A stretch of DNA of 52,183 nt from an uncultured archaeon (GTDB lineage: Archaea > Nanobdellota > Nanobdellia > Woesearchaeales > UBA583). Made by a program: the position numbers and the translations under genes. The DNA is taken from positions 1-52,183 of the forward strand of contig CAKZOW010000046.1 of the NCBI GenBank assembly GCA_937138345.1, in the 5' to 3' direction. Shown here piece by piece: positions 1 through 52,183 of this stretch. Positions within the stretch are counted from its first letter, which is position 1, and each line of letters starts with the position of its first letter. Under the pieces are notes generated by a model. The model was not told the DNA's origin and ran no database searches. It saw nothing but the letters and a program-made list of their open reading frames with translations.

Positions 1-562
1 CTATAAAAATAAAGATAAATGAAAAAAATAAAATACCTGCTGATTGGAGAATCGGATGCTTTTTTTGTTTTTCAATCATAAGTTCTTCTTCTTTAATAAT
101 TTCTTTTTTTGATGCTTTTGATTGATGATATACATAAAAACCATAAAGAGGTACAAGTAAAATTGCTAAAAATGGAACATATCCTACTAAGATAAAATAT
201 GAAAACAAAATTGTTGTTGTAAGTAATACTAAAACATTAAATGTTTCTTTTTTTTCTACTGTAAATGTTTTTGAAAATAATAAAAATATTCCAAAAGCTA
301 AAACAATATTTGTAATATTACTCCCCATTGCAGTTCCGATAATAAAATCTGAAAAATTCTCTGTAAAGAAAATAGCACTAAGTGAAGTTATAAGTTCTGG
401 AAGTGATGTCCCAATTGCAACAATTGTGAGACCAATCATAAGCTTACTCATTCCAAATGAATCTCCAAGATATGCAGCTTCATCTACAAAATAGTCAGCA
501 GCTTTAATAATTATAAAAAAAGCAACTACAAATAAAACAATATAGAGTAATAATTCTAACAT
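1..562 (-). CDS. K+-dependent Na+/Ca2+ exchanger-like protein (partial, runs off the window start)
   Basis: Own translation of the minus strand from ATG at 562: MLELLLYIVLFVVAFFIIIKAADYFVDEAAYLGDSFGMSKLMIGLTIVAIGTSLPELITS..., which carries the alpha-repeat signature of the CaCA exchanger family. Confidence 0.85.
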   Translation of the reverse strand, partial: MLELLLYIVLFVVAFFIIIKAADYFVDEAAYLGDSFGMSKLMIGLTIVAIGTSLPELITSLSAIFFTENFSDFIIGTAMGSNITNIVLAFGIFLLFSKTFTVEKKETFNVLVLLTTTILFSYFILVGYVPFLAILLVPLYGFYVYHQSKASKKEIIKEEELMIEKQKKHPILQSAGILFFSFIFIFI

Positions 563-572
563 AGAAAATAGG

Positions 573-614
573 TTTATTTTCAGTTTTTAAATGTTTAGAA
601 TTATTAAAGAAAAC
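573..614 (+). repeat. 42-bp imperfect direct repeat, copy A (flanks SBBP gene)
   Basis: TTTATTTTCAGTTTTTAAATGTTTAGAATTATTAAAGAAAAC; 39/42 identical to 2490-2531. Confidence 0.85.
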
Positions 615-622
615 TAAATTAA

Positions 623-2398
623 TTATTCTTCAAATTTTATAATAAATAAGTCAGTTCCACCGTTATTTGTTAATGACCCAATATTGCCGAAATTTAAATT
701 TCCAGTTGTTGTTCCATATACATAAATATAATTATCATCGACTACCAAATCAGTTATGTACTCATCACCTATCCCTCCAAATTCAGAACTGGAAATAACA
801 TTTTGAGCAACTCCTAAATTATTTAGTTTAACTATAAAAAAGTCTCTTTCTCCAGCATTAGATATATTAATTCCATTTCCAAAGTCAAGGTTATCTGATG
901 TTGAACCTCCAATATATATTGAACCATCACTTCCCAATTCTAATGCTGGAGTAGAAGAACCTCCAGATCCTGGAATATTTGAATATGCAAATTGAGCAAC
1001 TCCTGAGGAGTTATACTTTACTAAATAAAATGTTCTTGAAGTTGGTTGTGGTATTTTCACATTATTTCCAAAATTAATTGGGGACTCTGTAGATCCCAGT
1101 AAATATACATTGCCTACTTGGTCAATTCTAACTTCTGTCGCACTATCGTAGAGAGTTGCATTGGAAAAATCAGTGTATACTTGCTGAACCTCTCCCGAAG
1201 AATTATATTTAGATAGGAAAAAATCATAACCCCCACTATTTGTTGTTAAAAAACCTTCTCCAAAATTAATATCACTTCCAGTTCTCCCATATGCATAACT
1301 ATTACCAAAATTATCTACTGAGACACCATAACCTGCATCATAACCACTACCTGACCCCATTGTACTTGACTTGGCCCAAAGAGCAGAACCACTAGAATTG
1401 TATTTTGCAATAAAAAAATCTTCTTGTCCTTCATTAGATAGAGTTATACCATTTCCAAAATCCAAATTTCCATAACTTGCACCTCCAAAAAAAAAACTAT
1501 CATCATTTTTATCAACTGCAACCTCCCTACAAATATCAAAAAAGTTCCCACTTTGATGAGTAACTACTGAAAATAAAGCAACTCCAGAGTTTGAATATTT
1601 TGTAACATAACAATTACCTCCAGATTCCCCATAGGGCATTGACACACCATTTCCAAACTCAATTTCACCTCTAGAAAATCCTGAGATATATATATTTTCA
1701 TTTGAATCTAAAGCTATTCCTGTTGCACTATCAGTAGAACTACCTGAATTATTTTCTGATGATTTAATATAGAGGGGGGTTCCTGATGAGTCGATTTTTA
1801 CTAAAAAAAAGTCAGTACTACCCTGATTTGTTATATTTAAAGATGATGAGAAAGAGAGGTTACTTCTAGTTGAACCTGTAATATATAAATTATTACTTGA
1901 ATCAATAGTAATTTCTCCTGAAGTCTCATCAAAAAGTCCCGAATTCCCATATGATGATATAAAAAGAACTGGATTGATTTTTTTACTTTTCTCAATGTCC
2001 TCTTTTTCTATAAAAACGGTTTTTGAAATTATATTATTATCTGTAACTACGATTATATCATTTACTGATTCTGTGAGCTTCGATATACATGATTTGATAT
2101 TAATTTCAACTAATTGGTTATCTTCTGACCCACTAATATTACAATTCACTCCAGATATAATAATATTTTTGTATGAAAAATTACTATTATATGGATTTGA
2201 TACGTAAAGGATATTGTCAAATACACCTTCAATTGAGAGGTAACTTGAACCTTGCGAATTAGTATTTAACTTATTTGAGAAAAGGTCGGTTGAAAAACTA
2301 TTATACCATGTTGTAAAACTAATTACTGATAAAATAGTAATGATTAATAACAAAGATACTGAAATAATTGGAGTTATAGCTCTTTTTGAAATATTCAT
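623..2398 (-). CDS. Pilin-like N-terminus plus SBBP-type beta-propeller repeat surface protein
   Basis: N-term RAITPIISVSLLLIITILSVISFTTW resembles an archaeal Pilin_N segment; repeated xNxGxxDFFxxKYNSSG and LDFGNGI motifs are typical of SBBP repeats. Confidence 0.8.
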   Translation of the reverse strand: MNISKRAITPIISVSLLLIITILSVISFTTWYNSFSTDLFSNKLNTNSQGSSYLSIEGVFDNILYVSNPYNSNFSYKNIIISGVNCNISGSEDNQLVEINIKSCISKLTESVNDIIVVTDNNIISKTVFIEKEDIEKSKKINPVLFISSYGNSGLFDETSGEITIDSSNNLYITGSTRSNLSFSSSLNITNQGSTDFFLVKIDSSGTPLYIKSSENNSGSSTDSATGIALDSNENIYISGFSRGEIEFGNGVSMPYGESGGNCYVTKYSNSGVALFSVVTHQSGNFFDICREVAVDKNDDSFFFGGASYGNLDFGNGITLSNEGQEDFFIAKYNSSGSALWAKSSTMGSGSGYDAGYGVSVDNFGNSYAYGRTGSDINFGEGFLTTNSGGYDFFLSKYNSSGEVQQVYTDFSNATLYDSATEVRIDQVGNVYLLGSTESPINFGNNVKIPQPTSRTFYLVKYNSSGVAQFAYSNIPGSGGSSTPALELGSDGSIYIGGSTSDNLDFGNGINISNAGERDFFIVKLNNLGVAQNVISSSEFGGIGDEYITDLVVDDNYIYVYGTTTGNLNFGNIGSLTNNGGTDLFIIKFEE

Positions 2399-2489
2399 AG
2401 TACACTAAAACAAATCACATTAAAATATTTTCTGCTATAACTCAATAATGAATGATAGGTTAACTAATATTTGAGAATATGAAATTAAT

Positions 2490-2531
2490 TTATTTTTAGT
2501 TTTTATATGTTTAGAATTATTGAAGAAAACA
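2490..2531 (+). repeat. 42-bp imperfect direct repeat, copy B
   Basis: TTTATTTTTAGTTTTTATATGTTTAGAATTATTGAAGAAAAC; 3 mismatches to 573-614. Confidence 0.85.
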
Positions 2532-2595
2532 ATATATACAAGATAAAATAGAATCTAAGTCAGATAAAAACTGTTTACTTGTCTCAAACTCTACT

Positions 2596-2616
2596 ACGAG
2601 CTATACGGGATTTGAA
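2596..2616 (-). repeat. Duplicated 3' end of tRNA-Lys (att-like)
   Basis: acgagctatacgggatttgaa is identical to 2690-2710 (21/21), the T-loop to discriminator segment of the tRNA. Confidence 0.9.
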
Positions 2617-2689
2617 AAACATCATTTTCTTTGAAAATGATTTTGTCAAAAATAGAATATTTTTGAGCACCGCGGAGCGGGTGAAAATA
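2617..2689. other. 73-bp insert with three consecutive hairpins between the tRNA 3'-end duplicates
   Basis: ATCATTTTC-TTT-GAAAATGAT (2621-2641), TCAAAAATA-GAA-TATTTTTGA (2646-2666), CACCGC-GGA-GCGGGTG (2668-2683, one bulge). Confidence 0.75.
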
Positions 2690-2690
2690 A

Positions 2691-2765
2691 CGAGCTATAC
2701 GGGATTTGAACCCGCGGCCTACGGATTAAGAGTCCGTCGCTCTAACCAGACTGAGCTAATAGCTC
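2691..2765 (-). tRNA. tRNA-Lys(CUU)
   Basis: Cloverleaf by eye: acceptor GAGCTAT/ATAGCTC, D arm GCTC..GAGC, anticodon arm ACGGA-CTCTTAA-TCCGT, T arm GCGGG-TTCAAAT-CCCGT, discriminator G, no encoded CCA. Confidence 0.95.
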
Positions 2766-2825
2766 AAGAATAACTTCTTGATATAATTAAGATAATAAAA
2801 TGTATTTATAAAAATTATGAAAAAA

Positions 2826-3893
2826 TCAAATATTATTCTCAACAGTAATGTATGGCATAGGTTTTAGCCCACTCAAGTCACCTTGCCCTCGACTCTTGTC
2901 TCCAAGCTCCAAATATCTCACATAACCAGCCCAGGCGATCATTACTCCATTGTCCATACATAAAGGTAGAGGTAGAGCATCATAAGTTACTTCTCTTGTT
3001 TTGCACATGGCTTTTGTCATCTCAACAAATCTTTTATTTGCAGCTACTCCCCCAACAAGCACTAATTCTTTTTTATTTGTGTAAGCAAGAGCTCTCTCAG
3101 CTACTTCTTGAATCATTGCAAAAACTGTTTCTTGAAGTGAAAAACAAATATCTGCTAAGAAGTCTTCATACTTATTATATACTATTTTTTCTCCGCTGAG
3201 TAATTCGATTTCTTTTTTATTTTCAAAATATTGTTTTTTTTGCTTTATGTTTGAAATCATTCCAGCAAAGGATACATTCATTCCTTTAATTGTATATGGA
3301 ATTGACATCATATGTTTTCCACTTTTGGCAATTTCTTCAATTTTTGGACCACCTGGAAACCCTAAATCAAATTCTCTAGCAACTGAGTCTAGTAAATTTC
3401 CTAAGCCAATGTCTTCTGTTTCACCATATACTACATAGTTTTTATCATGCTCACTTTGTGCAATTACTTGAGAATTAACTCCTGTAATATTTAAAAAAAG
3501 AGGATCCTCAAATCCTGTATGCATTTTACCTATTTCTAAGTGTGATCTAATATGATTTACACCAACAATTGGAACTCTATATTTTAGAGAGAGTGTTTTT
3601 GCAACAAGTCCTGCAACTTTGAGAGAATTTCCTTGGCCTGGACCTTGTGAAAATGTTATGAGAGATAGGTCTGAGAATGATTTATTAATTGAAGCTAGAT
3701 ATTGTTTTGCTTTTAATAAAATTGAATCGAAATTTGAGATATGAAATTCTGAGAGTTTTCTAGGATCCATTCCATTATTATCATCTCTGAATACATTTTT
3801 TTCATTAAAGAGAACTTCCTTTTTTGTGACTTCTACTATCCCGATTCCAAAAGTGTGAGCAGTACATTCAATACCTAAAACTAGTTTTTCCAT
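2826..3893 (-). CDS. kae1: tRNA N6-threonylcarbamoyladenosine synthase catalytic subunit Kae1/TsaD
   Basis: LVLGIECTAHTFGIGIV, FSQGPGQGNSLKV, GVNHIRSHLEIG and LVGGVAANKRF motifs. Confidence 0.95.
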   Translation of the reverse strand: MEKLVLGIECTAHTFGIGIVEVTKKEVLFNEKNVFRDDNNGMDPRKLSEFHISNFDSILLKAKQYLASINKSFSDLSLITFSQGPGQGNSLKVAGLVAKTLSLKYRVPIVGVNHIRSHLEIGKMHTGFEDPLFLNITGVNSQVIAQSEHDKNYVVYGETEDIGLGNLLDSVAREFDLGFPGGPKIEEIAKSGKHMMSIPYTIKGMNVSFAGMISNIKQKKQYFENKKEIELLSGEKIVYNKYEDFLADICFSLQETVFAMIQEVAERALAYTNKKELVLVGGVAANKRFVEMTKAMCKTREVTYDALPLPLCMDNGVMIAWAGYVRYLELGDKSRGQGDLSGLKPMPYITVENNI

Positions 3894-3934
3894 AAAAAGA
3901 ATAAGTATGAATAATTTATATACTTTTTTTATTA

Positions 3935-4531
3935 TCAGTTAAACCCTTGGGCTACTAATAATTGTTGGACCATTGGATCTGATAAAATAAAAAAATATGC
4001 ATATACTGAAATAAGAATTAATCCTATAAAACTTGTTACTAAAAGAGAAATTAACTGTGAGATATATGATTTAGTGAGTGGTACTTTATGTATTTCTGAG
4101 AGAGAAATTGTCATAATTATGATAAACCAAGGTATGTAAAAAAGTATTAATAATACTGTAAATGCTGCAATTATTTCCCCTGCTAACATATTAATATATG
4201 AAATCACCAATGAAAGTAGAGCTAATCCTGCAAAAACAATCGAAGGAAGTAACTGAATATTAAAATTAACTGTTAATGTTTGTTTAAATGATGCTTTCCC
4301 TTTGAAAAAAAGTAAACTTAGGTGAAGCGTTCCTGCTGAGATAAATGCTAATACTATTGTAATTGATACAAGAATAATACTTTGAAATAAAGAAACATCA
4401 AGTATTGTCATAAGAAATGAAATACCTATAATTGTTAGAAATGGTTTTACCCAATTTTCTTTTTTTACAACTGATTTGAGAGTTTTTGAATCACTTGCAA
4501 AAACTCTACATGCTTGTTTAATATAATCCAT
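3935..4531 (-). CDS. Multi-pass membrane protein, Yip1-like
   Basis: ~198 aa with five or so hydrophobic segments and Yip1-family style layout (weak motif evidence). Confidence 0.5.
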   Translation of the reverse strand: MDYIKQACRVFASDSKTLKSVVKKENWVKPFLTIIGISFLMTILDVSLFQSIILVSITIVLAFISAGTLHLSLLFFKGKASFKQTLTVNFNIQLLPSIVFAGLALLSLVISYINMLAGEIIAAFTVLLILFYIPWFIIIMTISLSEIHKVPLTKSYISQLISLLVTSFIGLILISVYAYFFILSDPMVQQLLVAQGFN

Positions 4532-4573
4532 AAAAAATTATGAAAAATATTGTATATAAATATTTGGGTTATT

Positions 4574-4945
4574 CTATTGTATAGTACCAGTAAAAGAGTG
4601 TGAATCTATATCCCCTATCACTATAATTGATTTAGAACTTCCTTGATTCATATCTTGACAATTTGCATTACTTAAGTCAATTTCATTTAGACCTGAAGTT
4701 AATAATGAATTAATATCATCACAATCACCAACATCAATTCTAGCTTGAATATCATAGTTATTTTTATTTTCTAAATATAATTTATCTTCAGTTAATAAAT
4801 GAAAATTAATGTCTGAAGAACCATATAGAGTTTGCTCGTTAAGCTTTGCGAAATTTTCTGTTTGATAAACGTAAAACCAAACTTGATATGCTATTGGTCC
4901 AACTATTAAAAGTATTACTAAAATAAACATTAATACATATGCCAA
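4574..4945 (-). CDS. Small membrane-anchored pilin-like protein
   Basis: Single N-terminal TM (MAYVLMFILVILLIVGPIAYQVWFYVY) and a small extracellular domain. Confidence 0.45.
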   Translation of the reverse strand: MAYVLMFILVILLIVGPIAYQVWFYVYQTENFAKLNEQTLYGSSDINFHLLTEDKLYLENKNNYDIQARIDVGDCDDINSLLTSGLNEIDLSNANCQDMNQGSSKSIIVIGDIDSHSFTGTIQ

Positions 4946-4979
4946 AAATACTCTTAATTTTGAGATATGATAATGCTAT

Positions 4980-7900
4980 CTAAAATAATAAATATAGTAA
5001 AATTATAATTAAACTTGCTCCTAATGATTTTATTCCTGAGACCGGGAATAAACTAGAATCCGTATTTGTATTTATTTCTTCTCTGACTACCATTATGGAA
5101 GGTAAACTTATTGAATTTGTATCATTATATACATCAACTCTAAAATAATGTGTTGAATTATCTGAAAAGAAATATGTAAAATTACATATACTTCCTGTTA
5201 CAGTATTAGTTGAGTTTAAATTATTATTTACAAATAAATTACACTCATCACCTGTAGTGTTAACTTGTATATTTAATGATGCTACTCCTGTTAAATCTAA
5301 ATTTAAACTAGTTGGACTGAGATAATCTGCATAAATACTATTTTCTGTAGGTAAAATAGAGATAAATATTTTTTCCGATCTATTTCTATATCCAAATGAC
5401 GATATTGCCTCTGTAAAAAAAGTAACATTTTGATAAGAAGAATTACCAGTAGTGAAAAGTGTCCAATTGAATTCGCAAGAATCACCAAACCTCATATTTT
5501 CATAACATGAAAAATTCTGAGGTGATAATGGGTTCTGATTTGTAGTATAAAATGGTTCTCCTGAATTCATAGGAACTAAACCTCCTTTTTGGTTTGGATT
5601 GGTCGAATAAATAAAACTTTTTTGTGATACATCTAATTCATCAAATGAAATAAAATAATTATAGTAATATTCGTTTGACAAACCTGAAGTGAAACCATAA
5701 TAACTCAGCGGTGCCACATTACCAAAGTTTATTTCAACATCTCCATTTTCATGTAATACTATTTCATTATCTATTGTTTCTGAAGAATAACCAAGCATGT
5801 TTACATTTTCATATCTAAATACAGCATATCTATTAGGTTCTGAACCTAAATTGGGACAGGAGTATAAATTCCCCGAACCTACTTCTAGATCACTCCAAAA
5901 ACTTGCTATAACATACTCATTTTCTATATTGGTTCCGTAATAGTTGTAAGATGAAGAAGGAGAAGTAACAATTCTTCCATTTGTATCCATGTAATATAGA
6001 GACCCTTCGGGATATGTTGTGTTAAAAAGAGAAAAATCAAAACCTAAACTTACACCAGGACATAATCCATCATCATTTCCATCTGGTACACAAAGAGTAT
6101 TGCAATTATAATAGTTATAATTGAATGAATCATTAATTATTGTGGTTGTATATTCATAATCACCTTGACTAATTGGATCTAATAAAAAAGTTACATTACC
6201 GCATTCTGCATCTAGGCAAGTCACATTTGAAATAAATTGAAATCTACTATTCTCCATTACATTGAGATCAGAAACTGGACTAATAAGCTGAACAAGTAAT
6301 GTTCCATAATCTACAAAAAATGATGAAATAAAATTTGCTGATGAAGATAAATTATCTTGACAGTTCACAATAATATCAAAATCACCCGAATCATTTATTG
6401 TAAAAGATAAAGAAGAAGTCTCCCAATAAGAATTATTCATGTTTTGTGATAAATTACTAAAATAATATTTATTATCATCATAATTGTATAATGAAACTGA
6501 ACTTGAAACTACGCTATTACCATTAGTGCTTGAACAAGAACTCCTAATACCATTTAATGTGTCATTAAACATTATTGAGTTACAATCCTCCCAATTTCCA
6601 GAATTAATACTACATTCAATTGAAGAATTCAAAATAATAGGTTTTGCAAAAGTTAATGGTAAATTATCAAAGTACCCGCCAAACCCTGGTATTGAAAAAG
6701 GAGAATCACATACCCCATCATAATTTAAATCTGAGCAATTTTCTGAGAAACTAGATGAATATGAACCTCCCCAGAAGTTACCTCCTATAAAATTACCACC
6801 CATGATATTTTTTTTCTGCAATAATGTTCTATTAAATTCTCCGTTAAAACCAAATCTATAAAAATTAGAAACATTAAAAAAATTATTATATATTGAAAAA
6901 TTATTACCTTGTAGTCTAATGTCTGAACCATTTATAAATTTATTTGAAAAAATTTCTGAATTATCACCCTCTAAAAATAAATCTGCTTTGGGTGTTGGCC
7001 TATCTATATAATAATAATCTTGATCCATATGATAAAAACGCTTGTTGTTAGTAAATATTGAATTTAATAAACTCAAATTATTTGAAGTGAAATCTTCATT
7101 ATATATACCGTAATGACCATTTTCAGTGAAGTTAGTAAAGTTAATTGATAAATTATTTGAACGTAATAAATGAAAACCGTCAAGATAATTATTATTAAAA
7201 TTTGAATTTTGAAAAATGTTATTGTGTGAATTGTCAATATAGGTTCCCCTGTAATTATTATTTGAAGTTATATTATTGAAAATATTATTATCCGAATTAA
7301 ATATATATAGACCTCCATTATTATTGATATTAGATAATATGGATAAATTGTTAAATGTTGCATCATCTACATCACACAAAATAACTTTATTTGATTCTAT
7401 ATTATTGTATACTTGTGACGAGTTTAAACTATTCATAAATACAACTTTCTCTGAATCAGTTAATGTTATATCGAATGTATGAGAACAAATATTTGAAGAA
7501 CCTAAGTTAATATTGTTTGAATTTCTAAAAACTGGGTAAAATAAGAAATCATCAAATTTATTGTCTCTAAAAAATGTATTTATTACAGTATTTGAATGTG
7601 AATTTTGTAGTCTTAAACCAAAAAAATTATTATCAGAAGTCACATTGTTAAATAATATTCTATCTGAATATGAAGAAAAAATACCATTATTTTTTATCAA
7701 TGGATTTCCCTTAATGGTTACATTTTCAATTATTGAGTCATCTGCGTTACATAGCAATAATATACCCAATTCTCTATTTATTATATTTACATTAGTATTA
7801 TAAAACTCAGCAGGATATCCTCCAGAAACTGTAACATTTGAAAGAGTGTGAGAACAGTGACCTGTCCAAATATTTGGATCAATTAATATATCAAAATATT

Positions 7901-8741
7901 GGCTATTTTCTACTAAAGAATCATATATTTGTAAATTTGAAGATTGGTCATAGTAAACACCAAAATATGCAGAATTATTTATAGATAAATTTCTAAATAC
8001 ATTGTTTTGTGAGTACCATGCGCTGATTCCATTAGAATCTGAATTTTTTATTTGGATATTTTCAAGGATATTATTATCACTATGAGTTATACTTATCGCT
8101 GCTCCAAAAGAAGATGATATATTCTCCAAATATACATTACGTATATTTACTGTTACGTCTGAATAAAAGAATGATAATCCGTCGTTTGAGTTAATAATCG
8201 TAATATTCTCATAATTTGAATTACTAGATTGTGGATGAAATTTATTATCAAAATTTTTACCATAAATATTTGAAATATTATTGTTCTCACCTCCCGAAGA
8301 ATAAAAGGTCGATCCTTCTAAAGTAATGTTGTCAATAATTGAGTTATAATGTATGTTAAACCTGTGCAAATTATTTCCACGAAGGGTTAAATTTTCAAAT
8401 CTTGAATTATTAAAGGAATATAAATCAACATCACCATCAAAAATACAATTATTAATTGATACATTATCCCTTAGAGTATTATTAATGTTTTCAAATATTC
8501 CATTATAATATGATGATGTAATAACATTATTTTCACAAGTAAGAGAAAAATTTGAAGTTTCAATATTAAAACATACATCATCACTAGGTGCATTAAATGA
8601 ATCTACAACAACTATTTTTCTATCCTCGTCTAATGTAGATTCAGAAATATTTATACAGGAAGAAATAGATATTTCTGAATAAAATAAAGGAAATATTATC
8701 ATTACTACTACAACTGTATATAAAATTTTTAGTTTATTCAT
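4980..8741 (-). CDS. Large right-handed parallel beta-helix surface protein with C-terminal TM
   Basis: Signal-like N-term, many Asn-rich NxxxNN.I..N turns (PbH1/NosD-like), C-term GASLIIILLYLLF. Confidence 0.8.
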   Translation of the reverse strand: MNKLKILYTVVVVMIIFPLFYSEISISSCINISESTLDEDRKIVVVDSFNAPSDDVCFNIETSNFSLTCENNVITSSYYNGIFENINNTLRDNVSINNCIFDGDVDLYSFNNSRFENLTLRGNNLHRFNIHYNSIIDNITLEGSTFYSSGGENNNISNIYGKNFDNKFHPQSSNSNYENITIINSNDGLSFFYSDVTVNIRNVYLENISSSFGAAISITHSDNNILENIQIKNSDSNGISAWYSQNNVFRNLSINNSAYFGVYYDQSSNLQIYDSLVENSQYFDILIDPNIWTGHCSHTLSNVTVSGGYPAEFYNTNVNIINRELGILLLCNADDSIIENVTIKGNPLIKNNGIFSSYSDRILFNNVTSDNNFFGLRLQNSHSNTVINTFFRDNKFDDFLFYPVFRNSNNINLGSSNICSHTFDITLTDSEKVVFMNSLNSSQVYNNIESNKVILCDVDDATFNNLSILSNINNNGGLYIFNSDNNIFNNITSNNNYRGTYIDNSHNNIFQNSNFNNNYLDGFHLLRSNNLSINFTNFTENGHYGIYNEDFTSNNLSLLNSIFTNNKRFYHMDQDYYYIDRPTPKADLFLEGDNSEIFSNKFINGSDIRLQGNNFSIYNNFFNVSNFYRFGFNGEFNRTLLQKKNIMGGNFIGGNFWGGSYSSSFSENCSDLNYDGVCDSPFSIPGFGGYFDNLPLTFAKPIILNSSIECSINSGNWEDCNSIMFNDTLNGIRSSCSSTNGNSVVSSSVSLYNYDDNKYYFSNLSQNMNNSYWETSSLSFTINDSGDFDIIVNCQDNLSSSANFISSFFVDYGTLLVQLISPVSDLNVMENSRFQFISNVTCLDAECGNVTFLLDPISQGDYEYTTTIINDSFNYNYYNCNTLCVPDGNDDGLCPGVSLGFDFSLFNTTYPEGSLYYMDTNGRIVTSPSSSYNYYGTNIENEYVIASFWSDLEVGSGNLYSCPNLGSEPNRYAVFRYENVNMLGYSSETIDNEIVLHENGDVEINFGNVAPLSYYGFTSGLSNEYYYNYFISFDELDVSQKSFIYSTNPNQKGGLVPMNSGEPFYTTNQNPLSPQNFSCYENMRFGDSCEFNWTLFTTGNSSYQNVTFFTEAISSFGYRNRSEKIFISILPTENSIYADYLSPTSLNLDLTGVASLNIQVNTTGDECNLFVNNNLNSTNTVTGSICNFTYFFSDNSTHYFRVDVYNDTNSISLPSIMVVREEINTNTDSSLFPVSGIKSLGASLIIILLYLLF

Positions 8742-8813
8742 ATGAATGCCTGTATGGGAATATTTATATAATTTTTTACAATTGTATTAACTTTTTATTG
8801 TTAAAAAAGGTCT

Positions 8814-8896
8814 CTTTGGGCTAAAGCTCAAAGTTCATATTCTCTCTCAAAAAACTCTCGTAAAAACTTTGCTCTTCCTGGACCAATTCCTCAAAC
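8814..8896 (-). pseudogene. Displaced second copy of the hef 3' end
   Basis: ~73/83 identity to 8974-9056 at a constant 160-bp offset; encodes GIGPGRAKFLREFFEREYEL*. Confidence 0.85.
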
Positions 8897-8987
8897 GATC
8901 TTTTTCTTTGCTATTCCTTGCGTAACTAAAGTTACTTAAGTCATTAAGAAAAAGCCTCACCAAAAGAACCATGCTTTGAGCTAAAGC

Positions 8988-11264
8988 TCAAAGTTGATAT
9001 TCACGGTCAAAGAACTCTCGTAAAAATTTTGCTCTACCTGGACCAATTCCTTGAACTTCGAGTAGTTCTTTTTCTGAGGCATTGATTAAGTCTTTGAGAG
9101 ATTTAAAATGACTAAGCAAACCTTTTGCATTAACAACATTGATTTTTGGAATTGAGGAGATGAACTTTTCCATTTCTTCATTTTCTGAGTGGGATTTTTT
9201 ATCTGAGACAAGTGAAATTTCTTTTTTATCTTTTTTAGTTCTTTTTGCAATTGTTCTTATCATCTGAGCTGTTTCTTGCATGTTATTTGTTACTATAATT
9301 GGTATTCTTAGATCAACTGCAATTGCACTAAGAGTTGCTCTTATTACATTTGGATTTAGATTTCTTAGAGTATAAATATTTTCTTCTCCTTCTAAAATTA
9401 GAATTGGTCTTCTAAAATTTCTTGCAAGATCCATGAGTTGAGGAAATAATCTTTTATCAATTATTGAATTTACAAAATCTATTTTTGCTTTTCTCTCAAT
9501 TGCAATATTTTCTGTAATTACAATATCTCCTACATCTAGTTGTTTTGAGTGAACTTCTAATTCGTCAATTGAGTAAATTTCTTTAATTAAATCGGTGTTT
9601 TCTCTTTGATCGACATAAATTGGTATTTTGGGATTTAATTGTTTTGAGAGATCAGATTCTTTTTCATTACTTGGTTGTTTAGATTCAATTATGTTTTTTT
9701 TATTGATATAATCTCCAAGACCTTTTTCTACTTTTTTATTTTCAAGTTTGTTAAAGTCTGATACTAATTTTTCAAGTGCTTTATACATTGACTTTTCTTT
9801 AGCATTTGCAACATGACGTGTTATCATATCTCTAGTTCCTAGCGATTGCAATATATATGCATTTCCCTCATTAAATCTTCCTGTTCTCCCAACTCTTTGA
9901 ATTGTTCTAATTGCTGAGGGAACGGGTTCATAAAATATAACTAAATCTACTTTTGGGATATCTAATCCTTCTTCACCAACTGATGTGGATACTAAAATAT
10001 TATGTTTTGCGTCACGGAAATTTTGAATTACTTCTTTTTGTTGTTTTTGAGATAGTTTAAATTCTCCTTTTTTTGCTTGGCCTACAAATAACACTGGATT
10101 GATATCTTCGATTTTTGAGAGTTCCTCAACAATTTTTTGAGCAGATTCTCTGTATTGATTAAAGACAATTATTTTTAGATCTTTGTTTTTATGTATTTCA
10201 AGAGCAATTATCTCCTTTAATTTCTGAAGTTTTGGATGTAGGATATTTTTTTCTTTGAGTGTTTTTATTTTACCATAGGCATCTCTAAAGTCAATATCAT
10301 ATGTGAGTGCTTCTGCTGCTTTTGATTTATCTCCACCTGATCTAAAAAAGTTATGGAAATATACATAGGCTGCAGCAATTTCTTGAGATTCAAAGAGTTC
10401 CTGGCCATAAGATAATTTCATAAGTGCTGCAGCAATTGAAATTGCAGCCCATACATTCTCATCTGCTTCACCTGAAGAAATTTTTGATCTAAGAGCTATC
10501 TGAATATCAAGTAAATCTTTTTTTGAGACTAGCGGTTTAGTTATTCCAATGTCGAGTTGTTTTAGTTCTTCTAACTTTGAATTATATACTTTTTGAAGTA
10601 AATCTTTTACTTCTACTAATTCTTTTCCAAGTTCAATTTCAATGTGTTTAATATTAGTTTTGTTTACATAGGGTTTTACATCTTCATCCTCGTACCTCTT
10701 TACTTCAATATGATTAATACATAAATTTGTCATTACTTCTCTAATTTGAGAAATATTTGTTCCCGGTGATGCAGTTAGTGCTAAAATTTTCGTATAAGCT
10801 TTATCAAATTCTTGTGCAATAAATCCATAAGCATAATTACCTGTTCCTCTATGTGCTTCATCTATTATTACTAATCCAAAATCTTTTGGATCTAGAACCC
10901 TATTAATAATATCGTTTTCTATGAGTTGAGGTGTTGAAAAGATAAAATCTTGCTCTTTGTAGAGAAGAGCTCTTTTTTTTGGAGATACTAAACCAGTTAA
11001 TACTTGAAAATTAAACTCTTCTGAGTTTTCATAGAAATTTTCAAATGATACTTTTTGTTGTTCAACTAAAGGTTTTGTTGGTGCTAGAAATAAAATTTTT
11101 TTATTATTAGAATTGAAATAATATGTTGCAAGCATTAGTGCGATTACTGTTTTACCTAAACCTGTTGGAAGTACAACTAAGGAATTTTTATTTAAAGAAT
11201 TTGCAAAAATAGATTGTTGGTAACTACGAGGTGCAAAGTCTTTAACTAGTTGGACTTGTTTCAT
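8988..11264 (-). CDS. hef: Hef-type helicase/nuclease (SF2 helicase, ERCC4-type nuclease, HhH)
   Basis: PTGLGKTVIA, IIDEAHRGTGNYAY, QRVGRTGR, YVDQREN...IAIERKAKIDFVNSI, C-terminal VQGIGPGRAKFL HhH. Start chosen at MKQVQLVKDF, not the extended ORF start at 11342. Confidence 0.95.
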   Translation of the reverse strand: MKQVQLVKDFAPRSYQQSIFANSLNKNSLVVLPTGLGKTVIALMLATYYFNSNNKKILFLAPTKPLVEQQKVSFENFYENSEEFNFQVLTGLVSPKKRALLYKEQDFIFSTPQLIENDIINRVLDPKDFGLVIIDEAHRGTGNYAYGFIAQEFDKAYTKILALTASPGTNISQIREVMTNLCINHIEVKRYEDEDVKPYVNKTNIKHIEIELGKELVEVKDLLQKVYNSKLEELKQLDIGITKPLVSKKDLLDIQIALRSKISSGEADENVWAAISIAAALMKLSYGQELFESQEIAAAYVYFHNFFRSGGDKSKAAEALTYDIDFRDAYGKIKTLKEKNILHPKLQKLKEIIALEIHKNKDLKIIVFNQYRESAQKIVEELSKIEDINPVLFVGQAKKGEFKLSQKQQKEVIQNFRDAKHNILVSTSVGEEGLDIPKVDLVIFYEPVPSAIRTIQRVGRTGRFNEGNAYILQSLGTRDMITRHVANAKEKSMYKALEKLVSDFNKLENKKVEKGLGDYINKKNIIESKQPSNEKESDLSKQLNPKIPIYVDQRENTDLIKEIYSIDELEVHSKQLDVGDIVITENIAIERKAKIDFVNSIIDKRLFPQLMDLARNFRRPILILEGEENIYTLRNLNPNVIRATLSAIAVDLRIPIIVTNNMQETAQMIRTIAKRTKKDKKEISLVSDKKSHSENEEMEKFISSIPKINVVNAKGLLSHFKSLKDLINASEKELLEVQGIGPGRAKFLREFFDREYQL

Positions 11265-11289
11265 AATTAAAATAGGTAAAGTTACTTTA

Positions 11290-11319
11290 TAAAAGAAATG
11301 TCTAAAAAAGGTAGAAAAA
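11290..11319 (+). repeat. 30-bp perfect direct repeat, copy 1
   Basis: taaaagaaatgtctaaaaaaggtagaaaaa identical to 11385-11414. Confidence 0.95.
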
Positions 11320-11384
11320 ATGAAGCTTGAGTTACAAAGCATACGAAACTTCAGCTGTGTAAAGGTTCAGCAGAAGTTTCTGAG
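11320..11384. other. 65-bp hairpin insert between 30-bp repeats
   Basis: GAAACTTCAGCTG(N10)CAGCAGAAGTTTC inverted repeat (12/13); shares agCTTGAG..AAAGC..GAAACT..GTGT and TTCAGCAGAAGTT with 25391-25494. Confidence 0.8.
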
Positions 11385-11414
11385 TAAAAGAAATGTCTAA
11401 AAAAGGTAGAAAAA
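11385..11414 (+). repeat. 30-bp perfect direct repeat, copy 2
   Basis: Identical to 11290-11319; abuts the stop codon of the lipoprotein gene. Confidence 0.95.
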
Positions 11415-12902
11415 TTAAGAATAAACTTCAAGATAACTTAATTGAGGGTCACCAGCGCATGAATATTCTACACCATCAGAAATTAAAATTTCTAAAATAC
11501 CATCTTCTGTATATTCTTCCATTTCATCAAAGTAATAATATTCATCTATACACCTTGAACCTGTTTTAAATAATCCAAAGTCATCTCCATCAATTTCAAG
11601 CTTAAAATCTCTGTTTCCAAATGCTTCTTTTAACATTAATTTTATTTCTGGAGAATTTTCTTTTACTTCAAGTTCTAGATATACAGAACCTGTTGAACTA
11701 TTACATCCTGAGAGTCTTAGAGAATTAAAATCTTCTCTTGGTTCTTGTTGATAGTTAAAATCAGAATAGCTAATCTCTCCATCACAAACATAGGCACCAC
11801 TTCCAGTAGTTCCAAATGTTTGATAATTATGTGATGATTGATCACTCCAAAAATTAAAACTATCTGTTAGACTCATATAATTGGCATCTTCTTTTTTTTC
11901 ACAAATTTTTCTTCCAAAATCATCTGTTTGTGTTTTTTCATATCCTTCTTTACATTCACATGTATTTGTTTCATCATTTGGTTGAGTTCCTTGAGAACAA
12001 GACCACACACATCTATTATCTTGAGTTAAAACTTTATAAGGACCCTCACATTGTATTGAATTCTCTTCTTTTTCTTCCTCCATTTCTTCCTCAAAGTTAA
12101 TTTCAATTACTTCTGAGTGGATTACTGAATCATCTAAGAGTACTACTGATATTCTATAATAGTTTAAACCTTTATTTGGATTCCAATGTTTAAATTCTTG
12201 GTCTTTTCCAAACTCAATTACTCCTATTGCATTATCTTGTGGATATGTTGGATTTTTATCATAGGATGAGTGCATTACTTTATACCATTTTGCATTGTCA
12301 ATATTATCTTCCCACTCTAATTCTACATAACTATCTTCGATTTCTATTTCTAAATCAATATTTATTTCTGTTTTTGGCATTTCATTTTCTTTTTCCTGAA
12401 CACTTGTAGTAAATGACATCGATACTGTGTTTTCATCTATTTTTTCAAATTGTACTTCTTTATCATCAACTAAAAAATAAATTGATAGAGTATCTTTTGG
12501 AATTTCTATTCCATTAATAATTACAGTATAACTACCCCCTTCCTCTGTCACATAAAATGAATATGTATAGCTTATATCATTTCTTTGAATGTTGAGACTG
12601 TATTCTTTATTTAATTCAACTGTTACAATATCATTGAGATCATTAAATGAAAGGGTTTGGACCTCCTTTTTTTGATCTTCTTTATTCTCTTTAAGATTAT
12701 TTAATTCAATTTCATTTTCTTCAAGTGAGATTTCATTTCCATTTACCTCATTCTCAGAGATAGACCTGATTACTTCTTCTTTGTTTTCATCACTAATAGT
12801 TTGGTTAACGAGGTTTTGGTTTTGTTCAATTTCAAAATCTTGTGTACAACCTACAACCATTACTACTAAAAAACATAGCATTATTGTTTGAAATAATTTC
12901 AT
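11415..12902 (-). CDS. Secreted lipoprotein
   Basis: Signal peptide with lipobox-like MKLFQTIMLCFLVVMVVGC; Cys-containing EGF-like stretch CECKEGYEKTQTDDFGRKIC. Confidence 0.7.
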   Translation of the reverse strand: MKLFQTIMLCFLVVMVVGCTQDFEIEQNQNLVNQTISDENKEEVIRSISENEVNGNEISLEENEIELNNLKENKEDQKKEVQTLSFNDLNDIVTVELNKEYSLNIQRNDISYTYSFYVTEEGGSYTVIINGIEIPKDTLSIYFLVDDKEVQFEKIDENTVSMSFTTSVQEKENEMPKTEINIDLEIEIEDSYVELEWEDNIDNAKWYKVMHSSYDKNPTYPQDNAIGVIEFGKDQEFKHWNPNKGLNYYRISVVLLDDSVIHSEVIEINFEEEMEEEKEENSIQCEGPYKVLTQDNRCVWSCSQGTQPNDETNTCECKEGYEKTQTDDFGRKICEKKEDANYMSLTDSFNFWSDQSSHNYQTFGTTGSGAYVCDGEISYSDFNYQQEPREDFNSLRLSGCNSSTGSVYLELEVKENSPEIKLMLKEAFGNRDFKLEIDGDDFGLFKTGSRCIDEYYYFDEMEEYTEDGILEILISDGVEYSCAGDPQLSYLEVYS

Positions 12903-12955
12903 AATATGTTTTAAAAAAAGTATTTTATAAAAGTTTATGTTCCCATTAAAGGACA

Positions 12956-14749
12956 CTAATTTAAAAGTTGTTTTTTCTTTATGTTTTTAGCAAAAGTCAC
13001 AAACATTATAAGAATTATTGTGTACATGTAAAATGGCATTAGTTTAGAAAAATTTAGTACATAAACTTCTGAGAAAAAGAATAATTCTCTAAATAGACTT
13101 TGTCCTAATACAACTGGATTATATTGTAAGATATTATGGAAGAAATCTGGCATTAATTCTAGAGGTAGTATAATGTCTGAGAGTAAAAAGAAAAAAAGCA
13201 TAACAAATGTTGTAACTAAAATTGAAATTTGCATTGATGAGAAAAGAAGAGAAAATAACATACCTAGTAAAATAAATACTACTAAAATATGTAATGAAAT
13301 AACTACTGTATCAAAAAATAGAATTTTTGTAAACATTAATGTAGTAGGGTCAATTATTCCAAATGTTGGAACATTAAATACAAATTGTAAAATAATAAAA
13401 AAGAAGAACAATTGAAATAAAATAATTATAAGTGATGTGAAAAATAGACTTATAATAAATGATGTTTGATGTATTGGAGAGATGATGTTTCTAAAATATG
13501 CTTTTGAGTTCATCTCCATTGATACTATTACATTTGAGAGTAATAGACCAATAAAAAGCATAATTGTTACAATAATTGTTGGTGCTAATTCATGGACACG
13601 AGAAAATTTTGAAAATAATGGTTTAATCTCAGAGGAAATTGGTTTTACTATTGCATCAGAGTCTTGAGAAGACAATGATGAAAAGTAATCATATTTTGTA
13701 TTTACTTCTTCTTTAATTGATTTTACTTCTTCTTGAGTATTTTCTAATGAAATTTTTAAATTATTATATTGGGTATCTAAGGTGTTTACTGTAGGAATTA
13801 ATTCTTCTATAAATTCTTCTAAATTTTCTAAATCTAAGAGTACTTGTTGCGAATTAATATTTTCTAGAGATGAGGAGATATCTTCTATATTACTTGATGC
13901 ACTATTTTCTAGAGATTTTAATCTGTCAATTTGGTTGTAGAGATCATCAATTTCTTCTTCAATATTTTCTGGAACAAAACCAATATAGTCTTCAACTTCT
14001 TCTTCTAAATCATCAAGAGTTGATTCTAATAAATCTAATCTCTCTTCAATATCTCTTAGAGAAATAAGAGCTTCATCAATTGAATTTTCATTATCTGAAT
14101 CTAGCTTTTCAAATGAATTTTTTAGAGAATTAATTGTTCTTAAAATCTCTGGTAGAGTAGTTTTTAACATAAGAATAGATGAAGTAATATCTTGGTCATT
14201 TTCTTCAATATCATTATTTAATTGATTTAAACTCACATCAACATCTTCAATTAAATCTTTTGTATCTTCCATAAATTCCAATGTTGAATCTACCTCTCCT
14301 AATATTCCTGAGATTGTCGTTGATGAAATCTCATCTGTGATTTTATTTAATTCTCTCTCAATGGCTGAGATTAAAATATTTCCTATTGTTGATCTTGTAT
14401 TATCTCTTATATAAACTAGCTGTGCTGATTTAAGATCTCCTGATTGTGTTTCTTGAGCTTGTATGAAAATACAGAGTTCTAAATGTCCTTTTTTTAAATC
14501 ATTTTTACATGCTTCTTCGCTTTCTTCAATTGAGTTTTTATTATAATTTACAAATTTGACTCCAAGATTTGAGAAATAATTTGAATCTGTACCAAAATAT
14601 CCTACTTGTGTTTTAGATAAATTATTTACACTATTATACGCAAGACCAATTAAAAACATTAAAATCATAGGTGCTAAAATTAAGAGTAAAATTGTAGAAG
14701 GAGATCTTAAAATCATTTTAAGATTTTTTAGTATAATGCTTATAATCAT
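12956..14749 (-). CDS. ABC-2 type permease with long coiled-coil extracytoplasmic loop
   Basis: N-terminal TM, ~300-aa coiled coil, C-terminal TM cluster; pairs with adjacent ATPase. Confidence 0.8.
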   Translation of the reverse strand: MIISIILKNLKMILRSPSTILLLILAPMILMFLIGLAYNSVNNLSKTQVGYFGTDSNYFSNLGVKFVNYNKNSIEESEEACKNDLKKGHLELCIFIQAQETQSGDLKSAQLVYIRDNTRSTIGNILISAIERELNKITDEISSTTISGILGEVDSTLEFMEDTKDLIEDVDVSLNQLNNDIEENDQDITSSILMLKTTLPEILRTINSLKNSFEKLDSDNENSIDEALISLRDIEERLDLLESTLDDLEEEVEDYIGFVPENIEEEIDDLYNQIDRLKSLENSASSNIEDISSSLENINSQQVLLDLENLEEFIEELIPTVNTLDTQYNNLKISLENTQEEVKSIKEEVNTKYDYFSSLSSQDSDAIVKPISSEIKPLFSKFSRVHELAPTIIVTIMLFIGLLLSNVIVSMEMNSKAYFRNIISPIHQTSFIISLFFTSLIIILFQLFFFFIILQFVFNVPTFGIIDPTTLMFTKILFFDTVVISLHILVVFILLGMLFSLLFSSMQISILVTTFVMLFFFLLSDIILPLELMPDFFHNILQYNPVVLGQSLFRELFFFSEVYVLNFSKLMPFYMYTIILIMFVTFAKNIKKKQLLN

Positions 14750-14760
14750 TTTTGGGCTAC
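14745..14760 (-). repeat. Duplicate of ABC-ATPase 3' end (VAQK*)
   Basis: atcatttttgggctac, 15/16 identical to 14828-14843. Confidence 0.7.
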
Positions 14761-14828
14761 CCCCAAAAAGATTATATCCTCAACAATACTATGTATTCTT
14801 GGGATCTTGTTCATAACTTCACAAGACA

Positions 14829-15545
14829 TCATTTTTGGACTACCTCTAAGAATTTTTTTTCTAAGTCAATTCTGTTATGCTTTAAAACAATATTTTCTTT
14901 TATGTTAAAGTTATGTAATATCAATGCTCTATCTCCATGCTTTTGCACTGATGAGAGAAGATGTGTGATAATAATTACAGTTACATTAGCTGCTTTAATT
15001 CTCTCTAATACATACCATAACTCTTCTCTGAGTTCAATGTCTAAACCTGCAAAAGGTTCATCTAATATCAAAATATGAGGATTATGAATTAAAGATATTG
15101 CAAATTCTAGTCTTCTTTTCATTCCTCCAGAGAGTTTTTCAGAAATTGTATGTTTAGATGATGTTAATTTAACTAAATCAAGGAGTTCTTTTGACCTATA
15201 TTCAATATCTTTTTTTGATACATTGTAGAGTTTACCAAAAAAATTAAGATTTTCTTGAACTGTTAATTTTTCATAAAATGAATTTTCCTGAGAAACGTAC
15301 CCTACAGATTTTGAAAAATCTTTATTTGAATAATTAATTTTTTTATCCTCAAAATAAATCTCTCCTCTCTCTGGCTTATAAAGTCCCAATAATAATTTGA
15401 TAATTGTTGATTTCCCAGTACCTGATTTTCCTAAAATAGCTACAATTTCTTCAGGAAATATTTTAAAAGAGCAATCATTGAGAACGGTAGAATTTTTGAA
15501 GATTTTTCTTACATTTTTAAATTCTAATATTGGTTTTACATCCAT
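14829..15545 (-). CDS. ABC transporter ATPase
   Basis: Walker A GKSGTGKST, LSGGMKRRLEFA signature, LILDEPFAGLD Walker B. Confidence 0.95.
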   Translation of the reverse strand: MDVKPILEFKNVRKIFKNSTVLNDCSFKIFPEEIVAILGKSGTGKSTIIKLLLGLYKPERGEIYFEDKKINYSNKDFSKSVGYVSQENSFYEKLTVQENLNFFGKLYNVSKKDIEYRSKELLDLVKLTSSKHTISEKLSGGMKRRLEFAISLIHNPHILILDEPFAGLDIELREELWYVLERIKAANVTVIIITHLLSSVQKHGDRALILHNFNIKENIVLKHNRIDLEKKFLEVVQK

Positions 15546-15546
15546 T

Positions 15547-16872
15547 TTATTCTTCTAAATATTCTACTAATGAGTCAAATAATTCTTTGTGTTTTTCTAA
15601 TGCATATAATTTATTATCTACACTAGATGAACCTGGCGTGTAGATATGAATTGTTCCTTGCTTGAGTAATCTTTCAAAGAAAAGGTTTTGCCTAACCTCT
15701 ACATATTTAATTTTTTCTAGAGGGATTTCTTTTGAAGTAATATTAATTATTCCACTAATATCAACGACTTTATTTGTATAAATCTGATATGAGGTAACTT
15801 TGTATAGTATATATCTTAGTAATAAACCTCCAATGTAGAGTAAAGAAAGAGTAATTACTATTGCTGTTTTTACTAATTGAATTTCTATACTATTGCTGCC
15901 AAAATAATAATATAATGTAAATAGTATTCCAAAAAATATTGAATACCAAAAAAAGAATGTTGAAAAATAAGAACTCCCTGGCCTCTCTTCCATAATTGGT
16001 TTTTCTGCTATTTTACCATCCATATATGTAGTTATTTTATTACTGAAATCAGAATATTTCTCAAATGATGAAAATACCGGATCGTTACTCCCGCCTGTGA
16101 ATGTACTAATATGTCCAATATTGAAAAGAGCATAAGTAATTACATTTTTTCTGATTTCAGAGTTTGTTAATTTATCGAGTGGAACAACATTTTTATATGA
16201 TCCTAAAAAATAATTGTATTGATAAACTAGAGAGTTTTCTGTTATGAGGTATGATGTTTTTTTTGTTTTAATAAATGAAATAATTAAAAATGGTACTAGA
16301 AACCAAAATACTAATGTAAACAAAAAAAATAAGAAATTATGAGCAAATACTTTTGGTTTTTCTTTTTGTTGTATTTTTTTAGATTCTGAATTAGTTAATG
16401 TAAGTAGGTGATTAAATACCTCATCTGCTTTATTTTTATTTAGTGTTAAAAGTTCTTGAGAATCAAAACCTTGTTGGTGAGCTCCAATTTTCCCATTTGT
16501 TCCTAAGATATTATTTTTCCCAAAAATCCCAAATCTAATTGTGTAAACTCCTGCAATTTTTTCTAAAAAACTTTGGTTCATGGATACTGAAGTGATTTGA
16601 TCAATTCTAATTGTTGATGAAAATTTATTTATAAATTTATAATTAATAATAATTTCATTTTCCGAATTTATTTCATAATCATATGACGATTTAACTTTTA
16701 TAGAAAGTGCTGTTATAATTATTGCAAATATACAAATTCCTAAAAATGCTAATATTCCATATGTTAGCCAAAATATTCCAATACCTATAGAAATTATTAA
16801 ACCTGCAAGGATAAATAATACTATATTTACTTTTTCTACTTTTGTTGTTGGTTTAAAATTAATTTTTTCCAT
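15547..16872 (-). CDS. bPH2 (DUF304) membrane protein, YdbT-like
   Basis: TM pairs and repeated PH-like segments (IYTNKVVDISGIINITSKEIPLEKIKYVEVRQNLFFERLLKQGTIHIYTPGSS). Confidence 0.75.
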   Translation of the reverse strand: MEKINFKPTTKVEKVNIVLFILAGLIISIGIGIFWLTYGILAFLGICIFAIIITALSIKVKSSYDYEINSENEIIINYKFINKFSSTIRIDQITSVSMNQSFLEKIAGVYTIRFGIFGKNNILGTNGKIGAHQQGFDSQELLTLNKNKADEVFNHLLTLTNSESKKIQQKEKPKVFAHNFLFFLFTLVFWFLVPFLIISFIKTKKTSYLITENSLVYQYNYFLGSYKNVVPLDKLTNSEIRKNVITYALFNIGHISTFTGGSNDPVFSSFEKYSDFSNKITTYMDGKIAEKPIMEERPGSSYFSTFFFWYSIFFGILFTLYYYFGSNSIEIQLVKTAIVITLSLLYIGGLLLRYILYKVTSYQIYTNKVVDISGIINITSKEIPLEKIKYVEVRQNLFFERLLKQGTIHIYTPGSSSVDNKLYALEKHKELFDSLVEYLEE

Positions 16873-17755
16873 GTTTTTTTAACACCTCTTTTAATGTTTG
16901 TACAATACTCTCTCCTTGTGTTACATAAGATATTGTAATTGCTGGCATGGATGACCCTGCAGTTTGAATTTGTATTTTTGATACACCAAAAATCCTATCA
17001 AATAATGATCTATTTTCTACAATATCTGTTATTCTCTCATATGAGAGAGTTTTTTTATTCTTACTTAAAAAACCTTCATAATATTCAATTTTGTCTGTGT
17101 AAAAGTCAAAATATTCTTTTTTTTTTGTAAAGTATATGAAAAGTAATTGTATTACTGTTGGTACTATAAAAAAAATATTTACTGCATAAAACCATATGGC
17201 TGCTGTAGGTAGAGCATGCATTATTGTAGCAATTGATGCAGATGGTCGAATTCTATCTTCGAGTTTTGATTCAACTAATTTTTGATGTGTTCCAACAATT
17301 TCTCCATTTTCATGTATTTCAATACTTTTTGAGAGATTTAACTTCTGACTAATTGTCTCATAGATATTTTGATAATTTTTAATAAAACTTAAACTAAAAT
17401 TTACTCCTTCAGAACCACTTGTTGAGAGGTAAATTGATCCTGTTGAAAAAATAGAATCTGCAATCCAAGTTTTATTAGAAGAGATATCTGTTATTTGTTT
17501 GTAAGGTATTACTTTGGTAGATTTTGAAATAAATTTAAAATTTTCTTCTATACATTTTTCTTTTAATGTATATCTCCTTGATACTTCAATACCTATTAAA
17601 TAAATAAACACAAGTATAAATATACTCATTATCAATAGATACATGATTACATCTACAAGTAAAAATGTAATTGATACTAAGGAGATTATTACTAAGAAAA
17701 ATAGATATGATACTAAAACTCTTCCTATATTTGGACGTAGTACTATTTCTTGCAT
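16859..17755 (-). CDS. bPH2 (DUF304) membrane protein, YdbS-like partner
   Basis: DFYTDKIEYYEGFLSKNKKTLSYERITDIVENRSLFDRIFGVSKIQIQTAGSS; overlaps the 15547 gene. Confidence 0.75.
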   Translation of the reverse strand: MQEIVLRPNIGRVLVSYLFFLVIISLVSITFLLVDVIMYLLIMSIFILVFIYLIGIEVSRRYTLKEKCIEENFKFISKSTKVIPYKQITDISSNKTWIADSIFSTGSIYLSTSGSEGVNFSLSFIKNYQNIYETISQKLNLSKSIEIHENGEIVGTHQKLVESKLEDRIRPSASIATIMHALPTAAIWFYAVNIFFIVPTVIQLLFIYFTKKKEYFDFYTDKIEYYEGFLSKNKKTLSYERITDIVENRSLFDRIFGVSKIQIQTAGSSMPAITISYVTQGESIVQTLKEVLKKHGKN

Positions 17756-17793
17756 AAATAGTATCAATATTTTCCTTATTTAAATTATAATTG

Positions 17794-18981
17794 TCACTTA
17801 AAAGAGATTGAAACAAGAGCTTCCATTTCTATTTTTTGTTTATCTTTTTTGTATTTGTTTGCATTTTTTAATAGTTCGTCTGGATTAATATAAATTTCTT
17901 TTCTCTTCAAAAGAGGAATATTTCTTCGAATATATTGTAGAAATTGAGTTACATTTTTTGGATCTTGAGAATGAATAGTTCTCTCAAAATCTATGAATTT
18001 TACTTGTAATTTATTACCAATAAATATATGTTTATAGGGATTTGTGAGTTCAAATTTTTGGTATCCAAGTTCATCTAATTCATAACATATATCTAAACAC
18101 TGTTGTAATACTTTTAGAGTTTCCTCTTTAGTTGAATTTTCTAAGAAATCTTTAATTATTTTACCCTGACATTTTTCCATAATTTGAATTTGATTTGTTG
18201 AATAATATAATTTAGGAACATAATTTTTATTTTGTAATTTTTGTAAAAAAAGACTTTCTTTATCTGTGAAGTGAGTTTGTGATGTTTTACAAATTACTTC
18301 ATTATTTTTGTATTCTCCTTCATAGATGATTGAGTGTTTCCCTTTTGTTAAATATTTTAGGTTTGATATATTATTTTTTTCTAATTCTTTGAGAATCTCT
18401 CCTTTTGAGAATTCATAGATAATTAATTCTTCCATGAAATGTTTTTCTTTGTATATTTTATTTATTTCATATCCTTCTTGCTCTAATTTTTCTTTGATTT
18501 TTTGCTCTTTTGATAGCGATGAAAATAACATAAATACTTTTCCATTTTTCTCTAGCTTATCATATATTTGATCAATGAATTTAAAGATTATTTCGTATCC
18601 GTGTTTACCACCATAAATTGCCTTGTCTTTGAGAGTTAATTGATTGTATTTTTCTCCATGTTCTAGAGGAAGATATGGAGTATTAAAAAATAGCATATCT
18701 TGTTTTTTTGTAATTGGCTCTAATAAATTACCCTGATGGAGTTTTGCATTTACATTATTGTTTTTGAGCCTTTTTTGTGTTGATGTGATTGCATCAGGGT
18801 TAATATCAGTTGCTGAAAAATTATTTTCTGGAAATGTTTTAACTAACTCTGAGAAAACAAATCCTGAGCCTACTCCTACTTCTGTTATCTTTAGAGTCTT
18901 TGTTTGTTGAAGTTTTTCTTTGAGTAATTTCTCCATCATAAATGAATCTTCTGCGGGTTCGTAAATTGTTTCATAGTACAT
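17794..18981 (-). CDS. HemK/PrmC-like methyltransferase fused to COG2112-like Ser/Thr kinase domain
   Basis: N-term YEPAEDSFMMEKLL, VGVGSGFV, FFNTPYLPLE; C-term KGKHSIIYEGEYKNNEVICK, LTNPYKHIFI...KFIDFERT...PKNVTQFLQYI. Confidence 0.75.
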   Translation of the reverse strand: MYYETIYEPAEDSFMMEKLLKEKLQQTKTLKITEVGVGSGFVFSELVKTFPENNFSATDINPDAITSTQKRLKNNNVNAKLHQGNLLEPITKKQDMLFFNTPYLPLEHGEKYNQLTLKDKAIYGGKHGYEIIFKFIDQIYDKLEKNGKVFMLFSSLSKEQKIKEKLEQEGYEINKIYKEKHFMEELIIYEFSKGEILKELEKNNISNLKYLTKGKHSIIYEGEYKNNEVICKTSQTHFTDKESLFLQKLQNKNYVPKLYYSTNQIQIMEKCQGKIIKDFLENSTKEETLKVLQQCLDICYELDELGYQKFELTNPYKHIFIGNKLQVKFIDFERTIHSQDPKNVTQFLQYIRRNIPLLKRKEIYINPDELLKNANKYKKDKQKIEMEALVSISFK

Positions 18982-18983
18982 TT

Positions 18984-19658
18984 TTATTTTTTAATAAAAT
19001 ATTTTATCTTGTTCCAAATTGTTCTTGCTGTTTTTATTTTATCTAATTGAAGTACATGAATAAATCTAAAAAAATATTCCATATTTGGTGTTTTTTGATA
19101 TTTTTCTCCAGTTATTTTTTCTGCAAATAATATTCTTGACTTTGAGTTATCATCAGTGTCAATTCTAAAAGCATGGTATTTTTGAGTAATATAGAGTAAG
19201 CTTATTTCATCATTTTCCATTCTTTTTATTTCATCGATTATTTCTTGAGAATAATTCATATTATCTACGGTACCTTCAGATTTCTCGTCTAAAAAAATCC
19301 ATAATGTCTTAGCTCCTAGAACTTGATTTAGCTTAACTAAATATTCTCTATTATTACTATTTCTCATAGTTTTAAAATCAAATTTATCTTTTAGTGTCTT
19401 TTCTAGTGCATGTTTTAAAAAAAACTCAAACATAACTCTAGCTTCAGATATTGATCTTCCTTGTGTGATTCCTCCCGAAAAAATAATGTATCTTGCATCT
19501 CTTCTTTCATAATAATTGTCATGCTCTTCACTAATAATATTCTCTGGATATAGAGGTCTTAAATATCTAAACAGAGCATGAATTCTTTGTTTTCCTTCAA
19601 AGTCTAATTTATTATTGTCAAGTAATCTTTTCCCAGGTATTATAACTATTTCTTTCAT
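18984..19658 (-). CDS. DUF218/YdcF-like protein
   Basis: IFSGGITQGRSISEARVMFEFF and LYITQKYHAFR, an ElyC/YdcF-like layout. Confidence 0.6.
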   Translation of the reverse strand: MKEIVIIPGKRLLDNNKLDFEGKQRIHALFRYLRPLYPENIISEEHDNYYERRDARYIIFSGGITQGRSISEARVMFEFFLKHALEKTLKDKFDFKTMRNSNNREYLVKLNQVLGAKTLWIFLDEKSEGTVDNMNYSQEIIDEIKRMENDEISLLYITQKYHAFRIDTDDNSKSRILFAEKITGEKYQKTPNMEYFFRFIHVLQLDKIKTARTIWNKIKYFIKK

Positions 19659-19939
19659 AAATTCATCAACTCATATGATATTTGAAAATATCCTAAAATC
19701 CCTAAAATCCATAAAAATAAAATAATATAAGATATGATATAATATCTAAATTTTCCTCTTTTATGTCTAAAAATATGAAATGCTAAAAGAATTGCAAAAA
19801 TACCTCCCATTGCTTCAAGTAAATGTAAAAAGCTCTCTGATACTCTTTGTCTTCCTCTAATTGATGCATGTTTATCAAGTCCAAAGTAAATAAATGATAT
19901 AAAATTAATTACAATTAAATACCAAAAAAAATAATCCAT
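19655..19939 (-). CDS. DUF1294 membrane protein
   Basis: YFGLDKHASIRGRQRVSESFLHLLEAMGGIFAILLAFHIFRHKRGKFRY. Confidence 0.8.
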   Translation of the reverse strand: MDYFFWYLIVINFISFIYFGLDKHASIRGRQRVSESFLHLLEAMGGIFAILLAFHIFRHKRGKFRYYIISYIILFLWILGILGYFQISYELMNL

Positions 19940-19973
19940 ATACTAAATTATTTTTTTGCATATATAAAAATTA

Positions 19974-22250
19974 CTATTTTCTATGATATCTCATTCTAAT
20001 TAAAACACCTAAGATAATTAATGTAATAATTAGAACTATTGGAACAATATTTATTGATGACTCTTGAGTATTTTCAATAGGATGAATGTGCTCAATTACT
20101 TCTTTTTCAATTAAATAAGAACCATTTTCATCTTGTAGTGCGAGGTATGTTTTTTGTGAATTTTGAGAAGTTATCAACAATTCACTCCTGTTTAATTCAC
20201 CTAAATAATATGAAGAATTTATTGATAAATCTTTATTTGAGATGAATTTACCATAGGAATCCCTTTTGATAATAATTTCTTCTTTTTCATCATCATAACT
20301 TTGGTCTTGAACACTAGTATCTATTTGTTTTATGACATCACATTCTTTTTTCTCAATGGAATTACTAAAACAGTTATTTTTATCAGTTATTTCTCTTAAA
20401 GAGTATCCATTACTACACTGAGTCCAATTAGAATATTGATAATCAGGTTTGCATGAAGATTCATCAAAGTTATTTACTGGGCGTTCATTATTATTTTCTT
20501 GAGCATATACAACAACATCCTCTTCTTGAATCACATCATCCCTATCATTTTGTGAATCTGAAGGACTATCACTATCATTGTTTCCTGTATCATTATCCAC
20601 CTCAGTTCCACCACCATTATCCGGATTAGTTGTTTCATCTCCTGGACCTGAATCATCAGGACTATCATCTTCAATTACATCTATTGTAATTTCTTCTGAT
20701 GAGATTAGATACTCTTCATTTCCAACACATTCTAAAATAAACACGGCATCTCTTGTTAGAGGACCTAATGATACTTCACCTGTTAGTGTTTTGGATCCAC
20801 TCCAATCTCTTTTTGCCTCACAAGATTGAGCATTAGTTACACCCCAAGATAATGTTATCTTACCTCCTGAAATAATTTGAGTAGTATTGCTTGAAAAAGT
20901 AATTTCTGGATATACAAAATTACCTATTTCATCAACATCAAATTCATATGCCCCAATATCTGGATATGTATCTCTTATAAAACCATTAAAATCATTAGCA
21001 ACCTGTGTTTGACTTCCTTGATCAATTAATTGGGTTGCTTCAGGAACTAGTTCAAAATTTAATGCTGAACTATCTCTGAAAATATCTGTTGTTTCAATAA
21101 TAATATTGTTTTCCAAAACATTATCATCCTGATTTGCCCCACCTCTAAAATTAATTACATCATATGATCCTCTTTTACCATATACAATATTATTTTTTAT
21201 CGTATTTTCAATAGAGTAATCATAGACTATATCAATTGCTGATTTATCTGGAGTTTCAATATATACTGTATTATGATATACTTGAGTATCATATGATCTC
21301 TCTAATGCAATACCACTATCAGTTAATCTATTAGGCAAATCACTATAAATAACATTATTTCTAATTGTACCACCTATGTTTTGAAGAGGACCCGAACTTA
21401 ATCCAAAATCGAGATAATCTTGTCTGATATATTCTCTAGCACCTGAACTTGCCCCAAGTCCAAAACCAATACCTCTTGCATTATTAATTATAAAATTTCT
21501 CTCAACAATTACGTCTTCTGTATTTTGCCAAAGATGAATAGCATGTTCTGCCATAGCTGGAGCTCTATTTTCGCAATAAATATTTTCAACAACATTATCA
21601 TGGATATTCCATCTCCAACTATCATGCATATCAATTCCTCCAGTATAACATGCTGCATTTCCTCCGTGATTTCTAACATTAGATCTACCTGATGCAGTTA
21701 ATTCCATTTTTGAACAACTAATTCTTCCAAAATTATTTCCAGCATTCCCTTCACCAAAGTCATGTTTATTAATTTTAATTAATTGCTCTCTACCATCGAT
21801 GATATGCATATCATGAATTAAAGTATTGTCTGAACCTTTAATATGAATTGGGTGATATGTGAACCTCTTTATTGTAAAACCAATAAGCTCAATATTGTTT
21901 CCAATTATTTCAATACCATATGTTGAATAAGCACCATCTAGAATCACATTTTCTCTAATTCCTGATTGAGACCTTAGTGTGATATCATTTTTATGTATTC
22001 TAATTTTTCCAATAGATGATATATCATATGTTCCATCTTCAAAAATAATTGTAGTATTTTCTTGTGCATTATCAATAATAGTTTGTAGATTTGACGCATC
22101 ACTAGGACTTACAATAATTTGATTGTGATGGTCTTTAATTTCAAAATTAAGTTCTGAACATAGAGGATTGATTGGATAAATTTCTTCTTGAGAATATGAA
22201 CTTCCAACTAATGAGAATATAATCATAATTAGAATACTAAAATGTTTCAT
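19974..22250 (-). CDS. Parallel beta-helix surface protein with Ig-like and WxxC/TSP1-like C-terminal modules, TM anchor
   Basis: Beta-helix domain (ITLRSQSGIRENVILDG...), WTQCSNGYSLREITDKNNC, C-term IVPIVLIITLIILGVLIRMRYHRK. Confidence 0.85.
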   Translation of the reverse strand: MKHFSILIMIIFSLVGSSYSQEEIYPINPLCSELNFEIKDHHNQIIVSPSDASNLQTIIDNAQENTTIIFEDGTYDISSIGKIRIHKNDITLRSQSGIRENVILDGAYSTYGIEIIGNNIELIGFTIKRFTYHPIHIKGSDNTLIHDMHIIDGREQLIKINKHDFGEGNAGNNFGRISCSKMELTASGRSNVRNHGGNAACYTGGIDMHDSWRWNIHDNVVENIYCENRAPAMAEHAIHLWQNTEDVIVERNFIINNARGIGFGLGASSGAREYIRQDYLDFGLSSGPLQNIGGTIRNNVIYSDLPNRLTDSGIALERSYDTQVYHNTVYIETPDKSAIDIVYDYSIENTIKNNIVYGKRGSYDVINFRGGANQDDNVLENNIIIETTDIFRDSSALNFELVPEATQLIDQGSQTQVANDFNGFIRDTYPDIGAYEFDVDEIGNFVYPEITFSSNTTQIISGGKITLSWGVTNAQSCEAKRDWSGSKTLTGEVSLGPLTRDAVFILECVGNEEYLISSEEITIDVIEDDSPDDSGPGDETTNPDNGGGTEVDNDTGNNDSDSPSDSQNDRDDVIQEEDVVVYAQENNNERPVNNFDESSCKPDYQYSNWTQCSNGYSLREITDKNNCFSNSIEKKECDVIKQIDTSVQDQSYDDEKEEIIIKRDSYGKFISNKDLSINSSYYLGELNRSELLITSQNSQKTYLALQDENGSYLIEKEVIEHIHPIENTQESSINIVPIVLIITLIILGVLIRMRYHRK

Positions 22251-22346
22251 GAATTTTTTTTAACTATTTTATTAATAATGGTTTATATTAACATGGGGTA
22301 GTTAAATGTGAAACATTAAAATGTTTTAGAGTTATTATTTTTTGAG

Positions 22347-22364
22347 TAATTCTTTTAGAAATCT
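22347..22364 (-). pseudogene. Putative displaced copy of the uvrA 3' end
   Basis: Encodes RFLKELLKK*; 15/18 nt match to 22437-22454, all three differences synonymous. Confidence 0.55.
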
Positions 22365-22415
22365 GTATAAAAATTATAAATTTTCAACAAATTCTAAAGC
22401 ATTGATGCTAGACCC

Positions 22416-25328
22416 TTACGTTCTTGCAGAGTTTAATAACTCCTTTAGGAATCTTCCAGTATGGCTTTTCTTAACTTTTACAATGTCTTCTGGAGTACCT
22501 TGTGCTACGACTTGTCCTCCACCGGAACCTCCTTCAGGACCCATATCAATTACGTGATCGCAACATTTAATTACATCTAAATTGTGTTCAATTACATAGA
22601 TTGAATTTCCTTTGTCAACTAATCTGTTAAGTACTGTAATTAATTTGTTTACATCCTCGAAATGAAGTCCTGTTGTTGGTTCATCTAAGATGTAAAGTGT
22701 TCTTCCTTTTTTGAATTTTGCAAGCTCTTTTGTTAGTTTAATTCTCTGTGACTCACCTCCTGATAAAGTAGTTGAACTTTGTCCTAGCTTGATGTAACCT
22801 AGACCTACGTCCTGGAGAGTTTTTACTTTTCTGTGAATTGATGAATGATTTTCAAAAAATTCTACTGCTGTATCTACGTCCATATCTAATACATCTGCAA
22901 TTGTTTTTCCTTTATAGAGTACTTCTAGAGTTTCTCTATTGTACCGCTTTCCTTTACATTCTTCACATTCAACATAGACATCAGGTAAGAAGTTCATCTC
23001 AATTTTAATCATACCATCTCCTTGACATGTCTCACATCTTCCACCTTTTACATTAAAGGAAAATCTTCCTTCTTTATATCCACGAGATTTTGCTTCTTTT
23101 GTTGCTGCAAAGATTTTTCTAATCTCATCAAATACTTTAATATATGTTGCAGGATTTGACCTAGGAGTTCTTCCAATTGGAGTTTGATCAATTACAATAA
23201 TACCATCTTCCTCACTAGGTACTTCAATTGATTTGTATTGTCCTACATTCCCTTCAACTGCTTGTTTAAAATGTTTTTTTAGTCCTTGCATCAGTGTTGT
23301 TGTTGTAAGTGTTGATTTCCCTGAACCTGAGACTCCAGTAATTCCACATAAAATACCAGTTGGAAAATCTACTGAGACATTTTGTAAATTATTTGAATTT
23401 GCTCCTTTTAATTTTACAAAATCTCTTGCTTCTCTTCTTGTTTTTGGAACTTCAATTCTAAGATCTCCTTTAAGATATTTTCCTGTCTCGGACTTTCCAT
23501 TTGACATAATCTCCTCAGGTGTTCCTGAAGCTACTACGTGACCTCCATTAACTCCTGCACCTGGACCCATATCAATTATATAATCTGCAGCTTTCATTGT
23601 ATCCTCGTCGTGTTCAACTACAAGAAGAGTATTTCCTACATCTCTTAACTTGTGAAGAGTATTAATTAATTTTTCATTATCTCTTTGATGTAGCCCAATT
23701 GATGGTTCATCTAAAACATACAATACACCCATTAAGTTTGCACCAATTTGAGTTGCAAGTCTGATTCTTTGTGCCTCACCACCTGAGAGAGTCCCTGCTG
23801 ATCTGGAAAGCGTTAGATATCCTAGACCTACATTTGCTAAAAATTCAAGTCTTTCTTTGATTTCTTTGAATACTTGTTTTGCAATAAATTTTTCTTTATC
23901 AGTAAATGATTCTTCAACTTTTTGGAAAAAATTTAGAGCTTCTTCAATATTAAAGTCAGTAATGTCAATAATTGATTTATTATCAATTTTTACTGAGAGT
24001 ACATTCTCTTTTAGTCTTTTTCCATTACATGTTGTACAAGGTTTTGCAACCATAAATTTTTGATAATATGATTTTCTTGAATCTGAATCTGTTTGATTAA
24101 AGAGCCTCTGTGTTTGACCAATAACACCTTCCCAACCATCTTCCATATTCATATTTGCACCATTATGCCATCTACCTCTAATTGGCTCTCCATTGTTTCC
24201 GTGCATGAATATTTGATAAGCTTTTTTAGAAAATGAAGATACGGGTTCCCACAGATCAAAACCATATTTTTCTCCAACAATTGCGAGTTGTTGTGCTCTC
24301 CATTTCAAATCCATTTTACCATAGACTGCAATTGCTCCATCCATGACTGAGAGTGACTTGTCTGGAATAATTAAGTCTTCATCAAATGTGTGAACAGATC
24401 CAATTCCAAGACAAGTTGGACATGCTCCAAAAGGAGAGTTAAATGAAAACTGTCTTGGTTCAGGTTCTTCAAAAACAACTTCGGGGTGGTTTGGACATGA
24501 ACCAAATGTTGAGTAAATTGTTTGAGCTTTTTGATGAATTATTTTTTGGTTTTTTTCATTTAATTTAGCAGGCATGTCTTTTCTTGTCTCTTTTTCTTTT
24601 TCAATATCTAAAACAATTATTGACCCCTTACCAATATGGAGTGCTTGCTCAACTGAGTCTGTAATTCTTGCCCTCTCATCTTCTGAAATTGTTATTCTAT
24701 CTACTACAGCCTCAATGTAGTGTTTTTCATATCTCTCAAGTTTTACTTCTTCTTTTACAGTATCTAGATGATAAACATCACCATCAACTCTTGCTCTACT
24801 AAAACCATCTCTTTTTAGATCATCAAATACTTTTTCATATGTTCCTTTTAGACCTCTTACAATTGGAGCTAAAATCATTACTTTTTTATTTGGCTCAGAG
24901 AGGATTAAATTCACAATATTTTGAGCTGATTGTGGTTGGATTTTTGTATCACATTTTGGACAATGAGATTTACCCACTCTTGCAAATAGTAATCTTAAAT
25001 AATCATAAATCTCAGTTACAGTACCAACAGTTGATCTTGGGTTTTTTGAAGTTGTTTTTTGCTCAATTGAAATTGCAGGAGATAGGCCTTCAATTGAGTC
25101 AACATCAGGTTTTGACATATTACCTAAAAACTGCCGAGCATAAGCTGAGAGTGATTCTACATATCTTCTATTACCCTCAGAGAAAATTGTATCAAAGGCT
25201 AGAGATGACTTTCCTGAACCAGAGAGTCCAGTAATTACTACAAATTTATTTCTTGGAAATTCTACATTAACATTTTTAAGATTGTGCTCACGAGCACCTT
25301 TAACAATAATTTTATCTGATTCTACCAT
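22416..25328 (-). CDS. uvrA: Excinuclease ABC subunit A
   Basis: [62 protein letters not shown] zinc motif, [13 protein letters not shown]. Confidence 0.98.
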
Positions 25329-25364
25329 ATTCTAAATTAACTACTAATTGTTCATATATAAACA

Positions 25365-25390
25365 TAATGCATTACTTTGGTAGAATTAAT
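25365..25390 (+). repeat. 26-bp perfect direct repeat, copy 1
   Basis: taatgcattactttggtagaattaat identical to 25495-25520. Confidence 0.95.
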
Positions 25391-25494
25391 AGAGCTTGAG
25401 CAAAGCGAAACTCTAGTTGTGTCTACTCAAAAATCCGAGATTTTTGGTCGAATAATGAATTATTCAAAGCTTCAGCAGAAGTTGATTAGAACAC
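25391..25494. other. 104-bp palindrome-rich insert between 26-bp repeats
   Basis: CAAAAATC-CGA-GATTTTTG (25428-25446), GAATAA-TGAA-TTATTC (25450-25465); shares motifs with the 11320-11384 insert. Confidence 0.8.
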
Positions 25495-25520
25495 TAATGC
25501 ATTACTTTGGTAGAATTAAT
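25495..25520 (+). repeat. 26-bp perfect direct repeat, copy 2
   Basis: Identical to 25365-25390. Confidence 0.95.
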
Positions 25521-25553
25521 CAAATTTCAAATATTTATAATTTAAAAAATATT

Positions 25554-26579
25554 TCAAAATTTATCTTTAAAATATTCTGGAATTAGTATTGATGGAATTT
25601 TATCTGATGGAAGGGGTTTTGAGATGTAATACCCTTGAATAGAATTAAATCTCCTATTATTAAATTCTAATACTCTTAGAAAATCTAATTGTTCTTTTGA
25701 CTCAACACCCTCAACTACTGTTTTTAGATTATAATTTGAACTATAATGAAGAAAATCATTAAAGATCCTTGGGTCCCATACAGTATTATGAGACATTAAA
25801 TGAACTGGAATTTGAGAAGTTTGTTCTCTATCAATTTTTAAGTAATCAAAAACATTAGACTTGAGTGTATTAATATTGTGGGAACCATTACCATAATCAT
25901 CTATTGATAATTTGTGACCTCTTTGTTTTATTTGGTATAAGATAGGTAAAATCTCTTCAAATGAGATTCTCTCGTCAATAGACCCTGCAGTATCTCTTTC
26001 AATGAGTTCTAATTCAAACATTTCTCTAGGTACTCCATATTTTTCACTGATTTTTTCAATATGATCTAGAAGAGTACTTGAAGTAGTCATATCGCTAGTA
26101 TATGAAGAATAATTTGGATTAGAATTAGTGCCTAGTGCAGCTCTATTTCTTGAAACTAATTGTTCTCTAGTTACATTAATTGAACATGGTACAAGTTTAG
26201 CCCCACCTTCTTTCCACATTTTCATATCTCTTGCTGCTTGTTCAAATAAATAATCTCCTAAATCTACTATAAGTTTACTTCTCTCACAAAATTCAATGAA
26301 AAAATATGGGCTTATTAATTCATCCTCTATTTTTAATCTCACTAATGCTTCAAGACCTGTTACTTCTCCTACTGAATTAGGTTCAATTGATACTTTTGGT
26401 TGATATTCTAATACAAATCTATCTTCTTTTAAACTAGTTAAAATAATATCTCTTTTCTCAACTAAAAATGGGTCATCAAATATATTTTTAGACTTTGAAT
26501 TAGAAAATATTGATTTAATATCATTTGGTGTACATCCTATAATACTTGAAGATAAATCATCATTACTAGTTCTTCTCAT
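25554..26579 (-). CDS. EAL-domain protein (candidate cyclic-di-GMP phosphodiesterase)
   Basis: EALVRLK, SINVTREQL, ELELIERD, LSIDDYGNGSHNINTLKSNVFDYLKIDRE, VVEGVESKEQLDFL, QGYYISKPLP match EAL motif order. Confidence 0.88.
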   Translation of the reverse strand: MRRTSNDDLSSSIIGCTPNDIKSIFSNSKSKNIFDDPFLVEKRDIILTSLKEDRFVLEYQPKVSIEPNSVGEVTGLEALVRLKIEDELISPYFFIEFCERSKLIVDLGDYLFEQAARDMKMWKEGGAKLVPCSINVTREQLVSRNRAALGTNSNPNYSSYTSDMTTSSTLLDHIEKISEKYGVPREMFELELIERDTAGSIDERISFEEILPILYQIKQRGHKLSIDDYGNGSHNINTLKSNVFDYLKIDREQTSQIPVHLMSHNTVWDPRIFNDFLHYSSNYNLKTVVEGVESKEQLDFLRVLEFNNRRFNSIQGYYISKPLPSDKIPSILIPEYFKDKF

Positions 26580-27469
26580 CTTGACACCTCAAATGTTTTT
26601 ACGTAAGAGAAATGATTACTACCTGTTCTATGTATATTTTTTTTAATAAGTTCATCTAATTCAAGCTCATATCTAGATTTTGATTTTTCCATTCTTTGAG
26701 GTGAGACTATAATCTCAGATTCCCCTTGAAATGTATCTAGTATCCCTATTCCTTCAATACCTAATTTTAAATTCATTGCCTGCATAACTTCATAATTTGT
26801 AAATGAAGTATTTTCTATTGGCTCGGTAGATTCTTCTCCTCTTTTTAGATATGAAGGTAAGAGTAGATGTTTATCTAATTTTTTTGTATGTTGATGTGCT
26901 CTGTATTTAAATTTACAACTCATAGATTCTTCAAATGAAGAAATATATCTTTTATCTATAGATTCTTTTTTTAGTGATGCATCTAAAAATACAAGTAAAT
27001 CAATTCCAAATAATAGGGCATATGTTTGAGCATTATATCTATTTTCAACTGATACTTTAGAATCTAAAATCCCTTTTGGTGGGTAGAAGTTCTCTAAAAG
27101 AGAACATACATTTCTTCCAAGAATTTCTGCTCTTTGTAAAAAAGGCTTCATCTTAGGATTTGAAATGCCTGTATTGAGAATTGTATATATTAGAGGATTT
27201 AATCCATGAACCATTAGGCCCTCATTTACAGATTGAATTTTTTTACCTTCAAATCCATTACCAAGTGTAATTTTTGAATTAGAATTTGCATATCTAATAA
27301 AATTATTTGTAATTGGAAGAGAATAGTTACTGATATATGTTGAAATATCATCTAATGATGATGCTTTATTTTGAGCCATTGAGAGCACTTTGCTAAGTAC
27401 ACTACAACTCTCACCTAGAGAAATTGAATTAACTTGTTCTATGTTGTTTGTGGCTACTTCACTATTCAT
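26576..27469 (-). CDS. HDOD-like regulatory protein, translationally coupled to EAL gene
   Basis: FIRYANSNSKITLGNGFEGKKIQSVNEGLMVHGLNPLIYTIL resembles the HDOD RxxNSaxf...I.si..Ai..LG pattern; 4-nt ATGA overlap with EAL ORF. Confidence 0.5.
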   Translation of the reverse strand: MNSEVATNNIEQVNSISLGESCSVLSKVLSMAQNKASSLDDISTYISNYSLPITNNFIRYANSNSKITLGNGFEGKKIQSVNEGLMVHGLNPLIYTILNTGISNPKMKPFLQRAEILGRNVCSLLENFYPPKGILDSKVSVENRYNAQTYALLFGIDLLVFLDASLKKESIDKRYISSFEESMSCKFKYRAHQHTKKLDKHLLLPSYLKRGEESTEPIENTSFTNYEVMQAMNLKLGIEGIGILDTFQGESEIIVSPQRMEKSKSRYELELDELIKKNIHRTGSNHFSYVKTFEVSR

Positions 27470-27616
27470 ATGCCTATCAATTATATTATAGAGTGAGTAG
27501 TTTATAAATATTTTGTTTATTACTATTTATACATAGTAAATAATGTTATTGCTTCTCACCCTTTTATCATAATAACAACTCTTTATATATTATCTTACTG
27601 AAATTAGATTAGAATT

Positions 27617-28726
27617 ATGGTATTAAAAAAAAAGAAAAGTTATGAATCTCTTATGAAAGATCATTTTGACATTTTGAAATCACTTCAATATGAATCTGGT
27701 CTTTTTGCTGCATCATCTAAAAAAGTATCTACAGGTTATGATAAATCATGGCTTAGAGATAATTTCTATGAATGTTTGGCGTTTCAGGTAGCAGGAGACT
27801 ATTCTACGGCGACTAAAGTGTACAAAGCACTTCTTCAAATTTTCTTAAAACATGAATGGAAAATTGATCATGCAATTAAACAAAGACCATGGGAAAAACA
27901 TGAATATATTCATGCTAGATTTCACCCTGAAACATTTGAAGAATTTTGGGAAGATTGGGGAAATAAACAAAATGATGCAGTAGGTGCAATTTTATTTGGA
28001 GTAGGAGAAATTTATCATGCTGGATATTTCGAAGAATTAGGTGAGAGAGAACATGTTCTAAGAATCTTAAATAAATTGGTTCTTTATCTGCAAAGTATTG
28101 AATATTATCACGACCTTGATTCTGGTATGTGGGAAGAAGATGAAGAAGTTCATGCTTCATCAATTGGTGCTTGTGTTGCTGGTCTTAAAAATATTTCAAA
28201 AGTTCCAGGTATTGAAGTATCTGAGAATCTTATTAAAAAAGGTGAAGAAGCACTCGATGTACTATTGCCTAGAGAGAGTAAAAAAAAATTTTGTGACCTA
28301 TCTCAATTATCTCTTATCTATCCATATGGAGTTACTAACAAAAAACAAACTCAAGAAATATTAAAAAATGTTGAATATACACTGCTCAAAGATAGAGGAG
28401 TTATTAGATATAAAAATGATTATTATTATAATAATAATATGGATGGCTACTCTGAAGAAGCTGAATGGACTTTTGGTCTTGCTTGGCTTTCAATTATTCA
28501 CAATAGATTAGGTGATTATCAAAAAGCAAAAGAGCTTTTAGATACTATGATTGGTTTGGATACTAAATTAGGACTACCTGAACTTTATTTTTCAAACTCT
28601 GAGAAATACAATGAAAACACTCCTCTTGGATGGACTGAATCTCTATTTTTAGTAGCACTTCATGACTTACACGATTCACATCACAGTAAAAGAAAAAGTG
28701 TATTTAAAGATGTTTTTCATAAATAA
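27617..28726 (+). CDS. Glucoamylase/GH15-like glycosidase
   Basis: LKSLQYESGLFAASSKKVSTGYDKSWLRDNFYECLAF; NMDGYSEEAEWTFGLAWLS; LPELYFSNSEKYNENTPLGWTESLFLVAL. Confidence 0.75.
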   Translation: MVLKKKKSYESLMKDHFDILKSLQYESGLFAASSKKVSTGYDKSWLRDNFYECLAFQVAGDYSTATKVYKALLQIFLKHEWKIDHAIKQRPWEKHEYIHARFHPETFEEFWEDWGNKQNDAVGAILFGVGEIYHAGYFEELGEREHVLRILNKLVLYLQSIEYYHDLDSGMWEEDEEVHASSIGACVAGLKNISKVPGIEVSENLIKKGEEALDVLLPRESKKKFCDLSQLSLIYPYGVTNKKQTQEILKNVEYTLLKDRGVIRYKNDYYYNNNMDGYSEEAEWTFGLAWLSIIHNRLGDYQKAKELLDTMIGLDTKLGLPELYFSNSEKYNENTPLGWTESLFLVALHDLHDSHHSKRKSVFKDVFHK

Positions 28727-28760
28727 TAAGAATAACAAAAATTCTTTTTTTCTTAAGTTA

Positions 28761-31442
28761 TTATTTTTTTCTTAATTTATTATATGCAATAAGAACTACA
28801 ATACCTACTATTGAAATTATTAAAAGTAAGTTAGTATGTGAGATAGAAGAACTTTCTTCTGAGATTATTTCTTCATCACTTTTATTTTCTGAAGATGATG
28901 AGAGTTGAGTTACTTTATAGACATCTTCTCCAAGTGATTCTTCTTTTTCAAGAAGATACTCTTGTTGTGTATCTGAATGAGTTACATAAATTTCTTCGTT
29001 AGTTAAAGAGGTATTTATTGAGAGATATTTACCATTATATTTACTTAAATCATAATTTGTTGTAAACTCATCTATATTATCGAGTTGAGTTAGATTTAAA
29101 TTAACACTTTCTTTATCTGAAGAGATATCACTTATATTTGTATTTGTTTTTTGATAACCACATTCTACTTTCTCAATATATGGTGAGATACAAGAATTTT
29201 TATCTTCAACTTCTCTTAATTGATAATTATTTGAACATTGAGTCCATTCTCCATAAATAAGATTAGATTTGCAATTTGGATCTGAATTAATATAATTATT
29301 AGCATTTGAAGATTTTTGAGAATCTTGAGATGATGTAGTATATCTTTCATCTATCTCTTCGTCAGTTAAAATTCCTTCGTCAGGTCTTTGAGGATTTGAA
29401 TCCTCCTCATCATCACCATAAATTACTCTGAAATTTTGTGATGTAGTCACAACTTCATCTTCATTAAAGAGTACAAGATATATTGTTTGAAGACCTTCTT
29501 CATTTACATTAATTTCAATAGTTCCCGATGATTGTGTAATTTCTGTAGTACTTATCTCTTCATTATTGAGAAATACTTTTATTTCATCATAAGGATCAGT
29601 TCCATCAATTTCATATTCTAAAAGAAATGTTCTTGAAACTTCATTTCCATCCTGAGGTGATAAGATTTCAATTGTTAAGTCACTTGAATCTATTTCTTCA
29701 ACTAATACACTTACTAAATGAGAAGTCTGTGTGTCATCTTCACCAAAACATGTTAATGTGTAGGTACTCGTAATATAAATTGGCGAGATTTCTTGAGATC
29801 CGCTAATTTCTTTTTCTCCATCCCAATTACCTGAGGCACTACATGATTGAGCGTACTGTGACTCCCAAGAGAGCATAACTGCACCGCCTGGTTGTATTAA
29901 ACTCTGATTTACATCAAATGTAATTACTGGAAAAATTGCTTCATCATCTTCATTAAATTCAAAAGCCCCAACATCTAATTGTGAATAAATGCTTCTTTGT
30001 TTTGATGAGAGATCATAGACATATTCATAGAGTGGAAATAAACTATATCCAAACCCTTTTCCTGGATTAATTCCAGCATTTATTGCAGAGGAACTCCCTT
30101 TTAGAAAGTATTGATAAGAACTTGGATTAGTTAATTCTTCATCAGTAATATAGAGATTATTTTCAATTTGAGTAACATCTGATGCATCTCCGCTTTTATA
30201 TTCAATTAATTTTGACTCATCTAAATTTACAAAAAGATTGTTGATAATCTTTACTTCTGAAATATCTTTGTAGTTATAGAGTTTAATTGCTTTAACCCCT
30301 GAAGTTTTTTTATTATCAACTATTGTATTTCCTGAGATATAGAGTTTTTGAATATCATTGTCTGCAGAATTTGCTTCAGATGAATAATCAATTATACCTG
30401 AATTTGCTGAATTTGGTCCTTGTTCTATAACATTACCAATAATATAGGTTAAACCTCCTTGTGGAATATTTATGTTATATGAGGATACAGCTGATTCATC
30501 AGTTAATCTATTATATAAAATATAATTTTCAATTGCTCTTGATTTTAATAGATGACCATGGTGTTTAACATTATGGGAATAGGAATTTTTCAATATGAAA
30601 ACAAATGCACTAGTCATGTAAATATTATGAGTTAAACCTATAGCACCATTTGTTTTTATTGCACCACTATCTTTAAATTCTGAGCTATCGATGATGAGAT
30701 ACTTTCTTTCATTTCCACTAACTCCAACATTTGAGGATAAAATTCCCATCTCATTATTTTCAAATAATGAATTTTTAATAATTGAAACTCCTGTTGATTC
30801 TAATCTAATTCCAGCTCCATTTCTATCATTTACTTTTGCACCCTTAAAATGAATATTATCAAAAATGATATTTTCTCCTTGAGGTACAAGAATTGCTTTT
30901 CCATTTGATATAGAACATCCTGTAGCATCTAAAATTGGTTTAGAATCTCCTACCCCTCTAATAGTTAAATTATCTTGGTTAAATACTTTTATATCACAAG
31001 TATATGTACCTGAATCAATTTCAATAATATCATTATCATTTGCAGAGGATAATGCAGAAGATAATGTTGTAAATTCTTTATTTTCACCAACTTGTAGAGT
31101 AGAACCTTGTGGAAATGTAGGAATTATTTTAGCTTCAATTATTAGAGATTTTGAAGACGTACCATCACTACATTCAATTTCATAAAATGTATTCTTATCA
31201 ACACTTGCAATTGCATATTCTCCAGATAGAGCAATTTCTCCCGAAATACCTTGTTTACCTGTACAGGAAGTAGCTTGATTTGATTCCCAAACAAGTTTCA
31301 TTGATTCTCCTTGTTCTACTAAAGGAGGTACTAACGCCATTTCAACATCTAAACCATAAACTGCTGAAGATAGAAAAATAACTAATAATAAGTTAATACT
31401 AAATACTATTGCTTTAAGTTGTTTCATCATTACATGCCCCAC
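28761..31442 (-). CDS. Parallel beta-helix surface protein with Ig-like and WxxC/TSP1-like modules, TM anchor
   Basis: Beta-helix core, YGEWTQCSNNYQLREVEDKNSC module, C-term TM plus KLRKK. Confidence 0.85.
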   Translation of the reverse strand: MGHVMMKQLKAIVFSINLLLVIFLSSAVYGLDVEMALVPPLVEQGESMKLVWESNQATSCTGKQGISGEIALSGEYAIASVDKNTFYEIECSDGTSSKSLIIEAKIIPTFPQGSTLQVGENKEFTTLSSALSSANDNDIIEIDSGTYTCDIKVFNQDNLTIRGVGDSKPILDATGCSISNGKAILVPQGENIIFDNIHFKGAKVNDRNGAGIRLESTGVSIIKNSLFENNEMGILSSNVGVSGNERKYLIIDSSEFKDSGAIKTNGAIGLTHNIYMTSAFVFILKNSYSHNVKHHGHLLKSRAIENYILYNRLTDESAVSSYNINIPQGGLTYIIGNVIEQGPNSANSGIIDYSSEANSADNDIQKLYISGNTIVDNKKTSGVKAIKLYNYKDISEVKIINNLFVNLDESKLIEYKSGDASDVTQIENNLYITDEELTNPSSYQYFLKGSSSAINAGINPGKGFGYSLFPLYEYVYDLSSKQRSIYSQLDVGAFEFNEDDEAIFPVITFDVNQSLIQPGGAVMLSWESQYAQSCSASGNWDGEKEISGSQEISPIYITSTYTLTCFGEDDTQTSHLVSVLVEEIDSSDLTIEILSPQDGNEVSRTFLLEYEIDGTDPYDEIKVFLNNEEISTTEITQSSGTIEINVNEEGLQTIYLVLFNEDEVVTTSQNFRVIYGDDEEDSNPQRPDEGILTDEEIDERYTTSSQDSQKSSNANNYINSDPNCKSNLIYGEWTQCSNNYQLREVEDKNSCISPYIEKVECGYQKTNTNISDISSDKESVNLNLTQLDNIDEFTTNYDLSKYNGKYLSINTSLTNEEIYVTHSDTQQEYLLEKEESLGEDVYKVTQLSSSSENKSDEEIISEESSSISHTNLLLIISIVGIVVLIAYNKLRKK

Positions 31443-33840
31443 AAATCCAAGAGTTACCTAAGTTACAACATTCCTCATTTGAACTACATATCTCAGTACC
31501 ACAACATTTTTGCCCTTCTGGGAGTACATATTGTTGAGGAACGCAACTTCCAGAATCAGAACAAATTCCTTGAACACTCTCTAAACACTCCATTCCCTCA
31601 GGTGGTGGAAATATTCTTGAACAAAAATCCCCTACAGTATCTGCATTACATCTTCCATTTTCACACGCAAATGTACAGCCATAGCTACTTCCTCTACAAG
31701 CATTACCATCTTTAGATAAATCAGCACCACACACCCCACCTGAACATGTCATACAACCCCATTGACCACAACTTCTTCCATCTTTAGATGAATCTGAGAC
31801 ACATGCAGCTCCATCTCCTGAAGCACCACAACTCATACATGATGGACACCAATCCCTAGAAGCACCTTCTACAAAACCACATGCTCCGGAATTAGTACAA
31901 GTTTCACATCTAGAACAAAATGCACTATCTTTATATCCAACTGGAGCCATTTCAATTGAACCATTCATACAAACCCTACACTCTTGACCTGGAATTGGTT
32001 CATTATTATCTTCAATGTTTGCAACACATGCAGCATTTCCATCAGAGTTAATTCCGCAAGTATTACATGCTCCACAGTGTTGTGAGTCAATAATGTTTTC
32101 TAAATAAAATTCTTCTGTTGCAACACCTGAACAGGTACCATCTTCACCACAAACATTACAATGTCCTGTTGAATCACAAGTCATAGGTTTTTGTGGATCA
32201 TAGAGTCCATTATCAACAGATGCAGGTTGACATGCTGCCTCAGTTACATTAATTCCATTACATACATGGCATTCTTGAGAACAGTCATCAAAACCAGCTT
32301 CTAGAGGAGTCGTATTTCCTTGCCCATCACAAATCTCACAAGTAACTCCTGTTGTTGTACCGTATGGTTTTGGTTGACAAGTTTTAATTCCAAATTCTTC
32401 ATTAAATACACCACAAGTCTCGCAAATTGAACAATCGGCATTACTTTCACAGACTCCTTCTTCTGGAATTGGTGGTGGTCCCTCTCCTTCAACACATTGA
32501 AAAATACTTTGGTCTTCTAGTTCTACTTCTTCATAAGGAACTGGACATGTTTCTCCAATTGCAATTCTTAAACTAACTTCAGATGCTAAAGGCGTATTAT
32601 CTTGGAAAAGATATGCAGAATCTTCACAACGTACAGTAAATAAAAGAGCTAATTTTTTACTCACTGAGATGAGTTGTGTTTTTTGTGATTGAATACTATT
32701 TTCTCCTTCTTCATCAGTACATTCATAGCTTACACTAGAGTAATATTTTTTACCATCTTCATTTTGTGCATTTCTAATTGCATTAATATTGATAATTTGA
32801 TTACTGTTAAAATCAACTTCAGGTAAAACATATTGCACTCCGCCTTCTCCTGCAACCCTATCAATTGCTCCTTCTAGAGGTACTGGTGATGGACAACCAT
32901 TGTTAATTGCATTAGTATCTGGGAAAGCATAATCAATTACATACTCACCATAATCGTAATCATATTTTTGAGTATTTCTCTCTAAAAAGCTAATGATACC
33001 ACCATTGAGAACTGAAGATTTAGTTTTTGCAAATACTGTTTCTACTTGATTGTCAATTTTGATTTTGTCAATTTCATAAGAACAAGATACACTTTGAGAT
33101 TCAAATTTCTCTTCTAAATCTGAAACTACCATATCTAAGGCAACTTTTACATCTGAAGATTTTAAATTTAATTCTTCTAATACTTGATCTGTAAAAAAAC
33201 CATCTTCTTCACAATCACATTTTGATGTTAAAGCTTGGCATGATTTTGATTCAAAAAGCTCACTTTTTAAAGTATATTCTAAACTTCCTGCATCTTGAGA
33301 ATTCCACTCATAGAAACTAAAAAAAAAATCCCACACTGGCCAATCTTTTTGATACACTTTTGCTAAGTCTTCTTTTAGTACAACATTACTTCCCTCAGAA
33401 TATACATAAAAATCACTTAATTCAATAATTACAGGGCTATTTTTTAATTCTTCAATATCAGAAGTATTTGCATGAATAGTAATTGTTGGATAATCAATTG
33501 TAAAACCTCTCTCCTCTAAAACACTAATAGTTGATTTGATATTTGTATCTAAATAATATTTTAGTGATGGTTTTCCCTCTGTTGAAAAATTTACTGGGAA
33601 TTGTGAATTACAATACCAAACATCACCATTTTCATATGATGAGAATCCTTGTCTTAAAAATTGTTCCATTGCAACAGATATTGCCTTATCAATATTTAAT
33701 TCTACTTCTGATACTACTTGAGAACTCTGTGCAATATCAAAATCAAGTGATACTTGCTCTTGTTGAAAAAATACAAATAATGCAACTAATCCAACAACTA
33801 CTAAAAATATTACGCTTATTGCTTCTGCTTTTTTCTTCAT
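31414..33840 (-). CDS. Large secreted Cys-rich protein with N-terminal TM/pilin-like anchor
   Basis: MKKKAEAISVIFLVVVGLVALFVFFQQ followed by a C-terminal half with dense CxxC repeats. Confidence 0.75.
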   Translation of the reverse strand: MKKKAEAISVIFLVVVGLVALFVFFQQEQVSLDFDIAQSSQVVSEVELNIDKAISVAMEQFLRQGFSSYENGDVWYCNSQFPVNFSTEGKPSLKYYLDTNIKSTISVLEERGFTIDYPTITIHANTSDIEELKNSPVIIELSDFYVYSEGSNVVLKEDLAKVYQKDWPVWDFFFSFYEWNSQDAGSLEYTLKSELFESKSCQALTSKCDCEEDGFFTDQVLEELNLKSSDVKVALDMVVSDLEEKFESQSVSCSYEIDKIKIDNQVETVFAKTKSSVLNGGIISFLERNTQKYDYDYGEYVIDYAFPDTNAINNGCPSPVPLEGAIDRVAGEGGVQYVLPEVDFNSNQIININAIRNAQNEDGKKYYSSVSYECTDEEGENSIQSQKTQLISVSKKLALLFTVRCEDSAYLFQDNTPLASEVSLRIAIGETCPVPYEEVELEDQSIFQCVEGEGPPPIPEEGVCESNADCSICETCGVFNEEFGIKTCQPKPYGTTTGVTCEICDGQGNTTPLEAGFDDCSQECHVCNGINVTEAACQPASVDNGLYDPQKPMTCDSTGHCNVCGEDGTCSGVATEEFYLENIIDSQHCGACNTCGINSDGNAACVANIEDNNEPIPGQECRVCMNGSIEMAPVGYKDSAFCSRCETCTNSGACGFVEGASRDWCPSCMSCGASGDGAACVSDSSKDGRSCGQWGCMTCSGGVCGADLSKDGNACRGSSYGCTFACENGRCNADTVGDFCSRIFPPPEGMECLESVQGICSDSGSCVPQQYVLPEGQKCCGTEICSSNEECCNLGNSWICGACNDETT

Positions 33841-34241
33841 CCTTCACAATTTAGAGAAATACTTCCCTTGTAGATAACCTCCATACTACATTGATACTCA
33901 AGTGAGTTTAATCTTTTTGCTAAATCATTAGAGAATGTAAAGTTATAGGGCTCAAATTCACATTTGCTAATCTGGCATGATATTTTATCATTTCCACTTA
34001 TACATACCCTATCTTCATTTGTGTATAATGTAGTATTATAGTACATTGTAATTGGAATTGTAAAAGAATTACCTGGGCCAGTATTGCATAAAAAATTTGC
34101 TTGTTTTAAAATTTGTTTAACTTGAAAATCTATTTTTTCTTGAGAAAAAGAAGTTGATTGATTATAGATAAGAGGACCTATGATACCTAGAGCAATTAAC
34201 ATTGCTAAAATTCCAAATATCATCCATATTGTCTCCTCCAT
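33837..34241 (-). CDS. Pilin-like small membrane-anchored protein
   Basis: N-terminal TM, Cys-containing ectodomain, operon context. Confidence 0.55.
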   Translation of the reverse strand: MEETIWMIFGILAMLIALGIIGPLIYNQSTSFSQEKIDFQVKQILKQANFLCNTGPGNSFTIPITMYYNTTLYTNEDRVCISGNDKISCQISKCEFEPYNFTFSNDLAKRLNSLEYQCSMEVIYKGSISLNCEG

Positions 34242-34255
34242 TTATCTAAATATAC

Positions 34256-34810
34256 TTAGGCACAAGAAAGTTCATCTTCAATAATATAGTACCAATGATT
34301 TGCTTTATTATCTTCACTAATTGAACATTCTCCTGGTTGAATAAATTCTAATAGTTTATTTGTGGCCTCTAGTTGAGAATAACCCCATTCATCTTCAAAA
34401 TAGTTACATAAAATTTGAGCACAAGTTCTCATATTTAGTTCTCTACATTCATATACTGAAGCACAATAAATTGCATCTTCACACACTCCAACAATACTGT
34501 AGTCGGAGTTATAATCAGTTGTTAGATCATTGTTATTTAAATCAACAGCTCTACTAAATTTGGTTTTACAATAAGTAACAGTGTCGAGTTGAGAATCAAT
34601 ATTTGCACAAGATTGTTTACAAAAATCTTCTACATCTTGTCTTGCTTGTTTTAATTTATTTTCATCTGCAAGATTTTTTAATTCTTCTTGTTTCGAAGTG
34701 ATTTGTCCTCCAAACATTTGAAGCAATACCATTGCAACAGCTAAAACTACAAATAATGCAATGAAAATTTCAATTGGTTTCTCTGATGCTCTTTTTAAAA
34801 TATGTTTCAT
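34256..34810 (-). CDS. Pilin-like small membrane-anchored protein, Cys-rich
   Basis: ASEKPIEIFIALFVVLAVAMVLLQMF N-term TM, operon context. Confidence 0.55.
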   Translation of the reverse strand: MKHILKRASEKPIEIFIALFVVLAVAMVLLQMFGGQITSKQEELKNLADENKLKQARQDVEDFCKQSCANIDSQLDTVTYCKTKFSRAVDLNNNDLTTDYNSDYSIVGVCEDAIYCASVYECRELNMRTCAQILCNYFEDEWGYSQLEATNKLLEFIQPGECSISEDNKANHWYYIIEDELSCA

Positions 34811-34873
34811 AAGGACTCAGAATAATCACAGTTTAAAAAAGTATTGTATATATATAAGTGATAACAGAATAAA

Positions 34874-34893
34874 AAATAACTTTTAAGTTATTT
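34874..34893 (-). terminator. Hairpin plus T-tract overlapping stop codon of 34883 gene
   Basis: AAATAACTT-TT-AAGTTATTT perfect 9-bp stem; followed by TTTATT on the minus strand. Confidence 0.45.
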
Positions 34894-35293
34894 CAACTAA
34901 AGATAGAGGAGCATTATATGAAATTTTAATTGAATTTCCATTTGAAGCAATATCGCAATAATAATCATCTTCATCAAAATCATCATCTCTTCTTAATTCA
35001 TCAAAAATACTCAAGCAAGTAGTTGACACACCCCCTAAAAGTACAAAGCAAATTGAGTCTTCTAAACTTTGTTGTTTATCAATTCTACATTGTTTTGCAA
35101 GAGATACCACATTGTTTGTAGTAATTGAAGATACTTCTAGTATTTTTTCTTCATCGCTTAAATCATTTTTTTCAATGATTGAATCTAACCCTTCTTTTGA
35201 ATTAGCTAAATTATCTTGGGAAAAGTAAACCATTCCACCTCCTACTGTTATTGCAACAAATAAGATTATCATAATTTGTATTGGCATCTCCAT
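34883..35293 (-). CDS. Pilin-like small membrane-anchored protein
   Basis: MEMPIQIMIILFVAITVGGGMVYFSQD N-term TM, operon context. Confidence 0.55.
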   Translation of the reverse strand: MEMPIQIMIILFVAITVGGGMVYFSQDNLANSKEGLDSIIEKNDLSDEEKILEVSSITTNNVVSLAKQCRIDKQQSLEDSICFVLLGGVSTTCLSIFDELRRDDDFDEDDYYCDIASNGNSIKISYNAPLSLVEIT

Positions 35294-35329
35294 TTTTATA
35301 TAGTATATTTATTTTGATAATTTATAATA

Positions 35330-35770
35330 TTATATTATTAAATTTATTTTTGAATCTGAACAAGAAATTTCAATAATAGAAGGAACTGGTATTTCATCAT
35401 TTTCTAGTTCTAAATCTTCTCGATCACCACAGGAAAATTCTGCGCTTTGGAGTTGAGTACAATAATTTATTTGTCTTATTTTACTAAAGATAAATCCTTT
35501 TGAAATTTCTGCATATTTATCATCTTCTAAGTAAACTGTTTTTGAGAGTGGTATTTCTCCTTTTCCGCAAAGTTCCCAAACAGTATATATCTCCTCAATT
35601 AAACCTAAAGAATCTACTCTTTGAAATGATGTTTCTTGAGTGTCTACTCCTATGAGTTCTTTAAATGATGAAGATAATTCTTCCCCATCAATATCAATAA
35701 TAAAATTTAATCCTATTCCAATTATTAATAATGCAACTCCAACATATACAATTATTTCTATTGTTTCCAT
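35330..35770 (-). CDS. Pilin-like small membrane-anchored protein
   Basis: METIEIIVYVGVALLIIGIGLNFIIDID N-term TM, operon context. Confidence 0.55.
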   Translation of the reverse strand: METIEIIVYVGVALLIIGIGLNFIIDIDGEELSSSFKELIGVDTQETSFQRVDSLGLIEEIYTVWELCGKGEIPLSKTVYLEDDKYAEISKGFIFSKIRQINYCTQLQSAEFSCGDREDLELENDEIPVPSIIEISCSDSKINLII

Positions 35771-35863
35771 TTAGCTCAAAAGTGTTTTTACTTCACCAAT
35801 TAAAAATGCAACTATAATTAAGGCTGCAACTACTTCTATTGCAATAATTATAGTTTTATTCAT
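35771..35863 (-). CDS. 30-aa hydrophobic microprotein between the FlaJ-like and pilin-like genes (not in ORF track)
   Basis: Own translation MNKTIIIAIEVVAALIIVAFLIGEVKTLLS*; its TAA is immediately followed by the ATG of the next gene. Confidence 0.6.
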   Translation of the reverse strand: MNKTIIIAIEVVAALIIVAFLIGEVKTLLS

Positions 35864-35957
35864 TTTGAATAAAATGAATATTCAAAAATATTCAATCCTC
35901 CAAAGTAATTTTTGGTTTTATTCATAGTTTCTTAAAAAAATTATCTTTTATAAATTT

Positions 35958-37823
35958 TTAGCCTATCACTCCAGTAAAAATATAGGACCTAAACATGATA
36001 AATCCGACAATTAAAATTGTTGCAAAGATTAAAAACCCCAGCATAATATTTGAATTAAGAGTTTTTACGAATTGATATCTATCATTTCCAATTTTAATAT
36101 TAGTTAAATACAGAGATAAAACAATTACCATTTCAATGAGATAAATTGATACTATTAATTCAATAATTGTTGGAGGGATAATAGCTTGAATATCTACCAA
36201 TTCTAAATTATTTACTTTAGCTCCCATTGATGAAGATATTGTCTCTAGTTGGTCTGTAATAAATGAGAGAGACATTACAATTGCTAAGGACATAATTACT
36301 GCTACAGCACTTAAGAGAGGAGCTAAAAAACTCACAGTAATTGAAATTAATCCTACTGTTTCTGAGAGTAGTGATCGTATATAATCGTCGAGTTTGTAAA
36401 TTGAGAGTGTTTGTTCCCTAACCATTTTTGAAGCATATGCTGCTGATTTTTGAGAAACGTTAGTAAAAGAGACAATATGTTTTAATGATTGAGAAACTTT
36501 ACCTGATGGACAAATTTTTGGAAGTTCTTTTGTAAATATTTGATCAATTGTTTGTTTTGAAGTGTGAAGTCTCATTTTAATTTCTTTAAATATTCTAACA
36601 ATTGAGTGATCTTTAAAACCATGTGTTTCATAATCATTTATCACCTCAGGAACAATACTCTCAACACTTTGATTTAAATTTAAATATGTTGAAAATATTT
36701 GAAGAAGGTAAGGGAAATCTTGTTCTACTTCATTTACATCATTCCACATTTCTTCATATTGTTTAAGATATGCTTTTGTAAATAACCAAATAGCAACTAC
36801 AATACCTAGAGGTGCTGCTCCCATCATCAAAATTGAACTCACAGCGTACTCTCTTGCAGCAGTTTCAGGAGTTGAGAGATCAATACCTGAGATGTGAAAA
36901 AATGTAGGTATTGCCATAATTAATGCAATAACTACAGTTACTAAATAGACATCCCAAGAGATAGGTTTATATTTTGGAGATTCATCTAAGTGAATGGTAT
37001 CTACTTGAATTCTCTCAACACTAAAATCAAGTGCCATTACCAAAAGAACTGAAGGAAATACAATATTGTAGAGAAAGGCAACAAAGGCAGTTGATACTAC
37101 TCCAGGCATAAAAATTGATGCTAAAGGTAAAATCATCAATGAAATAATTGGAAGTAAAACACCAACTGCAACTAACGACTTTGATTTTGATGCAAGTGAT
37201 TCTGCAAATCTCTTTCCAGAATTATGATATGATAAGATAATTGTTTCAACTACTTCTTTTATAATTTGTTTTTTTTCTTCTTCTGGTGAAATTTCTGCTG
37301 TTTGTAATAATTTTAATGATTTAACAAAATCAGGATTTGTTTCATTCCAAAGTAAGATATATTCTGACATTGCTTCTCCTAAAGTGGAGTGTTTTTTATG
37401 TCTAATTTTTGTAATAATATCATTAAATTGTAATTTTAGAGTTCCCCTTAAATCCTGAGCAGTTTGAGTAAATGCATATTCCATTGAAGTATTAATTGAA
37501 ATTAATGTTGCTAGTTTCATCACTGATCTAAGCATTTCTTCTGAGTAATCAATCATTTGTTGAGAGTAATATATTTTTACCGGATAGATATAGAAAAAAA
37601 CTGCAGAGATTATTCCTAAATAAATAAATGAATACTGAAAAAATGCATTAATTGGTCCAAATAAAAAAGCTAAAAATATAAATAAAAATAAAAAAATCAT
37701 TGAAATGCCCAAAATATCTTTTGATCTATAAGTAAATAAAATAAATTCTAATTTCTTATCTACAGAACTAATTGAAGGCATTGGAAAATATTTTCCATAT
37801 TTATAAATATCAAAGAATTTCAT
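35958..37823 (-). CDS. Type II/IV secretion membrane platform protein (FlaJ/TadC-like)
   Basis: Two T2SF-like halves with multi-TM segments; adjacent to and overlapping the ATPase gene. Confidence 0.85.
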   Translation of the reverse strand: MKFFDIYKYGKYFPMPSISSVDKKLEFILFTYRSKDILGISMIFLFLFIFLAFLFGPINAFFQYSFIYLGIISAVFFYIYPVKIYYSQQMIDYSEEMLRSVMKLATLISINTSMEYAFTQTAQDLRGTLKLQFNDIITKIRHKKHSTLGEAMSEYILLWNETNPDFVKSLKLLQTAEISPEEEKKQIIKEVVETIILSYHNSGKRFAESLASKSKSLVAVGVLLPIISLMILPLASIFMPGVVSTAFVAFLYNIVFPSVLLVMALDFSVERIQVDTIHLDESPKYKPISWDVYLVTVVIALIMAIPTFFHISGIDLSTPETAAREYAVSSILMMGAAPLGIVVAIWLFTKAYLKQYEEMWNDVNEVEQDFPYLLQIFSTYLNLNQSVESIVPEVINDYETHGFKDHSIVRIFKEIKMRLHTSKQTIDQIFTKELPKICPSGKVSQSLKHIVSFTNVSQKSAAYASKMVREQTLSIYKLDDYIRSLLSETVGLISITVSFLAPLLSAVAVIMSLAIVMSLSFITDQLETISSSMGAKVNNLELVDIQAIIPPTIIELIVSIYLIEMVIVLSLYLTNIKIGNDRYQFVKTLNSNIMLGFLIFATILIVGFIMFRSYIFTGVIG

Positions 37824-39697
37824 TTAGACTCCTCTTTTTGTGATGTATTGGTTTTTTTTGAAGAAAAAGGAAGTGAAAAAGTACTTTTTGGTTTTTTGTG
37901 AGTCTCAAGAATTTCTTCAATTTTTTCAATGTTAATATCTAATGATGCGTCAATGTCTACTTCTTCACTTTCTTGAGCTGAAACATCAGGATTTTCTTTT
38001 AAATACTGTTTAATTTCTCTCATATATTCTTGTTTAAATTTTTCCATATGTGATGGGCTTTGCAGAGGTAGAATTTTTTCATAAAGATTTGCAAAAATCA
38101 TATTGAATTTAGCTACATAATGAGCTTCAAGTTGTGGATCTGTTGCAACGCCCATGTGAAGTGTTTTTGCCCAGGCCCTTAATTTAATATCTTCAATTGC
38201 ATCATTGTAATTTTTATAACCACGTGTTCTAGATAAAATATCATTGATTACCACTGATTTTCCTTTTAGTAAAAATTCTGTAGGCTCTAAGATGTCTTTT
38301 TGGGGATTATATACAAGTAAATCTTGAAATTTTGGCTCATCTTGCCAATCTTTTCTCACCTCAGTCACTTTTAAAACTCTTCTTTGACGTGAAAGACCAG
38401 TTGGCGATTTAATTTGATTTACAACTACAATTAAATCTGTTACTTTAAATGAACCTTTTGGAACTCCTAAATCATTTACAACCCTATCATATACACCATA
38501 AGGACTATCTCCGTGAATTGTTCCTGCAACAACATTTGCCATTGCTCCTACCCTCATTGATTCATAGAGTACTTTTGCTTCTTTTGATCTAATTTCTCCA
38601 ATAATTAAACATGAATCTCCAAGTCTCAGTGATGTTCTAAGACCCATGTCAAAAGGCATCTCCATACCTTCTTTTAGAAGAGCTGATCTTACTTTTAATG
38701 GTAGTAAATCATATCCTAGTTCTTTGTATGAATTAATTGGAAGTTCCTGAGTATCTTCAATTGTTAAAATACGATATTTTGGTAAAATTTCTAATAAAAG
38801 GGAACCTAAGAGTGCAGTTTTTCCTGAACCTCTAGGTCCTGCAGTTAGAAATGCACGGCCATGAGTAATACAAAATGACATGAGTCCTGAAAACCATGGA
38901 TCAATCATTCCTTTTTTCATAAATAACGGCAAAGTCCATGGTTTTTCTCTATGTTTCCTAATTGAATATCCAGTTCCAAACACTGAGAATGGTTCTACAA
39001 TAGCTGCAACTCTGGCTCTGATATTTCCAAAACTTATCTCTCCATCAAGTTGTGGTTGTGCTTTATTGAGAGGTCTCCCTGTATTTGTTTTTAATCTTGT
39101 TGCAATTGAATTTAAATATTCATCAGATGCTAAAACATTTGAGCTACACTCCATGTACTCTGAATGGATAATTCTCATAGGTGTCATAAAACCAGGAGGA
39201 TTAATATTTACTTCTAAAACATTATCATCTTCTAAAATATGAGTCAATATACCATAAGAGAGATACCATCGATTAATGTGTTCATTGTCAGTTTTACCTT
39301 CTTTTTGAAAAACCATGAAATCATCATGAATTTTCTGAATCATTTTCAAATTTAGTGCCGTCTCAGGTACTTTTATTGCATAAATAAAACCTACTCCCAT
39401 TGGTTCTTTATATATTCTTACTATGGACCCAGATGGGAGAGAATACTCTTTTTCTAGTGTATACTCAGAAGGAATTTGTGAAAAACTAACATCTATAAAA
39501 AAAGGTAAGATATTTATGAGTTTATTTTTTGAATCATATTCTTTTGTAAAAATTCTTGATTTAAGTCTGAGAATTTCATACTCTTTTGAGATAATAGTAT
39601 TTTTTAATGATTTATTTAGAGTAATAGATGCTAGTTTAGATTCTTGATGTTCACTTAAATCAATAGTTACTACTTTTTTTTCTGCAATATTACTCAT
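37820..39697 (-). CDS. Type II/IV secretion system ATPase (FlaI/VirB11-like)
   Basis: Walker A GPRGSGKTALLGSLL, LTIEDTQELPI, LIIGEIRSKEA, GTIHGDSPYGVYDRVV. Confidence 0.93.
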   Translation of the reverse strand: MSNIAEKKVVTIDLSEHQESKLASITLNKSLKNTIISKEYEILRLKSRIFTKEYDSKNKLINILPFFIDVSFSQIPSEYTLEKEYSLPSGSIVRIYKEPMGVGFIYAIKVPETALNLKMIQKIHDDFMVFQKEGKTDNEHINRWYLSYGILTHILEDDNVLEVNINPPGFMTPMRIIHSEYMECSSNVLASDEYLNSIATRLKTNTGRPLNKAQPQLDGEISFGNIRARVAAIVEPFSVFGTGYSIRKHREKPWTLPLFMKKGMIDPWFSGLMSFCITHGRAFLTAGPRGSGKTALLGSLLLEILPKYRILTIEDTQELPINSYKELGYDLLPLKVRSALLKEGMEMPFDMGLRTSLRLGDSCLIIGEIRSKEAKVLYESMRVGAMANVVAGTIHGDSPYGVYDRVVNDLGVPKGSFKVTDLIVVVNQIKSPTGLSRQRRVLKVTEVRKDWQDEPKFQDLLVYNPQKDILEPTEFLLKGKSVVINDILSRTRGYKNYNDAIEDIKLRAWAKTLHMGVATDPQLEAHYVAKFNMIFANLYEKILPLQSPSHMEKFKQEYMREIKQYLKENPDVSAQESEEVDIDASLDINIEKIEEILETHKKPKSTFSLPFSSKKTNTSQKEESK

Positions 39698-39725
39698 TGT
39701 ATATAACCTCCATAAATACCATTAG

Positions 39726-40532
39726 CTATAATGACATAATGATATAAATCATTAAACCAAAAAGTGCTAGACCAAAAATTGTCATAATTGTTATTACAAA
39801 TGCAAAAAGTGCTGGAAACTGTTTTCTACTTAATTTCATTTCATGAGAAATTGATTTGAGCATAGATGTTTGTTCATCTTCTGGAAATGTTAACATTTTG
39901 CTTTTCGTTTCTTCATCTACTGGTCTGTAAGGGAGTTGTTGAATTTCTTGATGGAGTCTCTCGTAAGTGTGTTTTTGTAATTTTTCTAAATAAAGAATTT
40001 TTGATTGTGTATCTACTGTAATTTTTCTTTGGTTCTCAAGTGCATCTGAGAGTGTTTGAAGCTGTGTTGAAAGTGTTGTGAGTGTTGAGTTTTGTGAGTG
40101 AATATTACTTAGAGTTGATTTCATTGAGCTTATTTCTTCTAAAGGTTGAAGTTTTTGATGAATAGTGTCAATTTTTTGTAGAGAAGATGTGAGAGAATGT
40201 TGGATTTCTGGGAGTGTTGAGAGAATTTTTACTTGAGAATATGTTTCTTTTGCATATTTTGGTAGGGGAGAGAGTGGAGTTAATTTTGAGTCCATTGACT
40301 TTTGTTCTTTGATAATATCATCTGAACTTGTTTTTAGAAGAATCATATGATCTACTAGTGATTTTATCCATTGTTGTATTTTTTTTACTTCTTCTTCAAG
40401 ATGTGATGTATCTATTGAACCACCAGTTGTAGATACTTTTCTCCCTTGAATTGAAGATATTTTTTGATTTACTATTTCCAAATTTGTAGCTAATATATCT
40501 AGCTGGTCTTGTACATCTTCTCTTTGATTCAT
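39726..40532 (-). CDS. Coiled-coil protein with C-terminal TM
   Basis: Long heptad-like Gln/Ser-rich region; C-term FALFAFVITIMTIFGLALFGLMIYIIMSL. Confidence 0.6.
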   Translation of the reverse strand: MNQREDVQDQLDILATNLEIVNQKISSIQGRKVSTTGGSIDTSHLEEEVKKIQQWIKSLVDHMILLKTSSDDIIKEQKSMDSKLTPLSPLPKYAKETYSQVKILSTLPEIQHSLTSSLQKIDTIHQKLQPLEEISSMKSTLSNIHSQNSTLTTLSTQLQTLSDALENQRKITVDTQSKILYLEKLQKHTYERLHQEIQQLPYRPVDEETKSKMLTFPEDEQTSMLKSISHEMKLSRKQFPALFAFVITIMTIFGLALFGLMIYIIMSL

Positions 40533-40626
40533 TTATAGATTGACACTAGAGATAAGTTATTTATGTATTTAGTACTACTTAAAAATTAAAATAGAATTCT
40601 ATATCAAGGAGCATTGAATTGCAGAT

Positions 40627-41016
40627 ATGTATACTAGAAAAGCAAGTTCTATGGGAAATATTATTATCTGGTTTGGAGTCCTCGCATGTGTTGGACTTAT
40701 CATAGTATATGGGATTCCTAAAATAAAACCTCAACAAGTAGAACTAGATTTATTACATCAAGATATCAATACATTGCAATTAATTTTCAACAAAGCATGC
40801 ATCACAGATAGTTTAGAGATAGATTTTAATCCAATACTTAGAGAAGGGAATATTAGTATTAATGATTCTAATTTATGTATTAATAGTTCTTCATTTTCTG
40901 TATGTAGACCTTATCAATGTTCATTTGATTTAGATGAAGAAGTGTACAATATATCTGATTTTACTCTACTTGAAATAGAGAAGAGAGAGGATTCAATTGA
41001 GGTGAGAGTTATTTGA
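40627..41016 (+). CDS. Pilin-like small membrane-anchored protein
   Basis: N-term TM NIIIWFGVLACVGLIIVYGI, small Cys-containing ectodomain. Confidence 0.5.
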   Translation: MYTRKASSMGNIIIWFGVLACVGLIIVYGIPKIKPQQVELDLLHQDINTLQLIFNKACITDSLEIDFNPILREGNISINDSNLCINSSSFSVCRPYQCSFDLDEEVYNISDFTLLEIEKREDSIEVRVI

Positions 41017-41432
41017 AAAAATATACTACTAAAGGAATATATGGTATTTTTACTTCTTTTCTATTTATTATCTTAGCAATTATTTTTTTATTTGCTATTT
41101 TATTTTATCAAAATGTAGTAATTGATTTTCAAGGTAGTTATCATGAAATAAATTCTGATTTGCAAATTCTCTTTGATAGTAAAAATAAAATTTTATATTG
41201 TTACGGAAATCCTATTAATGTAGAAAATTTAGATCTTAGGGATTGTGATGATTTATTAGTTTCTTCTTTTGAAATTACTCGATTTGAAGATGACAATTGT
41301 CAATATTATAATAGAAAAGTACTTATATCAGAAGAAAGAGATTACAGTAAAAAAACCTCTTTTTATGTTCCAATTAGAAGAGATTCTCTCTCATCAGTTA
41401 ATTGTTTGGGAGAACTTACACTAATTAGATAA
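41013..41432 (+). CDS. Pilin-like small membrane-anchored protein
   Basis: N-term TM, 4-nt overlap with previous ORF. Confidence 0.5.
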   Translation: MKKYTTKGIYGIFTSFLFIILAIIFLFAILFYQNVVIDFQGSYHEINSDLQILFDSKNKILYCYGNPINVENLDLRDCDDLLVSSFEITRFEDDNCQYYNRKVLISEERDYSKKTSFYVPIRRDSLSSVNCLGELTLIR

Positions 41433-41456
41433 TTAAAATATATAACCTATAAAAAA

Positions 41457-44400
41457 ATGGAAACAATAGAAAATATACTTGGAATGATTGTTCTTGTCAT
41501 TTTTATTTTGACAATTGGACTTTTTGTATATACAAATAATTTTGTATCAATTACGTCATCTTATGAAGGAGAGGAACAAAAATTCCTCTATACTACACAC
41601 TCAAATTCTTTTGACACTCTTTTGTTGCTTCACGATAATTCTTCACAATTAAGTCTTAGTGAACTAACCTCTCTTGCTGCTTTTGAAGAAAGTGAAGTAA
41701 TTAATAATTCAGGAGTTATTATCAATATCACTGATGAATACATACGATACCTAGATCAAATTTATGGAAGAAATAATTATTATGTGTCAATTAAACCAAA
41801 AGTTGCTGATGTGAGTTTAAATTTTGTAATAGATGGAAGTTCAACACTTCAAGATGAAAGGGAGAGGCTTGCAACTGAATTGCCGACATTACTATCTAAA
41901 ATTAAAACTCAAAATTATATCAATGGTGAAGAAAAAATCATTGCAAATGTTTTCATATTGGGTAAAAAAGAAGAATCTTCTGAATCTAAATGTACTCTTT
42001 TTGATGAGCTCTACAATGCAGAGATTACCTGTACTCTTTTAGATCATGTTGACTTATATCAAAGACCTGAGGTAGTTGAAGGTATTGAAACAACTGATTT
42101 TAATAATTATAAAATTGAGTACAATATTGAAGCACCTTATGGATCTAGAGAATCACAGGTACATTCTGTTAGAGGAGATGGGAATATTAAAGATTATTAT
42201 GAAGCAGATTGGGGGAATGGAGTTGCCTATGTTTCTGCATTATCTAAAGATACTGCAAGACTTGTATTGATTTTTCCTATGAGTGATGAGCTCTCAACTT
42301 CCTCAATATCTGAGGCATGTTTTACTCCGACACTTTTAGGTAAAAATAAAAATGAAGGATTTAGAGAACAAAAGGTTTGTGATTTTTGTAAAAAATCATG
42401 TGAAGATCCAAATTCTCCTTCTATTGTTAGAGCTTATGAAACTATTGAAAATGGTGCACTTGTTGCCAAAGATAATGGGCATGTTGTTTACCCTATTTTT
42501 GCTTATGATTGTGACTATCCATATAATACTGTTACATTTAATGGATATTTTGATTATGTTTTTGGAAATGGTATCCCTAGCTCTACTGCATGTAATGAAG
42601 ATGTATGTGGGGGTTGTAGTGAAGACTTATCTCAAAATGTCTGCTTTCACCCTGAATGTGAGACATATATTTTAGATCATATGGAATATCTTGCTAATGA
42701 AACTTCTGGAAGAGTTATTGATTTAGATGATTTAGATGAGTTAATTAGATCTGTTGAAGAAGGTGTGAAAACTACATTAAATTCTTTTGAACATACAATT
42801 GGAATTAAACAAAATAGATCTAAGTTTGTTTATCAAAGATCTCTGGTAATGGATAATAAGTTATTTACAGATATTACTTTGGAAGTTTATTATGATATCT
42901 CAGATATCGATCAAGAACTCTATGATGAATATCTAGAGTTAATTGAATCGCAGAGATTAGATTTACAGCCACCTATTTTTTCAATAACAAGTCATTCTCA
43001 AAGAGAAGTTGTAATTGATCCTTATGTTTCTATCTCGGGTATTGCTACTGATAAAAATGGAGTCTCAGATATTTCTTATTTTTGTACTTATGGTTGTTCT
43101 GGTTCTGGAATTGCCAATGGAACAAATCCTTTTTCAATTGATTCATTAGAATTAACACTGGGAGATAATTATATTTTATTTATAGTTCAAGATCTCTCAA
43201 ATCAATCAAATACTTTAGAGTATGAGTTAATACTTACATATCTTCCACCTCTTGGAGGGTGTGATGATATTCATGTTCACTGTATTGGAGAAGGATATGA
43301 GTTTGAGAGTATTGCTCTAGCCTTAGCTAATGGGAGTGGGGGTGACGAATTTAGAATTTATGAAGGTGAATATTATGTTGATGAAATTCATTATATTAAA
43401 CCTAATTTAGCTGGAACTGCTGGAAGACCTACTACATTTATTGGTATTGGAGATGTTGTCCTTGATGGTTCTGGGTTACAAAGAAATAATGGTAATGCAG
43501 TATTTTTTTTAGATGGTTTTTATGATTCAGATACCGATACAATGACAAAGAATAAGTATTTGCACTTTGAAAATTTAGAATTTAAAAATTCAGGATATAG
43601 AGATTTTAGAGTAGATGAGAGTACTCATGTTACATTTAAAAATATTAGATCTTTTGGAGCATATCAAAATTCCATTTTCTCTTCATTTTCAAGCCATATA
43701 ACTATTGAAGATTCATATTTTGATACAACTTATGGAGAACATTGTGTTTATTTAAGTAATTCTGGAGATTATTACACAATTAGAAATAATATATTTAAAA
43801 ACTGTGATAAATCTGGATTTCAAATAAATGCTGATCCTGATGCAACCTATTGTAGAGGATTTACATTTGGACCTGATGAACCATTTTGTGATGGGGTTAG
43901 TGAACATGCTATTTTTGAAAATAATAAAATATACGGAGCTAGTGGAAGAGGTGGAGCTGGAGTTAATTTAGCATCAGTTAGACATAGCCTTTTTCAAAAT
44001 AATATTATTTTTGAAAATTTTGCAGGAGGAATTGTTGCATGGGATGGTGGATATGGTATAGAATATGGTTCTGATAATAATACATTTAGACATAATACTA
44101 TTTATTTTAAAGCAAACGAAGGAAGATCAGCATTTCAGGTTGTTAAAGGAAGTGATCAAAATAAGATTTACAATAATATATTACTTAGTGGAAAAGATAT
44201 TGGGAAAGAATATGGAGCTATTGAATTTGATTCAACAACAATTGATACACAATCATTGATTACAAATAATATTTATTATAGAAATGGAAACTCCCATGTA
44301 ATTACTAATAAAGAAGTTCAGGAGTTCACATTAGCAGAATTTAATGCTATTTCTGAGTATGAAGATAATTCTACTTCTCTTACTACCCTTAATGGATTAT

Positions 44401-47165
44401 TTGAATCATTACTTGATAACACTTTTGTTCTCTTAGAAACTTCTCCAGCATTAGATGCGGGAATTCCTAATTCATTATACTATGACCATAGTGGAAATTC
44501 TAGGCCAAGAGATTTAGGATATGATATTGGGGCTTTAGAAAAATCTCTTAGTAAATCTTATCCAATTAGCCCTACTTGTGATGAGATTATCATAACTGAT
44601 CATCCACTAAGTACAATTATTACAGTAGGTCCTGAAAATGCAAGTAATTTAGTTTCAATTATTAATAATGCTGAACCTTATACTACAATTTATTTAAAAG
44701 ATGGTTTTTATGATATTCAACATCAAGGTAATATTTTAATTGAATCAGAACATATAACTATTAGATCTGAATCTGGAAATAGAGATTCAGTTATTATTGA
44801 TTCTAATTATAAGGTATATGGATTTAGAGTTGCTGCAGATGATTTTACTCTTGCAGATCTTACAATAAAGAGATTTGCATATCACCCAATTCATATTCAA
44901 GGTAGAGACAATGCAAGATTACACAATATTGCAGTATTTGATGGTGGAGAACAATTTGTAAAGATTAATTCTCATCCTTATGATGGTGTTAGAGAATTCT
45001 CAGATAATGGAACTGTTAGTTGTTCTCATTTTGAATTAACTCCTTCTGGTTCTGCAAATGTTAGAGCCTCAATTGGACCTGGATCTTGTTATACTGGAGG
45101 TATTGATATGCATGCTGGTTGGAATTGGAAGTTTCATGATAGTGTTTACAAAGATATATATTGTAGAAATAGGCCTGGATTAGCAGAACATGCTATTCAT
45201 CTTTGGAGAAATGGAAAAGATAATATTATTGAGAGAAATATCTTAATTAATAATGGAAGGTCTATTGGATTAGGTCTCTACCCTGGAAATGGAAGGAGAG
45301 ATTTTCTGCCTGGAGATTTAGATGGAACAACCTATACTAAAGCAGAAGTTGAACATGTTGGTGGGGTTATTAGAAATAATATTATTTATACAAATATTGG
45401 TAAAAAAGCTGAGAGTGGTATTTCTTTAGAAGGTGCTTATGAATCCCAAGTGTATCACAATACTATTTATATGATTGGGTCAAATAGGGTTCCTATTGAT
45501 TCAGTTTATGAGAGTACTAAAAAAAATACTATTATGAATAATCTATATTATGAAAATCACCAATGGCAAGAAGGAATTAATTTTAGAAACCAAGCAGAAC
45601 TTGAGAAAAATACTGTAGAGAATAATATTTTTATTGATGATACTTCTATTTTTAAAGACTTTAGTAATTTGAATTTTGAATTAAGCTCTAGTGCTTCTAA
45701 TAGTATTGATCAAGGTATTTTTACTGGAACAACTCATGATTTTAATAATTTTCAAAGAGACCAAATCCCTGATGTAGGTGCTTATGAATATGGAAGTGAA
45801 AAAGAAGAAATAACACCTCCACCAGTTATTCCTGAAGAACCTCCTGAGGACGACCAAAATGGCGATACTACAACATTACAGTTATGTAGAGAAATTACAA
45901 CAATTGAAGACAATAAAAATCCAATCAAAGAAATTTTTATTTCTCCTCAAGGTGATGATACTAATGGAGATGGTAGTCAAACAAACCCGTATAAAACATT
46001 TTCTAAAGCTAGTTTAGAATTAACGGCAGGGAGTGCTTTAAGACTACTTCCTGGAACCTATTCAAATATGGCTTGGTTTTCATTTTTAGATCTTGTAGGA
46101 ACTCAAGAAAACCCAATTTGGATTGGTGGATATGACTCTGAGAATAAGCCCGTTATTTCTGGTGGTTTAGAGCCTATTAAAATTGAGAAATTTAATTATT
46201 TAATACTTCATGATATGATACTTAAAAACAATGTAAGAAATGCAATTAACTTGGAAGATGGATCCCAATATGCCAATGAAACTGCTGCATCTCATGTATT
46301 AATTAGAGATGTGACTGTGGAAAACCTGGTGAAATATGGAAGTGAAACTACATCAAATTGTGTAAAAATTTCAGGTGTTAGAAATTTTGCGATAATAAAT
46401 AGCAAATTTAAAGATTGTAGTAGTTCTAGTCCAAGTGGAAGTACAGCAATAGATGGTGTTGGAGTTCATAATGGTTTAATCTACAATAATTCTTTTGATA
46501 ATATGCCATTAGTTGGAGTTCAATTTAAAGGAGGTTCAGAAAATATTGAAGTTATAGGAAATATTTTTAATGGGTTTGGAGATCGAGCAATTCAAGCTGG
46601 AGGTTATACTGGAGATTCATTTTTTAGAAAACCTCTAAGTACAACAAAACCTAATTTTGAAGCTAGAAATATTTCAATACTTGGTAATTTCTTTGAAAAT
46701 ATTGATACTCCGCTATCATTTACTGGAAGTGTAGATGTTACTGTTGAATACAATACTTTTGTTGATTTTAATAATTACCTTGCAAGAATTGTTAAAGAAA
46801 AACAATCAGATTCAACATATACATTTTATGACACCCAAAATGGAACAATTAAGCATAATATTGTATATTTTGATAGTAGTATTTATTCAATACTCAATAT
46901 TGGTTCTAATACTAATTCATCTTCATTTTTATTTGAAAATAATCTTTGGTATAATTACAATAATCCATCACAGACTATTTCAAAATTAAATGGTATTGAA
47001 AGTAGAGAAGTTAATGGAATCTATGCAAATGATCCTAAGTTCATCTCAGCTAGTTCAAATAATTATTATCTGGAATCTTCTTCACCTGCATATAAATCAA
47101 GTACAGGGATTTCTCGTGATTTTATGTGCCATACAGATACTCCCAATATTGGAGCATTTCAATAA
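41457..47165 (+). CDS. Giant (1902 aa) pilin-like/vWA-like/multi-beta-helix surface protein
   Basis: N-term TM; DVSLNFVIDGSSTLQDERERL (DxSxT MIDAS-like); three successive beta-helix blocks, the second paralogous to 19974-22250. Confidence 0.8.
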   Translation: METIENILGMIVLVIFILTIGLFVYTNNFVSITSSYEGEEQKFLYTTHSNSFDTLLLLHDNSSQLSLSELTSLAAFEESEVINNSGVIINITDEYIRYLDQIYGRNNYYVSIKPKVADVSLNFVIDGSSTLQDERERLATELPTLLSKIKTQNYINGEEKIIANVFILGKKEESSESKCTLFDELYNAEITCTLLDHVDLYQRPEVVEGIETTDFNNYKIEYNIEAPYGSRESQVHSVRGDGNIKDYYEADWGNGVAYVSALSKDTARLVLIFPMSDELSTSSISEACFTPTLLGKNKNEGFREQKVCDFCKKSCEDPNSPSIVRAYETIENGALVAKDNGHVVYPIFAYDCDYPYNTVTFNGYFDYVFGNGIPSSTACNEDVCGGCSEDLSQNVCFHPECETYILDHMEYLANETSGRVIDLDDLDELIRSVEEGVKTTLNSFEHTIGIKQNRSKFVYQRSLVMDNKLFTDITLEVYYDISDIDQELYDEYLELIESQRLDLQPPIFSITSHSQREVVIDPYVSISGIATDKNGVSDISYFCTYGCSGSGIANGTNPFSIDSLELTLGDNYILFIVQDLSNQSNTLEYELILTYLPPLGGCDDIHVHCIGEGYEFESIALALANGSGGDEFRIYEGEYYVDEIHYIKPNLAGTAGRPTTFIGIGDVVLDGSGLQRNNGNAVFFLDGFYDSDTDTMTKNKYLHFENLEFKNSGYRDFRVDESTHVTFKNIRSFGAYQNSIFSSFSSHITIEDSYFDTTYGEHCVYLSNSGDYYTIRNNIFKNCDKSGFQINADPDATYCRGFTFGPDEPFCDGVSEHAIFENNKIYGASGRGGAGVNLASVRHSLFQNNIIFENFAGGIVAWDGGYGIEYGSDNNTFRHNTIYFKANEGRSAFQVVKGSDQNKIYNNILLSGKDIGKEYGAIEFDSTTIDTQSLITNNIYYRNGNSHVITNKEVQEFTLAEFNAISEYEDNSTSLTTLNGLFESLLDNTFVLLETSPALDAGIPNSLYYDHSGNSRPRDLGYDIGALEKSLSKSYPISPTCDEIIITDHPLSTIITVGPENASNLVSIINNAEPYTTIYLKDGFYDIQHQGNILIESEHITIRSESGNRDSVIIDSNYKVYGFRVAADDFTLADLTIKRFAYHPIHIQGRDNARLHNIAVFDGGEQFVKINSHPYDGVREFSDNGTVSCSHFELTPSGSANVRASIGPGSCYTGGIDMHAGWNWKFHDSVYKDIYCRNRPGLAEHAIHLWRNGKDNIIERNILINNGRSIGLGLYPGNGRRDFLPGDLDGTTYTKAEVEHVGGVIRNNIIYTNIGKKAESGISLEGAYESQVYHNTIYMIGSNRVPIDSVYESTKKNTIMNNLYYENHQWQEGINFRNQAELEKNTVENNIFIDDTSIFKDFSNLNFELSSSASNSIDQGIFTGTTHDFNNFQRDQIPDVGAYEYGSEKEEITPPPVIPEEPPEDDQNGDTTTLQLCREITTIEDNKNPIKEIFISPQGDDTNGDGSQTNPYKTFSKASLELTAGSALRLLPGTYSNMAWFSFLDLVGTQENPIWIGGYDSENKPVISGGLEPIKIEKFNYLILHDMILKNNVRNAINLEDGSQYANETAASHVLIRDVTVENLVKYGSETTSNCVKISGVRNFAIINSKFKDCSSSSPSGSTAIDGVGVHNGLIYNNSFDNMPLVGVQFKGGSENIEVIGNIFNGFGDRAIQAGGYTGDSFFRKPLSTTKPNFEARNISILGNFFENIDTPLSFTGSVDVTVEYNTFVDFNNYLARIVKEKQSDSTYTFYDTQNGTIKHNIVYFDSSIYSILNIGSNTNSSSFLFENNLWYNYNNPSQTISKLNGIESREVNGIYANDPKFISASSNNYYLESSSPAYKSSTGISRDFMCHTDTPNIGAFQ

Positions 47166-47234
47166 CTTATTTTTTGTTACTACTAATAGTAATAATAAAA
47201 TAATCTTTTTAAAGAGAAATTAATTTTTTATTCT

Positions 47235-47870
47235 ATGAAAACACATATAAGTTTTAATAAAGTAGTTGATAATTTTAAACATAAAGATTATGGGGGGCAA
47301 TATAAAAATATTTTCGAAGCTTGGGGTTTAGATGATCATAACGAAAAAAAAGAACTATGGAGTTTAATATATCGTAATTCAAATAAAGTTCCTACTATGA
47401 CTCTTACGACTCAATATGATGATAAGGAATTAAAAATTAGATTAACAGAGCCAACCTTTGATCCTTTATCTCTTGAGAGTACTTGTGTTTATGCAACACT
47501 TAATGGAAAAAATATTCTTGGAATTGATAGTGTCGAACAAGTTCAATTACTTGATATTGTTTTTTCGCTAATTGAGAAATATGATTTTTTTGATGCTTTA
47601 GATCGGGCAAAAAACTATGTTATTGAATCTCCAGTTAAAGTACCTAAACCAAAAAAGTGCAATAAATATGGAGAATTAGAAAAAAAACTCTCAGAAGAAT
47701 TGGAGAAAGTAGACACAGTAATAGAAGAGAAAGAGGAGTCAGAACTATCTTCTAAAACAAGTTATATAATATCTTCTAAAGATAGAAAATTTATGAAATA
47801 TTTATACAGAGAAGGGCTAATACCTAAAGATGTTAGAACTATTGAAACTGCATATGAGTATTTGAAATAA
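47235..47870 (+). CDS. Hypothetical protein
   Basis: 211-aa ORF, acidic/coiled middle. Confidence 0.6.
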   Translation: MKTHISFNKVVDNFKHKDYGGQYKNIFEAWGLDDHNEKKELWSLIYRNSNKVPTMTLTTQYDDKELKIRLTEPTFDPLSLESTCVYATLNGKNILGIDSVEQVQLLDIVFSLIEKYDFFDALDRAKNYVIESPVKVPKPKKCNKYGELEKKLSEELEKVDTVIEEKEESELSSKTSYIISSKDRKFMKYLYREGLIPKDVRTIETAYEYLK

Positions 47871-47874
47871 AAAA

Positions 47875-47895
47875 AGATTCTAATTTTTAGAATCT
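47875..47895. terminator. Convergent intergenic hairpin
   Basis: AGATTCTA-ATTTT-TAGAATCT perfect 8-bp stem between convergent genes. Confidence 0.45.
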
Positions 47896-48269
47896 AGTGA
47901 AAACTTTCCAGATGGAAGTTGTGCTAATGCAATTAAACCACCAATGATTGCTAAGTTTTTAAGAAAAGCACCTAGTTGACCTTCACCTACGTGAAACATA
48001 ATTGTTGCTAAGAATGTATAAAGAGCAAGTAGATATGCTCCTTCTTTTAGTTTATATCCTAAAATTAATGAAATACTTCCAGCAAGCAGCATAATCATTC
48101 CAATTACTAAAATAAGTGAACCTGGTAGTGGAATCCATGAACTTCCTGCAAAACCAGCACTTCCTGCAAAACCTGTTGCTTTTCCAATAAAACTATTTAC
48201 AAATAATAGTACTAAGGAAATTCTAGCAATAAAAATTGCACAACCTGTATTGTTATTTTTTTTTACCAT
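47880..48269 (-). CDS. DoxX-like membrane protein
   Basis: ISLVLLFVNSFIGKATGFAGSAG..., four TM layout, NLAIIGGLIALAQ. Confidence 0.75.
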   Translation of the reverse strand: MVKKNNNTGCAIFIARISLVLLFVNSFIGKATGFAGSAGFAGSSWIPLPGSLILVIGMIMLLAGSISLILGYKLKEGAYLLALYTFLATIMFHVGEGQLGAFLKNLAIIGGLIALAQLPSGKFSLDSKN

Positions 48270-48362
48270 GTAATAATATTATAGTTTTTTTATTTATAAA
48301 GGAGTAGTTTCCTTTTTGAAACTTCACAACAACTTAATAAATCTAAATTAAACCTAATTATT

Positions 48363-48935
48363 ATGAATCAATATTTAGTGAATGGAAATTATATTACTTT
48401 AAAAGACTCTCATTTTAGTGGTACTCAATCAATTGATGAATATCAGCAACAAATTCTAACAGCTCTTGGTAAGATTGGTGTAACTCAAAATTACATCGCC
48501 ATTGATGTGTTAGAAGTTGGTGTTTGTGTAAGTTGGGAGATTAATAAACAACAATTTTCTTTTACATGTACATCACAAGAAACTACTACTTTGAATATGG
48601 GGGCTATTGCTCAGGCTATTCAAGAAGATGTAAGACAAATTAAAAGAGGTATAAAAGATCTTACTTTAGTTATGCGTCAGTATTCCCAAGAAGATATTAC
48701 TAAACAAGTCAAGCAAAAAAAAGGACTTCTTGCATTTTCTCAAGAAGATGAACATAGTTTAGATGAAGAAGATGAAGAAGATTTAGTTTTTTATTCAAAA
48801 GCTGATGCTCGTTTAGTAATTAATGATATTAAATCACGTTATAGAAATTTTACTGATTTATCTTTAATTCCTGAAAAAGAAAGAAATAAACTAAGAAAAG
48901 CTTACCTTTATTTAGGAGTTGAGGTGAAATTTTAA
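48363..48935 (+). CDS. Hypothetical protein
   Basis: 190-aa ORF with acidic linker. Confidence 0.6.
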   Translation: MNQYLVNGNYITLKDSHFSGTQSIDEYQQQILTALGKIGVTQNYIAIDVLEVGVCVSWEINKQQFSFTCTSQETTTLNMGAIAQAIQEDVRQIKRGIKDLTLVMRQYSQEDITKQVKQKKGLLAFSQEDEHSLDEEDEEDLVFYSKADARLVINDIKSRYRNFTDLSLIPEKERNKLRKAYLYLGVEVKF

Positions 48936-49424
48936 GTTAGGGTTTAATTCTGAGGGTGTTGATACTTCTCGATTATTTTTCTTATGATTATCATCTTTAC
49001 TAAAAGTTACCAAATTAGGTACTTTTAATCTTTTTTGAAATCTATTAAAATGTTCTTCTACATAATAAGAAGGATAAATATTTTGAAGTGTTTTTTGAAT
49101 TCTTGCAAGTTTTAACAATTTCAGTGCAGGAGTTTCATTTTCAATACATCTCTCTAAACTAGAAACTACTGCTTTATTTAAACAAGATTTGGTTATTTTT
49201 TTTGAAGCGAAATATCCTTGAGAGAGTTGTTTTGATAGTTGAGTAAAATAAGTATTAACTAATTCGTCATTTGTATCTAAAATATGAATTTGAGTTGTTC
49301 TTTGGGCTTTATCCATATTTGAGAAAACTTGAACTGGCTGAGATGTATTGAAATAAGGTATGGTATTAAATTTTTTTTGGTATTGTTCATAAGAATGAAC
49401 TTCTACTTCATATTGTGTATTCAT
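48912..49424 (-). CDS. Hypothetical protein
   Basis: 170-aa ORF, 3' ends overlap the 48363 gene by 24 bp. Confidence 0.5.
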   Translation of the reverse strand: MNTQYEVEVHSYEQYQKKFNTIPYFNTSQPVQVFSNMDKAQRTTQIHILDTNDELVNTYFTQLSKQLSQGYFASKKITKSCLNKAVVSSLERCIENETPALKLLKLARIQKTLQNIYPSYYVEEHFNRFQKRLKVPNLVTFSKDDNHKKNNREVSTPSELNPNLKFHLNS

Positions 49425-49528
49425 GATATAGATAGTGTTTTTTTATTTATAATTATTTTGTTTTATTTACTTTGGAGTGATTAAAGTAAAAATATTTATA
49501 AATACTCATCACCGAGTTCTTTTAGATA

Positions 49529-49855
49529 ATGGTAAAGATAATTTCAAATCATGAATATAATTCACTTCAAAAAATTAAATTAAGACTTGAAGTTGAAATA
49601 GAGAGAGCTAAAGAACAATTAGAAAAGGAAAAAGAAATCTATAAAATTACTCTTGAAGAAGACTATAAAGCTAAAAAATTAGCTTTAGATAGAGATTATA
49701 CTTCAAAAATGCATCAAATGCAATTAAAATGTAGAGAAGATATAAAAGCAATTAAAGAACAAGAAGCTAAAAAAAGAGAAACTATTGAAAAAGAATTAAC
49801 TAAAGTTTTAGTTGATGGTATTAAAAAACTAGATAAAAAATTATCTAAGAAGTAA
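49529..49855 (+). CDS. Highly charged coiled-coil protein
   Basis: 108-aa K/E-rich continuous helix. Confidence 0.65.
   Translation: MVKIISNHEYNSLQKIKLRLEVEIERAKEQLEKEKEIYKITLEEDYKAKKLALDRDYTSKMHQMQLKCREDIKAIKEQEAKKRETIEKELTKVLVDGIKKLDKKLSKK
49820..49855 (+). repeat. Direct repeat copy 1 = 3' end of coiled-coil gene
   Basis: attaaaaaactagataaaaaattatctaagaagtaa; one substitution and one 1-nt indel versus 51338-51372. Confidence 0.9.
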
Positions 49856-49880
49856 AAATAGTTAACTAATATTTTATATA

Positions 49881-50597
49881 TTAATGTTTTTTTGAATCAC
49901 TATAATGATGTACAATATCATTAAACCTATTTATCATTGGCAGGCCTATTGAGCTTTGTGAATTTGAATAATCATCAAGACATAATAGTTTATTTAATAA
50001 TTGAAAATTACTATGAATTATAGAATGAGGCATTTGAGTTAAAGATAACTTATTATTTCTCATTAATTTTGTATTATTTACTGCTTCTTCTTCTAAAGAC
50101 ATTTTTTGTTTTATTTTATCTTCTAATGTAAGATTAGAATCCATAAAATACTTTTCTACTGAACTTAAACCACATAGCGTAAAGTATGCATTATCATACA
50201 TTTCTTCTGAAGAAAAAGAATTTTTCTCAAAAATTTCTCCAATTATCGATTCTGATCCTCGTAGTTGATATGCAACTTCTCCTTCACAAACTCCTCTATA
50301 ATATGCATTCAGCACTGGATTATCAAATGATTTATATAACCCAATAAGAGAATTATTTAAATTAGTATCATCTCCATAAACAAATGCTAAAACTTCTCTT
50401 TTTGTAAGTACTGGATTATTGTCAAGAATTTGAGTTATTTGCTCAATATCTTCATTGCTTGCTTTTTTATCTAATAGATAGGCTATACATCCACTTTTAA
50501 AATCGCTTTTTTCCTTTACTCCCTCATAAGCAATTTTTGAACTACAAGTTAATCTCATTCCAATATTTTCTAATACTATATTATTTCTCTTCATCAT
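49881..50597 (-). CDS. Hypothetical protein (cassette gene 2)
   Basis: 238-aa ORF overlapping the upstream ORF by 17 bp. Confidence 0.6.
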   Translation of the reverse strand: MMKRNNIVLENIGMRLTCSSKIAYEGVKEKSDFKSGCIAYLLDKKASNEDIEQITQILDNNPVLTKREVLAFVYGDDTNLNNSLIGLYKSFDNPVLNAYYRGVCEGEVAYQLRGSESIIGEIFEKNSFSSEEMYDNAYFTLCGLSSVEKYFMDSNLTLEDKIKQKMSLEEEAVNNTKLMRNNKLSLTQMPHSIIHSNFQLLNKLLCLDDYSNSQSSIGLPMINRFNDIVHHYSDSKKH

Positions 50598-51297
50598 TGT
50601 CCTCCATTAAAGCATCTGTTACTGTTGCGTAAAATCTTTCTTTTATACTTTCTTCATTTACATCTTCAATAAATGATGTATCTACTAAAGTCATTATATC
50701 GTGTATGATATTTTCTCTTTCTTTAATTAACTGACTTGAATCGTATTTCTGGTGAAAACATCTAGGATCATCTGATTTAAATTCAAAAGCCATTGAAGTT
50801 AATTCTCCATAATTTAGAGGTAAATTATGATTTATTAAACGATTTTCAAGGTTTCTTACTTGTTTTAAAAATGATGAAAGATCTAACTGATTATAATTTG
50901 GAAAATTTCCTAATAAAGCATAAAATAGTGGGAAATCATGTTCTTGGTAACCCATTTCTAAAATACCAGATAATGATGAAGATAAAAGTGAGTTTGTTAT
51001 ACTTTGAGAGCTATCTTTTTTCTCTGACTCAAAATCTAAAAAAATTTCTGCTGTGAGATAATTTTTAAAAAATGTGTTCACTTCAGGATCTTTTGTTTCT
51101 GTAATATAAGGTAAAATGATAATTTTATTAGAATTAGGAATAGTCACATAGCTTGCTGGATTAATATCACCTGAAAAAATATCAAGATAATCATTAAAAT
51201 CTTCTTTAGTTAAACCATATCTGATAAATTTCCTCTTTAAAATTTTTTTAGGAGTTCTAGTAATTTTTAGAGGTAATATCTCATAATCAACTTTCAT
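50581..51297 (-). CDS. Hypothetical protein (cassette gene 1)
   Basis: 238-aa ORF, acidic C-terminus. Confidence 0.6.
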   Translation of the reverse strand: MKVDYEILPLKITRTPKKILKRKFIRYGLTKEDFNDYLDIFSGDINPASYVTIPNSNKIIILPYITETKDPEVNTFFKNYLTAEIFLDFESEKKDSSQSITNSLLSSSLSGILEMGYQEHDFPLFYALLGNFPNYNQLDLSSFLKQVRNLENRLINHNLPLNYGELTSMAFEFKSDDPRCFHQKYDSSQLIKERENIIHDIMTLVDTSFIEDVNEESIKERFYATVTDALMEDNDEEK

Positions 51298-51337
51298 TGT
51301 ATTTTATGGTACTTTGAATTTATAATTGTTTCTAATC

Positions 51338-51372
51338 ATTAAAAACTAGATAAAAAATTATCTAAAAAGTAA
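51338..51372 (+). repeat. Direct repeat copy 2 = displaced 3' end of coiled-coil gene
   Basis: attaaaaactagataaaaaattatctaaaaagtaa. Confidence 0.9.
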
Positions 51373-51378
51373 TTGAGA

Positions 51379-52164
51379 TTATTTTTTACCCATTAATTTT
51401 TTTGCAATTTTTGCAGATGCTGACATTGGAACTAATTTTGTGAGTAGTGCTCCAGCCTTATTTTGCATTCCTGCTACTACGTGGCTTTGTCTATTAACCA
51501 TAGCATCAAAACCAATTTGAGCTACTTCTTGAGCATCCATTACACCTGGTCCTGAAAATAGTGAAGACTTGTCCATTCCTGCAACTTTATCAAAATTTGT
51601 TTTTGTAGGTCCTGGACACAGAGTTGTAACTGAGACTCCTTTTGATTCAACTTCTTCGTGAAGTGCTTTTGAAAATGATAATACAAATGCTTTAGTTGCA
51701 GCATAGGTAGACATTTGAGGAATTGGTTGGAATGCAGCTGTTGATGCAACATTTAAGATTCTTCCTTTTCTTTTAATTACTTGGGGTAAAAATGTATGTG
51801 TTAGTTCAACTAATTTTGAACAATTAAGAGAGATCATTGAGAGTTCTTTTTCAAGAGGTAATTTTTCAAATAAACCACTTGTTCCAAATCCTGCATTATT
51901 AATTAAATTATTAATTATGAGTTTTTTTCTTTTTAATTTTGCTTCAATTGATGAAATAGATTTTTCTTCAAGTAAATCTTGATCAATAATATGGATTGTT
52001 GCTTTATATGTCGTCTCTAATTCTTTTTTGATTTTTTTTAATACATCTTTTGATCTTGCAACAAGTACTAAATCGTGATGTTCTTTTGCACAAATTTTTG
52101 CAAATTCAAGTCCAATTCCTGAACTTGCTCCTGTAATTAAAGTGAGTGGTCTTTTCTTTGCCAT
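51379..52164 (-). CDS. Short-chain dehydrogenase/reductase
   Basis: LITGASSGIGLEFAKI, INNAGFG, YAATKAFVLSFSKAL. Confidence 0.93.
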   Translation of the reverse strand: MAKKRPLTLITGASSGIGLEFAKICAKEHHDLVLVARSKDVLKKIKKELETTYKATIHIIDQDLLEEKSISSIEAKLKRKKLIINNLINNAGFGTSGLFEKLPLEKELSMISLNCSKLVELTHTFLPQVIKRKGRILNVASTAAFQPIPQMSTYAATKAFVLSFSKALHEEVESKGVSVTTLCPGPTKTNFDKVAGMDKSSLFSGPGVMDAQEVAQIGFDAMVNRQSHVVAGMQNKAGALLTKLVPMSASAKIAKKLMGKK

Positions 52165-52183
52165 AGTTTAATTATGAATTGAG

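Follow-up and report, generated by a model that had tools for sequence, protein, structure and literature searches.

Hairpin elements behind tRNA genes of a woesearchaeal archaeon and the duplicated tRNA tails that flank them

Casposons, whose casposase is a solo Cas1 and which are known from Methanosarcina mazei and Aciduliprofundum boonei, target the 3′ end of tRNA genes, leave 14-15 bp duplications and can occur as tandem insertions (PMC6977970, PMC6563490); the M. mazei casposon duplicates the final 4 bp of the tRNA together with the next 10 bp (PMC6977970). Insertion sequences of the IS1634/IS1549 group are flanked by direct repeats of variable length (8-514 bp) for which there is no mechanistic model (PMC2266710). 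Mitochondria have tiny mobile palindromes of their own, the GC clusters and double-hairpin elements, whose duplications are AG or ACT and whose movement is unexplained (PMC4478555).

The locus described here lies in a stretch of 52,183 nucleotides (the window) from the 1.8 Mb genome of an uncultured archaeon of the order Woesearchaeales, denoted G000. A 73-bp hairpin insert separates two copies of the 3′ end of a tRNA-Lys(CTT) gene, and this insert is one member of a genome-wide class rather than a unique locus. Among the papers searched, none describes such a hairpin-insert/tRNA-tail arrangement.

The tRNA-Lys(CTT) locus

The sequence-only reading of the window had reported a perfect 21-bp duplication, 94 bp apart, at the 3′ end of tRNA-Lys, and both exact plus-strand copies of ACGAGCTATACGGGATTTGAA were confirmed at that start-to-start distance (Table 1). 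The probability that a given 21-mer returns by chance inside 500 bp is ~1e-10. ARAGORN placed the tRNA gene at 2690-2766 of the minus strand, and the Rfam tRNA model matched 2691-2765 with 73.6 bits. Along the tRNA strand the repeat reads TTCAAATCCCGTATAGCTCGT and comprises T54-T60, the 3′ strand of the T-stem, the 3′ strand of the acceptor stem, the discriminator G73 and a single trailer T; its extent had been given as T-loop to discriminator, which is right for all of these parts except the trailer T and so one base short.

The insert had been described as three hairpins with no ORF. Three hairpins are present, two of them A+T-rich and strong and the third, G+C-rich, weaker: it is weak in the minimum-energy folds of both 2595-2690 and the insert alone. 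RNA folding of 2595-2690 gave z = -4.0 and beat 200 of 200 shuffles, and the 73-bp insert alone gave z = -3.1. The absence of genes was borne out, the sole listed ORF through the insert being a spurious plus-strand frame of 64 aa that crosses tRNA-Lys antisense. In an Rfam search of the window, tRNA was the only RNA family matched, with no family for the hairpin insert. A tRNA intron in the T-loop was considered and dropped; the tail before the insert is intact whereas copies beyond it decay, which puts the insert outside the gene.

Table 1 Features of the tRNA-Lys(CTT) locus and of three further candidate insertion events in the window
Feature	Position	Strand	Basis or remark
tRNA-Lys(CTT) gene, intact	2691..2765	-	ARAGORN, Rfam tRNA model
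First duplication copy, T54 to G73 plus trailer T, inside the functional tRNA-Lys	2690..2710	-	Sequence
Inserted 73-bp hairpin element, family A	2617..2689	-	Relatives behind tRNA-Leu, tRNA-Thr, tRNA-Met and a partial tRNA (C161)
G+C-rich hairpin, CACCCGCTCCGCGGTG on the tRNA strand	2668..2683	-	Sequence; weak in minimum-energy folds
A+T-rich hairpin TCAAAAATATTCTATTTTTGA	2646..2666	-	Folding; 22-bp copy also at G000:C90:22532
A+T-rich hairpin ATCATTTTCAAAGAAAATGAT	2621..2641	-	Sequence, folding
Second (relic) copy of the tRNA-Lys 3′ end	2596..2616	-	Exact repeat
Left 26-bp copy, candidate event at 25365	25365..25390		Insert 25391-25494, intergenic
Right 26-bp copy, candidate event at 25365	25495..25520		Direct-repeat scan
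Relic copy of the 3′ end of a Hef/XPF-like helicase-nuclease gene, 88% identical over 83 bp	8814..8896	-	Insert 8897-8973, RNA z = -2.6
Functional 3′ end of the Hef/XPF-like gene, stop at 8988, other 83-bp copy	8974..9056	-	Repeat comparison
41-bp duplication, 90% identical to 11374-11414, 5′ region of the Hef/XPF-like gene; possibly the same kind of event	11279..11319		Insert 11320-11373, z = -0.1, no significant fold
Other copy of the 41-bp duplication	11374..11414		Repeat comparison

Element families, occupancy and duplication boundaries

A search of G000 for the hairpin unit beside other tRNAs, a check that the sequence-only reading had proposed, located it behind tRNA-Leu(GAG) (88% identity), tRNA-Thr(GGT) and others, and in each case the element copy is followed by the 3′ end of its own host tRNA. 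Among all tRNA genes recovered from G000, units of ~75-160 bp lie behind Lys, Leu (two in tandem), Thr, Met, Cys (two), Trp, Pro, Arg (two genes), Ser (two genes) and Glu. They form the related, modular groups A, B and D. Group A comprises the Lys unit of the window and those behind Leu, Thr, Met and the partial tRNA on contig C161. Group B, with the motif GCAAGAACG..AGTGTCTGGYAT, lies behind Arg, Trp, Pro and Cys and, inverted, behind two Ser tRNAs and Glu, so that it occurs in both orientations. Group D (GGATTTGAAC..CAAATCC) is found behind Leu and Cys. Terminal inverted repeats are weak, D units ending in GGATTTG/CAAATCC and family A having no clear repeats, and the element ends are constant only approximately. 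Tandem units resemble a repeat-spacer-repeat series with the tRNA tail in the role of the repeat; second tail copies decay, for example at tRNA-Met. Elsewhere in the genome, locus L279 (G000:C102, 5861-6237) packs B-type and terminator-like hairpins into a dense nested array in which several direct repeats of 20-55 bp overlap. A tRNA cluster at 41.6-58.6 kb of the 128-kb contig G000:C117 (L020, L026, L037, L043) has a T-loop of a different style (GGTTCGA) and no tail copies, and could be a virus or an assembly contaminant.

Occupancy was scored by seeking the last 14 nt of each tRNA, with at most 2 mismatches, 20-500 bp downstream. Tail copies followed 9/36 tRNAs in G000, 11/30 and 6/37 in two genomes of the same genus, and 2/31 and 11/36 in two of the same order (the last being G030). 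The corresponding upstream search gave 0 in all five genomes and mispaired tRNA tails gave ~1%, from which it follows that the downstream copies are one-sided and not due to chance. The phenomenon is thus at least order-wide. The occupied tRNAs differ between relatives, with the exception of tRNA-Ser(GGA), which has a unit in 5/5 genomes checked. Conservation of repeat and hairpins at tRNA-Lys in distant relatives had been named beforehand as the mark of a fixed processing or termination structure; tRNA-Lys(CTT) is instead vacant in four same-genus relatives (G002, G003, G004 and G005), a comparison between species. These empty sites, together with the 88%-identical element behind other tRNAs, sustain the earlier insertion reading, and on sequence comparison the tRNA-Lys unit is best read as an inserted repeat, not a fixed terminator. 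At one further locus (L289, G004:C13, 16733-16960) the 3′-end case is mirrored: 46 bp from the 5′ half of a tRNA are repeated upstream of the gene, and a B-type insert separates the two.

The boundaries of the duplications were surveyed in 54 tail copies, of which the row C7:2191 is a neighbouring tRNA gene and is to be discounted. On the left, identity to the tRNA ends at or before T54 in all but 2/54 copies, and the junction in the T-loop goes with the family: 53|54 for A and inverted B, 55|56 for D and 58|59 for B. On the right, identity ends 0-2 nt beyond position 73 in 31/54 copies and 16-33 nt into the trailer in a few. The length at tRNA sites is 16-21 bp in many copies and up to ~55 bp in others; the duplicated part includes the genomic trailer base and has no CCA. 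Copies carry the T-loop variant of their own host (TTCAAAT, TTCAATT, TTCGAGT or TTCGAAT). Because the duplication follows the acceptor stem and T-loop variant of the host tRNA, it is made locally and stays with the tRNA rather than the element, instead of being an att core that the element brought along.

D-type units extend beyond the genus. Their alignment fold is a three-way junction with 2 compensatory pairs (seven sequences, one of them from G063, a member of another family of the same order), which lends modest support to a selected structure, whether as RNA or as single-stranded DNA. Considered as H/ACA guides, the D units had no consistent pocket when judged by eye. Two identical D-type units stand in tandem behind a tRNA-Ser of G063 (L311, G063:C12, 1501-1656; contig positions 29280-29435), which suggests recent expansion or slippage. 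A phylum-wide scan for the D pattern matched 15/380 genomes, most of them probably by chance; the clear tRNA-linked matches outside the own genus were in G063 and G258. A pattern scan over genome contigs gave 20 matches, 4 of them in a single same-genus MAG, the remainder presumably being chance.

Inserts with duplications also occur away from tRNAs. In ~435 kb of the G000 genome, a scan for exact direct repeats with a minimum length of 16 bp and a distance of 40-320 bp found 47 pairs vs 0 in a Markov control. The 47 pairs cluster to 31 events in 435 kb; unrelated genomes gave 3 events in 112 kb, and part of the count is therefore ordinary background. Some of the pairs are coding tandem repeats and many are hairpin inserts with long duplications, such as an exact 29-bp duplication around a 39-bp single B hairpin (C14:19188) and another, also exact and of 29 bp, around a 32-bp hairpin (C58:19540). 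Further duplications affect the start of an nrdR-like gene and the end of an SRP54-like gene (C109), both genes being named from sequence reading; the latter resembles a 79-bp tandem duplication with a hairpin within the second copy. At protein-gene ends generally, hairpin inserts are flanked by duplications of 16-83 bp, and one copy of the gene end was intact in the cases examined, as would be expected if survival is limited to harmless insertions.

Three further candidate events lie inside the window itself (Table 1). The one at 25365-25520 is a perfect 26-bp repeat around a 104-bp insert between uvrA-like and EAL genes, its strongest hairpin being CTCAAAAATC..GATTTTTGG. The Hef/XPF-type helicase-nuclease gene (8988-11342, minus strand) has flanking duplications with short inserts both at its 3′ end and in its 5′ region. 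The product of the EAL gene (25554-26579, minus strand) is 341 aa long and has a complete EAL domain (Pfam E 3e-35), a cyclic-di-GMP phosphodiesterase-type fold that was unexpected in a small-genome archaeon. The window also encodes very long, repeat-rich predicted surface proteins that are right-handed beta-helix-like (4980-8741, 19974-22250, 28761-31442 and 41457-47165).

Routes of insertion and the search for an enzyme

The same element is present in different tRNAs, the duplications are local, relatives are vacant, both orientations occur and the preference for the 3′ end is strong. The 73-bp unit is probably, in our view, one copy from a family of mobile hairpin elements that are small and gene-less, resemble MITEs or REPs and prefer tRNA 3′ ends. 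Such an element would insert preferentially at the 3′ end of a tRNA gene, with one joint inside the T-loop and a second that falls either immediately beyond the tRNA 3′ end or as far as ~40 bp into the trailer. Fill-in of a wide staggered cut would then duplicate the interval between the joints, the first copy preserving the tRNA and the second being a relic free to decay. The same process may act, less often, where protein genes begin or end, leaving duplications of 16-83 bp. We infer both the movement step and the enzyme, which would be supplied in trans to a transposition-like reaction. Speaking against this reading are the failure to find a mobilising enzyme, the varying length of the duplication, 16-83 bp, unlike that of most transposases, the weak terminal inverted repeats and only roughly constant element ends, and the SRP54-like case with its tandem duplication.

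Candidate enzymes were sought with profile searches in genomes that are partly fragmented, G000 being 95% and G030 100% complete, and absences are to be read on that basis. Cas1 (PF01867) had no match in G000 or G030, and a casposon was rejected for G000; among 41 genomes it was matched only in G002, G004 and G029. The Cas1 genes of G004 and G029 have CRISPR neighbours, and in the stretches seen none of the three has a casposon neighbourhood. The one in G002 (L074, G002:C10, 1489-2691) encodes a 400-aa protein and adjoins a gene for a type I restriction-like protein, with no CRISPR array or other cas genes within 3.9 kb. Y1_Tnp was absent from G000 and four same-genus relatives and present in G017 and G030, and neither RVT_1 nor DDE_Tnp_1 (PF01609) was matched in G000, G004, G025 or G030. 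Tyrosine recombinases (PF00589) numbered four in G000 and none in G030, despite 11/36 affected tRNAs in the latter. Among the five genomes surveyed, no tested enzyme family tracks the occurrence of tail copies. Downstream of G000 tRNAs, where stretches of up to 20 kb were examined, there was likewise no larger element with such flanking copies, and among viral contigs none carried the element patterns or was related. It is possible that the enzyme is of an unrecognised kind or is missing from the assembly.

The main rival of transposition-like insertion is replication template switching (FoSTeS/MMBIR-like), in which a stalled polymerase would leave the tRNA or gene end, copy a hairpin elsewhere, re-anneal upstream in the T-loop and recopy the gene end, so that a tandem duplication would arise with a templated hairpin at its junction. 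The variable duplication lengths and the lack of a known enzyme in G000 fit this route, and it would also accommodate modular, shuffled elements, the T-loop-like sequence that element ends often have (GGATTTGAAC/CAAATCC) and the SRP54 event, with its tandem duplication and internal hairpin. It fits less well with T-loop junctions that are reproducible within each family and with the one-sidedness of the tail test (zero upstream events in five genomes), and the D structure has been conserved across families of the order; we regard template switching as unlikely, if deserving of serious weight. Considerably less credit goes to RNA-mediated insertion, by which a structured element RNA or a tRNA-primed copy would be reverse-transcribed at the tRNA locus, its junctions set by tRNA 3′ ends and modified T-loop bases. 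Of the two junctions, one does lie immediately beyond the tRNA 3′ end and its partner within the T-loop, next to position 58 in several families, and the element strands are strongly structured. This route seems improbable in the light of the unmatched RVT_1 in G000, G004, G025 and G030, of a duplicated part that includes a genomic trailer base and no CCA, and of targets other than tRNAs.

A processing, termination or guide-RNA structure fixed by selection would explain the position downstream of tRNAs, the strong folds and the Ser(GGA) unit found in every genome checked. It is nevertheless very improbable, since tRNA-Lys(CTT) is occupied in G000 only, occupancy per tRNA differs between relatives, units lie also at protein genes, and second copies decay (tRNA-Met). 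Least probable of all, and scarcely credible in our judgement, is a remnant or satellite of tyrosine-recombinase integration into tRNA genes, with the duplication as attL/attR. The block from T-loop to 3′ end does resemble att cores and G000 has its four PF00589 proteins, but the same element is found in different tRNAs and then next to different acceptor stems, its orientation varies, G030 is affected with PF00589 unmatched, and neither a large flanked element up to 20 kb downstream of G000 tRNAs nor related viral contigs were found. The earlier description of the locus as the classic footprint of tRNA-targeted integration was not supported: one family occupies several tRNAs, the duplication matches each host tRNA, and the same architecture recurs at protein-gene ends. 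A classic att footprint or virus remnant was rejected, given a core that varies by tRNA, no large flanked element in the up to 20 kb examined and no related viral contigs.

Comparison with described mobile elements

If the hairpin units are mobile elements inserted in a transposition-like way, several consequences follow. A small genome may hold many insertions at essential tRNA genes harmlessly, because every insertion rebuilds the tRNA tail. Short elements with defined junctions at the T-loop and 3′ end, present at many sites, offer a clean, testable system in which to look for a new mechanism of insertion, in a group for which none of the recombinase and transposase families tested fits. 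Repeats of tRNA tails in such archaea should not in themselves be taken as evidence of integrated viruses or plasmids. We raise, tentatively and as somewhat short of an even prospect, the wider idea of an undescribed DPANN mobility system in which gene-less hairpins land at the tRNA T-arm, via an unrecognised enzyme or host replication, and build CRISPR-like arrays of tRNA tails.

The resemblance to CRISPR arrays lies in the repeat-spacer-repeat look of tandem units; here, however, the spacers are recurrent hairpin families, the repeats are tRNA tails, and no Cas genes are needed. Casposons share the extreme 3′ end of tRNA genes as target, and a duplication results there too; with the hairpin elements, however, the duplication is variable and extends from the T-loop to slightly beyond the 3′ end, and G000 is without Cas1. 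REP/BIME sequences, associated with RAYT, share the extragenic palindromes, the modular arrays and the occurrence in both orientations (family B here), but Y1_Tnp is absent in the five same-genus genomes searched and long target duplications are not known from REP insertion. The long, variable direct repeats recall the IS1634/IS1549 group, which consists of autonomous insertion sequences, unlike the hairpin elements, which have no transposase, prefer tRNAs and occur where DDE_Tnp_1 is absent (G000, G004, G030). Mitochondrial GC clusters are similarly tiny, mobile and palindromic, but are organellar and have short duplications without a duplicated tRNA tail. No compared system combines gene-less hairpins, duplication of the tRNA tail and absence of a known enzyme.

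Like MITEs, the hairpin elements are small, gene-less, multicopy and dispersed and are flanked by a target-site duplication; an autonomous partner with the same ends was absent from the parts scanned, namely up to 20 kb downstream of G000 tRNAs and the viral contigs. By likeness rather than by membership of a transposon family, they may be placed among non-autonomous mobile hairpin elements, as a further form that would work in the manner of a MITE.
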